Assembly (NCBI GenBank): GCA_902560875.1
Contig: CACENO010000005.1
Coordinates: 1-64,000, forward strand
Length of the DNA stretch: 64,000 nt
Direction of reading: 5' to 3'
From: an uncultured Prochlorococcus sp.
Lineage (GTDB): Bacteria; Cyanobacteriota; Cyanobacteriia; PCC-6307; Cyanobiaceae
In this document: positions 1 to 64,000 of the stretch, piece after piece
Numbering within the stretch: the first letter of the stretch is position 1
How the letters are laid out: each line of letters starts with the position of its first letter
Notes under the pieces: generated by a model
The model's database searches: none
Told to the model about the DNA's origin: nothing
The model's input: the letters and a program-made list of their open reading frames with translations, nothing else
Position numbers and translations under genes: made by a program

Positions 1-100
1 AATAGGCCCAAATCAAGTTTCTATTAGAAGGAATAGTTTAGAATCAAATATTGGCTTGTAGAGCTATTGATATGAATAAATATTGAGAATAATTTAAAAA

Positions 101-628
101 TTAGAACCTCTTCTTTCTTTGCAAGTATAGATATAAAAATACTATAGATCCCCAAATTGGAAGTAGATAAATAGCTGTAACTAAGCCCATTACTAATATC
201 CATATAATTACTATAGAAATGATAGATATTATAAGTATTGCTAGCCATTTTTTGATTTTATTCATCCAATAATTACCAGTCAATCGATCTAACTTTTCTT
301 GCAATTTGAGTCTTTCTTGATACAAGATAGTTAGCCTATCACTATGCCATGCGTCTGCTTCTTTAAATTTTTTTTCATTCCATTGCATTTGAATTCTATT
401 AATAATATTTTGATTCTTAGTGAAATATGTTTGCAAACTTGTGGCTTTACTTTTTATTAGTTCTTGCGAGATAATTACGATTTTTTTATTTATATTGCTA
501 ATTTCTTGCTTTATTTTCTGAGCAGAATCTAATTGCTTCGATTCAAAGAAAGCTTTTTGTATAATATAAGTTGATTTCTTATTATAATTTCTCCATTTAT
601 TTAGAAAATTTAGTTTAGGAATGATCAA
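101..628 (-). CDS. Hypothetical coiled-coil membrane protein
   Basis: I do not recognise this 175-residue protein. Residues about 30-115 are rich in K, E, Q and I with heptad-like spacing, which suggests a coiled coil. Residues about 125-170 hold two hydrophobic stretches separated by a short turn, so the C terminus is probably a membrane hairpin ending in a basic RKKRF tail. It is very AT-rich and lies at the outer end of the surface-polysaccharide island, so a strain-specific envelope role is possible but unproven. No signal peptide or catalytic motif is visible. Confidence 0.6.
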   Translation of the reverse strand: MIIPKLNFLNKWRNYNKKSTYIIQKAFFESKQLDSAQKIKQEISNINKKIVIISQELIKSKATSLQTYFTKNQNIINRIQMQWNEKKFKEADAWHSDRLTILYQERLKLQEKLDRLTGNYWMNKIKKWLAILIISIISIVIIWILVMGLVTAIYLLPIWGSIVFLYLYLQRKKRF

Positions 629-714
629 ATCAGAATATGCAACGTTAGAGAATTAGCCTCATTTAACTATTTAACTAATAATTTCTTTGAAAATTATCAA
701 GTAAGTGATTTAAA

Positions 715-969
715 TTATTTTTGTCTAATAGTTGGGTCAGGAAGAATAAAGGGCGGACAATCATTTAAAGATGATTTGCCATATGTTTCATATTCTTTGT
801 AACCTCCCATTTTTCCATTGGTCTTCATTAGGGCACTCATAAATGCAAGGAGAAGAAATACTGTTGGTGCTCCTATAATTAGCGCGGCTCCAAAGATGTA
901 ACCTATAAGAAATTCAGGGAAAGTATGATTGCCAAGGAATTCATGAGTCCCAAGAAGAAAATTCAGCAT
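715..969 (-). CDS. Small hypothetical membrane protein
   Basis: This 84-residue protein is not recognised. Residues about 17-48 form one long hydrophobic stretch, either one long or two short membrane helices, followed by a polar tail with a Pro-rich end (PPFILPDP). Its minus strand orientation matches the neighbouring island genes, but about 185 bases separate it from the next gene upstream, so co-transcription is uncertain. It could be a strain-specific small membrane protein. Coding potential is moderate because of the short length. Confidence 0.5.
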   Translation of the reverse strand: MLNFLLGTHEFLGNHTFPEFLIGYIFGAALIIGAPTVFLLLAFMSALMKTNGKMGGYKEYETYGKSSLNDCPPFILPDPTIRQK

Positions 970-1153
970 TCTTACTCATAGGAATATTCATATATACTAG
1001 AGCATTGCGTCGTCGACCTTCAAAGTCTAGACAAGACTAAGTTGAGAAAACTTTTTCCTAATGGTTAGCAAACTCAATATTTCTAGTTTTTATAAGGACT
1101 CTGCCCTGGTTTAAATTAGATTTTAATTCAACAATATTCTATTAATTAACCTT

Positions 1154-3445
1154 TTATATAATATTTTTTATGCTTTCTTCTATAAATGAAAGTGCTTGGT
1201 GAAATCCTTCTCCGTGATTGAGGTGACCTTGCCAAACTTCTGGAATAAAGGTGTATGTTTTATTTTGATTGGCATAAATTTTTAAAATTTGATGAAAATC
1301 AAGGATCCCATCACCAATTTGTTGGCCTTCTTGATTGCTTTTACTAGCATCAGCTATATGTAGATGACCCGTTTGATCAATGAGATCTGTTATTGCTTGA
1401 TAAAAATCAAAATCTAAATGATTAGCAGCTAGAGCAGTATGTGAAATATCTAAACAGATGTCTAGACCAGAGCTATCAAGATAGTGATAGATTGAAGAAA
1501 TTGATGTTAGGCAATTATGGAATGAGCGGCCACCTTGATGCCAAGGAAAGGGTGGCATTGTTTGTGCAAGTAATTGCGTAAATGGATAATCTGCTTGTAA
1601 TTCTTTCATGATTTTTCCAATTTTTATTGTTTTTTGATTAGCATCTTTTGCTGTCAGTGGTTTCGTTTGAGTATGGCCACCACAATTAATAATAATTGGA
1701 ACTGATTGACTATTTGAGAAAAACTGACGAAGTAGATCAACATGTTTAAATAGAGCTATTACTCTTTTGATACTCTCATTTACATGATGTTCATTATTAG
1801 AAGCTAAATCCAGTATAAAACCATCATCATATTGTTCTACCGAATGTACAATTAGTATTTTAGATTTAAATGTTTTTAAATTCAAAAAATCTTGAGGTGA
1901 AAGTCTCAAATCATTTGCACTCATATGAAATTCATATAATGGAAGGTTGAATTTAGAATCTAAATGGTTTATATCATGGTATCTAACTGGTATACCAGGA
2001 ATTAGATTTGATATGCCTAGATTGGGAAAACTAATATCATTAATTTGACTACTATATATATGATCTGGCATAAGTATTTGACCTTCTTTTACATTGCAAG
2101 TTAGTACTTTTCCCATAATTTCATTCATATCAGAATATTTGTAGCCGATGGCAGGGCTTCGCAAGCTTAAATCAGTATTATTAATACTATGACCTGATTT
2201 TAGATCTTTAAGATAACAAAGACTTTTTCCTAATGAAATTCTATTTAGCATTTCACCCTGAGATGGTACTCTAGGTAGATCATCACCAATACTTTCTGAT
2301 ATGATACGGATTGATTTCACAAATTCTGGTAAATATCTAACTTCAATTGATGCCAGATGATCAGTCCCTAACTGATCTTTACTTCTTGTAATGTGAGATT
2401 CAATAATCCTTGCACCAAAGCCAATTGCTGCATAAGGTATAAACATATTTCCATCATGTGAAGAATAGCCTGTGACACAATTGCTTAATTCACTTAGCCT
2501 ACTAATATAAGCAAGATTGACATCTTCATGTGGTGCTGGATATGTTGAATTACAATGTAAGAAAGCATGATTTCCATGCCTTATTAGAAGATTATTTGCG
2601 TGTATTATTTCACTTTCAGATGACATTCCGGTTGAAATAATTATTGGCTTTTCAGTTTTGCCTGCCTTTATAACCAACGGGTCATTAGTAAGATCACATG
2701 ATGCTATTTTGATTGCATCAACATTCAAAGTAATGATAAAATCAAGTGATTGTTCATCAAATGGAGTGCATATTACGTCCTTTTCGTGTTGTTTTATATA
2801 TTTGATTAATTTTTCATAGATATTCCAATTTAGTTTTGTTCTATTTATTTCATTCTCAATATACTGCACAGATAATTCTTTAGACTCATATGAATCTGAA
2901 GAATAAGTCGTATCCGATCTGATTTGTAATTTGATTGCATCAAACCCTGCATTTACTGCTTGATCAATTAAGTAAATTGCCTCTTCAAAGCTTCCATTAT
3001 GGTTTACTCCAATCTCTGCAATAAGGTATACATAATGCTTATTAGTAGAAATGACTTTGTCGCCAATAATGATAGAGGGATATTCATTAAATACGCAACT
3101 AATGACTTGTCTATTGAGATTTAGAACTGGAATCAGAGTTATATTATTAGAAAGCAATCTTTCAATTACAGTATTAGAATCTGATTCACGTACAAAAACT
3201 GGATTTTTGTTGCAAACCTCATGCACATAAGACTCCTCAAGACTAGCTATTCTATTTGTAATAAATGATCTAATATCGCCACTACTTAGAATTCCGAATA
3301 AGAGATCATTGTTAGATAGAACTATTAAAGGTCTTCCATGTGTATAATCAAATCTATATAGAATATCCTTCACTTTGTCATTTGGTGAGCAAATTATATT
3401 CTTAGAAATTGAAATAAATTGGAGGTGTTTAGATAGAGAATTCAT
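1154..3445 (-). CDS. neuB: CBS-pair / NeuB nonulosonate synthase / SAF / TIM-barrel isomerase fusion
   Basis: This 763-residue fusion has four parts. Residues about 15-125 are a CBS-domain pair, a usual nucleotide sensor. Residues about 138-390 are a NeuB-type synthase that would condense phosphoenolpyruvate with an amino-sugar; visible family motifs are AEIGVNHNG, STGMSS, HCNSTYPAP and GYSSHDG. Residues about 400-475 are the SAF/antifreeze-like domain that follows the barrel in NeuB proteins. Residues about 485-763 are an AP-endonuclease-2-like TIM barrel of the sugar-phosphate isomerase/epimerase type, with CLDISH, HLHIAD and FIPEVWQG blocks. Its ATG overlaps the stop of the upstream CMP-sugar synthetase gene (ATGA), so the two are translationally coupled. 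The product could be legionaminic-, sialic- or another nonulosonic-acid precursor; the substrate cannot be read from sequence. Ordinary NeuB proteins have about 340 residues, so the extra domains are notable. Confidence 0.88.
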   Translation of the reverse strand: MNSLSKHLQFISISKNIICSPNDKVKDILYRFDYTHGRPLIVLSNNDLLFGILSSGDIRSFITNRIASLEESYVHEVCNKNPVFVRESDSNTVIERLLSNNITLIPVLNLNRQVISCVFNEYPSIIIGDKVISTNKHYVYLIAEIGVNHNGSFEEAIYLIDQAVNAGFDAIKLQIRSDTTYSSDSYESKELSVQYIENEINRTKLNWNIYEKLIKYIKQHEKDVICTPFDEQSLDFIITLNVDAIKIASCDLTNDPLVIKAGKTEKPIIISTGMSSESEIIHANNLLIRHGNHAFLHCNSTYPAPHEDVNLAYISRLSELSNCVTGYSSHDGNMFIPYAAIGFGARIIESHITRSKDQLGTDHLASIEVRYLPEFVKSIRIISESIGDDLPRVPSQGEMLNRISLGKSLCYLKDLKSGHSINNTDLSLRSPAIGYKYSDMNEIMGKVLTCNVKEGQILMPDHIYSSQINDISFPNLGISNLIPGIPVRYHDINHLDSKFNLPLYEFHMSANDLRLSPQDFLNLKTFKSKILIVHSVEQYDDGFILDLASNNEHHVNESIKRVIALFKHVDLLRQFFSNSQSVPIIINCGGHTQTKPLTAKDANQKTIKIGKIMKELQADYPFTQLLAQTMPPFPWHQGGRSFHNCLTSISSIYHYLDSSGLDICLDISHTALAANHLDFDFYQAITDLIDQTGHLHIADASKSNQEGQQIGDGILDFHQILKIYANQNKTYTFIPEVWQGHLNHGEGFHQALSFIEESIKNII

Positions 3446-4140
3446 GTTTGACCTTTCATAATTGAGGCGACAATATTTAAATCTTCCATTTCATCAATTT
3501 CGTAGGCTGATTTGCTTTGCATCTCAAATAATGTGCAGCTATGGCTTGCTCGGCACTTATATTTGTTGAAATGCTCCCTAGAAAAAATATAGATTGCTCC
3601 GTTCTCTTGTAAGACTCCTTTCCAATCTTGCCTTCTGGGTCGATTTTGAGGTTTGTAGTTTAGAGGCTTTCCGGATTCATCCCAAAAAAAACTATGTTTT
3701 CGCACCACAGAGACTAGTGGTATGCATGAATTATTCAAATACATTGCTATTGCCTCCTCTATGTCTATAGCTCTTGTAAGTGGGGATGTGGCTTGCAAAA
3801 GTACGACATGTTCATATTTGGATTCTACTTCTAAAAAATGCTTGATTACATCTTCTGTCGATGAACTGTCTTGAGCAAGTTGACTTGGCCTATCAATTAT
3901 TTCTACAGAAGGGAACAGCGTTTGACAAGTCTCTTTTATTTCAAGGTCTTCACTACTCATATAGGTATTCAGGCCAGCCAGAAGAGAAGCTTTAACTGTA
4001 AAAGCAAAGAGAGGTGAGCCATTAAGTTGCAATAAATTTTTCCTTGGAATTCCCTTAGAGCCTCCACGTAGTGGAATAAGACTTACAAAATTTGATTTAG
4101 TAATGCCTTTAAGTTTGTTTTTTGTTGCTTTTATTTCCAT
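3442..4140 (-). CDS. neuA: CMP-nonulosonate (N-acylneuraminate-type) cytidylyltransferase
   Basis: This enzyme should activate a sialic-acid-like sugar with CTP to give the CMP-sugar donor. It is 232 residues, normal for the family. The nucleotide-binding motif IPLRGGSKGIPRKN is at about residue 22, and the family blocks LLQATSPLTRAIDIEEAI and QENGAIYIF follow. The first 17 residues are a basic extension before the Rossmann-like core, so a later start is possible, but the stop/start ATGA overlap with the downstream NeuB fusion is fixed. The pairing implies both act on the same sugar. Whether this is neuraminate or legionaminate is not decidable here. Confidence 0.85.
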   Translation of the reverse strand: MEIKATKNKLKGITKSNFVSLIPLRGGSKGIPRKNLLQLNGSPLFAFTVKASLLAGLNTYMSSEDLEIKETCQTLFPSVEIIDRPSQLAQDSSSTEDVIKHFLEVESKYEHVVLLQATSPLTRAIDIEEAIAMYLNNSCIPLVSVVRKHSFFWDESGKPLNYKPQNRPRRQDWKGVLQENGAIYIFSREHFNKYKCRASHSCTLFEMQSKSAYEIDEMEDLNIVASIMKGQT

Positions 4141-4264
4141 AGGGTTGAAGTAATAATGACAACAAATCCTTTTTATAGGTGGGGGTATATTTTACTTTAT
4201 CACTCAATTATAGCTAAATGATTATTTTCATGCTATACATCATTATAATGAGCTGAATGTATAT

Positions 4265-5812
4265 TTAAAGCAAGAATGATTGCTTAAAGAAAGAAATTAA
4301 TCTTTGAATAGTTCCTGGAGATGCAATTCTCCATCCATTTTCCATTAATCCATACTCCGAGTTTGTTGGTTTAAAGAAATTAAACCTTGGAGGATATTCC
4401 ATAGCCCAGGCACCGTATATATATGCACTAGTGGGATTCTTAGCTTCAAAAGTAATTTTTTGATGTAGAACCTTCGCAAGGTCTTCTTTATCTTTGCAGA
4501 ATTTAACTTCTGAAATTACTTCATCATAATAGCATTGTGTGATAGATATCGATGGTTTCCCAAGGGCAATAGCTTCTATCCCAACTGAAGAACCTGATGT
4601 AATAATTAGGTCCGATTCTTTGAGTAGCAAATAAGTTGATTCCTTATCAAAATGACTAATCCATTTTACATATTCATTTTGAATATTACTACCTATATCA
4701 TGCCATCTTCTCTGTTCAATTAGACTTTTTGACCTTAAATTTGGATGTACTCTTACAATAAAAAGATATCCTAGAGATTTAACTATTTTAGCTATTGATG
4801 TTATTGCTAATTCTTGACTTCCCCAATAAGGGTATCTAGTAGAATTAGGATCTATAAATTGAAATTCATCGTTACTAGAAGTGTAGTAAGAAATAATTTT
4901 CATTTTCTTTTTCTTACATTCTCTGATTAATTTATTTAATTGTGGTGATAGGTATTCTGATTGACCTTTAACATACGATTGTTCATATACGCCATCACCA
5001 CTAGTTTTTCTTTTGAAAAATTCCTTACCAATTTCCGTAATAAGTTCAGGTGTAATCTGTTCCTTTACTTTTAAAATTTCCTTTTTTCGTTCTTGGAAAT
5101 TATGAGGCATGTATTGTTCAAAGAAAAACCTATTAAATTGATAAGGTGGGCCACACTCATGAAAATAGACATCTAGATTCTTAGCATAGGCTACTTGCTT
5201 AACTGCATTTTCGCATGTAAATCTTCCATTGAGGAGTACAATTGAGTCATATTTACCTTGGTCTTTAAGTATTTCCTTAGCTAGCTTAATTGATTTAATT
5301 GCTGATCGTAAAAGTTGATTTAACTCATATTTTACTTTCCTGCTCAGGGGAAAAGGATCAGGATCTTTAAGAGAAGAGATTAAAGTACTAGCAATACCAA
5401 TGCCTATATTTAGGTTTTCAAATTCTAGTCTTTTTAATTGATCCAGAGTATTTACTTCTGGGTTCAAGATATGATTTTTTAGAAGTGAAATCCTTTGCAT
5501 CATTTGTTCAACAATCTCAGAAGGATTAATCCATTTTATTTTGACAGGCGAAGCTTTATTACTCTCTATGATATAGTTTTTAGCTCGCAATATTCGAATT
5601 CGAAGCTGCACTTCTCTTTTTAATTTATTGGCTGGAAATAGAGTAGGTCTTGATACATATTGGCCTAGATGAATATATGAAACTGCATTTCTGATTGAAA
5701 GCCGTCTCGCGACTTCAAGACTTGTCTCTAAATGAGGAGTTGACCCTGTAAAGCTAACTATCAGTATTTTTTTTCCTTGTATGCTGTCAATTGTCGAATT
5801 TACATACTCCAT
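4265..5812 (-). CDS. Surface polysaccharide glycosyltransferase-like protein (GT-B type)
   Basis: This 515-residue protein looks like a capsule/surface polysaccharide biosynthesis protein. It begins with a Rossmann-like segment (KKILIVSFTGSTPHLETSLEVA, given here only as a fold cue). Its C-terminal half has the GT-B signature seen in Kdo and CDP-glycerol transferases: RVHPNLRSK near residue 370 and ESDLIITSGSSVGIEA near residue 420, then LGKPSI. The DNA is AT-rich and the gene sits between the two nonulosonic acid modules. A role in transferring a CMP-activated sugar onto a surface glycan is an inference from context. Confidence 0.65.
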   Translation of the reverse strand: MEYVNSTIDSIQGKKILIVSFTGSTPHLETSLEVARRLSIRNAVSYIHLGQYVSRPTLFPANKLKREVQLRIRILRAKNYIIESNKASPVKIKWINPSEIVEQMMQRISLLKNHILNPEVNTLDQLKRLEFENLNIGIGIASTLISSLKDPDPFPLSRKVKYELNQLLRSAIKSIKLAKEILKDQGKYDSIVLLNGRFTCENAVKQVAYAKNLDVYFHECGPPYQFNRFFFEQYMPHNFQERKKEILKVKEQITPELITEIGKEFFKRKTSGDGVYEQSYVKGQSEYLSPQLNKLIRECKKKKMKIISYYTSSNDEFQFIDPNSTRYPYWGSQELAITSIAKIVKSLGYLFIVRVHPNLRSKSLIEQRRWHDIGSNIQNEYVKWISHFDKESTYLLLKESDLIITSGSSVGIEAIALGKPSISITQCYYDEVISEVKFCKDKEDLAKVLHQKITFEAKNPTSAYIYGAWAMEYPPRFNFFKPTNSEYGLMENGWRIASPGTIQRLISFFKQSFLL

Positions 5813-5956
5813 ATAGTCTTTGATTTTTTCATATATAAAGAATAACCTATTTCTGCTAATTTGTGTTTAAATTAATTAATTCATTAAAATTACAGTTTTC
5901 GCAATTTGCTCAGTAGACTTCATACAATCGTTCTAACTAGATCCAACTTGGTGTCC

Positions 5957-6199
5957 CTATGAATTTTGGTGTATTTCTCCTGAATCGATATGTTGAATAT
6001 ATGAATCTTCTATACTTCATTCCAAGGGGATAGGCCAATCAAAAACCTTTTGACCTGATTTATATTTAATTGAACCATATTCATTATGATAAGCTTTAAA
6101 ATAGTCCAAACCCGTTCTTATTCCTTCTCCAGTGATGGATCTGCAAATAGGAAATAAATTTTCGATGTGATACATTACACCATCCTTGATATATCTCAT
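5957..6199 (-). pseudogene. N-terminal remnant of a DUF2172/DUF4910 aminopeptidase-like polysaccharide gene
   Basis: The open part codes for 60 residues starting MRYIKDGVMYHIENLFPICR. The block LFPICRSITGEGIR followed by KVFDWPIPLE is the hallmark N terminus of DUF4910/DUF2172 aminopeptidase-like proteins found in surface-polysaccharide clusters, which are normally over 400 residues. The next codon after PLE is TGA where the family usually has W. In the same frame the family-like sequence continues (SIEDSYIQHIDSGEI) for about 20 codons to a TAG at 5957-5959. I read this as a nonsense-mutated and C-terminally deleted gene; no remainder is visible downstream. Confidence 0.7.
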
Positions 6200-6497
6200 A
6201 TTGTAAATACTTTAATAATGTATTTTAGTATAACCAAGTTTCTTTCTGCTGACTATTAATGAATACGAACACTAGAAATAAGATTCAGTTCTAGCAGTTT
6301 TTAATAACTAGTTATCTGGATTCAATTTCAGTATTAAGTTCCATTCATGGGTTTTTCATATTCGACTAATAATATTAATAATCTTTTCATAGCAAGGTAT
6401 TCATTTCCATAGCTTTCCTTATCTTCACTGGATGATCTAAAGTTGTGGAGTTACTGTTTCTGCTTTCCAGTGATTAATGTTCTGAATCAGAATAGCC
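6200..6497. other. Intergenic, AT-rich
   Basis: This stretch separates the divergent DUF4910 remnant and pseI. I see no convincing gene, tRNA or strong hairpin. The pseI promoter should lie here. No clear Shine-Dalgarno is visible before the pseI ATG. Confidence 0.5.
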
Positions 6498-7538
6498 ATG
6501 TTTTGTATTGAAGGCCGTCAAATATCTGCTGAATTTCCACCCTATATCATCGCGGAGATCTCGGCGAATCATAATGGTTCTCTCTCCAAAGCAAAACAGT
6601 GTATAGAAGCGGCAAAAGTGGCGGGTGCTAGTGCTGTAAAAATTCAAACATATACAGCAGATACTATGACCATAGACTCAGATCAGGAAGATTTTATTAT
6701 TAGTGATGGATTATGGAGTGGATATAAACTTTATGATCTATATCAAGAGGCACATACACCGTTTGAGTGGCATGCAGAATTATTTTTACATGCAAAAAAT
6801 ATAGGAATTCCTATATTCTCCTCTCCATTTGATGAAACAGCAGTTGATCTTTTAGAAGATTTATCTGCGCCAGCTTACAAAGTGGCTTCTTTTGAATTAT
6901 GCGATATCCCTTTAATTAAGTATATAGCAAAAACTAAAAAGCCTATCTTGATGTCTACTGGAATGGCGTCACCTTCAGATGTTGATGCAGCTGTTCAAAC
7001 TGCTATGAAATATGGTTGTGAGCAATTATTATTATTTCATTGTATTAGTAGTTATCCAGCTCCTGTAGAAGAGGCAAATCTAAGTAATATCTCTTTTTTA
7101 AAAGATCGGTATCATGTTGAAGTTGGCCTTTCAGATCATACATTAGGTACGACAGCAGCAATAGCTTCTGTCGCTTTGGGTGCTACAGCAGTTGAAAAGC
7201 ATTTCACTCTTTCTAAACATGATCCAGGTCCTGATAGTGCTTTTTCTATTGACCCAAAAGAATTAGGTCAACTGGTTAAATATACGAAAGAAGCATGGAA
7301 TTCTTTAGGGGAAGGCGGATTGATTCGTTCTGAAACAGAATTAACTAATATGAAATTTAAGCGTTCAATATATTTTGTACAAAGTTTACAAAGAGGGGAG
7401 ATAGTACAAGAAAAACATATTCGTAGAATAAGACCAGGGTTTGGATTATCTCCTCAATATTATGACTCTATTATAGGTAAGAGAGTTAAGACCAATGTTG
7501 AGAGGGGAGAACGTGTAAGTTGGGATTTATTTGAATGA
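6498..7538 (+). CDS. pseI: Pseudaminic acid synthase
   Basis: PseI condenses phosphoenolpyruvate with 2,4-diacetamido-2,4,6-trideoxy-L-altrose to give pseudaminic acid. The protein is 346 residues, the usual length. NeuB-barrel motifs are present: AEISANHNG near residue 19, KIQTYTADTMT, SSPFDETAVD, STGMASPSDV, FHCISSYPAP and GLSDHTLG. The LYDLYQEAHTPFEWH block favours PseI over NeuB. The SAF domain occupies about 285-346. It is the only plus-strand gene of the island's left part and converges on the pse operon, so it must have its own promoter. Confidence 0.93.
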   Translation: MFCIEGRQISAEFPPYIIAEISANHNGSLSKAKQCIEAAKVAGASAVKIQTYTADTMTIDSDQEDFIISDGLWSGYKLYDLYQEAHTPFEWHAELFLHAKNIGIPIFSSPFDETAVDLLEDLSAPAYKVASFELCDIPLIKYIAKTKKPILMSTGMASPSDVDAAVQTAMKYGCEQLLLFHCISSYPAPVEEANLSNISFLKDRYHVEVGLSDHTLGTTAAIASVALGATAVEKHFTLSKHDPGPDSAFSIDPKELGQLVKYTKEAWNSLGEGGLIRSETELTNMKFKRSIYFVQSLQRGEIVQEKHIRRIRPGFGLSPQYYDSIIGKRVKTNVERGERVSWDLFE

Positions 7539-7556
7539 TCTTTCAGGAAGTAAGAT

Positions 7557-8036
7557 TTAGTTTACTTTAAATAAATTTCCATACTGACAAAATCCCTCAG
7601 GGTGTTCTAATTCTCTTAAGGTAGTTAACTCCAAGAAACCCAATGAATTCAGAAGTTTTTGTGAAGGAATATTTTCATTTCGAACATTTGCACATATAAA
7701 ACAATCAGAGTTTTCCAAAGTAATCAGTAACTGGATAGATTTTTCCACTAAACTTTTGGAGAGGTTCAAGCCTCTAAATTTTTTAAGTAAAGTGAATGAA
7801 ATCACATAGTCATTAGATAATTTCTTAAATCTACAAACTCCTATTTTTTCTTTATTGACGCTCCCTACAACTAATAATGCTTTATTAGATACTAATGATT
7901 GTGCATACCATTTTTCATGGATAGATGTACTTATGTAGAGATTATCTGGAGAATTATTACGTGATAGATCATCATTTTTTAGGTAATAAAAAAAATAGCT
8001 ATCATTTTCTGTCGCTTTACGTATATCAATTTTCAT
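7557..8036 (-). CDS. GNAT N-acetyltransferase, probable PseH-type
   Basis: A 159-residue GNAT-fold acyl-CoA transferase of the RimJ/RimL branch. The start (IDIRKATENDS) matches GNAT beta-1, FRGLNLSKSLVEKSI near residue 90 is the acetyl-CoA-binding loop and helix, and NVRNENIPSQKLLNSLGF is the typical C-terminal motif. Its ATG overlaps the stop of the upstream MBL gene by four bases. As last gene of the pse operon it is the best candidate for the 4-N-acetylation step (PseH role), which is an inference from context because GNAT substrates are not readable. Confidence 0.78.
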   Translation of the reverse strand: MKIDIRKATENDSYFFYYLKNDDLSRNNSPDNLYISTSIHEKWYAQSLVSNKALLVVGSVNKEKIGVCRFKKLSNDYVISFTLLKKFRGLNLSKSLVEKSIQLLITLENSDCFICANVRNENIPSQKLLNSLGFLELTTLRELEHPEGFCQYGNLFKVN

Positions 8037-9205
8037 GAAAAAGGTGGCAGGGTAAGATCTTGTTTGGATTGTTTTTGCTGTCTATAGGTCCACTTGACTA
8101 GATGTATATATTCATCTTTCATATTATAAGAATGAGGTTTATATATTTTGCCTAGGCCTCCTGTAATTATACTTTCGATATTTAATTTTCCCCTAAGAAT
8201 TTCGTTCCAAACTGAAGGCAAAGCCGAAATACTGATGGATTTTAGGTCTGGTATTTCACTTTCATAAGTGTGAAATTTAATAGGCATTAAGTTTAATTTG
8301 TGTGATTTTTTATATAGTGCAAATTGGTCTTCTAGATGTCTTAATCTAGTATCTAATATGCTCATTTTATTTTGCATAGTTTTTTTATATTCGTTGCCAA
8401 TAATTTGGTCGGATGGCATTAATTGTACCAATTCTATTTTGTACTTTTCAATGATTTGATCTTTTAACTTGTATGGATCAAACTTAGTACTATTCATGCT
8501 AAATTTACTTTGATTTGCATAAATAAAACCTTGAGCAATTGAGAGTTTAGCCATGTTAATTAATACTGACTTGCACATATAATTCAATTTTTTTGAGATT
8601 ATATTTTTCTTTTCATCTATTGAAATTCCATCATAAAAGATAGGATATGCATCAGCAATTCCAACTTGGGAGAATAATAGCTTTTCGCTACTATTATTTG
8701 CATTAAATATATGATTTATTTTATTGATAGTTTCTTTTCTAAACTCTCTCCAATTATCATTTGCATGAACAATTGTTGACCTCTCATTGCTAATGACAAA
8801 TATAAAATCCTCGTCAGTCAAGTTTCCATCTTGGATGGCAGCTATATTGAAACCATTTAAATCTACAGCATCTTCTCCAATTTCAATTATTTGCTGTCTA
8901 TCTATTCCAAATAAGGTTAATCTATTAATGAGTCCTTTATTATTTGTTTTAGGTATAATGATTTTTGTTTTCTGGTTTAATCGAATTAATAGTTCTTCAT
9001 CAATATGATCATCATGAGCATGGGAGATGATTACTATATCAAGATTGTTTTTTCCAGTCAGGATTTTTTTGACAGTTTCAGTATGTGGATAGGGATATTG
9101 GTACCATCCACCAAAGGCATTCTTAAAGATCCAAGGATCTGTTAAGAGGCTAGAATTTTTTCCTTCTATGTATAAGCTGCTGTGATTCACATGTGTAATA
9201 TTCAT
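8033..9205 (-). CDS. Metallo-beta-lactamase-fold protein, CMAH/UlaG-like, without Rieske domain
   Basis: A 390-residue MBL-fold protein. LLTDPWIFKNAFGGWYQYP near residue 20 and IISHAHDDHIDEE near residue 58 (the HxHxDH metal motif) resemble the MBL part of CMP-N-acetylneuraminate hydroxylase and UlaG-type lactonases. The N-terminal Rieske domain of true CMAH is missing. It lies inside the pse operon between the DUF218 gene and the GNAT gene, two bases after the former and overlapping the latter. Because no PseG is present, a role as an unusual nucleotide-sugar hydrolase or as a nonulosonate-modifying enzyme is possible; this is inference. Confidence 0.75.
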   Translation of the reverse strand: MNITHVNHSSLYIEGKNSSLLTDPWIFKNAFGGWYQYPYPHTETVKKILTGKNNLDIVIISHAHDDHIDEELLIRLNQKTKIIIPKTNNKGLINRLTLFGIDRQQIIEIGEDAVDLNGFNIAAIQDGNLTDEDFIFVISNERSTIVHANDNWREFRKETINKINHIFNANNSSEKLLFSQVGIADAYPIFYDGISIDEKKNIISKKLNYMCKSVLINMAKLSIAQGFIYANQSKFSMNSTKFDPYKLKDQIIEKYKIELVQLMPSDQIIGNEYKKTMQNKMSILDTRLRHLEDQFALYKKSHKLNLMPIKFHTYESEIPDLKSISISALPSVWNEILRGKLNIESIITGGLGKIYKPHSYNMKDEYIHLVKWTYRQQKQSKQDLTLPPFS

Positions 9206-9207
9206 TG

Positions 9208-9792
9208 TTAATTATCTTGGTATAATTTGTGAAAGGCTTTCAAAAAAGGAATAGGCTCATTATGGTTGAAATTTAGAAATGTTTGGATAAAAACTTTTGT
9301 TGAATTTTCTTCCCTTTTCATTATAGTCTTTATTTGGTTATCATCCATATAATTAATTTCAGATGTTTTGGATAACGAAATTTCGTATTGATCTTTATAA
9401 ATCAAATCAAATATGATCTTTGCTCTTTTGCAATGCCAATCTGATGTGATGATTTTCACTTTACCTTTAAACTTCTTGTTGCTTAATATTTCTTTGGAAA
9501 AGATTGCATCACCTACCGAATCTAATGAGTTTTTATCTAGAAAATATTGTGGAATATATTTATGTTTTTCTAAATAGTACTTGAGCATACATTCAGATAT
9601 GGATAAAGGACACTCTCCCTGCTTTCTTCCTAAGCCCATGAACAAAATCAAAATATCATCATTTTTATGTTTTTTAACTTCTTGGTTTAATACTTCGCAG
9701 CGTTTTTTTCCTGAGTCAGATAATATAAAATCATTTTGATTGATTTCATGACCTAAGACTATAAAGCATATATTATTTTTAGAAGTTAACAT
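9208..9792 (-). CDS. DUF218 / YdcF-ElyC-SanA-like protein in the pse operon
   Basis: A 194-residue single-domain protein. The opening NICFIVLGHEIN, the L(F/Y)MGLGRKQGE segment, the KNSLDSVGDAIFSKEIL segment near 110 and KVKIITSDWHCKRAKIIF near 130 follow the DUF218 pattern (GxG, N/S-T-x-E-N-A region, TSxxHxxRA). Most DUF218 proteins carry a membrane anchor; this one has none. Its ATG directly abuts the pseF stop, so it belongs to the operon. Biochemical function is unknown; it is not a PseG homologue by motif. Confidence 0.65.
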   Translation of the reverse strand: MLTSKNNICFIVLGHEINQNDFILSDSGKKRCEVLNQEVKKHKNDDILILFMGLGRKQGECPLSISECMLKYYLEKHKYIPQYFLDKNSLDSVGDAIFSKEILSNKKFKGKVKIITSDWHCKRAKIIFDLIYKDQYEISLSKTSEINYMDDNQIKTIMKREENSTKVFIQTFLNFNHNEPIPFLKAFHKLYQDN

Positions 9793-10485
9793 TTAATTAG
9801 TATTTAGTATGTTGTGCATTAATTCTGCATACTCCCAGTCCTCTGGAGTATCAATATCTTGTACACGAGACTTGGGTAATAATAACATTTTACTCCCTTC
9901 AAAAATATTCGATGTAGTTAACCATGCTTCCTGGCTACCCCAGTAAAATTGACCAGCATCAAAATATAATTCTTTTAAATCCTGACTTCTTTTACAATAG
10001 TTTTCTGGTTGGACCATTTCACATAAATTACTTTTTGGATTTAGTTTTAATGCTCTTTGTATCGAGGATTCAAATTTGCCACCAGTAAATACAAATTGGT
10101 TTTTTTCTAAAGATTTTATTAGTTTTTTTGCTTTTTGAAGATCAGTTGTTTCAATAAATGGGGCTGTAGCATATAAACAGCAGATTGTTGCTGGATTGAT
10201 TCCTTGATTTTGTAGCCATTCTATGGCATGCACAATGACAGGAATTGTTCCTATATATTCATTTGCGAGATCATCAGGTCTAATAAAAGGTACTTCTGCT
10301 CCAAATGATTTTGCAATTTCTGCAATCTCTTGATTATCAGTACTAACAAATATATTTTCAAAGCAACCGGAATAAATAGCAGCTTGAATAGACCAAGCAA
10401 TCATTGGCTTTCCACAAAATTCACGTATATTTTTTCGTGGAATTCGTTTGCTTCCTCCACGGGCAGGAATAATGCATATGTTCAT
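9793..10485 (-). CDS. pseF: Pseudaminic acid cytidylyltransferase
   Basis: PseF makes CMP-pseudaminic acid. The motif IIPARGGSKRIPRKNIREFCGKPM at the N terminus (only its first part is diagnostic) and YATAPFIETTDLQKA, FDAGQFYWG and VQDIDTPEDW blocks fit PseF rather than NeuA. The start is set at the internal ATG at 10485 because AAGGAAAT lies about eight bases upstream; a longer frame to 10512 would overlap pseC and add nine residues lacking conservation. With this start the gene begins one base after the pseC stop, consistent with an operon. Confidence 0.92.
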   Translation of the reverse strand: MNICIIPARGGSKRIPRKNIREFCGKPMIAWSIQAAIYSGCFENIFVSTDNQEIAEIAKSFGAEVPFIRPDDLANEYIGTIPVIVHAIEWLQNQGINPATICCLYATAPFIETTDLQKAKKLIKSLEKNQFVFTGGKFESSIQRALKLNPKSNLCEMVQPENYCKRSQDLKELYFDAGQFYWGSQEAWLTTSNIFEGSKMLLLPKSRVQDIDTPEDWEYAELMHNILNTN

Positions 10486-10486
10486 T

Positions 10487-11680
10487 TTATATTTCCTTAT
10501 TGGCTTGATCAAATGCTATTGATAATGAATTGATGATCTGTTTCATCTGATTATCTGCTAGTCCTGGAAATAATGGCAACGATATCGCATTAGTGCCATG
10601 CTTCTCTGACTCAGGGAAATCACCTTCTTTAAAGCCTAACTTCCTAAAATAAGGTTGTAAATGAACTGGGGTGTAATGAACTTGAACACCTATTCCCAAA
10701 CTCTGCATGATTTGAAATATCTTTCGGTGTAAATTAGGATTCGAATTATTTAGTCTAACAATACAAAGGTGAACTGAACTTTTTACATTTTCAGGTATCT
10801 CTAGTATCCGCAGTGGAAAGTCTTTTGTTAAATCCTGGTATTTATTTAGTAGATAATTTCTCTCAACTATGGTTTGTTCAAGGCGGTTAAGCTGACTGAT
10901 ACCTAGAGCACATTGAATATCTGTAATTCTATAATTAAAGCCTAATACTTGTTGTTCGTAAATCCATGGACTCATTTCTTTTTGTGTAAATCTTTTCTGG
11001 TCCTTTACGATTCCATGACTTCTTAAATCTTTCATTCTTTGGTAAAGAGAATAATCATTAGTGGTGGCCAAACCTCCTTCACCAGTGGTAATAATTTTAA
11101 CTGGGTGAAAGCTAAATATGGTAATAGAGCTGTATTTACAGCTCCCTACAGGTTCATTATTATATTCACCACCTATAGCATGACTTGCATCCTCGATTAC
11201 ATTGAATCCATATTCCTGAGATAGTTTAAAAATAGATTTCATGTCGCAACTGCTTCCAGCAAGGTGAACTGGGATTAGAATTTTTGGTAAACTATTAGTA
11301 AGTCTTGCCTCCTGAAGCTTTCTCTTCAATGCTTCGACATTGATCAGACCTGTCATTGGACTAATATCAATAAAATCAATTTTTGCATTGCAGTAAAGGC
11401 CACAGTTAGCCGATGCTACAAAAGTGTTAGGAGTTGTCCATAATGAGTCATTAGGCCCTAATCCTAAAGTCAAACATGCAACGTGGAGAGCACTCGTGGC
11501 GCTGTTTAGCGCAACACCAAACTTGGCTTTGACTTTACTCGCGACTGCTTCTTCAAAAGAATTAATGAGTGGCCCTTGTGTTAATAAAGAATTTCTTAAA
11601 ACCTCATTGACTGCATCAATATCTTCTTCGGTAATAGTGTGACGGCCATATGGGATAAATGCATCTTGTTCTATTTTCAT
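10487..11680 (-). CDS. pseC: UDP-4-amino-4,6-dideoxy-N-acetyl-beta-L-altrosamine transaminase
   Basis: A 397-residue DegT/DnrJ/EryC1 PLP-dependent sugar aminotransferase, acting second in pseudaminic acid synthesis after PseB. Family features are FIPYGRHTITEEDIDAV at the N terminus, GVALNSATSALHVA, EDASHAIGGEY, and FSFHPVKIITTGEGG, whose lysine is the PLP Schiff-base residue. NYRITDIQCALG and the C-terminal HYTPVHLQPYF block are also typical. It overlaps the pseB stop by four bases (ATGA). Function is assigned from family plus neighbours pseB and pseF. Confidence 0.92.
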   Translation of the reverse strand: MKIEQDAFIPYGRHTITEEDIDAVNEVLRNSLLTQGPLINSFEEAVASKVKAKFGVALNSATSALHVACLTLGLGPNDSLWTTPNTFVASANCGLYCNAKIDFIDISPMTGLINVEALKRKLQEARLTNSLPKILIPVHLAGSSCDMKSIFKLSQEYGFNVIEDASHAIGGEYNNEPVGSCKYSSITIFSFHPVKIITTGEGGLATTNDYSLYQRMKDLRSHGIVKDQKRFTQKEMSPWIYEQQVLGFNYRITDIQCALGISQLNRLEQTIVERNYLLNKYQDLTKDFPLRILEIPENVKSSVHLCIVRLNNSNPNLHRKIFQIMQSLGIGVQVHYTPVHLQPYFRKLGFKEGDFPESEKHGTNAISLPLFPGLADNQMKQIINSLSIAFDQANKEI

Positions 11681-12696
11681 ATTGGCTTAAAGGACGTATC
11701 AACATTTTCAATAATCATGCTGCGTATTTGATCAATACTTAGGAAGTCAGGGTTATTTAATGAATTATATGAAAACCCTGTAGGTACTGGTTTAATTCTA
11801 ATATTCGCCTTTTTATATTGCTTCTTGATATTTTCATCGCTAGGGAAAATAATATAGTAATTGTCCATTTCGTATGTGTTAAAGCTATCAGCAGAAGTAA
11901 TCATTTCTTCATGAATCTTTTCTCCAGGACGAATGCCTACATTTTCTATTTTGCAATTAGGACCAATAGCTTTTGCGACATCTATTATTCGATAACTAGG
12001 TATTTTAGGTACTAATAACTCTCCTCCAAAGTTATTTTTGAGTGCCCATAAAACCATAGAGACGCCATCTTTTAGTGAGATATTAAATCGTGTCATCCTT
12101 TCATCAGTGATCGGTAAAATACCTTCTTTTGCTTTCTCTAGAAAAAATGGTATTACTGAACCGCGAGATCCCATCACGTTTCCATAACGAACCACTGAAA
12201 TACGTAAATCACGGTTTCCTTTTATATTGTTAGCGGCAATAAATAATTTATCTGAACAAAGCTTTGTTGCACCGTAGAGATTAATAGGAGCAGTTGCTTT
12301 GTCTGTGCTTAATGCAACTACTTGTTTAACATTTGAATCTAGACAGGCCCTTACTACATTTTCGGCTCCTAGGACATTTGTATTTATGAATTCAATAGGA
12401 TTATATTCCGCTGCAGGTACCTGTTTGAGAGCTGCAGCATGGATAACAGTATCTACTTGCTCAAGAGCAAGTTTTAGGCGATCTCGATCACGCACATCCC
12501 CTAAAAAGAATCTCAACTGTGGATAGTTTTTCTTTGGATATAACTGTTGTAATTCCCATTGCTTCAATTCATCACGGCTATAGATTACGATTCGACTAAT
12601 TTCTGGATATTTTTGTAAAACCTCTTTAATAAAAGCCTTGCCAAAACTTCCGGTGCCGCCAGTGATAAGGATACGAGAATTTGAATTAAAAGCCAT
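11677..12696 (-). CDS. pseB: UDP-N-acetylglucosamine 4,6-dehydratase (inverting)
   Basis: A 339-residue short-chain dehydrogenase/reductase-type enzyme catalysing the first pse step: UDP-GlcNAc to the 4-keto-6-deoxy-L-arabino sugar. The NAD(P)-binding motif GGTGSFGKAF is at residue 12, and VIYSRDELKQWE, HAAALKQVPAAEYNP and LSTDKATAPINLYGATKL follow, with the catalytic D-K pair of inverting PseB enzymes in STDKA. First gene of a tightly packed minus-strand operon, so its promoter lies in 12697-13010. Confidence 0.94.
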   Translation of the reverse strand: MAFNSNSRILITGGTGSFGKAFIKEVLQKYPEISRIVIYSRDELKQWELQQLYPKKNYPQLRFFLGDVRDRDRLKLALEQVDTVIHAAALKQVPAAEYNPIEFINTNVLGAENVVRACLDSNVKQVVALSTDKATAPINLYGATKLCSDKLFIAANNIKGNRDLRISVVRYGNVMGSRGSVIPFFLEKAKEGILPITDERMTRFNISLKDGVSMVLWALKNNFGGELLVPKIPSYRIIDVAKAIGPNCKIENVGIRPGEKIHEEMITSADSFNTYEMDNYYIIFPSDENIKKQYKKANIRIKPVPTGFSYNSLNNPDFLSIDQIRSMIIENVDTSFKPI

Positions 12697-13010
12697 GTCT
12701 TAGAAGTTTGATTTATACGCAAACACATCTTTCATACTCTTTTGGCAACGAGCAATTTCTACTCCATAGTAGGAGTAATGAGAATGATTTTGTGGCAAAA
12801 TAATTAAAATTAATTTTAGTCATTGACGAAAAAAGTGGCTAGTATTTTTCCTTTCCTTAATTAGTTTGTGCATTTAGATGCAACGATCTGAATCAAAAGC
12901 CTTTCTAGGGCAACTCATTAATAATGTCACTATGCTTTGTTGCTTTGTGCTGAGTATTGTTCACTTTGGCAACTAAGATCTGATTTACAAATTTTGTGTA
13001 GCTTTTTTCT
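12697..13010. other. Intergenic between pse operon and 13011 gene
   Basis: Divergent promoter region of about 310 bases. It contains an exact inverted repeat TACTCC-6 nt-GGAGTA at 12760-12777, upstream of pseB, of unknown use. A possible 32-codon frame on the plus strand (12878-12976) has a hydrophobic C-terminal half but no clear ribosome-binding site, so I do not call it a gene. Confidence 0.4.
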
Positions 13011-13337
13011 ATGTCAGAGCCCTCAGCTCTTCATGTACTTCTAGCTCCTGTTGGTCAGCTTAGTGGCAATGGGCAATTACGTGAAACAGTTCAAGAACGA
13101 CGTAAGCGTGATGGCGATCAAGTTCCCTTTTGGTACCTTTCTCCAGAGCTAGTAAAGGAATTTGATCTTCCTGGTTCTGATATGGAGGCAGTCGTTGCTG
13201 AGGAATTAACCGCAATCAATTGGTTAAAGTTGCGTTTTGGTGGAGAAAGTTGTACTGCTCAAATTGATATGGATAAATTGAGAAAATATGCAACGGGTCT
13301 CCCCCCTGAGCCTATGTTTAGAGATATAGGTTCTTAA
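13011..13337 (+). CDS. Conserved cyanobacterial hypothetical protein
   Basis: A 108-residue soluble protein I cannot assign to a named family, though it has the look of a conserved picocyanobacterial protein (better GC and codon use than the island). It has an R/E-rich segment ETVQERRKRDGDQVPFWY near residue 25 and one cysteine in GGESCTAQID near residue 84. It precedes the ferredoxin gene by about 65 bases on the same strand, so co-transcription is plausible. No metal or nucleotide motif is visible. Confidence 0.75.
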   Translation: MSEPSALHVLLAPVGQLSGNGQLRETVQERRKRDGDQVPFWYLSPELVKEFDLPGSDMEAVVAEELTAINWLKLRFGGESCTAQIDMDKLRKYATGLPPEPMFRDIGS

Positions 13338-13401
13338 TTGTCAAATTGTTCTATTTGGCTTTCTTGGTAACTTTTTTGAAAACCAACTCAGGTCTTGTTG
13401 T

Positions 13402-13767
13402 ATGAAACCTCTTCATAAGGTCACGATTCATCATCGCCAAAAAAATCGTACCATAACTTTCGATGTTCCAGAAGGAGAATATATTCTTCATAGTTTCGAG
13501 TCTCATGGAGAAAAGCTCCCTTTTTCATGTAGAAATGGTTGCTGTACTACATGTGCAGTAAAGGTTTTGTCAGGTGAAATAGATCAAGCTGATGGAATTG
13601 GCCTTTCAACAGAAATGCGTGCCAAGGGCTATGCGTTACTTTGCATTGCTCGTGCAAATGGGCCTTTGGAGTTAGAGACCCAAGATGAAGATGAGGTCTA
13701 TGAAATGCAGTTTGGTAACTATTTCGGACAAGTCAAATCCCAACCAGGAAGCCCATTTGATATCTAA
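13402..13767 (+). CDS. 2Fe-2S plant-type ferredoxin
   Basis: A 121-residue ferredoxin. The cluster-binding pattern is clear: C-x4-C-x2-C in FSCRNGCCTTCAVKV near residues 39-49, and the fourth ligand in LLCIARA near residue 76. It is longer than photosynthetic PetF (about 97 residues), with an extra acidic C-terminal tail, so it may be a specialised ferredoxin. It converges on acsF, whose diiron cyclase needs reduced ferredoxin; a functional link is only suggested by position. Confidence 0.9.
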   Translation: MKPLHKVTIHHRQKNRTITFDVPEGEYILHSFESHGEKLPFSCRNGCCTTCAVKVLSGEIDQADGIGLSTEMRAKGYALLCIARANGPLELETQDEDEVYEMQFGNYFGQVKSQPGSPFDI

Positions 13768-13834
13768 ATTAGTTAATAAATTTCTTTTATTGGCGATTAA
13801 CCCTGTGATTTAAAAAGATATTTTTTCTTGTTGA

Positions 13835-14878
13835 TCAATATCTTACTGCGTTTGTTTTCTCCATTGGGAGAGCAAATTGTCTAATAATGAGCGAGATAAA
13901 TTTACTGAGGGCTAATGGTTTTTTAAATCCAGAACTTTCTCTCCATTTGCGGAAGGAATTTAAGATTTTGATACGCATTTCTAGGAATTTTCCATCTTCA
14001 AACTTATAGACCCAAGGGAATGCATTGCGTGAAGTATTATTGGTTTGAATAATCACCTCTTCATCAAAAAGGACAGGGTCAATACCTAAAAGCTCGTAGA
14101 AATCCCCTCTTTCACAGACTGTCAGAGTATGAGTAAGGAAAACAGTCCATAGGAAAAATCGACTTAGTAATTTACCTCTGAAACCTTTAGTCATCCCTGG
14201 CCAACAACGCATCATTAAATTGATACAATCCCCATGGCGATTTTCATCTTGACACCAGGGTTCGAAGAAATCAAATAAAGGTGCACATGCCTTGTCTGGG
14301 TTTGCTTCTAGGTGACGGTTAATAAGTATATAACGCCAATATCCGATTTTCTCTGAAAGATATAGTGAGTAAAGTACCCAGCTAAGTGGGAAAAAAGTAG
14401 CGGCTCTTTTGTTACCTAAGTTTGGCAGATCTACGTTAATTCCCTCTGCTTTTAGTGCTCTGCCTAGGAAGCCAGCATGACGAGCTTCATCTCTAGCTAA
14501 AAATTGAAAAAACTGACCTAATTCCTGGCGACCGGCTTTTTTAAACCTATTGGAGATTTCTTTGAAAAGTAGAAAACCGGAGAATTCTGAAACTACTGAT
14601 CTAACTAGATAACTTTCATAGACGGCCTTGTCTTTGGGAGATAGGTCGTTAAGTCGATCGAGGGAAGCCTTTCGATCAAAATGTTTGAGGTTGTAGTCGG
14701 CTTCCATCTCCTTGAACATTGCCTCAAAATCTTGTCTGGCAATTTCAAGATTTGTTTTTGCAGCTTTATCGAATTCTGTTGTGTAAAAACGAGGTGTTAA
14801 GAGGTTTTCATCAAGGTGGGGTGGGAGTTCATTTCTCCCAGCTCCTCTTACGGATGGAGCAGTACTAGTAGCTGTCAT
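13835..14878 (-). CDS. acsF: Mg-protoporphyrin IX monomethyl ester oxidative cyclase (aerobic)
   Basis: AcsF (ChlE/CHL27) forms the fifth ring of chlorophyll. The protein is 347 residues, as usual. It is a ferritin-like diiron enzyme: EFSGFLLFKE near residue 97, RDEARHAGFLGRAL near 128 and QDENRHGDCINL near 209 supply the E and ExxH ligands. GC content and codon use are those of the core genome, in contrast to sequences on either side. The ATG at 14876-14878 lies just after a CGGTTAGGGAACGGCA-like leader; no strong Shine-Dalgarno is seen. Confidence 0.96.
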   Translation of the reverse strand: MTATSTAPSVRGAGRNELPPHLDENLLTPRFYTTEFDKAAKTNLEIARQDFEAMFKEMEADYNLKHFDRKASLDRLNDLSPKDKAVYESYLVRSVVSEFSGFLLFKEISNRFKKAGRQELGQFFQFLARDEARHAGFLGRALKAEGINVDLPNLGNKRAATFFPLSWVLYSLYLSEKIGYWRYILINRHLEANPDKACAPLFDFFEPWCQDENRHGDCINLMMRCWPGMTKGFRGKLLSRFFLWTVFLTHTLTVCERGDFYELLGIDPVLFDEEVIIQTNNTSRNAFPWVYKFEDGKFLEMRIKILNSFRKWRESSGFKKPLALSKFISLIIRQFALPMEKTNAVRY

Positions 14879-15495
14879 TGCCGTTCCCTAACCGAGTAGA
14901 GATTTTAAGGCCTTGTATTGATGATTTACACCTTTTTTTAGAAACAGCCTTGAATAGCAATATTTAATGAGTCTAAAATTATCGTAGACACTACATATGG
15001 TGTCTAGAGCAGCTTTTTTTTTTAGGCTCTTCTGGGAGGAATTTAATTATTGGTTAAATTTTTGCTGAAGGATGCAAGAGAAGCTCCTGATATCCCGAAG
15101 GCAGAGCTAGCCCTAAATCGCAAATGAGCCTTTTAATAAGGAAAAAAGTTAAAGAGTTCTTGCTTTCAAAAGGTTTTCATTTTCAAAACCCATATGACTT
15201 GATTGGAGGCCCAAAATTGGCTTATGACACATGAGATGCAACGTCGGCATGCTCCAGCAATGTTGGGCATCTACAGGCGTTGGTTTCATGAACCTTAGAA
15301 ACCAATAAGTCTTAATCGAGAAGCAGATCTTTCTGGCATTAATTTGGTCAACAGCTAAGAAGCTATTGCGGATACTTTGTTTAGAACTTGATCTGAAAAT
15401 GGAGTCAACTGTTCGTGCTTCAGGAGCAGATGAAGGCTTCATGGTGACCTTCGGGGAATGATCATGAGGGTCTATTCCAGAAGAGAAATGGTCTA
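14879..15495. other. Long intergenic region, possibly decayed coding sequence
   Basis: About 615 bases without a confident gene. On the plus strand around 15225-15440 one frame reads like protein with relatively rich codons (HEMQRRHAPAMLGIYRRWF, then more) but is interrupted by several in-frame stops, as expected for a decayed gene. The 97-residue minus-strand frame at 15149-15442 is probably its shadow. A run of ten T at about 15015 is upstream of acsF. I cannot name the ancestor. Confidence 0.4.
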
Positions 15496-16093
15496 TTGCA
15501 GGATAGGCAGTATCTATTTAAGGAAGGACAGGGTGTGGCCAACGAAAGAGAGGGTTATATGACAGGAGAGACGAGACTCTCTTCCGCAATAGACCTGAAG
15601 AACCTTTCCAGAACTTTTTCCAAGAACGCAAAAGAAGAACGTAATCAAGCCAATCAGTTAATTCCAAAAGAGCTTAAAAATCATTATGAGTTGATCTTTA
15701 AATTCTGGGAAGTGAAGCGAGGAGGAAAAAAATTTCACCACTTGGGAAGTTTTGATGGATGAGCTGATCAAGATCAAAACTAAATTTTCTGAAGCTTATC
15801 TAATCGAAAAGTTGAAGCAGGCTATTAGTGGTGAATGGTTTGGAATCTTTTTAAGTAAATCTGAGCAATTTGAACAAAAAATGATGGCACTAAACTATAC
15901 TTTGCACATAAGCATGAGGGAGAATATGAAAAGTATCCTTTTCGTATCCAAGGCCAACAACTATAAAGGGTGGAATAGAAGAAACCCCTTTGATATATGC
16001 TTTAAGCCTTCTTTATCCATACCTTGCATTCTTCCATTATTTTCTATAGTATATAATGATTTTCATAATTTAACGAATGGATGTTATATTTGA
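15496..16093 (+). pseudogene. Frameshifted hypothetical gene (two overlapping frames)
   Basis: Two frames join into one plausible protein. The first (15496-15762, TTG start) ends in YELIFKFWEVKRGGKK and then nonsense. The second frame (to 16093) reads NFTTWEVLMDELIKIKTKF directly across the same point, then LIEKLKQAISGEWFGIFL. The switch falls in a run of seven A at about 15726-15732, so a one-base indel or a sequencing error is likely. The joined WxxKxG...W...L...Q...AI.G.W.GI layout resembles C-terminal segments of phage-like replication/HTH proteins, but I cannot name it. Homology beyond about 15900 is doubtful. Confidence 0.5.
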
Positions 16094-16137
16094 CTACAGG
16101 GTAATTATTTATTGGTAATCTATTAGTGATTTAAGCT

Positions 16138-17415
16138 ATGAAGGAATTTTGGATATATATAGTTGATCACCCACAAAGGGATTTGCCTAGCCTTATATGG
16201 TGGGCTTACAATTCTGAAATGCATAAGAATCATAAGATATGCCTTTTGCCAACTAGTGAAATAAGTAATGATTTTTTTGTTAAACATAAGCCACACGTTA
16301 TTGTATGGAATTATGCAAGAAGAAATAATATAGAAGCTATCAAACAAACAAAAAAACTTGGCATATATAATATTGTGCATGACACAGAAGGAATTCCTTA
16401 TGAGTTGTCAAAATATTTTAAAGGTATAACAGATGACGAATTAGGTTATATCGATGAGGTTTGGTGTTGGGGTTCTAAACAAGCTGAGATCTTAAATAAT
16501 AGAAATTCAGAATCTCACAAAAAACCAAATATCCTGGTTACTGGAAGTATCAGATATGAATATATGAAGTCTTTGAAAAAGTGTGGCTACAAAAATAAGC
16601 TAGGGAAATTAGTATGGAACACTAATTATGCATTGCTATCACCTAAGTATCAATCAAAATGGAAAGAATTTTCTGATTATTTATTCATTAATAATACGTC
16701 TCATCAAGAGACATTAGATTTTTTTCTCAAAATTGCTTCTAAAAGACAAACTTGTTCAGAATATATAAAATTTTTTCTAAGAGGCACAAAGAATTGTTCC
16801 CTGACGATTAGACCGCATCCATTTGAGTCATCATCATTTTACAATCAGGATATTTTGCCTGAATTTCCATCTACTAAAATATCTAGAGATGTTGATCTTA
16901 ATATCGATTTAGAAGACCACTCTTTAGTTTTGCAAAATGGTTGCCAAACTGCTTTAGATGCATTTATAAGAGGTATGCCCTCAATTAGACTAGAACCAAC
17001 AGCCCATAACATATGGTCTAAAGTAACACCCTATATAGAACCATCAATACTAGTTAATAATTATTCTTCAGAAGAGTTTCTTGACGATGTTCTTGGTAAA
17101 CAAAAGGAATTATTTGAGGAACACAATGTTAAAGCAATATTGCATAATTTGCAATATAGATTCAATTATTCTGTTCATAAAAGGCCAAATAATTCATTCA
17201 AAATTCAGATTCGAAAACTTAACTTAGCCCAAAAATTATATGGCATTAAATATCAAACAATAATGAATTTAAAGAATATCAAGGCTTTTTTACTCAATAA
17301 GAAACCTAATAAAGCCAAATTGACATCTTTCATGGTTAAGGAGTATCTAGAAGCCCATTATGAATATCAACACTGGAACTTTGACCTTAAGTGTTTTCTT
17401 TATCCGAAAAATTAA
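16138..17415 (+). CDS. Surface carbohydrate biosynthesis protein (GT-B-like)
   Basis: A 425-residue protein resembling the surface carbohydrate biosynthesis family associated with capsule and nonulosonic acid clusters. Features are an N-terminal domain with KPHVIVWNYARRNN near 60 and NIVHDTEGIPYEL near 80, IDEVWCWGSKQAEIL near 110, a LTIRPHPFE motif near 225 and LVLQNGCQTALDAFIRGMPSIRLEP near 265 (family-typical of GT-B surface polysaccharide enzymes). AT-rich like the island. It stands alone upstream of the second MBL gene with a 650-base gap. Confidence 0.68.
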   Translation: MKEFWIYIVDHPQRDLPSLIWWAYNSEMHKNHKICLLPTSEISNDFFVKHKPHVIVWNYARRNNIEAIKQTKKLGIYNIVHDTEGIPYELSKYFKGITDDELGYIDEVWCWGSKQAEILNNRNSESHKKPNILVTGSIRYEYMKSLKKCGYKNKLGKLVWNTNYALLSPKYQSKWKEFSDYLFINNTSHQETLDFFLKIASKRQTCSEYIKFFLRGTKNCSLTIRPHPFESSSFYNQDILPEFPSTKISRDVDLNIDLEDHSLVLQNGCQTALDAFIRGMPSIRLEPTAHNIWSKVTPYIEPSILVNNYSSEEFLDDVLGKQKELFEEHNVKAILHNLQYRFNYSVHKRPNNSFKIQIRKLNLAQKLYGIKYQTIMNLKNIKAFLLNKKPNKAKLTSFMVKEYLEAHYEYQHWNFDLKCFLYPKN

Positions 17416-18068
17416 TATTGAGATGACCTTGCTTCATCGACTTAAGTCTACTTATGCCTACGAAACGAATTACAAATAATAAATCTCTATAAGGATAGAT
17501 AAAGTAATAAGTCTTCTTTTGAAATAGGATGAGACTTCCTGAATATCTATAAATTCCGTAATAAGCTAAAACTTTTTCTACTCCTGAGAGAAGGATTCGA
17601 AAATCAAAGGTTCTTTTACTTCTAGTACTAATGCGGTTGGTTAAATTGAATAAAGATCAAATATTATTATAATGAAATAGCCAATTTATACTTCGATGAT
17701 ATTAACTTTTAATTAATTTAGTTATATCACAAATGATTATCCTATTTGTACAATAAGGACATTAAAATGTTTATAACGCTATATGTAGCTGAGTAATAAT
17801 AGATTTTAATTAGGTGCTCCATCTAAGTGATTGGTCTAAGCAAACTTATGCTCTGCATGAAAGTATATTAGAAAATTCCATTACAATGAGAGAGTACCTA
17901 CTCCCTAAAAGGGATACTTCCAGCGTCAAGAGAGTTGAAATGCACGTAATGCGAATACTTCAAATTTTCTTTAATCATAATAAGAGTTACTTGTAAAATC
18001 GTTAGTAGTTCTTATGCTTACTTTAAATTGTTCTCTTATCAGTAAACCACCAAAAAGCGAGAATTACA
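17416..18068. other. Long AT-rich gap with a start-less frame
   Basis: No confident gene. The minus strand is open for about 85 codons from 17656 down to 17397 (overlapping the end of the preceding gene) but has no ATG, GTG or TTG near its beginning. It encodes a Tyr-rich sequence (AYYGIYRYSGSLILFQKKTY in the middle), which may be the tail of a lost gene. A 60-codon plus-strand frame at 17814-17996 has no recognisable content. Confidence 0.4.
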
Positions 18069-19394
18069 ATGTTCAAGGTCTTCTATAAATATTCAGCTTG
18101 CATAAAAATATGCACTGATGATATAGTTATTTTGTGTGACCCCTGGTTTAGTGACAATGCTTATAATGGAACCTGGATTCAATACCCATATATAACAGAT
18201 GTAGTAAATCTAATTGGTGATTTTGACATAGTTTATCTAAGTCACATTCATCCAGACCATTACTGCTATGATACGTTAGATTTGTTATTTCAAACTTACG
18301 GTGAAAAGAAAATAATCATTGCAGATTGGGGAAATACTCAGCCTAACTATCTACAAAAGAAGATAAGTAGTGATGGCTTCTCTCATTTGATTGATATAAC
18401 CAATAATCAGATAATTAAGGATACGGAAATCAATTTAATACCAAATCATACAGGTTCAATTAATGATATTGATAGTGCATTAATAGTCTCATCAAGATCT
18501 AAAGGAAAAGCAGTTTTGAATATTAACGACTGTATTTACAATAAATCTCATTTCGACCACATTTTAAACTTGCAAAAAAAACTCAAAACAGAGTTTGTTT
18601 TATTTTGCCTTGGCTACACAGGAGCAGGACCCTATCCTCAAACCTATTATTCTCCAAAGAATGAAAGAGATATCCTCATTAACAAATCTAACGCTAAGAA
18701 AAAGACTTTTTTTGATAGATATAAAAAAGCAATAGCTCAAATACCTTCCACAAAGAGACTGCCCTTTGCTGGAAAATATTTACTACAAGGTGATCTTTCC
18801 GTTCTTAATCCATATAGAGGAGTTGCTGACGCGTTAGAAGTAAAAGATTTTGATCCAGATGCAATCATTCTTGATGATGGAGGCGATGCTTTTTTTGATT
18901 TGGAAAATGTTTGCTCTTCTAGAGAAAGAAAGGAGTTTTATAAATATCCAGAAACTATTAAATCCAACAAAGATTATTTCTGGAGAACCGCTATCTCATT
19001 TAGTCCATCAGATTCCTTGCTGAAAAGATTGCTGGTTCAAAGTGTTAAAAGAGCACATGCTAAGTCAGAATGTATTTCAAATTGCTTTTATTCCATATAT
19101 TCTTATTCCGATCCCAGTGAACTTCAGGATATTTGGTTGGTTAATAAACCCTACAATGAGAGAACTCCTCTTATAACATTCAACTGTAGAAAAGATTGCA
19201 ACCCTTTAGATGTAGTCGAAAAGTGTACAATCCATTCTCATTTATTTATTGAATCTAAGGCATTATTTGCAGTCCTAACAGGACTTACTCATTGGAACAA
19301 CTATGAAGTCGGTAGTGTATTTCAAGTGCGCAGAGTTCCAGATTGTTTTGATCAAACGATGCAATCATACTTAAACTTTCTATCCGTTATATGA
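18069..19394 (+). CDS. CMAH-like metallo-beta-lactamase-fold protein without Rieske domain
   Basis: A 441-residue MBL-fold protein. ILCDPWFSDNAYNGTWIQYP near residue 28 and VYLSHIHPDHYCYDTL near residue 57 closely follow the MBL segment of CMP-N-acetylneuraminate hydroxylase, and the C-terminal ALFAVLTGLTHWNNYEVGS block near 405 also matches that family. The Rieske iron-sulphur domain of hydroxylating CMAH is absent, so hydroxylation as in animals is unlikely unless a separate partner supplies electrons. The ATG follows a GAGAATTACA leader. It is the last island gene before the tmRNA. Confidence 0.78.
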   Translation: MFKVFYKYSACIKICTDDIVILCDPWFSDNAYNGTWIQYPYITDVVNLIGDFDIVYLSHIHPDHYCYDTLDLLFQTYGEKKIIIADWGNTQPNYLQKKISSDGFSHLIDITNNQIIKDTEINLIPNHTGSINDIDSALIVSSRSKGKAVLNINDCIYNKSHFDHILNLQKKLKTEFVLFCLGYTGAGPYPQTYYSPKNERDILINKSNAKKKTFFDRYKKAIAQIPSTKRLPFAGKYLLQGDLSVLNPYRGVADALEVKDFDPDAIILDDGGDAFFDLENVCSSRERKEFYKYPETIKSNKDYFWRTAISFSPSDSLLKRLLVQSVKRAHAKSECISNCFYSIYSYSDPSELQDIWLVNKPYNERTPLITFNCRKDCNPLDVVEKCTIHSHLFIESKALFAVLTGLTHWNNYEVGSVFQVRRVPDCFDQTMQSYLNFLSVI

Positions 19395-19596
19395 AGTAAT
19401 TATTTGCAAGTAAATAAAATAGTCAATTTAGAAAACTCCTAATAGTGGCCTATAGGTTTTAACTAAAGCCCTTATAGGTTGCCAATTAAATTTAAATAAT
19501 TGGACGACCTTTTACCTTGCTGTTTGATTACTTTTGCAATCAATACTATTAAATTCAATCACTTTAATCTTTAAAACCATCACTGTTGCAAATTTG

Positions 19597-19885
19597 AAGG
19601 GCCCTCTCAGGCCCCATGGATCATTTGGGTGATAAGGCTGATCTCACCCCATCTCCCTTAATAGGGTCAGGCAGCAACAGGGGCTGTCTGACGGGAGAAA
19701 CGAACGATGTTGTTCGCAGTTACGTTGTTTGCTCTTACCGAGCAGGCTTCAGTCACCCTCCTCATGCCCCGTCGAAACCATTGCAGCCCCATTAAATTAT
19801 GGAGCTGAGCGGAATCGAACCGCTGTCCGAGACACTGGTGTGAATCACCTAGTCCATAAAAATGGACATAGTTATTCTTACAGGT
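19597..19885 (-). ncRNA. ssrA: Permuted two-piece transfer-messenger RNA
   Basis: Read on the minus strand, the acceptor piece comes first: T-arm GCGG-UUCGAUU-CCGC and 3' strand CAGCUCC-A ending at 19800. After nine bases (19791-19799) the coding piece starts at 19790 with GGGGCUGCAAUGGUUUCGAC; GGGGCUG pairs with CAGCUCC to form the acceptor stem. The tag frame is at 19667-19717 on the minus strand and encodes ANNIVRFSRQTAPVAA then UGA. A GC hairpin at about 19597-19614 closes the coding piece. Permuted two-piece tmRNA is known in marine picocyanobacteria. The outer 5' end is approximate. tmRNA rescues stalled ribosomes and tags proteins for ClpXP-type proteolysis. Confidence 0.93.
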
Positions 19886-19949
19886 TATCTAAATGATTGT
19901 TAGCTTTATCAAAACTTTCCATTTTCTATTAACACAATTGGATTTCTAA

Positions 19950-21074
19950 ATGCAAGGAATTGCTGTTCTTCCTCAAGGATTGGAAAACGAAGGCGTTAAG
20001 GAATTAATTGCTCTTGGCGCAAAGTCTGCAACACCTCTGAAAAGAAGTGTTGCCTTTAAAGCAGACATGTCTTGTTTTTATCGATTACATTTGTTAGCTA
20101 GATTACCTTTTCGCTTTTTGAGGGAAATAGCGCGTTTTTCTTGTGATGACCGTCAATCCCTTTATTTTGGAATCCAAAACTCTTTGGATTGGGAGCGGTG
20201 GATTCACCCTTCCATGACATTTCGTGTTGATGTAACTGGAAGATCCAAAGGTTTACCTAATAGTTACTACACAGCATTACAAGTTAAAAATGCCCTAGTT
20301 GATCTTCAAAGGACTGTTTGGGGAAAAAGATCTGATATCAATATTGAAAATCCAGACATCTGTTTACATGTTCATTTAAATTCTCAAGGTTGTGTGTTGA
20401 GTTTGGATGGTTCAGCGCGTAGCTTGCATCGACGTGGCTATAGGGCTGCTGTTGGATTAGCACCTTTAAAAGAAAATCTTGCTGCAGGATTAATGCAAAT
20501 AAGCGGTTGGGATGGCAAGGTTCCATTAGTTGATCCACTTTGTGGCTCAGGAACTCTGCTTATTGAGGCAGTGAGTTCTTTATTAGGTCTAGTGCCTGCA
20601 ACAAATCGTTCTTTTCTATTTGAAGGCTGGGCCGATTTTGATCCCAATCTTTGGGACATTGAGCAGAAAAATGCTTACTCAAATGAATCTCCAAAGCAAA
20701 TAATTCCATTAGTTCTTGGTTGCGAACAAGACCCCGTAGTAGCAAATCATGCAAGGAAAAATATCCAAGAGGCTGGTCTTCAAAGACATATCAAAATTCA
20801 AACTAGTCATTTTCGTGATCTTGTATTGCCTGATGCACCAGGATTAATTGTATGCAACCCTCCTTATGGGAAAAGAATTGGGATGTATGAAGATTTGGAA
20901 GATCTTTACGAAGAACTGAGTCGATTTCTTAAGAAAAATGCATCAGGTTGGCACTTCTGGCTATTGAGTGGAAACCGTGATTTGAGCAGATCTATACAAA
21001 TGAAAGCTACAAAAAAATTTCCCATAAGTAATGGAGGAATTGATTGCCGCTGGCTAAATTACTTAATTAATTAA
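19950..21074 (+). CDS. Class I SAM-dependent RNA methyltransferase (RlmL/N2-methylguanosine type)
   Basis: A 374-residue THUMP-containing methyltransferase. Residues about 1-160 are the ferredoxin-like/THUMP RNA-binding part. The methyltransferase part follows: VDPLCGSGTLLIEA near residue 193 is motif I region, and LIVCNPPYGKRIGMYEDL near 296 is the NPPY catalytic motif of N2-guanosine methyltransferases acting on 23S rRNA or tRNA. The ATG is used; tmRNA lies divergently about 60 bases upstream. The exact target guanine is not readable. Confidence 0.88.
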   Translation: MQGIAVLPQGLENEGVKELIALGAKSATPLKRSVAFKADMSCFYRLHLLARLPFRFLREIARFSCDDRQSLYFGIQNSLDWERWIHPSMTFRVDVTGRSKGLPNSYYTALQVKNALVDLQRTVWGKRSDINIENPDICLHVHLNSQGCVLSLDGSARSLHRRGYRAAVGLAPLKENLAAGLMQISGWDGKVPLVDPLCGSGTLLIEAVSSLLGLVPATNRSFLFEGWADFDPNLWDIEQKNAYSNESPKQIIPLVLGCEQDPVVANHARKNIQEAGLQRHIKIQTSHFRDLVLPDAPGLIVCNPPYGKRIGMYEDLEDLYEELSRFLKKNASGWHFWLLSGNRDLSRSIQMKATKKFPISNGGIDCRWLNYLIN

Positions 21075-21082
21075 TAATATTT

Positions 21083-21466
21083 TTATTTACCAAGAACTGC
21101 TTTAGTTGTTTTCGAAATGCCTTCGAGTGTTTCGGGTAAATATGGTCCTTTTGCAAGATATCCTCCTACTCTCAAACTTACCCCAGCTAATGCAATATTC
21201 ACTAAAGCGATACTCATTAATATCAACTCAAATTCCCAATTCAATGAATTTTTCATCAATATTGCAAGGACTATTTCAATTGCTAATAATGCAAAAAGCA
21301 TTAAAACCCCACCCATTGCTAAAAAAACACCTCCACTGATTAATCGCCGTTTTTCTCTATCCATTTCTTGCAAAGCAATCCGCACATGCAGATCCATAAC
21401 TGAGCTAGCCAATGCAGTTACTCGTGCGGCTGCTCCAATGCCCCGTGGACGCGTTGGTTCATTCAT
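21083..21466 (-). CDS. Phage holin-superfamily 6 / YqjE-like membrane protein
   Basis: A 127-residue protein with two hydrophobic segments at about residues 45-70 and 78-102 after a basic amphipathic region (MDREKRRLISGG). This layout fits the actinobacterial-holin-X/YqjE-like family (DUF1469), small inner-membrane proteins of unknown role. Its start is coupled to the preceding gene by a TAATG overlap, with GGAGGT upstream of the ATG. The partner is a DUF883-like protein, the same pairing as yqjD-yqjE in other bacteria. Confidence 0.72.
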   Translation of the reverse strand: MNEPTRPRGIGAAARVTALASSVMDLHVRIALQEMDREKRRLISGGVFLAMGGVLMLFALLAIEIVLAILMKNSLNWEFELILMSIALVNIALAGVSLRVGGYLAKGPYLPETLEGISKTTKAVLGK

Positions 21467-21930
21467 TAGGACCTCCGCCCTCCAGAAAGCAGTAATCCCA
21501 GTAGAACGCCTATCCCAGCGGCAATGCCAATGGAAAGTAAAGGGCGCTGTCTAATTGGTTGTTCGATTCGCGGCCTAAGTGTGGTGTTGAGTTCATCAAG
21601 TAGTTCTTCCAGTTGCTTTTCTAAAGGCTCTAACGAATCAGCAAGATCTCTTGTTCTATCAGTTGCAGTATTAAATAACTCTTCTAATTGTTCTTGGACA
21701 CCGTGTGTCGTTTTGCCAGAGTGGTCAGAAATCACGCTAATTACCTCATCTAGGCTTCCGCGCGTAGCTTCTAGGGTTTGTTTGGCTAAATCTGGCCAAC
21801 GTTCTTGAATTCGTGGTAGCAAGCTGTCAAAACGCTCACTAAACCATTGATCTGAAAGACTCGGATCTTTTGGTGCAGGAGTTTCAACTTCATTTTGAGG
21901 CTCGCAGGATGCGGAATTCCTGGATTCCAT
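21466..21930 (-). CDS. DUF883/YqjD-like membrane-anchored protein
   Basis: A 154-residue protein: polar N terminus, amphipathic helical middle with SLDEVISVISDHSGK and QLEELLDELNTTL, and a C-terminal glycine-rich membrane helix (IGIAAGIGVLLGLLLSGG) ending in GRRS. YqjD/ElaB-type proteins in Enterobacteria have this layout and bind ribosomes at the membrane in stationary phase; whether this one does is unknown. It is followed by the DUF1469-like gene with a one-base overlap. Confidence 0.65.
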   Translation of the reverse strand: MESRNSASCEPQNEVETPAPKDPSLSDQWFSERFDSLLPRIQERWPDLAKQTLEATRGSLDEVISVISDHSGKTTHGVQEQLEELFNTATDRTRDLADSLEPLEKQLEELLDELNTTLRPRIEQPIRQRPLLSIGIAAGIGVLLGLLLSGGRRS

Positions 21931-22155
21931 AAAATCCTGATGATTGATTTAAGCCTAGGAAACCTTTGGCTTGAGGGAAACCCTTTTGCACTAGTTTTAC
22001 TGATTCAAGCAAGGTGGGGTCTTCGGTGTTGGGCGTTTGGCCTGTGTTTTACTTCTTGAGTCAAAAAAATTAAAGCGTCGTCTTTGCTTACATTTATTGC
22101 CTAATAAATACTTCTAGTGCTAGACGTCTGTAGTTATCTACTTAAGTTAGCGACC

Positions 22156-22287
22156 ATGGACGTAGGGCTGTCCGGAATTCTTTTTGCTTCAAGTACTCTC
22201 GCTACTTCTCCAGGCACTATTGCTGCAGCCATAGCAGGTGCTGGTAGCTTGCTTTTAATTGCATTGAGATTTGTTCCACAGGATTAA
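22156..22287 (+). CDS. Small single-helix membrane protein
   Basis: A 43-residue frame from ATG at 22156 to TAA at 22285-22287. Sequence starts MDVGLSGILFASSTLATSPG and continues as a hydrophobic Ala/Gly/Leu helix ending ALRFVPQD. It has the size and style of the small thylakoid or envelope proteins common in cyanobacteria, but I do not recognise it as a known photosystem subunit. No strong Shine-Dalgarno precedes it. Conservation in relatives would decide whether it is real. Confidence 0.55.
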   Translation: MDVGLSGILFASSTLATSPGTIAAAIAGAGSLLLIALRFVPQD

Positions 22288-22659
22288 TGGATTCAGTGGT
22301 TAAGGGCTTTCATCCTTAGCTTCAGGTTTCCTTGAATATAAATTGCAAGCGGATGTCATTGAGATGACTTCCTCTTGCTGTTTTGTTGTATATATCAATA
22401 GGAAGGTTGAATTAACCAGCTTATATGTATTAAGCGATAATAAAGTTGCCTTCAAATTTTTCAGCTCTCTAAACCGCGGCTTTGTTTTTAATGTAATTTC
22501 TTTGTTCTTATCGGAATAATTCAAAAAAATTGTGATTTTTCTTGAGCCTTATGAAGAAAGTAAATAATTCACTTTTGATCCTTTCTTTATTGGATGTATT
22601 TGCTTATAATCTTTTCAATTTTCCAATTGAAATGTAGTTAAAGTAAATATAATCAAATC
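22288..22659. other. Intergenic region
   Basis: About 370 AT-rich bases between the small membrane protein and the 22660 gene. A 74-codon minus-strand frame here (22300-22524) has no recognisable composition or leader. I see no tRNA or clear terminator. Confidence 0.4.
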
Positions 22660-23043
22660 ATGAATAACAGTAGATGGGTATTATTAGAACATAGAGGTTG
22701 TCCTAGTGATCAGAGAGGAATTCATTTTGATTTACTCCTGGAATATGAGAATGGTTGTCGAACTTGGCGTTTGTCTAACATTCTTATTTTAGATGGACCT
22801 TTTCAGGAAGCTATTCCTCTCCCTTCTCATAGTTTGGAGTGGCTTGAGACGTCTGGCAGGGCTGTTTCAGGTGGAAGAGGCTGGGCAAGGCCTGTCATGG
22901 GAGGCTTTTTTAATGGTGAATTACCTGTTATGCAAGATGGAGCAATCAAGGTTGAGCTTCATGCCAGGGACATTTCTGGGATCTTGGAAATAAATGATTG
23001 TTTGTGCCGGTTTTCGTCTTTGGAAAATTTTAACTCTAATTAA
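22660..23043 (+). CDS. Small LigD 3'-phosphoesterase-like domain protein
   Basis: A 127-residue protein. The opening RWVLLEHRGCP, then IHFDLLLEYENGCRTWRLS, resembles the LigD N-terminal 3'-phosphoesterase (PE) fold pattern in which a histidine, an HxD-type pair and the TW-RL strand are conserved. Here H11, H22 and D24 are visible. Stand-alone PE-like proteins of this size exist in bacteria. The gene lies 65 bases upstream of smc on the same strand. A DNA-end processing role would be inference; activity residues should be checked against a true PE domain. Confidence 0.55.
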   Translation: MNNSRWVLLEHRGCPSDQRGIHFDLLLEYENGCRTWRLSNILILDGPFQEAIPLPSHSLEWLETSGRAVSGGRGWARPVMGGFFNGELPVMQDGAIKVELHARDISGILEINDCLCRFSSLENFNSN

Positions 23044-23107
23044 GTAAAGAAAACTTGAGCTTCATCAAGGTTTCGCTAATGTCAGTTCGTTTTTTACTTG
23101 CTTCCGG

Positions 23108-26100
23108 TTGGTTCATATCAATCAGGTAGAGCTAACAAATTTCAAATCCTTTGGGGGGATGATGACCATCCCCCTAGAGGAAGGATTTACTGTTGTTACT
23201 GGTCCAAATGGATCTGGCAAAAGCAATATTTTAGATGGTGTTTTGTTTTGCTTAGGTCTGGCAACTAGTAGAGGGATGAGAGCGGACCGATTGCCGGATT
23301 TAGTGAATAGTCGATTATTGCGAGCAGGTAAATCTGCTGAAACTGTAGTTAGTGTCCGGTTTGATTTAAGCGATTGGCAACCGGATAGTGCTGAGGATGG
23401 TTTAGAGCCTAATTCTGAAGGCCCTTGGATAAATTCGGATCAGAAGGAATGGACGGTGACCCGTCGATTACGGGTTATGCCTGGCGGTTCGTATAGCTCC
23501 AGTTATGCGGCGGATGGCGAAACTTGTAACCTTCAACAACTTCAAACTCAATTAAGAAGGCTCCGCATTGATCCAGAAGGAAGCAATGTTGTGATGCAAG
23601 GAGATGTCACCCGTATTGTTTCAATGAGCAATCGAGATCGACGAGGATTGATAGATGAACTAGCGGGAGTGGCACTTTTTGATCATCGCATTGAGCAAAC
23701 ACGCACGAAGTTGGATGATGTTCAAGAAAGACAGGATAGATGTCGCATTGTTGAACAGGAGCTCCTCTCAGGTAAGCAGCGTTTGGAGAAAGATTGTGAA
23801 AAAGCCCGTACTTATAAAAAGCTGAGAGAAGAACTTCATATTGGTAGACAACATGAGCAGGTTTTGAGTTTTGAAGCTGCTAAGGGAAGTTTGAAAGAGA
23901 TAGAAGTTCGTCAAAAAACCCTTTGCGAAAAAGAGGTAAAAGATGCAGAGGCCTTGATACAGGAAGAAAATAATCTTTCTGAATATGCAGAGAAATTGAA
24001 AGTGCTACAGCAAAATGTTAAGGCTTTAGGAGAAGAACAATTACTTTCTGTTCAAGGTGAGCTTGCAGGATTGGATACAACAGCTCGTGAATTAGAGCGA
24101 CAAGCTTCTCAACATAAGCAAGAAGGCGAATCTTTACAGATAGAGCGTCAAACTTTAATTCAACGTCAACAGTCCATTAAGGATGAAGTGCAGACTAAAT
24201 TAGATAATCCAAAAAGCAAAGTCCTTGAAATTTCAGAACAAGCATGTCTTGATGCAGAGTCTGCTGTTGAAGTATCACGTAGAAGGCTTGGAGAAGTAGC
24301 AGGTCGTTCCGGTGCTTGGGTAGAAGATCAAAGAGAGAGAAGTGCACGTCGTCAAAAAGTACAGAATGAAGTCAAACCATTACATAATGAACAACAAAAG
24401 TTAGAGGAGAGATTGCTACAGATTGATTCCAGAGAAAAGGAATTGCAAGTTGACCAAAATAATGATATTGAGTTGAATAAAGAGGTATCCAATGAAATTA
24501 ATAAGTTAGATCAAGAATGGAATCTTTTAGTGAAGAAAATATCTAATCAAAAAACAGATATTCAAAGTATCACAGACAGTTTGGCTGTTCAACAACGCAC
24601 TCGTGATCGTCTTGAACAAGAGCAAAGTAAACTAGAAAAACAGATTGCGCGTTTAGAAAGTCGTAAAGAAGCTCTTCAGGAAAGTCGTGGTACAGGTGCT
24701 TTAAGGATTCTTCTTGAAGCTGGTTTGGATGGGATTCATGGTCTTGTTGCACAATTAGGAGAAGTAGATGATCTTTATAGGCTTGCTTTAGAAGTTGCTG
24801 CAGGGTCAAGATTGGGTCAAGTAGTAGTTGATAATGATCGAATTGCAGCTCAAGCGATTGAAGTATTAAAGAAGAAAAAAGCAGGTCGCTTAACATTTCT
24901 TCCTCTTAACCGCATCCAACCATATTCATCTACTAATAATGTCTTTAAGCGAGCGGAAAACTTAGAAGTTAAGAATCAAGGAGAAGGTCTTATTGGAAGT
25001 GCATTTGATCTAATTAAATTTGAGTCTGAATATGCTGATGTCTTTTCATATGTTTTTGGTGAAACGTTGGTTTTCCAGAATTTGAATTCAGCAAGAATGC
25101 AACTTGGCAGGAAAAGAGCTGTAACCCTTGATGGTGAATTACTTGAGAAGAGTGGTGCAATGACAGGAGGTAGTTTTTTAGGGAGAGGAACAGGTCTTAC
25201 TTTTGGGAGAAGTAATGAAAGGGATGAATTAGAACCTTTACGTCAAAGATTATTAGAACTAGGAGAAACGCTCGTTTCTTGTTGTAGGGAAGAAGCTAAG
25301 CTAGCTGCATCCATAGAAGAAGCAACTCCAGAATTGAGAACCCTGGAGCAGCGGCATGCTGCTTTAGAAGCAGAGCGAATTGCTGCCAGTAGATCTAATA
25401 TGCCTTTGTTAACTAGAAGAGAAGAAAGAATTAACAAATTAAATCAACTTAAAGAGACTAAAAAGGAATATCAAAACCAGTTGAATTTGATTATTAAAAA
25501 GGTGGAGCCATTAGTTCAAGAATTATCTGATCTGGAAAAGAAGGAAACTCTTTTAGAAGAAAACGAAGATTCTAAGAATTGGAATCGATTACATGCTGAT
25601 CTAGAAGAGGCTGATGCAAAACTTGTTTGTGCGAGAAGTCAGCGTGATGAATTGTTGAATGATGAGCGTAGGCGCTCTTTAGAGATAGTTCGACTCGAAG
25701 ATCAGCAAAAGACACTTGCTGCTGAAGAGACACGACTAAAGGAGGCAGTGCAAGCGTTGGCTATTTCTCATAAAGCTTGGAAAGATCAGCAAAAAGACTT
25801 ACAAGAGCGACGCCAATTACTTGAGGAAAAACAAAAAGACTTACAAAGCCGTTTTGGTAAAGAAAGGATTGCTCGGGATGCCGCAGAATCTGATTTGGCA
25901 AAAAAAAGACAGCTTTTTCAAGAAGCACAATGGAAACTTGAGCGGCTGCGTGAGGACATCAATTCTTTACGAGAAGAGCTACGGTCTGAAACTATCAGAG
26001 TTCAAGAGATGGAAAAGGTTTTGCCTGACCCACTTCCTGAAATTCCTGATTCAATAAAGGATGCTGGTTTGGAGGAGCTTCAATCTGGTTTAGTCCAAAT

Positions 26101-26713
26101 ACAAAATCGCATGGAATCATTGGAGCCAGTGAATATGTTGGCTCTTCAAGAATTAGAAGACTTGAACCATCGATTGGGTGATTTAGTAGAGCGATTGGAC
26201 ACACTTAGTGAAGAAAGGTCAGAGCTTTTACTTCGTATTGAGACAGTTGCCACCTTGAGGCAAGAAGCGTTTATGGAAGCGTTTGAGGCAGTTGATATGC
26301 ACTTTCGAGAGATTTTTGCCAACCTTTCTGAGGGTGATGGACATCTTCAATTGGACAATCAAGATGATCCTTTAGAGGGAGGTCTTACCTTGGTAGCCCA
26401 TCCAAAAGGCAAAACTGTAAGGAGATTGGCAGCCATGTCTGGTGGTGAAAAATCTTTAACAGCATTAAGTTTCTTGTTTGCTTTACAGCGCTTTAGGCCT
26501 TCGCCTTTTTATGCATTAGATGAAGTGGATAGTTTCTTGGATGGTGTCAATGTAGAAAGATTGTCTTCCTTGATTTCGCGCCAAGCTCAAGAAGCACAAT
26601 TTTTAGTTGTTAGTCACCGTCGCCCAATGATTGCTGCCTCTGGTCGCACAATAGGAGTGACGCAAGCCAGAGGGCTTCATACTCAGGTTGTTGGTTTACC
26701 TGATGCAGCTTGA
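23108..26713 (+). CDS. smc: Chromosome segregation protein SMC
   Basis: A 1201-residue SMC ATPase that organises and segregates the chromosome, normally with ScpA/ScpB. Walker A GPNGSGKSN is near residue 35, long coiled coils run from about 170-520 and 680-1010, the hinge is near 535-665 (GIHGLVAQLGEV to TGGSFLGRG), the ABC signature MSGGEKSLTAL is near 1110 and Walker B FYALDEVDSFLDG near 1135. Start is TTG at 23108. No in-frame ATG fits better because VELTNFKSF must be included. Length is normal for bacteria. Confidence 0.96.
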   Translation: MVHINQVELTNFKSFGGMMTIPLEEGFTVVTGPNGSGKSNILDGVLFCLGLATSRGMRADRLPDLVNSRLLRAGKSAETVVSVRFDLSDWQPDSAEDGLEPNSEGPWINSDQKEWTVTRRLRVMPGGSYSSSYAADGETCNLQQLQTQLRRLRIDPEGSNVVMQGDVTRIVSMSNRDRRGLIDELAGVALFDHRIEQTRTKLDDVQERQDRCRIVEQELLSGKQRLEKDCEKARTYKKLREELHIGRQHEQVLSFEAAKGSLKEIEVRQKTLCEKEVKDAEALIQEENNLSEYAEKLKVLQQNVKALGEEQLLSVQGELAGLDTTARELERQASQHKQEGESLQIERQTLIQRQQSIKDEVQTKLDNPKSKVLEISEQACLDAESAVEVSRRRLGEVAGRSGAWVEDQRERSARRQKVQNEVKPLHNEQQKLEERLLQIDSREKELQVDQNNDIELNKEVSNEINKLDQEWNLLVKKISNQKTDIQSITDSLAVQQRTRDRLEQEQSKLEKQIARLESRKEALQESRGTGALRILLEAGLDGIHGLVAQLGEVDDLYRLALEVAAGSRLGQVVVDNDRIAAQAIEVLKKKKAGRLTFLPLNRIQPYSSTNNVFKRAENLEVKNQGEGLIGSAFDLIKFESEYADVFSYVFGETLVFQNLNSARMQLGRKRAVTLDGELLEKSGAMTGGSFLGRGTGLTFGRSNERDELEPLRQRLLELGETLVSCCREEAKLAASIEEATPELRTLEQRHAALEAERIAASRSNMPLLTRREERINKLNQLKETKKEYQNQLNLIIKKVEPLVQELSDLEKKETLLEENEDSKNWNRLHADLEEADAKLVCARSQRDELLNDERRRSLEIVRLEDQQKTLAAEETRLKEAVQALAISHKAWKDQQKDLQERRQLLEEKQKDLQSRFGKERIARDAAESDLAKKRQLFQEAQWKLERLREDINSLREELRSETIRVQEMEKVLPDPLPEIPDSIKDAGLEELQSGLVQIQNRMESLEPVNMLALQELEDLNHRLGDLVERLDTLSEERSELLLRIETVATLRQEAFMEAFEAVDMHFREIFANLSEGDGHLQLDNQDDPLEGGLTLVAHPKGKTVRRLAAMSGGEKSLTALSFLFALQRFRPSPFYALDEVDSFLDGVNVERLSSLISRQAQEAQFLVVSHRRPMIAASGRTIGVTQARGLHTQVVGLPDAA

Positions 26714-26775
26714 GATGTGTCTGTACATCCCTTGCGTCAAAATGACACGATGAGTCCATGTAGGAAGGTTATCGT

Positions 26776-27834
26776 TTGATTAATACTCAATCCCAAAACG
26801 ATCCATTGGACGCAATCCCTAGCGATCGCCTGTGGTTGCGCTCTGAATTAATGGGCACACAGGTCATTACTAGAGATACTGGTAGGCGCTTAGGTTTGGT
26901 GGGAGAAGTTGTTGTTGATATTGATCGGCGAGAGGTTGTAGCTCTTGGTTTGAGAGATAATCCGTTAACACGTTTTCTACCAGGGCTTCCACGCTGGATG
27001 CCACTGGACAGAATTCGTCAGGTAGGGGATGTAATACTTGTTGATTCAATTGACTCGTTAAGTGAAGGATTTACACCAGAAAGATATAGTCGAATAATTA
27101 ATTGCCAGGTAATCACTGAATCAGGACAACAATTAGGGAGGGTTTTAGGGTTCTCATTTGATATAGAAACAGGAGAACTAACAACATTAGTTATGGGAGC
27201 CTTGGGGGTCCCTCTTCTTGGAGAAGGTGTATTAAGTACTTGGGAAATACCAGTTGATGAAATTGTAAGTAGTGGGGCTGATCGGATTATTGTTTACGAA
27301 GGAGCAGAAGACAAGCTGAAGCAATTAAATAGTGGTTTTCTTGAAAAACTTGGAGTAGGAGGTGCAAGTTGGGAAGAACAGGAAAGAGAGAGGTACCGAG
27401 TTAATCTTGTTCCAGTTGAGAATCAGCTTGCGAATGGAGATTCTGTTGATTCAGAACAAAAGCTTTTGCAGGAATCTAAGCTTGAACAGTTTAATAATGA
27501 AGAAGAATTGGAATATGTTGAATTAGAAGATAGACAAAATGATCGTATACAAAAGCGGCGTTATGTAGATGATCAAAGCTCAGAATCTTTTTCGAAAAAT
27601 AATTTTGATGTTGATGATCAGACTTTCTTGGAAGAGCAGAATATAGACCAGAGAAAACCTATTTTAGATAAGGATAATTTAGCAATCAAGAATCCTAGAT
27701 CGGCTTCGCGTAGAGCCCCGTTAACACCTGAGGAGCCTTTGGATGTTGAGCCATTAGATCTTTCATCCAACAAGACAGTTGCCGAACCTATTGAACCACT
27801 TGACCCAAACAATTCACTTGATGATCCATGGTAA
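26776..27834 (+). CDS. PRC-barrel domain protein
   Basis: A 352-residue protein with two PRC-barrel repeats. The first, about residues 18-95, contains TGRRLGLVGEVVVDIDRREVVALGL-type sequence. The second, about 105-180, contains SGQQLGRVLGFSFDIETGELTTLVMG-type sequence. The remaining half is acidic, low-complexity and probably disordered (EELEYVELEDRQND and similar). It resembles cyanobacterial photosystem-associated PRC-barrel proteins, but the target is unknown. Start is TTG at 26776, 63 bases after smc, so it may be read through from it. Confidence 0.82.
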   Translation: MINTQSQNDPLDAIPSDRLWLRSELMGTQVITRDTGRRLGLVGEVVVDIDRREVVALGLRDNPLTRFLPGLPRWMPLDRIRQVGDVILVDSIDSLSEGFTPERYSRIINCQVITESGQQLGRVLGFSFDIETGELTTLVMGALGVPLLGEGVLSTWEIPVDEIVSSGADRIIVYEGAEDKLKQLNSGFLEKLGVGGASWEEQERERYRVNLVPVENQLANGDSVDSEQKLLQESKLEQFNNEEELEYVELEDRQNDRIQKRRYVDDQSSESFSKNNFDVDDQTFLEEQNIDQRKPILDKDNLAIKNPRSASRRAPLTPEEPLDVEPLDLSSNKTVAEPIEPLDPNNSLDDPW

Positions 27835-27982
27835 TTTGTTTTCTACAATAATAAATATTGAGAAGCCACTGTAAGTTTAATTAACTAATTTTTTTATCAG
27901 TGAAAGTATGCCTTCATTTTGGTCTCAAAAATAAGCTTAATATTGTTGCTTATTTATAAATTTTGTTGGATGCAAAAAAATG

Positions 27983-29254
27983 TCAAGGCTTTATATCCAG
28001 TAAAAGATTAATTATTACTTCTGACATTGAGTTTACAGCTCCTGGCTTTCCTCTCAGGCTTTGTAAATCCTCTCTTTGGCCTTTTAATCTCTTCGGGGAT
28101 CTAAGCCATTCTGAAGCTTCATATGCTATTTCTTTTGGGGTTATTTTGCCTACTTTCTCTGGAACTATCATTCTCCCAGCAGAAATATTCGGCCATGCTA
28201 AAAAACCTCTTTTTTTCATTCTCCAAATAGTTAGTAAAAGGCCAATACATCTTCTTAATAATGGGAGCCTTCCAATAACTCCAAGAATGCCATCCCATGC
28301 TTGCATGACATTTAAGTGTTGTGTTGGTACTATTACAATCATGGGTACTCCAAGTGCACCTAGTTCAGCTGTATTTGCGCCTACAGTTGTTAGGGCTAAA
28401 TCACATTGGCTTAGTGAATTATGTGCAGGTGGATTTTCATGTAAATAAATTTCTGTTCCAGCCTTTGTAACTAATTTTCTACAAGATATATCTTTTGCGA
28501 TGCCTTTAACTTCTCGGATCTTGGAATTATATTTTGCTGCGATTGGATTTTTTGTGCTATTGAAATCTTGTAGTTCTTGTACATTTGTAGTAGGTGCAAT
28601 TGGTAATAGAAAATTGCATTTTGGCAACAAAGTTGATAACTGATCTGCAACATCTAGCAAAAATGGAACACCAATACAAAGCTTTGCTTTTTTGGAACCT
28701 GGTAATAAAGCTACCCATTGGCCATTAGGAAGGGGTTCGTCTTCTTTTGCAAGATTATTGAGATCTGCCATCAGATCACCTACAACTTGGCAGCGTTTTT
28801 TATAACGCTGTGGAATACGATCTTTTACTTTTTCAGACATTGCTGCGACCTTATCGTTCCATTGAGGCCACCTTGCTACCCACTCTGCATAGGTCAAATG
28901 ACGATAGCCAAGCCTTGCTGAAAGTAGAACACTCCAAAATTGGTCGCCTCCAAGAAAAACGACTAAACCATTAGATGGCCAGACCCCATATTTTGATGGC
29001 CGTATTAGTAGATCCCAAAAGCAATTTGCAGGTGTAATTTGTTCAAATTGATTCCAAGCTTTTGCAGCATTAACTTCTCGACCTGTTGAATTTGGACAGG
29101 GAACTAATACCAACCTCATACTGGTTGATGCGGAATTATTTCTAGGCCGCATTAATATTTTTTTGTGTAGTTTTTCTGCTAGGGGTCTTACCCAGGTGGC
29201 TAGTTCACCTGGCCCATTTGAAATAAAAACTACCACTAGCGAAGCTTCCTGCAT
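27983..29254 (-). CDS. Lipid-A-disaccharide synthase-related protein
   Basis: About 423 residues. The start VVVFISNGPGELATWVRPLAEKL is the hallmark of the cyanobacterial LpxB-related family; PTTNVQEL, GANTAELGALGVPMIVIVPTQHLNVMQAWDG near residues 320-345 is the GT-B donor region. Prochlorococcus-type outer membranes can lack conventional lipid A, so the substrate is unknown. The frame extends to a TTG at 29278; I prefer the internal ATG at 29254 because the family sequence begins just after it. Confidence 0.82.
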   Translation of the reverse strand: MQEASLVVVFISNGPGELATWVRPLAEKLHKKILMRPRNNSASTSMRLVLVPCPNSTGREVNAAKAWNQFEQITPANCFWDLLIRPSKYGVWPSNGLVVFLGGDQFWSVLLSARLGYRHLTYAEWVARWPQWNDKVAAMSEKVKDRIPQRYKKRCQVVGDLMADLNNLAKEDEPLPNGQWVALLPGSKKAKLCIGVPFLLDVADQLSTLLPKCNFLLPIAPTTNVQELQDFNSTKNPIAAKYNSKIREVKGIAKDISCRKLVTKAGTEIYLHENPPAHNSLSQCDLALTTVGANTAELGALGVPMIVIVPTQHLNVMQAWDGILGVIGRLPLLRRCIGLLLTIWRMKKRGFLAWPNISAGRMIVPEKVGKITPKEIAYEASEWLRSPKRLKGQREDLQSLRGKPGAVNSMSEVIINLLLDIKP

Positions 29255-29293
29255 TGCAGTTGGTAGTAGAGAAGTCAAGTATTAGAAAATGCA

Positions 29294-29375
29294 TGCGGAT
29301 GGCGAGACTTGAACTCGCAAGGCCGAAGCCACACGCCCCTCAAGCGTGCGTGTCTACCAATTCCACCACATCCGC
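29294..29375 (-). tRNA. trnL: tRNA-Leu (GAG anticodon)
   Basis: On the minus strand the sequence runs GCGGATG...CATCCGC-A, a 7-bp acceptor stem with discriminator A and no encoded CCA. The D-arm region carries TGGTAGACACGC. The anticodon stem CACGC/GCGTG encloses loop TTGAGGG, giving anticodon GAG. A long variable arm (TGTGGCTTCGGCC-type) and a T-arm GCGAG-TTCAAGT-CTCGC complete a class II tRNA of 82 nucleotides. Confidence 0.95.
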
Positions 29376-29498
29376 TTACTAAACCGAGTCACTTTGACCA
29401 AGTCGAAATTGATCATAACGGCCAACCTTCCTAACGTTCAAAAATCTCCAAGGGGTATAAGCGCTGATACGATCCGCGTACAGACTTGATAGTTCTGG

Positions 29499-30845
29499 AT
29501 GCCTATAGGGAAAGTGCTCATAGCCAATCGTGGCGAGATTGCTCTCCGGATTCTTCGGAGTTGCAGGGAATTGGGCATCGATACAGTTGCTGTTTATAGC
29601 ACTGTTGATCGGACTGCATTGCATGTCCAGCTTGCAGATGAAGCTGTTTGTGTAGGGGATGCCCCAAGCAGCAAAAGCTATTTGAATATTCCAAACATTA
29701 TTGCGGCAGCTACATCAAGGGGTGTTGATGCGATTCATCCAGGGTATGGATTTTTGGCAGAAAATGATCGCTTTGCAGAAATCTGTAGGGATCACGGGAT
29801 TGTTTTTGTTGGTCCTTCCCCTGATGCCATCCGTTCAATGGGGGATAAATCAACTGCCAAGGCCACAATGCAAAAGGTGGGCGTCCCTACTGTGCCTGGA
29901 AGTGAGGGACTTTTGAGTGGCCCTGAAGAAGCGGGAGAATTAGCTAAGGGTATGGGCTATCCGGTAATGATTAAAGCAACAGCAGGTGGCGGCGGGAGAG
30001 GAATGCGTTTAGTTAATAGTCCAGATCAATTGGATAATCTTTTTAAAGCTGCGCAGGGCGAAGCAGAAGCTGCCTTTGGCAATCCAGGTCTTTATATGGA
30101 AAAATTTATAGATAGACCTCGTCATGTAGAAGTTCAAATCCTTGCGGATAGACATGGAAATGTTGTGCATCTAGGGGAAAGGGATTGTTCAATTCAAAGA
30201 AGACATCAAAAATTATTGGAAGAATCACCTAGTCCTGCATTAGACACTGATCTAAGACTGCGTATGGGAGAGGCTGCCGCTGCTGCCGCTAAAAGTATTA
30301 ATTATGAAGGTGCTGGAACGGTGGAATTTCTTTTGGATAGGGATGGACATTTTTACTTTATGGAAATGAATACCCGTATTCAAGTTGAACATCCAGTTAC
30401 GGAAATGGTTACAGGCATCGATTTAATTGCAGAACAATTAAGGATTGCGGGAGGAGAAAAAATTAGTGTTAATCAAAGTCAGATTTCTCTCAGAGGACAT
30501 GCAATTGAATGTCGAATTAATGCTGAGGACTCTACACATAATTTTCGCCCTGCCCCTGGAAGGATTACAGGGTGGCTACCCCCTGGCGGCCCTGGAGTGC
30601 GAGTAGATAGTCATGTTTATACAGGTTATGATATACCCCCTTTTTATGATTCATTAATAGGTAAATTAATTGTTTGGGGAAGTGATAGAAATTCTGCTTT
30701 AAAGAGAATGAAACGTGCACTTAATGAATGTGCAATAACAGGTATTCCAACTACGATTGATTTTCATCTGAGTTTGCTTAACCGCGATGAATTTTTAAGA
30801 GGAGATGTCCATACAAAATTTGTTGAACAGGAAATGCTTAATTGA
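29499..30845 (+). CDS. accC: Acetyl-CoA carboxylase biotin carboxylase subunit
   Basis: A 448-residue ATP-grasp enzyme that carboxylates biotin on AccB, the first step of fatty acid synthesis. [17 protein letters not shown] opens the biotin-carboxylase N domain, [13 protein letters not shown] is the next signature, [14 protein letters not shown] near 158 is the ATP-binding glycine loop, [12 protein letters not shown] near 230 and [19 protein letters not shown] near 285 include the catalytic and metal-binding residues. The ATG start fits the family. It stands alone between tRNA-Leu and the yggT gene. Confidence 0.97.
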
Positions 30846-30865
30846 ATTTCGAACCTTAATGAAGC

Positions 30866-31207
30866 TTAAGTATGAGTTTTTATTAATATTTGAGATAAAA
30901 TGCCTTGTTGACCTACGAGTAATTCTCGGATAAGGCTAATTACGCCAACCCAAATGACGGGAGTGATGTCGACTCCTCCTATTGGAGCGACTGCTTTCCG
31001 TGACAATTGCAATATTGGTTCAGTAGGCAAATAAAACAGAATCCAAATACTTTTTCTTGAATCAACTTGGGGGTACCAAGTCAAAATGATTCGAATTAAA
31101 AATGCCAGAGTTAGCCCAGATAGCAATAATCCCAGTAATACATGGAAAATTGGAAGGGTTTCGATTAGAAAAGACGTCACAAACCTCAAAGCATCTGTAA
31201 GAGACAT
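30866..31207 (-). CDS. YggT family membrane protein
   Basis: A 113-residue protein with the YggT layout: two hydrophobic segments (about 10-45 and 80-105) around a loop holding ILTWYPQVD and PTEPILQLSRKAVAPIGGVDITP, the conserved family block. YggT proteins are linked to osmotic tolerance, or to thylakoid and cell-division functions in plants and cyanobacteria (Ycf19-like). It is divergent from psbX, with only about 60 bases between the starts. Confidence 0.85.
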   Translation of the reverse strand: MSLTDALRFVTSFLIETLPIFHVLLGLLLSGLTLAFLIRIILTWYPQVDSRKSIWILFYLPTEPILQLSRKAVAPIGGVDITPVIWVGVISLIRELLVGQQGILSQILIKTHT

Positions 31208-31267
31208 CGTATAAAGCTGCTATTCATCCGTAAGATGGCTAAGGTTTTGGCCATCTCAATAGTTGTT

Positions 31268-31390
31268 ATGACACCTTCCGCCGCAAATCTTTTATACAGC
31301 ATTGTTGGTGCTGCACTTTTAATAGTTATTCCAGCAGCCTCTTTTCTGCTTTGGGTTAGTTCAAAAGACACTTTGTCCCGTAACCGCTAG
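31268..31390 (+). CDS. psbX: Photosystem II protein PsbX
   Basis: A 40-residue single-helix thylakoid protein starting MTPSAANLLYSIVG, with a hydrophobic helix and the ending WVSSKDTLSRNR. The MTPS start, the I-V-I-P helix core and the SxKD motif after the helix are typical of PsbX, a small subunit near cytochrome b559. An in-frame ATG at 31235 would add eleven residues and is possible, but the family start is at 31268. It is too short to appear in frame lists above 60 codons. Confidence 0.85.
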   Translation: MTPSAANLLYSIVGAALLIVIPAASFLLWVSSKDTLSRNR

Positions 31391-31472
31391 TCAATAGGGG
31401 CTAACTCCGTAGACTGAGGCCATGAAGGTTGATTTCCAACCTTAATCTTGGTCATTTTTAGGGGGAGCGACT

Positions 31473-32486
31473 TTGGTCAATGCCAGTCTTAATTGGGCCA
31501 GCATTGTTGGAATTGTCCTGGCTGTAGGAGGCGCAGGTCTTTATTTCTTGCGGTCTTTTAAACCAGCACTAGCTCGCGATTATGACGTATTTTTTGCAGC
31601 TATAGGCTTACTTTGTGGAGGAATACTTTTTTTTCAAGGATGGAGACTTGACCCCATTCTTCAGTTTGGTCAGTTTTTACTTGCTGGAACAACAGTTTTC
31701 TTTGCTTATGAAAGCGTAAGGCTACGCGGTGTTGCGACGGATCAGGCCCGAAGATCCTCTTACTTCGATGATCCTTCTGATTCTGCTCAAATGTCAGGTG
31801 ATCAAGGTTTAAGGGGAAGATGGGAAGAGTCTTTTGATCAATTTGAAGAATCTCCTCCATTAAGAAGGCGATTTTCTGGCAGATACGAAGGAGAAGAGGA
31901 ATCTTCAGAACAAGATTTTTATCGTCCAAGACGTACTTCCAGAGCTGCAATTCCAGAACAAGCTGCTAGCCGCACTTCAAGAAGAGAGGCTGAGCCTTTC
32001 CAAGCGGGACCAGATCAGGAAGAAAGAAGAAGGGCTCGATTTGATAGGAGGGATCTAGATACAACATCGAATAGCCCTTTTGGAGAGAGAAGGAATTCAC
32101 GCAATGAACAAAGACGGGGAAGTCGCCCTTCAGCAAATCAAGAAATTAATAGACGAAGAAATTTGGATAATGACTCAAGAAGTGCAAATAATAAAGAGAA
32201 ATACCCTTCCTCTTTAAATAAGGAAGGAGTTCCTAAAGGATCTCCTTTGCCTATTCGTGATAAAGCGGAAGATGCCGCTTTTGCTCAAAATGGTCCAAAT
32301 TCTTCTCGAGTAAATACAAGTTCAAGATCTACTAATCAGGGCAATTCTAGATTTTCTAATCAGAGGCCTACTAATAGACCTTCTTCGAGTAATAGACCTT
32401 CTTCGAGTAATAGACCTTCTTCGAGCAATAGACCTTCTTCGAGTAATTCAAGAAGACGTGATAATAGCTCTAGATTTGACGATTGA
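31473..32486 (+). CDS. ycf66: Ycf66 family protein with Arg/Ser-rich tail
   Basis: The N-terminal part, residues 1-90, is a Ycf66 domain: ASIVGIVLAVGGAGLYFLRS, then SFKPALARDYDVFF and LCGGILFFQGWRLDPILQ, giving three membrane helices. Residues about 90-337 are a disordered, Arg/Ser/Asn-rich tail ending in four near-exact RPSSSN units encoded by an 18-base repeat at 32373-32444. Start is TTG at 31473, with GGGGGAG upstream. Function is unknown; it is conserved in cyanobacteria and some plastids. The stop overlaps the start of the next gene. Confidence 0.88.
   Translation: MVNASLNWASIVGIVLAVGGAGLYFLRSFKPALARDYDVFFAAIGLLCGGILFFQGWRLDPILQFGQFLLAGTTVFFAYESVRLRGVATDQARRSSYFDDPSDSAQMSGDQGLRGRWEESFDQFEESPPLRRRFSGRYEGEEESSEQDFYRPRRTSRAAIPEQAASRTSRREAEPFQAGPDQEERRRARFDRRDLDTTSNSPFGERRNSRNEQRRGSRPSANQEINRRRNLDNDSRSANNKEKYPSSLNKEGVPKGSPLPIRDKAEDAAFAQNGPNSSRVNTSSRSTNQGNSRFSNQRPTNRPSSSNRPSSSNRPSSSNRPSSSNSRRRDNSSRFDD
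32373..32444 (+). repeat. Four tandem 18-bp units inside ycf66
   Basis: The unit aatagaccttcttcgagt occurs at 32373-32390, 32391-32408, 32409-32426 (last base c) and 32427-32444. It encodes NRPSSS in frame. Copy number probably varies between strains by slippage. Confidence 0.95.
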
Positions 32487-33028
32487 ATTTGCTTATAAGC
32501 AACTTAAAGAAAGTAGTCTATGTATTGGGCTGCTTAGGCCTGTGTAGTTGCATTTCTAGGGTTGATCGTTTAGAAGGGCAGTTTGCCGTAAGTAATCAGC
32601 AGGATCCTTCTTTGAGCGGTAGTGGCGAGAAGCTTGCCTTGATAGTTGATATTAATGGCAGACCTTCTGTTCAGTTAAGAGATCTTCGCAATGGGGAGAT
32701 TCTTCCATTGCGACATTTATCGCGAAATCAACCTCATAGTTCACCTTCCTTAAGTTGGAATGGAAGGTATCTTGCTGTGATTGCTCAGAGAGGGAATCAG
32801 CGAGTAGTGATTGTTGAAGATCGTTTGACTGGGCGAAGTCATCAACTCCCAATCCCAAGAGAAAGAATTCCAGTCCGTTTGAGTCTGGCGCCAAATGGAA
32901 GCCAATTAGCTGTTCAGATTGCAGAAAAAGGGAAATGGAGGGTTCAATTATTTGACCTGAGTTCAAAAATTGAACCTGATCAGCCATTTGGCAGCTCTCT
33001 TTCAACATCTTTAAAAGGAATAAATTGA
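32483..33028 (+). CDS. TolB-like beta-propeller-repeat lipoprotein candidate
   Basis: A 181-residue protein with a hydrophobic N terminus (VVYVLGCLGLCSC) and Cys at about residue 23, compatible with a lipoprotein signal although the lipobox is not canonical. The body has TolB/WD40-like repeats: LALIVDINGRPSVQLRDL, SPSLSWNGRYLAVIAQRG and LSLAPNGSQLAVQIAEKGKWRVQLFDL. The start is TTG at 32483, overlapping the ycf66 stop (TTGA). It is paralogous to the next gene. Function is unknown; probably periplasmic. Confidence 0.75.
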   Translation: MNLLISNLKKVVYVLGCLGLCSCISRVDRLEGQFAVSNQQDPSLSGSGEKLALIVDINGRPSVQLRDLRNGEILPLRHLSRNQPHSSPSLSWNGRYLAVIAQRGNQRVVIVEDRLTGRSHQLPIPRERIPVRLSLAPNGSQLAVQIAEKGKWRVQLFDLSSKIEPDQPFGSSLSTSLKGIN

Positions 33029-33534
33029 TGAAATTAAATATATTATTTGTTAATCCTTCTGGCTTCTTTCTCTTTGCTCTGCTGATTGGTTTAAGCGGTT
33101 GTTTAGGAGGTGATATGCGTCCAATGAATGAATTAAATGACTTAATATCAGGCTCTTCTAATGGATTTAGAGAACCTATTCTTGGTAATCAATGGTTAGT
33201 CGCATTAGCCAATTATCAAGGAAAGGATAGAATTGAAATGATTGATTTACGAAAGAGAACGAAGGTTCCTTTGCCAGGGCTTAATCGAGCAGATTCTCAA
33301 CCTATTAGCGTTAGTGTTAGTGCAAATGGAGAAAGACTTGCAGTTGTTAGGCAAAGAGCTGATAGGACAGAATTGTTGATTTATCGACGTAAATTAGGGA
33401 CTTTACAAACACTTGAATTAAATCCAAAGGGCGTACCTCGCCGCGTAAGTCTGGACAGCTCAGGAAGAGTTTTGGCCGTTCAAATTAGTCGTGGAGGTAA
33501 GTGGAATATTCAAGTTATACGTTTACAAGGATAG
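33028..33534 (+). CDS. TolB-like lipoprotein, paralogue of previous gene
   Basis: A 168-residue protein. A clear lipobox LSGC follows a hydrophobic stretch (FFLFALLIGLSGC), so it is probably lipidated. The repeats DRIEMIDLRKRTKVPLPGL, SVSVSANGERLAVVRQRADR and VSLDSSGRVLAVQISRGGKWNIQVI match those of the gene before it. AAAAGGA lies nine bases before the ATG at 33028, favouring it over a TTG three bases earlier; its ATG overlaps the upstream TGA. The ycf66 and two lipoprotein genes form an operon. Confidence 0.8.
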   Translation: MKLNILFVNPSGFFLFALLIGLSGCLGGDMRPMNELNDLISGSSNGFREPILGNQWLVALANYQGKDRIEMIDLRKRTKVPLPGLNRADSQPISVSVSANGERLAVVRQRADRTELLIYRRKLGTLQTLELNPKGVPRRVSLDSSGRVLAVQISRGGKWNIQVIRLQG

Positions 33535-33548
33535 AAAGTGCAGCTAGC

Positions 33549-33794
33549 TCAGTTGAATAATCCAGCCCAATTCAGAAAAGTTTGCTTACTTAGTAGCTCT
33601 ATAATCAAAATGCCTATAAATCCAATCATTGCAAAACGGCCATTAACTCGTTCTGCATAGGCACTCCATCCAAATGCAGGCTCATCAAGAGTTGTTGCGC
33701 TCCTAGTTGGAGAAGGCTTTTCAGAATTGTTAGTGTTTTTTTCAGATGTTTCTACCACATCTTTGTTTTCTGTCTCTGAATTAGTTGAGGTCAT
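33549..33794 (-). CDS. hli: High-light-inducible (Hli/CAB-like) protein
   Basis: An 81-residue protein: polar N-terminal half rich in N, S, T and E, then the Hli chlorophyll-binding motif AERVNGRFAMIGFIGILIIELL, in which ExxNGR and the following helix are diagnostic. Hli proteins protect photosystems and bind chlorophyll in the thylakoid. The gene starts ten bases after the ABC transporter gene, on the same strand, so both are likely co-transcribed. Confidence 0.95.
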   Translation of the reverse strand: MTSTNSETENKDVVETSEKNTNNSEKPSPTRSATTLDEPAFGWSAYAERVNGRFAMIGFIGILIIELLSKQTFLNWAGLFN

Positions 33795-33803
33795 TGAATG
33801 AGT

Positions 33804-35792
33804 TCAGGTTTGCTTAAAGTCATAGCTAGTGGTGGGCATCAGCCGCCAGCTTCCATCTCCACGTAATTCAAGCACCGATGAGTGGAATTCTATAAGGGTT
33901 GGGCGGTGTCCAACACTAATTACAGCTAAGTCTCGCTTTTCTAGAAGTTTGTACAAGCGCTCTTCCGTTTTGACATCTAATGCACTAGTGGCTTCATCAA
34001 GCACAGCAAACCTTGGGGCATTTAATAATAAACGTCCAAATGCAAGTCTTTGTTGCTCGCCAAGAGAAAGAATTCTAGGCCAATCTTGCTTTACATCAAG
34101 ATCAGGATACCGATCAATTAATGTACTTAAATTTACTTCATTAAGTACAGATCTTAATTGCTCATCACTAAATTTATTCTCTTCAGTTGGATAACAAAGT
34201 TGTTCTCTTAGAGAGCCTAGAAGCATATAAGGTTTTTGAGGAATAAATAATAGATCTCCTGTCTCAGGTCTTTCAATAAATCCATTCGCAGGTGTCCATA
34301 ACCCACAAATCATTCGCAGTAATGATGTTTTTCCACATCCTGATGGTCCTACAACAAGCAACCTCTCGCTCTTTTCAATGCTGACATTTAAATCAGTAAT
34401 GATAGGCACATTACTTCCTGGCGGATAAAGATCAGCATTACGTATTAGTATTGAATCTTGATGGGATATATTTTTATTATTTACTTTTGGTTTTAGTTTA
34501 ATTACTTGCTCAACTTTTGATTGAAACCCCTCAAGCCTACTAATGCCAGCTGTAAACTTAGCTAACTCCTCTATTTGATTCACTACAAAGAATAAAGAAC
34601 CTTCTACCATGCTAAATGCAAAACTTGCTTGGATAAATCTTCCATAATCAATCTCTCCTGTGAAGTATGGCACTGCCATGATTAAATAGGGAAAGAAATT
34701 TCCCGCATAGTTAATGGAACGTCGCATTACATCTATAATTACACGCCATATAATTAGAAGGTTGAAATTCTTTACTACAGACCCTAATCTTCTTTGAGAC
34801 TCGATTTTTTCTGGTTCTTCTCCAGAATAAAAAGCGATTGATTCAGCATTGTCACGTACATGAACAAGTCCATAGCGAAAATCAGCTTCATATCGCAATT
34901 GGTCATAATCAATTCTTACAAGATTTTTTCCTGCTACTAAAAGTATTGAAGTTGCAAAAGCAGCATATCCAAAAAGTGACCATGTCAGAGTTGTACTAAT
35001 ACTCCATAAAATAAGTATATTCAAAGAAAAAGTTAAAAGAGCATCAAATATTCCTAAAGTAAATGTTAGACTTTGGCCGGTAAATGCTCTTGTATCATCA
35101 GTAATACGTTGATCAGGATTGTCCACATCTGTTTCTTGTTCGTCATTTGGATTTAAAATATAATATGCTTTATTTTTCATATAATCAGAAATTAGACTTC
35201 TAGAAAGCCATTCTCTCCAAATAATTCCTAATTTATATGTAAAGAAGATTTGTGATACTCGAATTGGAAGAGCAATAATAAAACAGCATGCATAAATTCC
35301 AAGTATTCTATAAAAACCTTCTTGTTGTTTTTCAACAAGTGCATTTGTTAGATCCCTTGCTATAAAACCTATCCCAGCATTTATTCCATTCACTGCTAAA
35401 AGCATTAAAACGATTATCCCAAGAAATAACCAGTGGAGCCATCTTTTGCTTCTAAGTTGTTGTCGAAGACTAAAAAAACTGGCTGTCCCAGTTAAAAATA
35501 GTCCAGAAAAGAGCCATCCAAGCCATGACTCCCATATTTGCGCAATCGTTCCTACAACTCCTCCGAAATATTTCTGAGTTAAGACTGGTTGTACATTTTC
35601 GAGTATTTGGATTATTCCTGTCAACGAGAATAATACCAGTCCTCCCACGCAGAAAACCAATGAGATTAGTAGCCAAATGAATTGCCAACCATTGCTTTGT
35701 TCAAGAGGTAAAAAAAATGGTTGTGCTAATCGCCTTAGTTTCCCTAGTTGAACATTCAATTCATTTTGGGCTCCTGTATCTATCTGTGTCAT
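33804..35792 (-). CDS. ABC transporter, SbmA/BacA-like permease fused to ATPase
   Basis: A 662-residue half-transporter. Residues about 25-420 have six membrane segments of the SbmA/BacA (ABC_membrane_2) type, including the conserved WREWLSRSLISDYMKN and DNPDQRITDD blocks typical of the ABCD/YddA group. The C-terminal ATPase has Walker A VGPSGCGKTSLLR near 485, signature LSLGEQQRLAFGRLLL near 585 and AVLDEATSALD. Substrate is unknown; ABCD-type members move fatty acyl-CoA or peptides. The hli gene follows at ten bases. Confidence 0.9.
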   Translation of the reverse strand: MTQIDTGAQNELNVQLGKLRRLAQPFFLPLEQSNGWQFIWLLISLVFCVGGLVLFSLTGIIQILENVQPVLTQKYFGGVVGTIAQIWESWLGWLFSGLFLTGTASFFSLRQQLRSKRWLHWLFLGIIVLMLLAVNGINAGIGFIARDLTNALVEKQQEGFYRILGIYACCFIIALPIRVSQIFFTYKLGIIWREWLSRSLISDYMKNKAYYILNPNDEQETDVDNPDQRITDDTRAFTGQSLTFTLGIFDALLTFSLNILILWSISTTLTWSLFGYAAFATSILLVAGKNLVRIDYDQLRYEADFRYGLVHVRDNAESIAFYSGEEPEKIESQRRLGSVVKNFNLLIIWRVIIDVMRRSINYAGNFFPYLIMAVPYFTGEIDYGRFIQASFAFSMVEGSLFFVVNQIEELAKFTAGISRLEGFQSKVEQVIKLKPKVNNKNISHQDSILIRNADLYPPGSNVPIITDLNVSIEKSERLLVVGPSGCGKTSLLRMICGLWTPANGFIERPETGDLLFIPQKPYMLLGSLREQLCYPTEENKFSDEQLRSVLNEVNLSTLIDRYPDLDVKQDWPRILSLGEQQRLAFGRLLLNAPRFAVLDEATSALDVKTEERLYKLLEKRDLAVISVGHRPTLIEFHSSVLELRGDGSWRLMPTTSYDFKQT

Positions 35793-36073
35793 GACAAGAT
35801 CAAATCCATAGGTTTAGGAGACAGAAAGGGTGTTGGAAAGCGACGAATCTGTTGATAATCTAAACCTCTCTACGCTGCTTTTTAAGCATAATACTGATCT
35901 TTGAATATATGTTAGTTCTTATCGGTCTATATATTACTCTTTGCTTTGTCGCCTATGTCTCTCTTTTGAATAGATGAGTTTTGTTTGTTTAAATGAGTCT
36001 TTTGTTTTTTATTTTTGTTTAAAACAGCTTTGAAGATTTTTTGTTGGGGAAATTTTTAACTTAGAAATTGTTT
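35793..36073. other. Intergenic, T-rich
   Basis: About 280 bases between the transporter gene and the 36074 gene, both minus strand. T-rich, with no confident gene; the transporter promoter should be here. Confidence 0.4.
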
Positions 36074-36397
36074 TCAGATTGACTTACATGTAATTTCATT
36101 GTTAATAGCCTTTATCATTGCTTCTTTTTCTAATGGTGGTATTGGTAAACATAATAATTCGTCAATTAAGTCAACTCTCCATAATATTTGACTATTTTCT
36201 TCGCTTTTGTTTTCGCGTTTATAATGCACCCCTTCTAACAATAGAAAGAGTTTCTCATCGAGTTCTGATTTCGAAATACCTAAGTATTCAAGCAACTCAT
36301 AAGTAGAAAACCATGGAGTTTGTTTGTTTGTTGCTGATTTACTTTGATGAGATCTTTTTTTGATTCCCATTACCTTGTTATCTAATCTATATCTCAT
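36074..36397 (-). CDS. Hypothetical protein with MerR/Xis-like fold hints
   Basis: A 107-residue protein. WFSTYELLEYLGISKSELDEKL has the look of a winged-helix or excisionase-type DNA-binding segment, followed by LLEGVHYKRENKSEENSQILWRVDLIDELL, where GxHY and ILWR resemble helix-turn-helix proteins that read as excisionase-like. The start is set at ATG 36397 because AGAGGG lies six bases upstream; the frame opens at 36403. Not assigned to a named family; a regulator is possible. Confidence 0.6.
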   Translation of the reverse strand: MRYRLDNKVMGIKKRSHQSKSATNKQTPWFSTYELLEYLGISKSELDEKLFLLLEGVHYKRENKSEENSQILWRVDLIDELLCLPIPPLEKEAMIKAINNEITCKSI

Positions 36398-36473
36398 AAG
36401 CATCCCTCTTTAAATTAAATTTGCAAGAGCTTGAACTCAAATATAATTGAGAAGTTTACTTATTTGCTTTCTT

Positions 36474-36815
36474 TTACCCAGGAGGCCATTGAAGTGAACG
36501 GCCACCAAGCAAATGTAGATGTAAGTGAAAAACAGTTTGACCAGCTTCTGAACCAGTATTAATAATTGTTCTCCAACTGGAGAGATGTTCTTGCTTTGCA
36601 ACTTTTGCAGCTACTAAAAGTAAATGCCCTAGCAGGTCAGTATCTTTTTCTTCAGCTTCTATAAGGCTAGCAATAGGTTTTCGGGGTATTATTAGGATAT
36701 GAACTGGTGCTTGAGGTTCAATATCTCTAAATGCTAGACAGTATTCATCGCTATATACCTCATTACATGGAATCTCCCCTTCTAGGATCTGACTAAAAAT
36801 TGTTTTAGTTGTCAT
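36474..36815 (-). CDS. HIT family protein (HinT-like)
   Basis: A 113-residue histidine-triad nucleotide-binding protein. TIFSQILEGEIPCNEVYSDEY opens the family, HILIIPRKPI is the second block, and TVFHLHLHLLGGR near residue 97 is the H-x-H-x-H-x-x triad. HinT enzymes hydrolyse nucleoside 5'-phosphoramidates. It lies 48 bases downstream of peptide deformylase on the same strand. Confidence 0.94.
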   Translation of the reverse strand: MTTKTIFSQILEGEIPCNEVYSDEYCLAFRDIEPQAPVHILIIPRKPIASLIEAEEKDTDLLGHLLLVAAKVAKQEHLSSWRTIINTGSEAGQTVFHLHLHLLGGRSLQWPPG

Positions 36816-36863
36816 GAGGATTTAATTGCTATGAGATTAGATTGTATTTATTTCTTCCAAATT

Positions 36864-37466
36864 TCATATAGATTGTACATCTTTGCTATTAAATCCGTGT
36901 TCTTTTAAAGCAACACCGAGGCTTTCGTGATTAGAGACTCTATCGACAAATAAAACACCATTTAGATGGTCAATTTCGTGTTGTATACATCTTGCCATTA
37001 GTCCATCTGCATTCATTTTTTTTGGTCTACCCATTTCATCTCTGTAGCTGAGTTTGATATTGGAAGGCCTGATGACATCCATATATACCTCTGGGATGCT
37101 TAAACATCCTTCTTCATAGGTGTCTAAAGTCGCACTAGAAGCAATAATTTCTGGATTTATAAGTACTAGTGGTGGAGTGGTCGGATTGTCTATTTCAAGG
37201 TCAATTACCAAAATTTGTTCATGAATTCCGACTTGGGGGGCAGCCAGCCCAATTCCTTTTGCGGAATACATGCTTTTAAGCATATTTTTAATTATGTCTC
37301 TAGTGGATTCATCCACTTTGCTAACGCGACGTGCGTCTTTTCGTAAGACTTGGTCACCAAGGGTAAAAATTTTAAGGGGTGGACTCTCGAGAGGTTCCTT
37401 TGAAACGGCTATTGAAGCCTTTTTCTTTTCGGCATTTCTTGCCAGCCCAGCAAAGCTTCGTGCCAA
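36864..37466 (-). CDS. def: Peptide deformylase
   Basis: A 200-residue metalloenzyme that removes formyl from nascent protein N termini. The three motifs are GIGLAAPQVG near 70, EEGCLSIP near 119 and CIQHEIDHLNGVLFVDR near 159; the Cys of the second and the two His of the third bind the metal. An N-terminal extension of about 25 residues (AGLARNAEKKKAS) precedes the catalytic core. It is divergent from the S9 peptidase gene. Confidence 0.96.
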   Translation of the reverse strand: MARSFAGLARNAEKKKASIAVSKEPLESPPLKIFTLGDQVLRKDARRVSKVDESTRDIIKNMLKSMYSAKGIGLAAPQVGIHEQILVIDLEIDNPTTPPLVLINPEIIASSATLDTYEEGCLSIPEVYMDVIRPSNIKLSYRDEMGRPKKMNADGLMARCIQHEIDHLNGVLFVDRVSNHESLGVALKEHGFNSKDVQSI

Positions 37467-37545
37467 GGGTAGTTTGTGAAATATTATTGATTACTTTAAG
37501 CAATTGATTTGAATTAAACCTCATTAACTCTTAAAAGCAGAGAAT

Positions 37546-39489
37546 ATGTTTATTGAATCTCAAAGTGTTTTGAAGGAGATCTCTGCCGAATTAGCGCTTG
37601 GTGAAACCTCTTTTTTTAAAGAACCTCGGATTCTTGGTAAATGGGTTCTTTGGTTGGAGCAGAGACCACAGGAGGGAGGCCGAACAACTGCATTGATTCG
37701 TCCGTGGGGCCGTATTGACCTCGCAGCACAGGAGTTGACTCCATTCCCAATTAATTTACGTACTCGTTTGCATGGATATGGCGGCGGTGTTTTAACTGCA
37801 AAATGCTTAAAGACAAAGCTTTTACTTTCATGGGTAGATGATTCCGATGGTTGTCTTTGGTTGCAAGTTTGGGAAGATTCCTATTTCTGTAAGGACCCAA
37901 TTACACCCTATTGGAGGTCAATTCATTCGCCACTTTGCCTTTCTGAAACTGGTAATTATACACTTTCTGATGGCATAATTGATTTATTTCGAAACCGTTG
38001 GATTGGTTTGATGGAAAAGGATTCTAATGATTATATAGTTAGTTTTTCCTTGAATATTGAAAATCAACTTCCTTCATTAATTTATCAACCAATTGATTTT
38101 GCTGGATACCTTACTTTGAGTCCAGATAGTAATCAATTGGCTTGGATTGAATGGCAGCAACCATCGATGCCCTGGGAATCTAGTCAACTTTGGTGGGGCA
38201 CTTTTAATGAAGAAGGCATGATTTCGAACATCAAGCAATTAGCTGGTAGTTTTTCAAAAGATCAAGTTCAAAAATCGGTTTTTCAACCAGTTTGGTTGCC
38301 ATCTGGGGAGCTTCTTGTCGCAGAAGACAGCAGTGGATGGTGGAATTTGATGATGCTTGAACAACCAATACAAAGTCAATCATCCCCAATATGGAAGCGT
38401 CTTTGGCCTATGGAGGCTGAATTTGGCATGCCTCAATGGATTTGTGGAATGTCTACAATTGCTTCGGCTGGCAAAAAAATCGTTGCTATAAGTTGCCTGA
38501 ATGGATATTGGAGCATCAATCTTTTAGCGAGGGACGGATCAATTAGCAAGGTTGATCAGCCTTTTAATGACTTGTCTGGTTTACACGCTGCTAGTGGGCG
38601 AATAGTTGCTATAGCGAGTAATTCAACAAAAGAATCTGGTTTATTGGAAGTTGATTTAACTGATGGAAGTTGGTTACATACTTCATCGAGAGCTTCAGTT
38701 CTTGATGAAAATCAAATAAGTGTTCCGAAGCCTTTTTGGTTTAAGGGCTTTAAAGGTAGCTTGACGCATTCTTGGTTTTATCCTCCTGCGCATTGGGATG
38801 GATTACCAGCACCTCTGTTGGTGAAAATTCATAGTGGCCCCACTGGCATGGCCACTACAGGATTAAATCTTGGAATTCAGTTTTGGACTTCACGTGGATG
38901 GGGGGTTGTAGATGTCAATTATGGAGGCTCAACTGGATTTGGCCGTTTATATAGAGAACGTTTAAAAAGAGGTTGGGGAGAGGTGGATGTGAATGATTGC
39001 GTTGCTGCTGTAAAAACTTTAGTAGCGAAAGGCAAAGTTGATAGGCGATACATTGCTATTGAGGGAGGAAGTGCAGGAGGCTTTACAGCATTAGCTTGCT
39101 TATGTTTTACAGATATTTTTAAAGTTGCGTCATGTCGATATCCTGTTACTGATCTAATTGGGATGAAAGAAAAAACACATCGTTTTGAAGAAGGTTATTT
39201 AGATCATCTAGTTGGGATTTGGCCTGAAGAGCGTCAAATTTATAAGAAGCGGTCGCCTCTTCATTACGTTGAGCAAATTAAGTGTCCTGTGATTCTTTTT
39301 CAGGGTTTAAAAGATAAGGTTGTTCTTCCAGATCAGACAGAACTAATGGCTATGGAATTAAGAAAGAACAACATCCCTGTTGAATTACATACTTTCCCTA
39401 ATGAGAGTCATGGGTTTAAAGATAGGAATGTAAAAATAAAAACTCTTGAGGCAACAGAAAAATTTTTCAATAAGCATTTAAACTTTTAA
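37546..39489 (+). CDS. S9 family prolyl oligopeptidase-type peptidase
   Basis: A 647-residue serine peptidase: N-terminal beta-propeller-like region (about 20-400) and C-terminal alpha/beta hydrolase. The nucleophile is in IEGGSAGGFTALA near 507 (G-x-S-x-G-G), the Asp in FQGLKDKVVLPDQ near 592 and the His in FPNESHGFKD near 625, in the usual order. It acts on short peptides, possibly from protein turnover. It overlaps the convergent sufS stop by four bases. Confidence 0.93.
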   Translation: MFIESQSVLKEISAELALGETSFFKEPRILGKWVLWLEQRPQEGGRTTALIRPWGRIDLAAQELTPFPINLRTRLHGYGGGVLTAKCLKTKLLLSWVDDSDGCLWLQVWEDSYFCKDPITPYWRSIHSPLCLSETGNYTLSDGIIDLFRNRWIGLMEKDSNDYIVSFSLNIENQLPSLIYQPIDFAGYLTLSPDSNQLAWIEWQQPSMPWESSQLWWGTFNEEGMISNIKQLAGSFSKDQVQKSVFQPVWLPSGELLVAEDSSGWWNLMMLEQPIQSQSSPIWKRLWPMEAEFGMPQWICGMSTIASAGKKIVAISCLNGYWSINLLARDGSISKVDQPFNDLSGLHAASGRIVAIASNSTKESGLLEVDLTDGSWLHTSSRASVLDENQISVPKPFWFKGFKGSLTHSWFYPPAHWDGLPAPLLVKIHSGPTGMATTGLNLGIQFWTSRGWGVVDVNYGGSTGFGRLYRERLKRGWGEVDVNDCVAAVKTLVAKGKVDRRYIAIEGGSAGGFTALACLCFTDIFKVASCRYPVTDLIGMKEKTHRFEEGYLDHLVGIWPEERQIYKKRSPLHYVEQIKCPVILFQGLKDKVVLPDQTELMAMELRKNNIPVELHTFPNESHGFKDRNVKIKTLEATEKFFNKHLNF

Positions 39490-40730
39490 CTATTTTGTTT
39501 TAGGAAAGTGATTATGGAAAAGAGTTCATCTACAAAAATGTCGATTTCATTTTTAGTTGAGGTAAAACTAAGGCTCGCTCTGGCGGTTGATTTTATACTG
39601 TAATGATGATGCAGAGGCTGACAACAATGGTGACCACTACGTATGCAGATATTATTGGAATCTAACAGTTCAGCTATATCATTTGAATGAATATCTTTTA
39701 TACTAAAAGTTGCTAGTGCTCCTCGATTTAATTGTTTGTCTGGAATTGGGCCTAATATTCTAATATCATTAATTCTTAGCAATTTTTCAAACAAGTATTC
39801 AGTTAGCTCTTTTTCCCATGAATAAATATTTTCTAATCCAATTTTTTGGAGATATTGCAATGCAGAACCCATACCAATTGCTTCACCAATAGCTGGCGTT
39901 CCTGCCTCAAATTTGTGCGGAAGGTCGGCCCAAGTACTACTATCTAATCGAACTTCATCTATCATTTCTCCTCCTCCTAGGAAAGGGGGCATTTGTTCTA
40001 GATGTTTTTGACGAGCCCATAAGAAACCAATTCCTGTTGGTCCACATAGTTTGTGTGAGGATCCAGCTAAAAAATCAATATTAAGAGATTGAATATCAAT
40101 CTTTCTATGAGCAAGACTTTGACATGCATCTATGAGTACTAATGCCCCAACTTTACTTGCCATTTCAACTATCTGTCTGATGGAATTGCAACAACCAAGG
40201 GTATTACTTATATGAACAATACTTACTAATTTAGTGCGTGAACTAAGTTTTCTTTGTAGATCTTCCATATCTAACTCCCCTGATTGTGTGATTCCTATAT
40301 GATTTAGTACGCATCCTTTGCGCTTAGCTAATTGTTGCCAGGGAACTAAATTACTGTGATGTTCCATGAGACTTAGTAATATTTCATCTCCTTCTTTAAT
40401 TTGATAATCACCCCAAGAATGAGCAACTAAGTTAATTGCTTCTGTTGCATTACGAGTAAAAATTATTTCTTTTGAAGATGATGCGTTGATAAATTTTGCT
40501 GTAATTTCACGAGCCTTTTCAAATGCTTCTGTAGCCTTTGCACTGAGTTGATGTGCACCTCTATGTACATTTGCATTATTATAACTATAGTAATTTTCTA
40601 AAGCATTTATAACTTCAAATGGTTTTTGACTTGTTGCCGCATGGTCTAGGTAAATAAGATTATCTTTTGCTTCTTTTTGATAATTAAAAATTGGGAAATC
40701 TTTTCTAGTAAGTTCTGCGAGATTTTTCAT
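39486..40730 (-). CDS. sufS: Cysteine desulfurase SufS
   Basis: A 414-residue class II PLP-dependent cysteine desulfurase that supplies sulphur to the SufBCD scaffold. Motifs are YLDHAATSQKP near 28, FTRNATEAINLVAHSWG near 92, LVSIVHISNTLG, DFLAGSSHKLCGPTGIGFLW near 225 (PLP lysine) and the catalytic loop RSGHHCCQPLH near 365 with the conserved Cys. It is the last gene of the sufBCDS operon; its ATG overlaps the sufD stop. Confidence 0.96.
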   Translation of the reverse strand: MKNLAELTRKDFPIFNYQKEAKDNLIYLDHAATSQKPFEVINALENYYSYNNANVHRGAHQLSAKATEAFEKAREITAKFINASSSKEIIFTRNATEAINLVAHSWGDYQIKEGDEILLSLMEHHSNLVPWQQLAKRKGCVLNHIGITQSGELDMEDLQRKLSSRTKLVSIVHISNTLGCCNSIRQIVEMASKVGALVLIDACQSLAHRKIDIQSLNIDFLAGSSHKLCGPTGIGFLWARQKHLEQMPPFLGGGEMIDEVRLDSSTWADLPHKFEAGTPAIGEAIGMGSALQYLQKIGLENIYSWEKELTEYLFEKLLRINDIRILGPIPDKQLNRGALATFSIKDIHSNDIAELLDSNNICIRSGHHCCQPLHHHYSIKSTARASLSFTSTKNEIDIFVDELFSIITFLKQNS

Positions 40731-41965
40731 TATCCTTGTTTCCCTAAAAGATTATCAAGTATTTCCCATCTATTTGCCTCAGCTGGAAGATGGCTAATTA
40801 TTTCTTGAAAATAACCTTTTAAAAGTAATGAAGTAGACTGATTTAATGATATACCTCTACTACATAAATAAAAAAGTTCTTCTTCTTGAAGTTGACTTAC
40901 AGTAGCACCGTGAGAACATTGTACGTTATCCGCAACTATTTCTAATTGAGGTTTGGTGTCAATGCGAGCTGATTTTGATAGTAATAGATTTCTACTTAAT
41001 TGCTTTGCATTTGTTCCTTGAGCTATTTTTGGTACTTCAATCAAGCCATTAAAAATTGAATGAGATTTATCCTTACTAACAGCTTTGTGAAGTTGATCTA
41101 GATTACCATCTGGGCCCGAGAATCGTACTAGCGAGTGAGTAGCTACTTGTTGATTATGATCAGAGACCTGAAGACCTTTCAATGTAGTAGTTGCATGTCC
41201 ATCTATTTGGAGTATACGTGGCTCGAATCTGCTAAAATTCCATCCTTCTTGTATAGAAGTTAGTGAATAGTGACTTGAATTTTTCTGCATAATTGCAAGA
41301 TTAGCCATACAACTTGCTTCACCGTTACCACATGCAATCAGCCCATGTTCTAGCTCAGCTTCTTTTGCAAGATGGATTTCAAGAATATGACTGTGAGTAG
41401 AATTGCCTGAGCCTAGTGCAATTTGCAATAATTCCAACTTGGATTGTTCTTCAAGGAGAATGATCACTCGAGTTGGAACAAATTCTCCGGTTTGTGCTGG
41501 CATTATTAATTCGATTGGTGGGACATTTCTCCCTTCAACTTTTAATGCAAGCAGTTGATGAGTTGCTGCTTCATTAATTCTTATTGGCCAATCATTGTTA
41601 ACATTAAGCAGACCAAGTGTATTCCCTATATTCTTATGAATTTCATCAATTGTGAGTACGCGTAATCCAGGAGGGAGGTCTAGAGAATTATAGGGTTGAC
41701 AATTTGGATGCAAAACTATTCGAAAGCCACATTTTTGTTTTTCAGGCCATTTATTTGTCTTGAGTAAATTCTGGTTACTTGTCTCTGTTGCTATAGGAAG
41801 CTTTAAAACATCTTCTAGGCGATTTAAATCTGTTAAGCGCCATTCCTCGAGTGCTTTAAAAGGAAATTCTTGTTTAAATATTGCATCGCGGCCATTTCTC
41901 TGTATTTCTTCTAGTACACCTGATGGCGAAGGAAGAGTTTCTAACCATTGCTGGCATGGTGCCAT
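40730..41965 (-). CDS. sufD: Fe-S cluster assembly protein SufD
   Basis: A 411-residue SufB/SufD-family scaffold protein that forms the SufBC2D complex. FRIVLHPNCQPY, NVPPIELIMPAQTGEFVPTR and the beta-helix segment ending QCSHGATVSQLQEEELFYLCSRG near 355 are family features. Its stop overlaps the sufS ATG by one base; the start is two bases after the sufC stop. Length is normal. Confidence 0.93.
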   Translation of the reverse strand: MAPCQQWLETLPSPSGVLEEIQRNGRDAIFKQEFPFKALEEWRLTDLNRLEDVLKLPIATETSNQNLLKTNKWPEKQKCGFRIVLHPNCQPYNSLDLPPGLRVLTIDEIHKNIGNTLGLLNVNNDWPIRINEAATHQLLALKVEGRNVPPIELIMPAQTGEFVPTRVIILLEEQSKLELLQIALGSGNSTHSHILEIHLAKEAELEHGLIACGNGEASCMANLAIMQKNSSHYSLTSIQEGWNFSRFEPRILQIDGHATTTLKGLQVSDHNQQVATHSLVRFSGPDGNLDQLHKAVSKDKSHSIFNGLIEVPKIAQGTNAKQLSRNLLLSKSARIDTKPQLEIVADNVQCSHGATVSQLQEEELFYLCSRGISLNQSTSLLLKGYFQEIISHLPAEANRWEILDNLLGKQG

Positions 41966-41967
41966 GA

Positions 41968-42756
41968 TTAGTTCTCCTCCATCAAGTCTTTTGAATTATT
42001 AAGCCAGTCATAACCTGACTTTTCTAATTCGATTGCAAGCTCTTTCCTACCAGTATGTAAAATTTTTCCTTCTGACATTACATGTACATAGTCAGGAGTT
42101 ATTTCATTTAGCAGTCGTTGATAATGGGTAATCAGAATTGTTGCAGTGTCTGGTTGGGCAAGTTGTTTGACACCTGAAGCAATCACTCGTAAAGCATCGA
42201 TATCTAATCCAGAATCAGTTTCGTCAAGAATGGCAAGTGTTGGTTCAAGCAATGCCATTTGAAGAATTTCATTACGCTTCTTTTCTCCACCTGAAAATCC
42301 TTCGTTAACACTGCGCTCTAAAAATGATGGATTCATTTGTACAAGTTTTATTCTTTCATGAACTAGGTCTTCAAATTCAAATGTATCTAGTTCATCTTCT
42401 CCACGATTTTGTCGACGTGCATTGGTTGCCACTCGCAGAAATTCAAGATTGCTAACGCCAGGAATTTCTACTGGATATTGAAACCCTAGAAAGACTCCTA
42501 ACCTGGCTCTTTCTTCTGGCTCAATATCTATAAGATTTTTATTGAGATATTTAATTGAACCTGAGTTAACCTTATATGAAGGGTGTCCAGCTATTACCTT
42601 GGAAAGTGTACTTTTTCCACTCCCATTGCGTCCCATGATTGCATGAATCTCACCAGCATGAATTTTTAAATTGACTCCTTTCAGTATTTTCTGACCTTCT
42701 ACACTTGCATGAAGGTCAGAAATCTCAAGGATTAGATTGGCGTCTTTACTTGTCAC
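41968..42756 (-). CDS. sufC: Fe-S cluster assembly ATPase SufC
   Basis: A 262-residue ABC-type ATPase. Walker A is [15 protein letters not shown] near 40, the ABC signature [18 protein letters not shown] near 150 and Walker [13 protein letters not shown] near 172, with the SufC-specific ETDSGLD Asp. It energises SufBCD for cluster assembly under oxidative or iron stress. Two bases separate it from sufD and 59 from sufB. Confidence 0.97.
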
Positions 42757-42815
42757 TTTAGAAGAGAAAAATTCTAGGAGTTATGTAACAATGTTGTGAA
42801 ATGTATGAGGGGAGA

Positions 42816-44258
42816 TTATCCAACTGACCCCTCCAGCTTTAAGGCAAGTAGTTTGTCTGCTTCTGCGGCAAATTCCATAGGTAGTTGGTTGAATACATCT
42901 CGACAAAACCCACTGACCATCATTGAAACTGCTTCTTCAAAGTTAATTCCTCTACTTTGAAGGTAAAAAAGTTGGTTTTCTGAAATTCTGCAAGTACTTG
43001 CCTCATGTTCAATTTGAGAAGATGGTTGTTGGGAACGGATATAAGGGAAAGTGTTGGCCTCTGCATTATCTCCAATTAACATAGAATCGCATTGGCTGTA
43101 ATTTCTGGAACCGTAAGCTTTTGGCCCCATTTGCACTAGCCCACGATAACTATTGCTGGAATGCCCGGCACTAATTCCTTTACTAACAATTGTTGATCTT
43201 GTATTAGCACCAACATGGATCATTTTTGTTCCTGTATCGGCCTTTTGTAGATTATTAGTTAAAGCTACTGAATAAAATTCCCCCACTGAGCCTTCGCCTT
43301 GAAGAATGCAACTGGGATACTTCCATGTAATTGCTGAACCAGTTTCTACTTGCGACCAGCTAATTTTGCTTTTTTTACCTTTGCATTGCCCACGTTTAGT
43401 GACAAAGTTATATATACCACCTATTCCTTTTTCATTGCCTGAATACCAATTTTGAACAGTTGAGTATTTAATTGATGCATTATCAAGTGCGACAAGTTCT
43501 ACTACAGCAGCATGTAAGGTATTGGTATCAAACATAGGCGCTGTACATCCCTCAAGATAACTCACAGAAGAATTTTCTTCAGCGACAATTAATGTACGTT
43601 CAAACTGTCCAGCATCTCCTGAATTTATCCGAAAATATGATGAGAGTTCCATAGGACAATCCACACCTTTAGGTATATAAACGAAAGAACCATCACTAAA
43701 TACGGCTGAATTAAGAGCTGCAAAAAAATTATCATTTATAGGGACTACACTTCCTAAATAATTTGAGATTAAATCTGGATAATTAGTAACTGCTTCACTA
43801 ATTGAACAAAATACGACGCCATGTTCAGCAAGTTTTTCTTTATAGGTAGTTGCTATAGATACACTATCAAAAACAGCATCCACAGCAACATTAGATAGAC
43901 GTTTTTGCTCACTAAGTGGTATCCCAAGTTTTTCAAATGTTTCCAACAAGGCGGGATCTACTTCGTCTAAACTTTTCTTCTGTTCTTGCTGTTTAGGTGC
44001 GGCATAGTAAATAATTTCTTGATAATCTAGTTTGGGATAGCCAAGATTGGCCCAATTTGGTTCTTTCATCTTGAGCCATTGTTGATATGCGCGGAGGCGA
44101 AAATCAAGTAAGAATTTAGGCTCTTGTTTTTTATTAGATATTAATCTAATTACATCTTCGTTTAGACCTTTTGAGATTTTTTCTGTTTCTATATCTGTAA
44201 TAAAACCATACTTGTATGGTTTTGATACTAATTCGTTAACGGGAGTTTGGCTTGTCAT
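42816..44258 (-). CDS. sufB: Fe-S cluster assembly protein SufB
   Basis: A 480-residue scaffold. Family blocks include [64 protein letters not shown] near 220, [20 protein letters not shown] and [22 protein letters not shown] near 410, which holds the conserved Cys and Glu residues for cluster binding. First gene of sufBCDS; its promoter lies in the sufB-sufR gap. Confidence 0.97.
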
Positions 44259-44510
44259 AATTTAAGTGGATTTTCTTGTCTTAAAAGTTCTTTTTAGTTA
44301 TGTAGATTGCGGAAATATGCGTTTTCCTACTTAGGTTTAATTGCCTCCAATCAGCTATTGCTGAATCAGTAAATGACTCCATTTTTTTTTGGGAAAGTCT
44401 CTTAAGAGGAGGTGATGTTTTACTCATTGTGAGGGAATCGAAGATCTGCATGGATAGCAAACCAATACTTTAATTAATGATTTTTTGGTGTTTGGTAGTT
44501 TTTGAATGAT

Positions 44511-44530
44511 ACGAAACAGAGCTGTTTCGT
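44511..44530. promoter_or_regulatory. Candidate SufR operator, palindrome 1
   Basis: ACGAAACAG, two bases AG, then CTGTTTCGT: exact nine-base arms. It lies about 140-170 bases upstream of sufR and about 250 bases upstream of sufB. There is no T-run after it, so it is not a terminator. Binding by SufR is inference; SufR dimers bind inverted repeats in other cyanobacteria, with a different consensus. Confidence 0.5.
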
Positions 44531-44548
44531 TATCCTTACCCTAGGATA
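44531..44548. promoter_or_regulatory. Candidate SufR operator, palindrome 2
   Basis: TATCCT, six bases TACCCT, then AGGATA: exact six-base arms, starting immediately after palindrome 1. The 6-nt spacing equals that of the known SufR half-site arrangement in Synechocystis, although the half-site differs. No binding has been shown. Confidence 0.42.
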
Positions 44549-44677
44549 CGAGCAGGTGAATAGTGTTGCCTTGTCATTTTCATCCTTACTTGAAGTAGGA
44601 TTTTTGAACTAGATTCAGACTTTTTTTCATGATTTTTGAGATGATTTATAAATTCCAGTAAATTTACTAGTAATGGA

Positions 44678-45352
44678 TTGGATCTCTTTTCAAAGTTAAT
44701 GATCAGCGAGGGGCAAGTATCAACTCGTCAAGCAACCCTCACATTGCTTCTGAGACAAGGCGAAGCTAGTGCTTCAAAGCTTGCAGGAGTAATGGGGATA
44801 TCTGTTCAGGCTATGAGACGCCATCTTCGCAGTCTTGAAAGAGCTGGTTTAGTTGAACCAAGTGTTTCTAAGAAGAAGACCGGGCGCCCTTCTAATATTT
44901 GGCATCTAACCACTCAAGGTCAAAACAGTTTTACCAGTGTTAATGGGAGTGAAACATTTGTTCTGGACTTATTAGCGTCTTTATCTGAACATTTATCTGA
45001 AAAGGACATTGAGCAAGTTTGGAATACTCAAGTAATGCAAAAGGCTAGAATTTATCAAGAAATACTTGGAGATTTGCCATTGAATCAGCGTTTGGAAAAG
45101 TTAGTAGAGTTACGGAATAAAGAGGGTTTTTTGGTTGAATTAATGAAATCGGAGGATGGTTTAAGCTGGTTCTTAAATGCTTTGCATTGTTCCATACAAA
45201 ATATTGCTGAACAATATCCAATGGTGTGTGATTATGAATTGATATTAATGCGGACAATTTTTCATGACTGTCATATTCAGCGTGTTCATTGGAGATTAGA
45301 CAGTGGCCATTCTTGTGGGTTTGAGGTTACCCCGATTGCCATCATTGCTTAA
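44678..45352 (+). CDS. sufR: Iron-sulphur cluster biosynthesis repressor SufR
   Basis: A 224-residue DeoR/winged-helix regulator that represses suf when its Fe-S cluster is present. The N-terminal HTH is about residues 13-80 (GEASASKLAGVMGISVQAMRR near 25). Four C-terminal cysteines at about 171, 184, 198 and 213 are in the SufR-type cluster-binding layout. The start at 44678 is a non-ATG (TTG) codon preceded by no strong Shine-Dalgarno; a later start is possible. It is divergent from sufB, as in other cyanobacteria. Confidence 0.93.
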   Translation: MDLFSKLMISEGQVSTRQATLTLLLRQGEASASKLAGVMGISVQAMRRHLRSLERAGLVEPSVSKKKTGRPSNIWHLTTQGQNSFTSVNGSETFVLDLLASLSEHLSEKDIEQVWNTQVMQKARIYQEILGDLPLNQRLEKLVELRNKEGFLVELMKSEDGLSWFLNALHCSIQNIAEQYPMVCDYELILMRTIFHDCHIQRVHWRLDSGHSCGFEVTPIAIIA

Positions 45353-45358
45353 AAGAAA

Positions 45359-45745
45359 ATGTTCTCTGATAGCCCTCTAACGATTCAGGAGATTGAAATC
45401 ATTGACACCACAGATCTTTCAAGTATGGAAAAGCATTATTTAAGATTGTTGGCTCATTGCTTGGCTTACTATAAGGAAATATCGGGAGATTTATGTGAAG
45501 GGCCCTTACCTCTGGAGACCGAATGTAAAGAATGGCTTCTGGGCAAAGAATCACTTATTGATTACCCTGAATTTATTTGTACTTTTATTAAGCAATTAGC
45601 TGTTGCTGGTCATCAATTAGATGCCATTGCGAGAGAATGCAATGTATCTCCATTGGAATTAACTCTGCAGGACTTAATTCAATCCAGCTATAAACAAAAA
45701 AAACATATAAAGAAGAGTAAGAATGATTCCGGATGTTCTACATAA
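45359..45745 (+). CDS. Hypothetical protein following sufR
   Basis: A 128-residue protein I do not recognise. It has an acidic N terminus, cysteines in LAHCLAYY, GDLCEGP, TECKEW and the C-terminal SGCST, and a basic C-terminal tail (KKHIKKSKND). A HTH-like segment LDAIARECNVSPLELTLQDL is visible near 85-105. Only six bases separate it from sufR, so it is co-transcribed and may relate to Fe-S regulation. Confidence 0.7.
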   Translation: MFSDSPLTIQEIEIIDTTDLSSMEKHYLRLLAHCLAYYKEISGDLCEGPLPLETECKEWLLGKESLIDYPEFICTFIKQLAVAGHQLDAIARECNVSPLELTLQDLIQSSYKQKKHIKKSKNDSGCST

Positions 45746-46033
45746 ATCTTCAGATCAGCAGCAGTGTATTAAAAATCGAATTTGTTCTGAGAGCTAGAAG
45801 GCTTCATTCTGTCTTTACTGACCGACCGATCACAATTTTTTCTGAATCAAAATGGAAGAGAGGATATTTTTCTTAGATGCTCAAAGCCCTTTATTTGCAA
45901 TGGCTTATAGCCCATTTCAGCATTGTTCAAATTTATTGTGGAGTCAGTAGATCCTGACCACACTCATTTAGACACGTCGAAATTGCCAATAAGAGAACAT
46001 ACTGATCCCGAATAAAAACGGAACTTTTAGCGA
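45746..46033. other. Intergenic region
   Basis: About 290 bases after the sufR operon. A GACCGACCGATC sequence near 45820 and T-rich blocks are seen, but no gene or convincing terminator. Confidence 0.4.
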
Positions 46034-47137
46034 GTGACCCAAGATCAAGATTCCCTTGCACGCTTAACACTCCGTCAGCTGCGCCATGAGGCTAGTGACT
46101 TGGGGGTTCCTCTTTACAGCAGGAAGAGTAAGGCTCAGTTAGTCAAAGAAATACTTAGATATCAAGAGAAATTGCAAGCTCAGGAAGAAAAGACATCTCT
46201 GCCTTTCTGGAGAGCTCCAGGTAAATCTGATCCAGGGAGTAATGACATTGCAGTTAAAACAAATACAAGAGTGGTTTTCTTGCCTAGAGATCCCAAGTGG
46301 GCATATGTTTTTTGGGAAATTTCCGAGTCAGATCGCAAGCGTGCCCAATCTCAGGGTGCTAGTCGTTTGTGCTTGCGTTTAGCTGATTTGACAGGTATTC
46401 CAGATGGAACTGCCCATCGTCAAACACTTCAAGAAGTTCCTGTAGATAGTCACAGCACTGAATGGTATCTTCCCATTCCAATGAGTGACAGGGATTATCG
46501 CGTTGAACTGGGATATCGCTCTGGCGAGCGTTGGATTTCATTAGCATTTTCCTCTCAAGCGAGAGTCCCGTCTCTTTACCCCAGCGATCAAATTCTTGAT
46601 CAATTTGTACCTTTTAGTTTGGATGTTGCTCCCACAACTCTTCCAAGTGAAATAAATGTTCCTTCTGATTCTCAAGATCATGGATTGCATGAACGTCTCT
46701 ATCAAAGTGCAACCTCCCATTTCTCGAAGAGTCGTATAGGCTCTGAGCAATTCCAAGAATCATCCACCAGAGATCGTGAAGGGCTCAATGATTCTGGCCT
46801 TGGACTTTGGGCTAGTGGTCGCAATGACTCAGGCGTGGGAGGAGTTATTCCTCGTCAAAATCAACGTTCTTTTTGGTTGGTTGCTGATTCAGAATTGATT
46901 TTGTATGGTTCAACAGATCCCTCAGCGACTGTGACTATCGGAGGCGAAGAAGTACCTTTAACTAGTTCTGGTACATTTCGCTTACAAGTTCCTTTTCGTG
47001 ATGGCCTTCAAGAATACCCAATTGAGGCTAAACATTTTGACGGGAAGCAAACCAGAAAAATCACTATGCAATTTGAACGCCAAACCCCTGTAGATAATAC
47101 AAATCCAAACGGTCAAGGTCAGGATGAATGGTTTTAG
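46034..47137 (+). CDS. Rho-N/SAP-like plus DUF4912 domain protein
   Basis: A 367-residue protein. Residues about 12-45 (LTLRQLRHEASDLGVPLYSRKSKAQLVKEI) form a Rho N-terminal/SAP-like nucleic-acid-binding motif. Residues about 75-200 form a DUF4912 domain, with RVVFLPRDPKWAYVFWEIS and RDYRVELGYRSGERWISLAFS as the hallmark blocks. A linker and a second strand-rich part (FWLVADSELILYGSTDP) follow. Conserved in cyanobacteria; function unknown. The start is GTG at 46034. Confidence 0.82.
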   Translation: MTQDQDSLARLTLRQLRHEASDLGVPLYSRKSKAQLVKEILRYQEKLQAQEEKTSLPFWRAPGKSDPGSNDIAVKTNTRVVFLPRDPKWAYVFWEISESDRKRAQSQGASRLCLRLADLTGIPDGTAHRQTLQEVPVDSHSTEWYLPIPMSDRDYRVELGYRSGERWISLAFSSQARVPSLYPSDQILDQFVPFSLDVAPTTLPSEINVPSDSQDHGLHERLYQSATSHFSKSRIGSEQFQESSTRDREGLNDSGLGLWASGRNDSGVGGVIPRQNQRSFWLVADSELILYGSTDPSATVTIGGEEVPLTSSGTFRLQVPFRDGLQEYPIEAKHFDGKQTRKITMQFERQTPVDNTNPNGQGQDEWF

Positions 47138-47163
47138 CCAAATTATGGGTTGATTAATTACTA

Positions 47164-47334
47164 ATGTTGCGTTGGTTCGTAGCTGGCACTCCATTGATAG
47201 GGGCCATTATCTTTCCTCTAACCGTTCCTGTGGTTATGGCACGTTATGGACTGGCACCAGGAATTATTACAGCATTGATTTTCAGCACTCTTTGGTTTGT
47301 TGTAATGCTGCGCACATCAGAAATGCCTCATTAA
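47164..47334 (+). CDS. Small two-helix membrane protein
   Basis: A 56-residue frame from ATG 47164 to TAA at 47332-47334. Sequence MLRWFVAGTPLIGAIIFPLT starts the first hydrophobic helix; a second follows APGIITALIF, then MLRTSEMPH. It lies 26 bases after the DUF4912 gene. Its composition looks like a real small membrane protein, conserved in cyanobacteria by appearance, but no function is known. Confidence 0.6.
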   Translation: MLRWFVAGTPLIGAIIFPLTVPVVMARYGLAPGIITALIFSTLWFVVMLRTSEMPH

Positions 47335-47396
47335 TTTTTTCTTCTTTAAGACAAAGACTTGTCTTCAATTAACTCTAATAATTTTGTTTTAACTAA

Positions 47397-49058
47397 ATGC
47401 AGAGCTCAGTTTCCCCATCACAACCTAGGAAATATAAGGTTCAACTGGATGTCCCTTTTAGCGATCAGAAACCAGGAACTTCAGGATTAAGGAAGAGTGT
47501 TAAGCAATTTCAATCGCCTAATTACCTTGAAAGTTTTATCGAAGCAACTTTGGTGACCCTTCCAGGTGTTCAAGGAGGAACATTGGTTCTAGGTGGCGAT
47601 GGTCGTTATGGAAATCTTCATGCAATTGATGTGATTCTTCGGATGTGTGCTGCACATGGATTAAAGAAAATTATAACTACTGTTGATGGAATTCTTTCAA
47701 CACCAGCTGCTTCACATTTAATTCGTAAAAATAATGCAATAGGTGCAATTATTCTTTCTGCCAGCCATAACTCAGGAGGTCCAGATGGGGATTTCGGGGT
47801 AAAAATAAATGGTCCGAATGGGGGGCCTGGACTTGAATCGCTAACCAACCGGATTTATGATGCAACAAAAACATTAAAGGAATTCAATATTATTGAATTC
47901 CCACCTTTATCACTTAATTCTATTGGCAATTTTGGAATTGGCTCAATGGAGGTACAGGTAATAGATGGTGTTGAGGATTATATAAATTTGATGCAAAACA
48001 TATTTGATTTTGATCAAATATCTTCTTTTATTAGCTCTGACTTCCTAATTGCTTTTGATGCATTAAATGCAGTTACTGGTCCTTATGCAAAGAGATTATT
48101 TGAGGATCTGTTAGGTGCTCCTGCTGGCACAGTGCGGAATGGTATCCCTTTAGAGGATTTTGGAGGCTGTCATCCCGATCCAAATTTGACTTATGCAAAA
48201 GATTTGGCAGATCTTTTGCTATCTGGTAATCATTATTCTTTTGGAGCTGCATGTGATGGGGATGGAGATCGAAATATGATTTTGGGGCGTAAATGTTTTG
48301 TTAATCCAAGTGACAGCCTTGCAGTTTTGACTGCCAATGCAAATTATGTTCCAGCTTATTCAGCTGGTTTGTCAGGTGTTGCGCGTTCAATGCCTACTAG
48401 TGCAGCAGTGGATGTAGTGGCTAAGAATTTAGGTATTAGTTGTTATGAGACGCCAACAGGATGGAAGTTCTTTGGAAACCTTCTAGATTCTGATCAGATC
48501 ACCTTATGTGGTGAGGAGAGTTTTGGAACAGGTAGCAGCCATGTCAGAGAAAAAGATGGGCTTTGGGCAGTTCTGTTTTGGTTGCAAATTTTAGCTGCAA
48601 AGAAATGCTCTGTATCAGAGGTAATGGCAAATCATTGGAGCCGTTTTGGTCGTCATTATTATTCGCGACATGACTATGAAGCGATTTCTAGTGAAATTGC
48701 CCATGATTTATATAGAAACTTAGAGTCAAAACTTCCATCATTGATTGGTAGGTCTTTTGGAGGTAGCAACATAAGTCACACAGATAATTTCAGTTACCAT
48801 GATCCTGTTGATAATTCGATCACTGAAGGACAGGGCTTGAGAATTCTTTTGAATGATGGGAGTAGGGTTATCTTGCGACTTTCTGGCACAGGTACTAAAG
48901 GCGCAACTTTACGGGTTTATTTGGAGAGATATGTCGCTCCTAATGGAGTTCTCCAACAAGATCCACAGAAAGCATTATCAGATTTAATAACTGATATTGA
49001 CTCTTTAGCACAAATCACAAGTCGTACTGGAATGAAAGCCCCAACAGTGATCACCTGA
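47397..49058 (+). CDS. pgm: Phosphoglucomutase (alpha-D-glucose phosphate-specific)
   Basis: A 553-residue phosphohexomutase interconverting glucose-1-phosphate and glucose-6-phosphate. IILSASHNSGGPDGDFGVK near 120 contains the phosphoserine, AACDGDGDRNMIL near 285 is the Mg-binding loop, CGEESFGTGSSHVREKDGLW near 370 is the sugar-binding loop and LSGTGTKGATLRVYLERY near 500 the phosphate-binding loop. It links glycogen, nucleotide-sugar synthesis and glycolysis. Confidence 0.96.
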   Translation: MQSSVSPSQPRKYKVQLDVPFSDQKPGTSGLRKSVKQFQSPNYLESFIEATLVTLPGVQGGTLVLGGDGRYGNLHAIDVILRMCAAHGLKKIITTVDGILSTPAASHLIRKNNAIGAIILSASHNSGGPDGDFGVKINGPNGGPGLESLTNRIYDATKTLKEFNIIEFPPLSLNSIGNFGIGSMEVQVIDGVEDYINLMQNIFDFDQISSFISSDFLIAFDALNAVTGPYAKRLFEDLLGAPAGTVRNGIPLEDFGGCHPDPNLTYAKDLADLLLSGNHYSFGAACDGDGDRNMILGRKCFVNPSDSLAVLTANANYVPAYSAGLSGVARSMPTSAAVDVVAKNLGISCYETPTGWKFFGNLLDSDQITLCGEESFGTGSSHVREKDGLWAVLFWLQILAAKKCSVSEVMANHWSRFGRHYYSRHDYEAISSEIAHDLYRNLESKLPSLIGRSFGGSNISHTDNFSYHDPVDNSITEGQGLRILLNDGSRVILRLSGTGTKGATLRVYLERYVAPNGVLQQDPQKALSDLITDIDSLAQITSRTGMKAPTVIT

Positions 49059-49166
49059 TTTAGTGAACATTGGTTGAAACACCGTCTCTTATTTACTGAT
49101 CATTAAATCTTTGCAAGAAAGAAATTTATAAAGGGAGAATAAAAGACTGAGATGCTTGTGTAATTA

Positions 49167-51365
49167 TTGGGCAAAGATCTTTTTACTTATCAAAGCGAGC
49201 AGTTTCTTAAGCGAAATGCTCCACTTGCAGAACGCCTTAGGCCGAAGACACTGGATGACTTTGTGGGACAGAGTGCAGTCCTTGCTGAAGGACGTCTTTT
49301 GCGACGAGCTATAAAAGCTGATCGGGTTGGTAATCTTCTTCTACACGGTCCTCCTGGTGTAGGAAAAACCACATTAGCCAAGATTATTGCTGCAAATACT
49401 AGATCTCATTTCACTATTTTAAATGCTGTTTTAGCAGGAGTAAAAGAACTTCGATATGAAGTTGATTCTGCGAAGGAGCGATTAGATAAATATAGACTTA
49501 GAACTATTTTGTTTATTGATGAAGTTCATCGCTTTAATAGTGCTCAACAAGATGCACTTTTACCATGGGTTGAAAATGGTACTCTTACGCTTATAGGAGC
49601 TACAACAGAAAACCCTTATTTTGAAGTTAATAAAGCTCTTGTTAGTCGTTTTAGATTATTTCGACTGCAACATCTAGGACCAGAGGACTTGAAGAAATTA
49701 GTAGATCGGGCTTTAACTGATTCTGATAATGGCTATGGCTCTTTAAATGTCCAAATGACTATTGATGCAGTCAATCATTTGGTAAATGTGTCGAATGGAG
49801 ATGCAAGGAGCTTGCTTAATGCTTTAGAACTAGCAGTGGAAAGTACATCTGCTAATAGCGAAGGTTATATAAAGATAGATTTAAAAATTGCAGAAGAATC
49901 TATTCAGGAACGTGCTGTTCTTTATGACAAACAAGGTGATGCACATTTTGACACTATAAGTGCTTTTATTAAATCTTTGCGTGGTTCTGATCCAGATGCA
50001 GCCTTGTTTTGGTTGGCTCGTATGGTTGAAGCTGGAGAGAATCCCAGGTTTATTTTTCGCCGAATGCTTATTGCAGCTGCTGAGGATGTTGGCTTAGCTG
50101 ATCCACAAGCGGTTGTGGTCGTGGAAGCTTGTGCGGCGGCTTTTGAAAGAATTGGTTTGCCTGAAGGTTTGTATCCCTTAGCGCAAGCAGCGCTTTATTT
50201 GGCTACTACAGAAAAAAGCAATAGTTTGCTTGGTTTTTTTGAAGCTCAGAGGACAGTCAGAGAAGCTCAGCGTCAAGATATACCTGTGCATTTGAAAGAT
50301 GCGCATAGAGATAAAGCTGCTTTTGGTGATGGTGTTGGATACCGTTATCCGCATGCTTTTGTAGATCATTGGGTTGCACAACAATATTTACCTAATGCGT
50401 TGCAAGGAGAAGTTTTTTGGAACCCTAGTAAACAGGGCTGGGAAGGAAAACGGCGTTCACTGATGCTTGATCGAAGAGCTGCGCAGCTTGCAGCAGGTGT
50501 TGAATCTATGCAGGAATATCCTTTTTTGCTAAGTGATGTATCTGAAACTCCTCAATTTGAACGATGGCTTCAGCGTCAATTAACTCAACAAGGAGATAGG
50601 CTTCAAGAGCTTCTTGAAAGATTGTGGTCAGGTGTTCAGTGGCAATGCAATGATCGAGTGTTGATTGTTGGAGGTCGCTCACTCTTGTGGGCTTTAACGC
50701 CTCTGAAATCTGTACCAGAAGGCGGAGTTACTATTTTAGGGAGCTGTAGTGAAGACTTATCTCGATTATCAGCTCAATTAGAAATATTAGATCCACTTAA
50801 AAGGCCAAATTTGATTAATGATAGCTGTGACGAATTAAATAAATTAGAAATGCAATTTGAATGGATTGGTGGAAGAATTCATAGTAAAGACTTAATCCCT
50901 CAAAAATTTGTTCAATTTTGGGAAATGATCCGTTCTAAATGTCATTCTAATTCTAGATTGCGAATATTATTAACTGCTCCTGAAATAGGCCCAGCAGAGT
51001 CTTTGCTTGCCATTCTTCCTGATAATTATTTAAATGAAATGGAACAAAAACTTATGAATGAGTTGATTAAGGTGGAGCATACTTTTCTTTTTCAAAAACA
51101 AAATGAAGCTTTCTTTTTGGAAACTCTGAAAATCAATGGATGGCATATTAAAGTAGAAGAATGGTCTGAATCTTTGCATTTAAAAGTTAATAATGAATTA
51201 GAGCTTAGGTGGCTTGGAAGTGCTAGCTTTTATAGAGAGTTGATCTGTAAAAACTCATTAAATGAATGCATAAATATAATTAAAAAAGCTTTAGTGTTAT
51301 TACATGAAAAAGATCTACCTCAGAAGTTAATTCAAAAAAAGATTATTGGTGAGTTTGTTATTTGA
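49167..51365 (+). CDS. rarA: RarA/MgsA AAA+ ATPase fused to a methyltransferase-like domain
   Basis: A 732-residue protein. Residues about 1-430 are RarA: Walker A LLHGPPGVGKTTLAK near 53, Walker B TILFIDEVHRFNSAQQD near 113, and the C-terminal tetramerisation block RDKAAFGDGVGYRYPHAF near 390. RarA acts at stalled replication forks. Residues about 440-732 are an added region with a SAM-methyltransferase-like core (DRVLIVGGRSLLWALTP near 495) but no clear catalytic motif. Start is TTG at 49167. The extension is seen in cyanobacterial proteins and its role is unknown. Confidence 0.9.
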   Translation: MGKDLFTYQSEQFLKRNAPLAERLRPKTLDDFVGQSAVLAEGRLLRRAIKADRVGNLLLHGPPGVGKTTLAKIIAANTRSHFTILNAVLAGVKELRYEVDSAKERLDKYRLRTILFIDEVHRFNSAQQDALLPWVENGTLTLIGATTENPYFEVNKALVSRFRLFRLQHLGPEDLKKLVDRALTDSDNGYGSLNVQMTIDAVNHLVNVSNGDARSLLNALELAVESTSANSEGYIKIDLKIAEESIQERAVLYDKQGDAHFDTISAFIKSLRGSDPDAALFWLARMVEAGENPRFIFRRMLIAAAEDVGLADPQAVVVVEACAAAFERIGLPEGLYPLAQAALYLATTEKSNSLLGFFEAQRTVREAQRQDIPVHLKDAHRDKAAFGDGVGYRYPHAFVDHWVAQQYLPNALQGEVFWNPSKQGWEGKRRSLMLDRRAAQLAAGVESMQEYPFLLSDVSETPQFERWLQRQLTQQGDRLQELLERLWSGVQWQCNDRVLIVGGRSLLWALTPLKSVPEGGVTILGSCSEDLSRLSAQLEILDPLKRPNLINDSCDELNKLEMQFEWIGGRIHSKDLIPQKFVQFWEMIRSKCHSNSRLRILLTAPEIGPAESLLAILPDNYLNEMEQKLMNELIKVEHTFLFQKQNEAFFLETLKINGWHIKVEEWSESLHLKVNNELELRWLGSASFYRELICKNSLNECINIIKKALVLLHEKDLPQKLIQKKIIGEFVI

Positions 51366-51406
51366 CTTGGCTTCAAATATTGAGGGATTAGTGAATTTTA
51401 GGTGTA

Positions 51407-52093
51407 TTAATCTATTTGGCAAATTATGATAGGTGGTCGATGAAATCGAGCATCATATGCAATTGCAATTTGCCATGAAAAGTGATTAATAGTATAAAGG
51501 TTAGTTGTTAGATTCATTGCCTTATTTATGATTAAAGTAGATGTAGTATCTGCTTGCCATTGTGAAATATTTCCTGCAATATTCCCTCTTTGCCATTTAA
51601 TTGCTGCTTCTTTGATGACCCATTTTTTTATTACTTCTAACCTTAATTCATGTTCATTAAGCGCATTCAGAACATTATTCTCTTCTTCGGAGAAAAATCT
51701 TTGCATGATTTGCTTTGCCCTGATAGGCCTATCTAATCTTTCTAAATCGACACCAATGCTATTTGGAGACCAACCAATTAATAGGGCATCATTGCAATGA
51801 CTAAAGCTGATATTGCCCCAGCCTTTTGAAAGTTCTGGTGCTTTTCCAGGAGGAGAATATAAGGGTATCTCTAGAGCTGGTAATTCCCAAAGTTTGGATA
51901 ATGCAGCACGTACGTAGCCTCTAGAATGATGATATTGCCTACCTCTGTTTTTTGGTAATTGATTTGCCCATTGCTCCTCTTTCGCTGTAATTGCTTGTAG
52001 AGGAGCATGTGTTGGGATGAACCAAAGCGGAAGTACGCTTGGTGTTTGTTCTTTTGAGGAAGGTAATGACTCTTCAAATTGGCGATCCTGCAC
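51407..52093 (-). CDS. 4'-phosphopantetheinyl transferase superfamily protein
   Basis: A 228-residue Sfp/HetI-like protein that would attach phosphopantetheine to acyl carrier proteins. SIGVDLERLDRP near 110 supplies the Mg-binding Asp and Glu, and RFFSEEENNVLNAL and KWVIKEAAIKWQ near 160 supply the W-x-K-E-A-x-x-K block. ISFSHCND before it is the first motif. The start is GTG at 52093. Its first 28 bases overlap the 5' end of the divergent bcp gene. Confidence 0.88.
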   Translation of the reverse strand: MQDRQFEESLPSSKEQTPSVLPLWFIPTHAPLQAITAKEEQWANQLPKNRGRQYHHSRGYVRAALSKLWELPALEIPLYSPPGKAPELSKGWGNISFSHCNDALLIGWSPNSIGVDLERLDRPIRAKQIMQRFFSEEENNVLNALNEHELRLEVIKKWVIKEAAIKWQRGNIAGNISQWQADTTSTLIINKAMNLTTNLYTINHFSWQIAIAYDARFHRPPIIICQID

Positions 52094-52533
52094 CGGACTT
52101 CACTCTTCCAAACCAGGATGGCACATCTTTAAGTCTTTCATCATTCAAGGGAAGCAGAGTTGTTATCTACTTTTACCCGAAGGATGACACTCCTGGCTGT
52201 ACAAAGGAAGCATGTAATTTTCGTGATTTTTGGCAAAGTTTTGACTCCAATGGAATAAAAGTGATTGGCATCAGCAAGGATGGATCGACATCGCATACGA
52301 AGTTTATAAAAAAACATAAGCTTCCCTTTACTCTTCTTACTGATGAAGAACCATGTCTTGTCGCTAGTGCTTATGAAAGTTATGGGTTAAAAAAATTTAT
52401 GGGCCGTGAATATTTAGGTATGATGAGGCATACTTTTGTAGTAGATAAAGAAGGGAATATCGAAGCTATTTATCGCAAAGTAAAGGCAGCCACCATGGCT
52501 AATCAAATTCTGAAAGATTTGGCCCTAGATTGA
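52066..52533 (+). CDS. bcp: Thioredoxin-dependent thiol peroxidase (Bcp/PrxQ)
   Basis: A 155-residue peroxiredoxin Q. GDPAPDFTLPNQDG opens the fold, and YPKDDTPGCTKEACNFRD near 40 contains the peroxidatic Cys in PGCTKEAC with the resolving Cys five residues on. The ATG at 52066 is chosen because GAGGAAGG is upstream and MTLQIGDPAPDF fits the family; an upstream frame start at 52039 is not supported. It detoxifies peroxides with thioredoxin. Confidence 0.95.
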   Translation: MTLQIGDPAPDFTLPNQDGTSLSLSSFKGSRVVIYFYPKDDTPGCTKEACNFRDFWQSFDSNGIKVIGISKDGSTSHTKFIKKHKLPFTLLTDEEPCLVASAYESYGLKKFMGREYLGMMRHTFVVDKEGNIEAIYRKVKAATMANQILKDLALD

Positions 52534-53266
52534 TTTGTTCATGAATATCGACCATTCCCTCTAGTACGAGGTTTGGATAGTGGGTAAAAGCTACATTGTT
52601 TCTTCTAAGTTCTTTAATTAGGACTGGGGAATCACCTCCACATATCCAAAGAGGCAGTTTTGTTGTGTTCTTGGCTTGGAGAAGGGCTCCTACTAAGGCT
52701 TGAAGACTGCCTCTTTGCATAGCATCTGCAGTTTTGACAGGAAACAATTCATTTTGGGATGTGTGTAGACCTGGATTGTGGAGATTATGAGCTCCATAAG
52801 CCATTGAAGATAGCTGTAGTTGTAAGCCAGCAATTAATTGACCTCCAGCAAATTCACCATTGCTATTAACTAATGTGATACTGAGAATCGTGCCTGCATC
52901 TGCAACTATTAATCCCTCAAACTTGGATTCGGAGGATTTAGCTTTTTTCCATGCCCCCCACCCTGCTAAAGCACGATCAATTCCTAACCATGAAGGTAAA
53001 TTTTTGAGTGGCACATCATTTATTGATAATTTTTTGTCTGGATTCAAAGAAAGACTTTTTGGGATTGGACCAACAGATGCCCAGGTCAATAAAGATGCGC
53101 TGGGGAATGAGATGCTTTGAGGATTAGGTTCTGTATGAAAGAAATGCCAATTTCCAGAAATTTTTGTAGCCCAATGCCATCTACTGTTGCCGATTAATAG
53201 GCAATGCCTTATTCCCTCCACAATTAGATCCCATCTCCCATAGTGCCTTGAACGTGTATGCCACAT
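52499..53266 (-). CDS. coaX: Type III pantothenate kinase
   Basis: An ASKHA-fold enzyme phosphorylating pantothenate at the first step of coenzyme A synthesis. LLIGNSRWHWA is the N-terminal phosphate-binding segment, WLGIDRALAGWGAW near 95, VADAGTILSITLV near 125 and GGQLIAGLQLQLSSM are conserved blocks. The frame opens at 53266, overlapping cysH by 43 bases; a GTG at 53221, three bases after the cysH stop, gives a neater start (VEGIRHCLLIGNSR). The 3' end overlaps bcp by 35 bases, convergently. Confidence 0.88.
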   Translation of the reverse strand: MWHTRSRHYGRWDLIVEGIRHCLLIGNSRWHWATKISGNWHFFHTEPNPQSISFPSASLLTWASVGPIPKSLSLNPDKKLSINDVPLKNLPSWLGIDRALAGWGAWKKAKSSESKFEGLIVADAGTILSITLVNSNGEFAGGQLIAGLQLQLSSMAYGAHNLHNPGLHTSQNELFPVKTADAMQRGSLQALVGALLQAKNTTKLPLWICGGDSPVLIKELRRNNVAFTHYPNLVLEGMVDIHEQINLGPNLSEFD

Positions 53267-54012
53267 TCTTGTTTGAGTCCTCCAAACCTGGTCCCCCTGC
53301 CGTTAGCTTCAAGACCGTCTGGAGCACTTGAATGCCAATCTCCAACTGTTGAGTAACCTTTTTCAAATAGCGGGTGTTGAGGCAATTTATTTTTTTGCAT
53401 GTAATAAAAAATATCTTTGTTTGTCCAGTCCAATAGAGGGCGTAACGCAAGACGTCCACGAATGGGATCTAGCAAGTTCATTGATTTCCGATGCTCTGTT
53501 TGTCGACTTCGTACTCCACTTGCCCAACATTGAACTTCCAAATCATATAATGCTTTTTCTAATGGTTTAACTTTTCGTATGCTGTGATATTTATCGAAAT
53601 CTTCGGTAGAATTAGTTTCCCATAATCGTCCATATAAAGCTTCCATTCTTGCTGGAGAAATAGAACTTTGGACAATCTTTAGGTCTAACTTTAGGGTATT
53701 GGTTAACTCTTCGGCATAGCAATATGTTTCAGCTGGTAAGTAGCCAGTATCAATCCAAATCACCGGTATTTTTGATCCTCCTTTTATCAGGTGGATCATA
53801 TGCAATAAAACAGCAGATTGAATGCCAAAGCTCGTGGTAAGAACAAACTGGCCTCCAAATTGTTCATAGGCCCAAACAAGCCTATTTTCTGCTTGGAGCT
53901 TGGACAAATGATTACGTGCGGCATCGATTGGCATATCAAGAATTGAGGTGATGTCCCAACCTTCAGTGGTTTCTTGATTTTTCGGTTTTGTTCCTTGGGG
54001 CGTGTTAGTCAT
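53224..54012 (-). CDS. cysH: Phosphoadenylylsulfate (PAPS) reductase
   Basis: A 262-residue enzyme that reduces activated sulphate to sulphite with thioredoxin. VLTTSFGIQSAVLLHMI near 57 is the P-loop-like site, VIWIDTGYLPAETY near 85 the substrate loop, and the active-site Cys is in ECGIH at about residue 250. It lacks the CC...CxxC set of 4Fe-4S APS reductases, so PAPS is the likely substrate, in keeping with cyanobacteria. Upstream of coaX on the same strand. Confidence 0.94.
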   Translation of the reverse strand: MTNTPQGTKPKNQETTEGWDITSILDMPIDAARNHLSKLQAENRLVWAYEQFGGQFVLTTSFGIQSAVLLHMIHLIKGGSKIPVIWIDTGYLPAETYCYAEELTNTLKLDLKIVQSSISPARMEALYGRLWETNSTEDFDKYHSIRKVKPLEKALYDLEVQCWASGVRSRQTEHRKSMNLLDPIRGRLALRPLLDWTNKDIFYYMQKNKLPQHPLFEKGYSTVGDWHSSAPDGLEANGRGTRFGGLKQECGIHVQGTMGDGI

Positions 54013-54100
54013 TCATCTATCATCCAATATCACGTTTATTCAGAGCTTTAAAGGTTCAAAATAGTTTCAGGCCTTTCATCCCTTCTACCCCTTCCTGACT

Positions 54101-55270
54101 ATGGCCTTTGATTCTTCCAAGTTTGAGCCGGTGGTCGTGGTAGGTGGTGGATTTGCAGGATTAACAACTGCCATTGCATTAAGTCAATGTCATCCTCGAC
54201 CTCAAGTTTTTTTAATAGAACCTCGAAAGAGATTTGTTTTTTCTCCTTTCTTGTATGAATTGCTAAGTGGTGAATTGAAACTTTGGGAAGTTGCTCCAAC
54301 ATATAAGTCTTTATTGGTCCAAAAAGGAATTTCTCTAATTGAAGATTCTGTTGAGGTTATTGATACTAATTTGCAAAAGGTTATTACAAATTCAGGCATA
54401 TCCTTAAAGTACTCACAAGTAGTTATTTGTACTGGATCACGTCCAAATGATTTTTCGATTAAAGGAGTAAAAGATTATGCCTTGACTTTTCATACACTTC
54501 AGGATGTAGAGCGAATGAAAAGATTAATTTACCAATTAAAATTCTCCTCTGATGAAAAAAAATCTTTGGTAATAGTTGGTGCTGGTGCAACGGGAATTGA
54601 ATTAGCTTGTAAGGTTTATGATCTTCTTGGGGGTGGAGCTGAGATTCATTTAGTGGATGTTAATTCGCAAGTTTTGCGAGACGGAAAATCGTTTAACAAA
54701 GAAAGAAGTCATCAAGCTTTAACTAATCGTGGGATTAAGCTACATTTAAAAACACGTGTTGATGAAATTGGTGCTAATACAGTATATCTTGAGACTTTTA
54801 TAGAGAATAAATTACATAAGTTTGAGATTAAGCATAGCGGTATAGTTTGGACTGCTGGAACCAAACCAAATGTCCCAAAATTGATACCAGAGTTATCATC
54901 AAATACAGGCCCCTTAGTTGTTGATAACTTATTGCAGGTGATTGGTCTCAACAATGTATTTGCATTTGGTGATGTTGCTTTTCATGAGAGAGAACCTTGG
55001 CCACAAAATGCACAAGTTGCTTTTCAGCAAGCAAAACTTGGTTCACAAATCATTATGGATATGAGAATGGGCAAGCCCATAAGTAAATTTACTTTTGTCG
55101 ATTTTGGAGAAATGCTTGGTTTGGGTATAGGTAATGCGACTATTACAGGATTAGGACTTGCTTTCCAAGGCCCTTTGGCCTTTCACATTCGCAGAATGAC
55201 CTATTTGTCCAGGATGCCAGGATTCGCTTTAGGAATGCGCTCGGCCTGTGCTTGGTTCTTGGGTAATTGA
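54101..55270 (+). CDS. Type II NAD(P)H dehydrogenase (NDH-2)-like flavoprotein
   Basis: A 389-residue FAD-dependent oxidoreductase. VVVVGGGFAGLTTAIAL near 11 binds FAD, VIVGAGATGIELACKV near 155 binds NAD(P), and VFAFGDVAF near 285 is the second FAD site. It resembles cyanobacterial NdbB/NdbC proteins that pass electrons to quinone without pumping; NdbB-type reduces the quinone used for vitamin K. The C terminus is hydrophobic enough for membrane binding. It overlaps hflX by four bases. Confidence 0.87.
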   Translation: MAFDSSKFEPVVVVGGGFAGLTTAIALSQCHPRPQVFLIEPRKRFVFSPFLYELLSGELKLWEVAPTYKSLLVQKGISLIEDSVEVIDTNLQKVITNSGISLKYSQVVICTGSRPNDFSIKGVKDYALTFHTLQDVERMKRLIYQLKFSSDEKKSLVIVGAGATGIELACKVYDLLGGGAEIHLVDVNSQVLRDGKSFNKERSHQALTNRGIKLHLKTRVDEIGANTVYLETFIENKLHKFEIKHSGIVWTAGTKPNVPKLIPELSSNTGPLVVDNLLQVIGLNNVFAFGDVAFHEREPWPQNAQVAFQQAKLGSQIIMDMRMGKPISKFTFVDFGEMLGLGIGNATITGLGLAFQGPLAFHIRRMTYLSRMPGFALGMRSACAWFLGN

Positions 55271-56940
55271 AACAAGCCCATTTAATTGGAAAGGTTGATG
55301 GACTCCGGCCGTCTCAGCAGCGACGTTTAGAAGCGCTTCTACATAAAAGACATCCAGAAAATTCCTGTGCAGATCAAGTCACTCTTGAGCGTCTTGCAGA
55401 AGAGTCGCTTGGCTTGCAGCTGCCTTTGCATATGATTATTGATAGTCGAGGTTTATGTCGGTTTATTTGTGTTGGTTCTTTAGAACAATCGGGTCAATTG
55501 ATATCACAACTAAAAGCTATGAGAAGAAGGAAGGCTAAAGATTGGCGACTAATTAGTTGTATTTTTAATTATGCAAAAAAAGATTTTTCTCATTTAAAAG
55601 AAGATTCAATTGTTGCTTTAGATCTTTCTCCAATATTTTGGTTATGTTTTTCTTCTCTTGAAGGTTCAAGTGGAGTGAGATTCGCATCCTTATGGACCAC
55701 TGACTCTAGTGCGGATAAGGGATGGGCACTTGTGAAATCAGATGATTTAGGTGCATTCTGCAAGGATAATAAGTTGATAAGCCCTTCAAGAAAATCTGAA
55801 TCTTTTGATTTAGAGCAGGATCAAGAACGTGTATTGCTATTAACCCTTACTTCTAAAGATGGAATAAATAATGATCGCAATTTAGCAGAATTAGAGGGTT
55901 TAGTTAGAAGTGCTGGTGCTTATCCAATAGCAGTCGCCAAACAAAGGCAAGGTGCATTTAATCCGCAAACAATTTGGGGTATCGGTAAGTTAAAAGAAGT
56001 GGCCTTAGAAGTTAGAAAAAAAGATGCTTCACTAGTAATTGCTGATAGAGAATTGAGTCCAACTCAAGCTAGGAATTTAGAGCATTATATATCTTGTCCA
56101 GTTATGGATAGGAGCGAATTGATTCTGGATATTTTTGCACAAAGAGCCTCTAGTGCTACTGGAAGACTGCAGGTTGAACTGGCGCAATTACGATATCGAA
56201 AGTCTAGGCTAATAGGACGTGGAAAAAGTCTTTCTCGCCAAGGGGGTGGGATAGGAACTCGGGGACCTGGAGAAACTCAATTAGAGAAAGACCGACGCAC
56301 TATTGTTCGCCGTATAGAACGATTAGTCAAAGATTTAAATGAGATTAAAAAACATCGCTCTCGTTTAAGAAAGCAAAGACAAAATCTTCCTCGTGTAGCA
56401 ATAGTTGGTTATACTAATGTAGGGAAATCTTCTTTGATTAATGCATTGTGTGGTTTAAGTTTGAAGAGCAAAGTGTTAGCTGAAAATAAGTTGTTTGCTA
56501 CTTTAGATCCAACTACCAGAAGATTAATTTTTCCCAAAAAGGGAGGAGCACCAAATGAATTATTGATTACTGACACGGTTGGTTTTATTCGTGAATTACC
56601 AGCTCCCTTAACTGAGGCGTTTAGAGCAACTCTTGAAGAAACGCTAGAGGCAGATGTTCTCTTGCTTTTAGTGGATCTTTCGAATCCTGATTGGGAATCT
56701 CAAATGAATATTGTGAATGATCTGCTTAATTCTCTGAATGTAAATTCAAAGCGTCTAGTAGTTGCGAATAAGATTGACTGTTGTGACAGTAGTTCCATAG
56801 AAGCAATCAGTAGGCTTAATAAGGAAGTGATTTATGTATCAGCTACTTCTGGAGTGGGCTTGCAAGGATTGAAGAACTGGCTTCAAGATCAGTTCTGGCC
56901 TTGTGATTTAAGACTTCAGTTAGAGCAAGGACATTATTAA
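55267..56940 (+). CDS. hflX: GTPase HflX
   Basis: A 557-residue ribosome-associated GTPase. An N-terminal extension of about 190 residues precedes the HflX core. LVRSAGAYPIAV near 215, GGGIGTRGPGETQLEKDRR near 325 are HflX-specific. The G motifs are VGYTNVGKSS near 382 (G1), DTVGFIRELP near 437 (G3) and NKID near 503 (G4). It rescues or disassembles stalled ribosomes after stress. The start is TTG at 55267 overlapping the upstream TGA. Confidence 0.94.
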   Translation: MKQAHLIGKVDGLRPSQQRRLEALLHKRHPENSCADQVTLERLAEESLGLQLPLHMIIDSRGLCRFICVGSLEQSGQLISQLKAMRRRKAKDWRLISCIFNYAKKDFSHLKEDSIVALDLSPIFWLCFSSLEGSSGVRFASLWTTDSSADKGWALVKSDDLGAFCKDNKLISPSRKSESFDLEQDQERVLLLTLTSKDGINNDRNLAELEGLVRSAGAYPIAVAKQRQGAFNPQTIWGIGKLKEVALEVRKKDASLVIADRELSPTQARNLEHYISCPVMDRSELILDIFAQRASSATGRLQVELAQLRYRKSRLIGRGKSLSRQGGGIGTRGPGETQLEKDRRTIVRRIERLVKDLNEIKKHRSRLRKQRQNLPRVAIVGYTNVGKSSLINALCGLSLKSKVLAENKLFATLDPTTRRLIFPKKGGAPNELLITDTVGFIRELPAPLTEAFRATLEETLEADVLLLLVDLSNPDWESQMNIVNDLLNSLNVNSKRLVVANKIDCCDSSSIEAISRLNKEVIYVSATSGVGLQGLKNWLQDQFWPCDLRLQLEQGHY

Positions 56941-56945
56941 TCAAT

Positions 56946-58766
56946 ATGAGTGAGCTCGGCATTGTTCTTCAAAACCCTCAAGCACTGATCACGCTTGGAA
57001 TTTTGTTTTTAGCTGTTGTTTTGTTTACTAGTAGTGCATTGGCTCCTGAACTTACAGGTTTATTGAGTCTTGCATTGTTAATGGCTAGTGGTGTGTTGAC
57101 TCCACAGCAAGCCTTAGCCGGTTTTGGGAGCCCTGCACTTATTACTTTGATGGGTTTGTTTGCAGTTTCAGCGGCATTGTTTAAAAGTGGGGCGTTAGAT
57201 CGGTTGCGAGAATTAATTGCTTCTGAACGTATCCGTAGTCCTCGGCGATTAATTGCCTTACTGGGTTTTGTTGTCGCTCCAATTTCCGGAGTGGTTCCTA
57301 ATACCCCTGTTGTTGCATCATTGCTTCCCGTTATAGAAGCCTGGTGCATTAAACGAAAACTTTCTCCTTCCAGGGTGTTGCTTCCGCTTTCGTTTGCGAC
57401 GGTATTGGGCGGAACATTAACTCTCTTGGGGAGTTCAGTGAATCTTCTTGTGAGTGATATTTCTGAGCAATTAGGTTATGGCTCTTTGGATTTGTTTAGC
57501 TTTACCGCAATTGGAGTGCCAATTTGGTTAGTTGGCACTTTTTATATGTTGCTAGTTCCGAAAGGATTGCTGCCAGATCGTGGACGCGATAATAATCAAC
57601 TCGTTAGCAATCTGGATCAGACTGGCTACTTTACTGAGGTCACTATTCCTTTAGATTCCAATTTAGTTGGACAATCTCTCCATAATAGTCGTTTGCAACG
57701 CCGGTTTGATGTTGATGTCTTAGAACTCCAAAGAGGCCAAGAAAGATTTTTTCCACCTTTGGCAGATCGAACTATTGAACCTTCGGATCGATTATTGCTT
57801 CGGGTTACTAGGGTAGATTTATTAAGATTGCAGCAAGAGCATACTGTTCAATTAGCTCAAAGAGATCCAAAGGCTACATATAAAAACTCTGATGACCTTT
57901 CTGGCGAAGGTCAAAAAACTGTAGAAGTTTTGCTTCCAGCGGGTTCAACTCTTGCAGGGGCTAGTTTACGCGAATTACGATTTCGTCAACGACACAATGC
58001 CACTGTTTTAGCTTTAAGGCGTGGTCAGCAAACAGTTCAAGAAAGGCTTGGTCAAGCAGTTTTAAGAGAAGGAGATGTGTTATTGCTACAAGCACCTCTT
58101 GATTCAATTCGAGGTTTGCAAGCAAGTAATGATTTACTTGTACTTGATCAATTAGAGAATGATCTCCCAACAGTTCGACGTAAACCAATAGCTATTGCAA
58201 TTGCTTTGTCGATGTTGATAGTACCCACTGTCACTTCTTTGCCTTTGGTTGCAGCTGTACTGTTAGCGGTTATTGCAATGGTTGTAGGTGGCTGTATTCG
58301 CCCAACTGAGGTTCAGCGTTCTATTCGCTTGGATGTAATTCTATTGTTGGGATCTCTTTCAAGCTTTAGCGTTGCAATGCAGGACACAGGTCTTGCAGAC
58401 TCTTTGGCAAGGATTTTGGAAGCAAGACTAGAAGGTTTGCCTACCTATACAGCTTTGTTAATGATTTTTTTAGCAACGACGATTTTGACTCAGGTTATTA
58501 GTAATGCAGCTTCTGTTGCCCTTTTTGTTCCTGTAGCAATTCAACTTTCTACAACTATGAATTTGCCCCCTACAGCTCTTTTAATAACAGTGCTTTTTGG
58601 AGCAAGTCAGTCTTTTTTAACTCCAATGGGTTACCAAACGAATTTGATGGTTTTTGGTCCAGGTCGATATCGCTTTTTTGACGTAACTAGATATGGGGTG
58701 GGATTAACTGTTTTAATGACTTTGATGGTGCCCGGTTTAATTCTTTGGCAATACGGAGCTTCCTGA
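56946..58766 (+). CDS. SLC13-family permease with two TrkA-C domains
   Basis: A 606-residue DASS/citrate-type anion:sodium transporter. About eleven membrane segments are split by a soluble middle (residues about 225-400) with two TrkA_C (RCK_C) domains, marked by PLDSNLVGQSLHNSRLQRRF and PAGSTLAGASLRELRFRQRH. ISGVVPNTPVVASLLPV near 115 and VISNAASVALFVPVAIQL near 520 are the two substrate-binding hairpins. It probably transports sulphate or another anion; substrate is not readable. It sits upstream of the ktr genes. Confidence 0.88.
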   Translation: MSELGIVLQNPQALITLGILFLAVVLFTSSALAPELTGLLSLALLMASGVLTPQQALAGFGSPALITLMGLFAVSAALFKSGALDRLRELIASERIRSPRRLIALLGFVVAPISGVVPNTPVVASLLPVIEAWCIKRKLSPSRVLLPLSFATVLGGTLTLLGSSVNLLVSDISEQLGYGSLDLFSFTAIGVPIWLVGTFYMLLVPKGLLPDRGRDNNQLVSNLDQTGYFTEVTIPLDSNLVGQSLHNSRLQRRFDVDVLELQRGQERFFPPLADRTIEPSDRLLLRVTRVDLLRLQQEHTVQLAQRDPKATYKNSDDLSGEGQKTVEVLLPAGSTLAGASLRELRFRQRHNATVLALRRGQQTVQERLGQAVLREGDVLLLQAPLDSIRGLQASNDLLVLDQLENDLPTVRRKPIAIAIALSMLIVPTVTSLPLVAAVLLAVIAMVVGGCIRPTEVQRSIRLDVILLLGSLSSFSVAMQDTGLADSLARILEARLEGLPTYTALLMIFLATTILTQVISNAASVALFVPVAIQLSTTMNLPPTALLITVLFGASQSFLTPMGYQTNLMVFGPGRYRFFDVTRYGVGLTVLMTLMVPGLILWQYGAS

Positions 58767-58863
58767 ATTCTTTGGCAATTATGTATATATTTAGGCAAGC
58801 TTTTTTGTTAATCCTAATCCTGTTTGATGTTTGATTTTTGGTTTATCAAAAAGGAATGATGTA

Positions 58864-60267
58864 GTGACATTCTCCAAAGCTGTTTCTCGCACTCAGGGAT
58901 GGTACCGACGTTTAACGGTTCCTCAGTTCACAGTTGTTACTGGTCTCTTGATGATTTTTTTAGGGACATTAATTCTGTCTACTCCGATTTGTTCAACTGC
59001 AAGGATAGGCCTTTGGGAAGCTCTATTCACTGCAACTTCGGCAATAACAGTAACTGGTTTGACGATTATTGATGTAGGAGAAGATTTGACGATTTTTGGA
59101 CAGATTGTTTTAGCAGTATTGCTACTGATTGGTGGTCTTGGCCTTATGGCTATTACGACTTTTTTGCAAGGTTTTGTAGTTAGTGGAACAGAGTTGAGAT
59201 GCAGGCTTGATAGAGGAAAAACTCTTGATGAATTCGGAGTAGGAGGAGTTGGTAGAACTTTTCGTGGAATTGCACTAACTGCTGCAGTCTTAATTCTTTT
59301 AGGTGCAGTTGTTCTGTATTGGTTTGGCTTTAATGAAATCCCTGATAGAGGAGATAGAGTATGGGCTTCTTTATTCCACAGCATTTCTGCATATAACAAT
59401 GCAGGATTTGGTCTTTGGTCAGATAGCTTGCAGACTTATAGAACTAATTGGGTCGTTAATGCTGTCATCATTGTTCTGATCATTCTTGGAGGATTAGGTT
59501 GGCGCGTTACTAGTGATCTATGGAGTAACCGTAACGATTTAAAGCGACGAAATTTGAGTCTCCATACACGTTTAGTCCTGAGGACAACCTTTGCTTTGAT
59601 TCTTCTTGGGACTATCGGGTTAATGATTACTGAATCTTTAGGGAATGGAGCTTTCTTTTCAGGAGTTGCTTGGTATGAGCGATTGATGACAGCCTTTTTT
59701 GAATCTATTAGTGCAAGGACCGCTGGATTTACAAATATTCCTTTATCGGTTGAAAATTTTTCCGATTCAGGTCTTTTGCTATTAATGACTTTAATGTTCA
59801 TTGGAGCTAGTCCTGGCGGTACAGGTGGCGGGATTAAAACGACCACTTTGGCTGCCCTAATGGCAGCAACCCGTTCTACATTGAGAGGACAGGAAGATGT
59901 TGTGATACGAAATAGGCAGATTTCTGACAAGGTTGTTTTGAAAGCTGTTGGGATAACAGTTGGGTCTCTTCTTTTTGTTTTATTAATGGCCCTCTCTTTA
60001 AGCCTTTCTACCAATTTAGGGGGAGCAGAGCCTTTCTCATTCTTAGAAATGCTTTTTACTTGTATCTCTGCTTTTGCCACAGTTGGATTTGATGTTGGTG
60101 TCACACAGCAACTGAATCACTTTGGCCAAATGGTTCTAGTTATTGGAATGTTTGTGGGAAGGCTTGGCATTTTGCTATTACTTAGTGCAATCTGGGAAGC
60201 ATTGAATAGAGATAGGCTGCAACATCACAATCGTATTGGTTACCCCAGAGAAGATCTTTATGTCTAA
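58864..60267 (+). CDS. ktrB: Ktr/Trk potassium transporter membrane subunit
   Basis: A roughly 467-residue TrkH/KtrB-type K+ channel-like transporter with four M1-P-M2 repeats. Selectivity-filter-like segments are TSAITVTGLTIIDVGED near 63, SAYNNAGFGLWSD near 180, SARTAGFTNIPL near 285 and SAFATVGFDVGVT near 405. The start is set at GTG 58864 because AAAGGA precedes it by about ten bases; the frame opens with a TTG at 58831. With the following RCK protein it forms a regulated potassium uptake system. Confidence 0.92.
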   Translation: MTFSKAVSRTQGWYRRLTVPQFTVVTGLLMIFLGTLILSTPICSTARIGLWEALFTATSAITVTGLTIIDVGEDLTIFGQIVLAVLLLIGGLGLMAITTFLQGFVVSGTELRCRLDRGKTLDEFGVGGVGRTFRGIALTAAVLILLGAVVLYWFGFNEIPDRGDRVWASLFHSISAYNNAGFGLWSDSLQTYRTNWVVNAVIIVLIILGGLGWRVTSDLWSNRNDLKRRNLSLHTRLVLRTTFALILLGTIGLMITESLGNGAFFSGVAWYERLMTAFFESISARTAGFTNIPLSVENFSDSGLLLLMTLMFIGASPGGTGGGIKTTTLAALMAATRSTLRGQEDVVIRNRQISDKVVLKAVGITVGSLLFVLLMALSLSLSTNLGGAEPFSFLEMLFTCISAFATVGFDVGVTQQLNHFGQMVLVIGMFVGRLGILLLLSAIWEALNRDRLQHHNRIGYPREDLYV

Positions 60268-60291
60268 ATTTAGGTTTGCTGAGGTAAAGCA

Positions 60292-60996
60292 ATGAGTGAT
60301 TGGTGGCAGTGGGCACCAAAAAAAGAAGCAGATCAGCTTGGATTTGCTGTTGTAGGTGTTGGTCGTTTTGGGACTGCGGTCTGTAGACAACTCATTGGAA
60401 ATGGAGCGGATGTCTTGGCTGTGGATTCTTCGGAAAGAGCTATTGATGACTTGCGTCAATTGGAACCATCCATTGAGGCGAGAGTAGTTGATTCAACTGA
60501 TGAGGAATCAATGAGAGCAGCTGGTGTGTTGGAAATGGGGACAGTTGTCGTTGGTATTAGTGAGCCAATTGAAGCAAGTATCACTACTACCTTGATTGCT
60601 AAAGATAGTGAGGGGAGCAAAGTTAGACAGGTTATTGCTAGAGCTACAAGTGACCTTCATGAGAAAATGTTAAAGAGGGTTGGAGCAGATCGTGTTGTTT
60701 TTCCTTCAAGGATGCAAGGGGAACGATTAGGGTTAGAGCTGATTCGGCCTAATTTGATTGAACGTCTTGAATTGGATGATCAGATAGGAATTGATGAAAT
60801 TAAGGTGCCTGCAATTTTTGTTGGTCGATCTCTGAGGGATCTGAATCTTCGTAAGAATTATTTGGTGAATGTATTAGCTGCAGGACCAACCAAAGGATTA
60901 ACTGTTAATCCACCTGCGTCATATGTCCTTAAAAAAAGTCATGTGTTAGTTGTGATGGGTTCAATGGAAGATCTACAGAAATTACCTCAAAGCTAG
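60292..60996 (+). CDS. ktrA: Ktr/Trk potassium transporter regulatory subunit (TrkA/KtrA)
   Basis: A 234-residue RCK protein. FAVVGVGRFGTAVCRQLIGNG near 18 is the NAD/ATP-binding Rossmann motif (first 20 residues shown in part), VDSTDEESMRAAGV near 65 is the second, and a C-terminal TrkA_C domain follows from about residue 150. It gates KtrB according to nucleotide. Start is ATG; 24 bases separate it from ktrB and five bases separate it from anmK. Confidence 0.93.
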   Translation: MSDWWQWAPKKEADQLGFAVVGVGRFGTAVCRQLIGNGADVLAVDSSERAIDDLRQLEPSIEARVVDSTDEESMRAAGVLEMGTVVVGISEPIEASITTTLIAKDSEGSKVRQVIARATSDLHEKMLKRVGADRVVFPSRMQGERLGLELIRPNLIERLELDDQIGIDEIKVPAIFVGRSLRDLNLRKNYLVNVLAAGPTKGLTVNPPASYVLKKSHVLVVMGSMEDLQKLPQS

Positions 60997-61000
60997 CTTT

Positions 61001-62140
61001 ATGTACGTACTGGGGCTTATGAGCGGTACCAGTGCTGATGGAGTTGAAGCGGTTTTAGCACAATTCATTGGTGACCCTAATAATCCCAAATGGAGCTTGG
61101 TGAACTCTGTTTCAATGCCTTATCCAGTTGCTTTGAGTGAGCAGATTATTAATGTTAGTCAAGGCTTGGAATTAAGTAGCCAAGAATGGTTAGAGCTTGC
61201 TGAAGCAATTACAGAGATTCATGCTGATGCAGCAAAAACTTGTGATCCTCAACGTCAATCCGAATTGGTTGGCTGTCATGGTCAAACTGTTTGGCATCGA
61301 CCATGTACTAGCAACAAACGAGGAGCAAGCTTGCAATTGCTGCAAGCTCCATTATTAGCCCAATTATTTAATCGGCCTGTTGTTCATGATTTTAGATCAG
61401 TAGATCTAGCTTTAGGAGGACATGGTGCACCTTTGGCTCCACTTTTGGATGCAGCACTATTTGGAAGAATCAACGGTTGGAGAGCAATCATTAACCTTGG
61501 TGGAATTTCTAATATCACATTGATTCCCCCAAATAGTGGCCCTGATCGTTGTGCTTCTGTTATGGGTTGGGATTGTGGACCTGCAAACACTCTTGTTGAT
61601 TTTGCAGTACTAAAAATGAGTAATGGGGCTTTGAGATTTGATCGAGATGGGCTTATTGCAGCTAGTGGGTCTCCTGATGAAGAGATTATCCAGCGATGGC
61701 TTAAAGAACCATTTTTTCAAAAGGCTCCCCCAAAGTCGACTGGGAGAGAAGAATTTGGGCTTGCAGATTTAGAAAGGCGTTTAAAAGAAATCTCAACATT
61801 TTCTAATGAAGATATGATTGCAACTTTGACAGCTTTCACTTCAGCTGTTATTGCCCAAGATCTAGATCATTTGAAATCTCTTGATTTAGTTAGACCAATT
61901 GAGTTGTTAGTGGCTGGTGGAGGTTGTCGAAATTTGACGATGCTCCGCGAACTTCAGAGAAGATGTCTAGGGATGAGAGTTTTAACTGTGAATGAATATG
62001 GCATTCCTATTGAATCTCGAGAAGCATTGTCCTTTGCATTATTGGCTTGGTGGCATTTGAGAGAGCATTTCGGTAATTCTCCTGTTATTACAGGGGCTAT
62101 TCGTGCTGGGATCCTTGGAATAAAGGTTAATCCTGCATAG
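61001..62140 (+). CDS. anmK: Anhydro-N-acetylmuramic acid kinase
   Basis: A 379-residue sugar kinase that converts 1,6-anhydro-MurNAc to MurNAc-6-phosphate in peptidoglycan recycling. LMSGTSADGVEAVLAQF near 6 is the family start, CHGQTVWHRP near 90, INLGGISNITLIPP near 165, GWDCGPANTLVD near 190 and LVAGGGCRNLTM near 305 are the others. Its presence argues for some murein recycling in this small genome. It is the last gene of the ktr run. Confidence 0.94.
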   Translation: MYVLGLMSGTSADGVEAVLAQFIGDPNNPKWSLVNSVSMPYPVALSEQIINVSQGLELSSQEWLELAEAITEIHADAAKTCDPQRQSELVGCHGQTVWHRPCTSNKRGASLQLLQAPLLAQLFNRPVVHDFRSVDLALGGHGAPLAPLLDAALFGRINGWRAIINLGGISNITLIPPNSGPDRCASVMGWDCGPANTLVDFAVLKMSNGALRFDRDGLIAASGSPDEEIIQRWLKEPFFQKAPPKSTGREEFGLADLERRLKEISTFSNEDMIATLTAFTSAVIAQDLDHLKSLDLVRPIELLVAGGGCRNLTMLRELQRRCLGMRVLTVNEYGIPIESREALSFALLAWWHLREHFGNSPVITGAIRAGILGIKVNPA

Positions 62141-62180
62141 TTTCTCCTAATATTTTTTTAAAAACAAAGCATTTGCATTT

Positions 62181-62480
62181 TCAGGGTCTATGCAACTTAA
62201 AGCGTCTTGGGGCTCCTCGTAGACGTTTTAATTCTTGAGCTTCTAAAGCTGATCTAAACCCTTCCGTACTAGTTATTGGAGGAGTATCCGAATGAGCTGA
62301 AATGTGCAATTGCTCGAAACGCTCAATACCTTGTTGGATCAGCACTTTTGCCATGTTGCTGACTGTTCGGGATTCTTTTTCGGCCAAGGCTGATAGGCGA
62401 TCACATAACTCTTCAGGGAGTACTACTTGAACTCTTGGGGATTTTGGCTTCCCACTAGATGAGTTTTGACGTGTTGCCAC
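62181..62480 (-). CDS. Ribbon-helix-helix (CopG/Arc-type) protein
   Basis: A 99-residue protein. The central RVQVVLPEELCDRLSALAEKE, then SRTVSNMAKVLIQQGIERFEQL, is a ribbon-helix-helix DNA-binding fold of the CopG/MetJ type. N and C termini are basic and probably flexible. No toxin partner is adjacent, so a stand-alone regulator is more likely than an antitoxin. Convergent to anmK with 40 bases between. Confidence 0.78.
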   Translation of the reverse strand: MATRQNSSSGKPKSPRVQVVLPEELCDRLSALAEKESRTVSNMAKVLIQQGIERFEQLHISAHSDTPPITSTEGFRSALEAQELKRLRGAPRRFKLHRP

Positions 62481-62683
62481 GACTCACAAAGAGTATTGGT
62501 TAATAAATAGTGTACAGAGGTGTGCAAGGATAGTATCCAGTACTAAGATTGTGTCATGCTTTTTCATAGCTTTAGGGCTATCTATTAAAAAGCTTTTTTG
62601 TGCCAGCTGATTTTGGATGGCATTGCACAACTTAAGTACAGGACGTTTTCATTCCTAGATCAAGTTATTAAAAGGAGTCTTCA

Positions 62684-63043
62684 ATGACTAAACCCACCCT
62701 TCCAGCTTCCAATCAGTTGCAGAGATCTCGCAAGGTTGGTTCGAAGTCGATTTCAGGTTCTAATGCGATGCGCAGACGGGCGCGACGCAAGAAAGACAAT
62801 AGTGATGTTTTGGTATCAGCAGTAATAAGTACTTCTTTATTGACTCATCTTCATCAAATTCTTCAAAGGGCCGAATACGGAGCCCTTCAAGAGGGAAAAA
62901 CGGCTACAGCTTCTAATTTTGCTCAATTACGCAAAGTCTTGTGTATGGATGCTCGTAGCATGAAGGATGCTTCAGCTATAGGAATGGGAGATGATGATTT
63001 GAATACTTTTAAGGATTCCAGCATTGCGACAAAAGCTGCTTAA
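62684..63043 (+). CDS. Conserved cyanobacterial hypothetical protein, basic N terminus
   Basis: A 119-residue protein. Residues about 13-42 are strongly basic (RSRKVGSKSISGSNAMRRRA, then RRKKDN), suggesting nucleic-acid contact. The rest is helical. AAAAGGAGTC precedes the ATG, a good Shine-Dalgarno. It looks like a real cyanobacterial protein but I cannot name it. Confidence 0.75.
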   Translation: MTKPTLPASNQLQRSRKVGSKSISGSNAMRRRARRKKDNSDVLVSAVISTSLLTHLHQILQRAEYGALQEGKTATASNFAQLRKVLCMDARSMKDASAIGMGDDDLNTFKDSSIATKAA

Positions 63044-63075
63044 TTGAATATTGTTTGACTAGTTAGGTTTTTTTT

Positions 63076-63306
63076 ATGGCTAGTAACGCTGCTGCACTTT
63101 ATAAACGTATTCAAGAAGATCCAGATCACAAACAATTATTGTTTCGTCAAGCGCTGCAGGATCCTCAGGGAGCCTTAAAAGCAATTTGTCAATTAGGTTC
63201 CAAACTTGGCTTGCCTGTTACTTCAGATGAGGTACAGGAGTATTTATCAGATGTTGATGATCCTGAAACGAAGAAATGGCTAATTAAAGCTCGTGGGGGG
63301 CTTTAG
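63076..63306 (+). CDS. Nif11-like protein without core peptide
   Basis: A 76-residue protein. The layout ALYKRIQEDPDHKQLLFRQAL, then QLGSKLGLPVTSDEVQEYLSD resembles the Nif11 domain (F-x-x-x-x-x-D-P-x-L-x-x-x-L, GF-x-x-T-x-x-E), the type used as leader in nitrile-hydratase and lanthipeptide precursors such as prochlorosins. There is no Cys-rich core after it, so it is a stand-alone Nif11. The ATG has no strong Shine-Dalgarno. It overlaps the convergent small gene by 23 bases. Confidence 0.7.
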   Translation: MASNAAALYKRIQEDPDHKQLLFRQALQDPQGALKAICQLGSKLGLPVTSDEVQEYLSDVDDPETKKWLIKARGGL

Positions 63307-63472
63307 TTTTTGTTTGGATTCCTTTGAGACTGTTTTCTTCAATTAAAGGTACATTTTTTGTGCCACGCCTTTCGTACCCACCTCCACCTGCCATGGTCCA
63401 AAAAAGCCAGTAGCTAGGTATGGCAAGACCTGCAGCTAAAGCCAGAGCAGTAATTTGTTCCAGTCTCAACAT
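63284..63472 (-). CDS. Small hypothetical membrane protein
   Basis: A 62-residue protein with an N-terminal hydrophobic helix (ITALALAAGLAIPSYWLFW), then a Gly-rich turn and a polar C terminus. It resembles conserved small cyanobacterial thylakoid or envelope proteins in form. Its C terminus overlaps the end of the Nif11-like gene convergently. The identity is unknown. Confidence 0.6.
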   Translation of the reverse strand: MLRLEQITALALAAGLAIPSYWLFWTMAGGGGYERRGTKNVPLIEENSLKGIQTKTKAPHEL

Positions 63473-63542
63473 GGTTGTTTATCGACAAAACTAGTTTGAG
63501 TTGCTCTAAACGAGATCATTGACATGAGGGTTTTTTTTACTA

Positions 63543-64000
63543 GTGCTGCGACTTGAGCGAGTTAGCAAAATGTACCCGACGGGTGAAGTCCTTAAGGACA
63601 TTACCTGGGAAGTTAAGCCTGGAGACAGGATTGGACTTGTTGGGGTTAATGGTGCAGGGAAATCAACTCAACTTAAAATAATCGCTGGTTTGGAAGAAGC
63701 CACTACAGGGAAGGTTGTCCGTAAAGGTGAGCCATGCATTGCATATCTACAGCAAGAATTTGATGTTGATTTAAGTCGTACTGTTAGAGAGGAGCTATTT
63801 CAAGCTTTTCATGGCGCTTCGATCATCCTAACCAAGTTGCATAAAGTCGAAAAGGCAATGGAGTCTGAACGTGCAATAACTGATAATGATTATTTAGCTG
63901 ATTTGATTAAACAATTGGGTACTCTTCAGGGTGAATTTGAGGCAATACATGGTTATGAATTGCAAGCACAAATTGATAAATTATTGCCTAAAATAGGCTT
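63543..64000 (+). CDS. ABC-F family ATPase, 5' part only
   Basis: The gene runs off the window end, so about 152 residues are seen. It starts at GTG 63543 with LRLERVSKMYPTGEVLKDIT. Walker A GLVGVNGAGKSTQLKIIAG is near residue 35, and EELFQAFHG and CIAYLQQEFD fit the first nucleotide-binding domain of ABC-F proteins, which act in translation and not transport. The rest, including the second domain, is outside. Confidence 0.88.
   Translation, partial: MLRLERVSKMYPTGEVLKDITWEVKPGDRIGLVGVNGAGKSTQLKIIAGLEEATTGKVVRKGEPCIAYLQQEFDVDLSRTVREELFQAFHGASIILTKLHKVEKAMESERAITDNDYLADLIKQLGTLQGEFEAIHGYELQAQIDKLLPKIG

Follow-up and report, generated by a model that had tools for sequence, protein, structure and literature searches.

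The NeuB enzyme of N. meningitidis (Nm NeuB) carries in its SAF domain an arginine, R314, that was reported to be essential and that touches the N-acetyl part of ManNAc (PMC6795526). A fusion that resembles the protein discussed here was described in 2012, when the NulO synthase of L. interrogans was presented as having an endonuclease-homologous C-terminal domain, which was read as a phosphatase (PMC3438082); a fusion of such a general kind was thus already known. In the open-access literature searched, we found no description of a four-domain NeuB, nor of the arginine loss in fusions and the rule of CBS placement set out below, which is not proof of absence, and no biochemistry of any four-domain member. 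Regarding regulation, adenine nucleotides are frequent ligands of CBS pairs, and the CMP-Kdo pathway starts with arabinose-5-phosphate isomerase. A description of CBS with CMP-Kdo was not found in the open-access literature searched. Inhibition by a CMP-nonulosonate has reportedly been observed, to judge from the title of work by McNally et al., and its target is PseB, which opens the pathway to that CMP-nonulosonate.

The stretch of DNA that was analysed, here called the window, comprises the 64,000 leftmost nucleotides of contig C5 in a 1.36-Mb assembly, 74% complete, of an uncultured Prochlorococcus. Near its left end, an uninterrupted ORF with an ATG start encodes a protein of 763 aa that consists, in this order, of a CBS pair, a NeuB domain, a SAF domain and a barrel of the AP_endonuc_2/xylose-isomerase-like type (Table 1). 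With the curated cut-offs of Pfam, NeuB (aa 159-388, 203.6 bits) and SAF (32.7 bits) were recognised above threshold, as were AP_endonuc_2 (aa 622-756, 42.7 bits against a cut-off of 31.1) and the first CBS repeat (aa 15-62, 28.8 bits against 24). The second repeat stays below Pfam detection, and a family profile built from relatives identified the complete CBS pair with a score of about 72-73 bits. These searches bear out the domain content, order and coordinates given in the first-pass annotation. Since the same architecture is conserved in four-domain relatives that share only 32-42% identity over the full length, the fusion is not due to chance. An AlphaFold2 model of the whole protein reached a pLDDT of 83.8, with lower values of about 50-85 in the CBS part.

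Table 1 Features of the fusion gene and its upstream neighbours in the window
Feature	Position	Strand	Basis or remark
Four-domain ulosonate (NeuB-type) synthase, 763 aa	1154..3445	-	ORF and Pfam; relatives with identical architecture
N-terminal CBS pair, aa 11-129, CBS1 motif GILSSGDI	3059..3415	-	Pfam CBS; family profile
NeuB synthase barrel, aa 139-388, Nm NeuB catalytic residues conserved	2282..3031	-	Pfam; alignment
SAF (antifreeze-like) domain, aa 412-463	2057..2212	-	Pfam
Ser430 codon, equivalent to the Nm NeuB Arg314 position	2156..2158	-	Alignment
C-terminal xylose-isomerase-like barrel, aa 473-763; invariant Q628, D666, H669, H696, E736	1157..2029	-	Pfam, alignment, AlphaFold2
CMP-sugar (cytidylyl) synthetase, upstream gene	3442..4140	-	PF02348; conserved partner of the fusion family
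515-aa protein weakly similar to surface-carbohydrate enzymes, perhaps a glycosyltransferase	4265..5812	-	Profile matches

The fusion had initially been called unusual, a view that does not hold, as the fused barrel occurs in hundreds of genomes. In the family to which the source organism belongs, 44 of 300 genomes encode the barrel; 39 of these matches lie in ORFs of 757-893 aa, which is the four-domain length (CBS was confirmed in those that were read), and the remaining five in ORFs of 614-649 aa. A scan of GTDB genomes with a barrel alignment produced at least 560 confirmed relatives, the matches being distributed over Pseudomonadota, Bacteroidota, Cyanobacteriota, Nitrospirota, Nitrospinota, Bacillota, Verrucomicrobiota and other phyla. 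The best 80 of these loci comprise 34 with four domains and 46 without CBS on the synthase, and the barrel was located behind NeuB in the same ORF in all 72 that could be parsed. A rare or artefactual fusion is ruled out by these counts. The window protein has the family characteristics, i.e. a single ORF, the Q/D/H/E site in the barrel and no arginine at the R314 position, and in the tree it falls within a starred branch of seven Prochlorococcus-type sequences, its nearest named relatives being Prochlorococcus. The family, which combines an optional CBS pair with NeuB, SAF and the barrel, is widespread and uncharacterised, and the window protein is one of its divergent members. In viral sequences, a scan with a single sequence gave no match, and the alignment scan detected one locus (IMGVR_UViG_3300009370_001778, L179), in which a CBS-less NeuB-SAF-barrel fusion overlaps a CMP-synthetase gene, with a likely glycosyltransferase and methyltransferases also present.

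Residues of Nm NeuB were mapped by alignment onto 83 fusions. Positions E25, K53, Q55, K129, Y186, S213, H215 and D247 are conserved in all of them, and E234 and H236 in 82, the remaining case being an unread letter; E134 is replaced by Asp in the window protein. The protein is almost certainly a NeuB-type ulosonate synthase. Its scores on TIGR03569 (N-acetylneuraminate synthase; 249.8 bits) and TIGR03586 (pseudaminic acid synthase; 194.6 bits) are below the respective equivalog cut-offs of 399.65 and 340.25. The position of R314, of which the R314A and R314K forms of Nm NeuB are represented by PDB entries 4ipi and 4ipj, is never arginine in the 83 fusions (78 Ser, 2 Gly, 1 Ala, 1 Cys, 1 Pro), and it is arginine in each of the 24 scorable stand-alone NeuB and PseI enzymes, including the PseI encoded in the window. 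In the sample examined, the residue change thus goes together with the barrel. Placed in neither group was a flavoprotein-NeuB fusion with Ala at this position, found in Prochlorococcus AG-347-L20 (L094, 6882-9251), where a 790-aa protein combining a UDP-galactopyranose-mutase-like flavoprotein with NeuB is encoded directly after a four-domain fusion. Nm N74, N184 and F288 were discarded as additional pocket markers, as they vary in stand-alone enzymes too.

Since the arginine that holds the 2-acetamido group corresponds to serine in the window protein, the most likely substrate would be an aldose without such a group, a proposal that extrapolates from a single enzyme, Nm NeuB, and that we consider reasonably but not strongly probable. 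Conversion of such an aldose would yield a Kdn-like or higher 2-keto-3-deoxy acid, and not Neu5Ac, legionaminic acid or pseudaminic acid. The assignment of the L. interrogans fusion to Neu5Ac, and hence to a 2-acetamido substrate, counts against this proposal (PMC3438082).

For the barrel alone, AlphaFold2 modelling on 63 members gave a pLDDT of 94.8 and a pTM of 0.93, and PF01261 is matched by 62 of the 63. The nearest solved folds are the D-tagatose 3-epimerase-like MJ1311, L-ribulose 3-epimerase, UlaE and endonuclease IV, with ketose 3-epimerases at the top. Profile alignments with MJ1311 and endonuclease IV equate Asp666 and His669 with the D..H pair of strand beta-6 and His696 with the beta-7 histidine, and place Gln628 at the position of the beta-5 glutamate; Glu736 lies in the beta-8 strand. 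These five residues occur in all 63 sequences, which have 21 invariant columns altogether. According to the alignments, the metal site is largely conserved. A barrel lacking catalytic residues had been named beforehand as an outcome that would speak against the fusion being functional in the way supposed, and the invariance of Asp666, His696 and Glu736 goes against that outcome. It is probable that the barrel is catalytic. Alternatively, it could be a structural or ligand-binding module without catalytic function, shaping the oligomer or taking over the contact made by the SAF arginine, in which case the product could be an ordinary 2-acetamido nonulosonate. Such compensation would fit the coincidence of arginine loss and barrel in every SAF-bearing synthase tested, except for the one barrel-less flavoprotein-NeuB fusion, and the replacement of the beta-5 glutamate by glutamine in all members would fit as well. 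Nevertheless, we regard a non-catalytic module as unlikely, because invariant residues maintained across many phyla, including the active-site positions Asp666, His669, His696 and Glu736, point to catalysis or very specific binding, and because precursor genes of the NeuC, PseB and PseC type are not common beside the four-domain type.

If the barrel is indeed an enzyme, its reaction may differ from those of its structural neighbours. The 3-epimerases use a pair of glutamates, and since one of these is glutamine throughout the family, a classical two-glutamate 3-epimerase is unlikely. The DRHE (D-x-H) segment that follows beta-7 in endonuclease IV (1xp3) has no counterpart in sequence alignments of the barrel family; together with the glutamine in place of a glutamate ligand, this suggests that the tri-metal phosphodiesterase site was not retained. 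The same two observations, as well as the ranking of ketose 3-epimerases as top structural matches, make it very doubtful that the barrel is a phosphatase that clears the phosphate from a synthase product which would be a phosphorylated ulosonate, as in animals, even though this was proposed for L. interrogans (PMC3438082), endonuclease IV is among the nearest folds, and phospho-sugar enzymes are encoded in the heptose-type operons. The favoured interpretation is that the barrel would act as a metal-dependent sugar enzyme with chemistry unlike that of the 3-epimerases and endonuclease IV. A second, separate AP_endonuc_2 barrel gene is present in 19 loci with CBS-less fusions (e.g. L113, 8262-9110).

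The CBS pair of the window protein is divergent, with at most 29% identity to other CBS pairs in the set. Its best described match is KpsF/GutQ, and its PDB match is 4o9k, an arabinose-5-phosphate isomerase. The motif G-x-x-[ST]-x-G-D of CBS1 is conserved in most members of the family. The first-pass annotation envisaged a pair that senses AMP and ATP, and a sensor of adenylate energy charge that throttles the use of phosphoenolpyruvate would agree with this motif and with the frequent binding of adenine nucleotides by CBS pairs. However, the best described relatives belong to arabinose-5-phosphate isomerases, which makes a CMP-sugar or a cytidine nucleotide no less probable as ligand, and the HddA kinases of sister operons carry this CBS type too, an arrangement that agrees at least equally well with pathway feedback. 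An adenylate sensor is therefore considered improbable. Regulation of a committed enzyme by the CBS pair, also part of the earlier proposal, agrees with the location of the pair on HddA when it is not on the synthase; the sensing of AMP/ATP did not receive specific support.

The placement of the CBS pair follows a simple pattern. Among the best 80 GTDB loci, the 34 with CBS on the synthase include one (L058) that was recognised by tblastn only, and none of the 33 that could be parsed has an HddA-type kinase nearby. Conversely, HddA is encoded directly upstream of 44 of the 46 CBS-less fusions, in operons that add HddC, GmhB and GmhA; 40 of these kinases possess an N-terminal CBS pair and the other four are cut by contig ends. 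The two CBS-less fusions without HddA are L070, situated at a contig end, and L106, which has none. The pair was thus found on NeuB or on HddA, and never on both in the loci examined. Among the cyanobacterial loci examined, nine carry the CBS pair on the synthase and have no HddA, two have CBS-HddA, and three divergent CBS-less copies have neither. Fisher's test gives p 1e-20 for the separation of the two states, a value that overstates the evidence since the tree requires a minimum of only three changes for CBS on NeuB and four for HddA; for the same reason, many independent moves of the CBS pair are not supported. A tree of the CBS pairs alone was poorly resolved and does not show which enzyme carried the pair first. 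Taken together, the KpsF-type CBS, its placement on HddA and the CMP-nonulosonate precedent favour product feedback over adenylate sensing, and we give about even weight to the pair being a feedback module of the pathway. As one operon type has it on the synthase and the other on the heptose kinase, the pair provides a testable case of a regulatory module that tracks the committed step.

No HddA was found in the 74%-complete source genome; on its contig C6 (L177, 10815-12133), a GmhA-like gene is located beside an NTP_transferase gene. Bradyrhizose is a bicyclic sugar of photosynthetic bradyrhizobia (PMC4743980). A link between it and the HddA-type operon of Bradyrhizobium was considered and dropped, as the synthesis genes were reported to be unknown and another cluster was proposed (PMC4743980).

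Regarding the other neighbours, the 3' end of the cytidylyltransferase gene overlaps the start of the fusion gene by 4 bp. This CMP-synthetase is the sole widely conserved partner of four-domain-type loci, accounting for 30 of the 101 neighbouring genes at some 30 loci, and UDP-sugar 2-epimerase, DegT aminotransferase and PseB-type dehydratase are not among their 25 most frequent neighbour families. The fusion, the CMP-synthetase and the 515-aa gene are found together in one relative (L033), where the 515-aa homologue is encoded on the other strand. In five loci (L048, L055, L066, L072, L073), a lyase of the dihydrodipicolinate-synthase/NanA type with the lysine motif [IL]KED is encoded downstream of the four-domain fusion, at a distance of at most 24 bp in four of them. 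In Prochlorococcus AG-402-O21 (L067, 7590-9373, and L034), the fusion and an SpsF-like gene are followed by a split transketolase pair. In marine Synechococcus-type loci such as L035, L037, L038 and L040, the four-domain fusion is surrounded by a conserved cluster that comprises a sulfotransferase gene (scanned in L035) and two genes of the DUF6716 glycosyltransferase-like type.

The window contains a second synthase/CMP-synthetase pair in a pseudaminic acid gene set (6498-12696) that encodes PseI, a GNAT acetyltransferase, PseF, PseC and PseB, the PseI (6498-7538) scoring 480.5 bits on TIGR03586. Since this set has its own PseI and PseF, the fusion is not its synthase, and a role in the adjacent pathway is unlikely also because the fusion travels without the Pse set in relatives. 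PseG was not recognisable in the set; a metallo-beta-lactamase-fold protein (8033-9205) and a DUF218 protein (9208-9792) are encoded in its middle and might replace it. Another ORF (18069-19394), metallo-beta-lactamase-fold-like by eye (motif SHIHPDHY), lies downstream of a further likely surface-sugar gene.

These results can be combined in a scheme for which we see the chances as evenly divided: a synthase under feedback control, fused to a metal-dependent barrel, would make an ulosonic acid without a 2-acetamido group and feed a dedicated CMP-synthetase. The NeuB core, according to the chemistry of its family and its conserved catalytic residues, would condense phosphoenolpyruvate with an aldose to the Kdn-like or higher 2-keto-3-deoxy acid, which the neighbouring cytidylyltransferase would activate as a CMP-sugar. 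The CBS pair would exert allosteric feedback on this committed enzyme, with the CMP-ulosonate or a cytidine nucleotide as its likeliest ligand, and the barrel, a putative metal-dependent member of the xylose-isomerase-like superfamily, may work on the substrate or the product of the synthase. A bolder proposal, to which we assign a low probability, is that the fusions represent an unrecognised class of ulosonate pathways without 2-acetamido sugars. Loci with CBS on NeuB would then produce a Kdn-like C9 acid from a free hexose that the barrel might supply or edit, and loci with HddA, GmhA, GmhB and HddC-type genes would combine a heptose with phosphoenolpyruvate to a C10 (deculosonic) acid. In both cases, the committed step would be marked by the mobile CBS pair, which would read the CMP-activated product. 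Where annotated, genes of this family bear the name N-acetylneuraminate synthase (family), which would lead one to expect sialic-acid-like surfaces in marine picocyanobacteria and many proteobacteria. Should the loss of the arginine have the meaning suggested here, many of these annotations would have to be revised, perhaps also the interpretation of the Leptospira domain as a phosphatase published in 2012, and an acidic sugar of another kind would be common in the ocean.

It is useful to compare the fusion with known systems. Nm NeuB (PDB 1xuu; TIGR03569) shares the NeuB barrel, the SAF domain and the tested catalytic residues except R314 and E134, but it lacks both the CBS pair and the C-terminal barrel and has Arg314 where the window protein has Ser. 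The PseI of the window has the same catalytic core and SAF domain, but is a stand-alone protein of 346 aa that retains the arginine and, unlike the fusion, adjoins a dedicated Pse gene set. The L. interrogans synthase (NP_711794 / YP_002104), compared by its published description, resembles the fusion in joining a NeuB-type synthase to a C-terminal domain homologous to phosphodiester-cleaving endonucleases; that description mentions no CBS and reads the protein as a Neu5Ac-9-phosphate synthase/phosphatase (PMC3438082). With the D-tagatose and L-ribulose 3-epimerases and endonuclease IV of the PF01261 superfamily, the barrel has the fold and the Asp, His and Glu metal-ligand positions in common, whereas identity is about 9-16% and beta-5 carries Gln in all 63 members. 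The arabinose-5-phosphate isomerases KpsF, KdsD and GutQ possess a CBS pair of the same type and feed a CMP-ulosonate pathway, but in these enzymes the pair is joined to an SIS isomerase and in the window protein to the synthase. In the sister operons, a related CBS pair is attached to a GHMP kinase, HddA (D-glycero-D-manno-heptose 7-phosphate kinase), which is encoded together with GmhA, GmhB and HddC-type genes, directly upstream of the CBS-less NeuB-SAF-barrel fusion.
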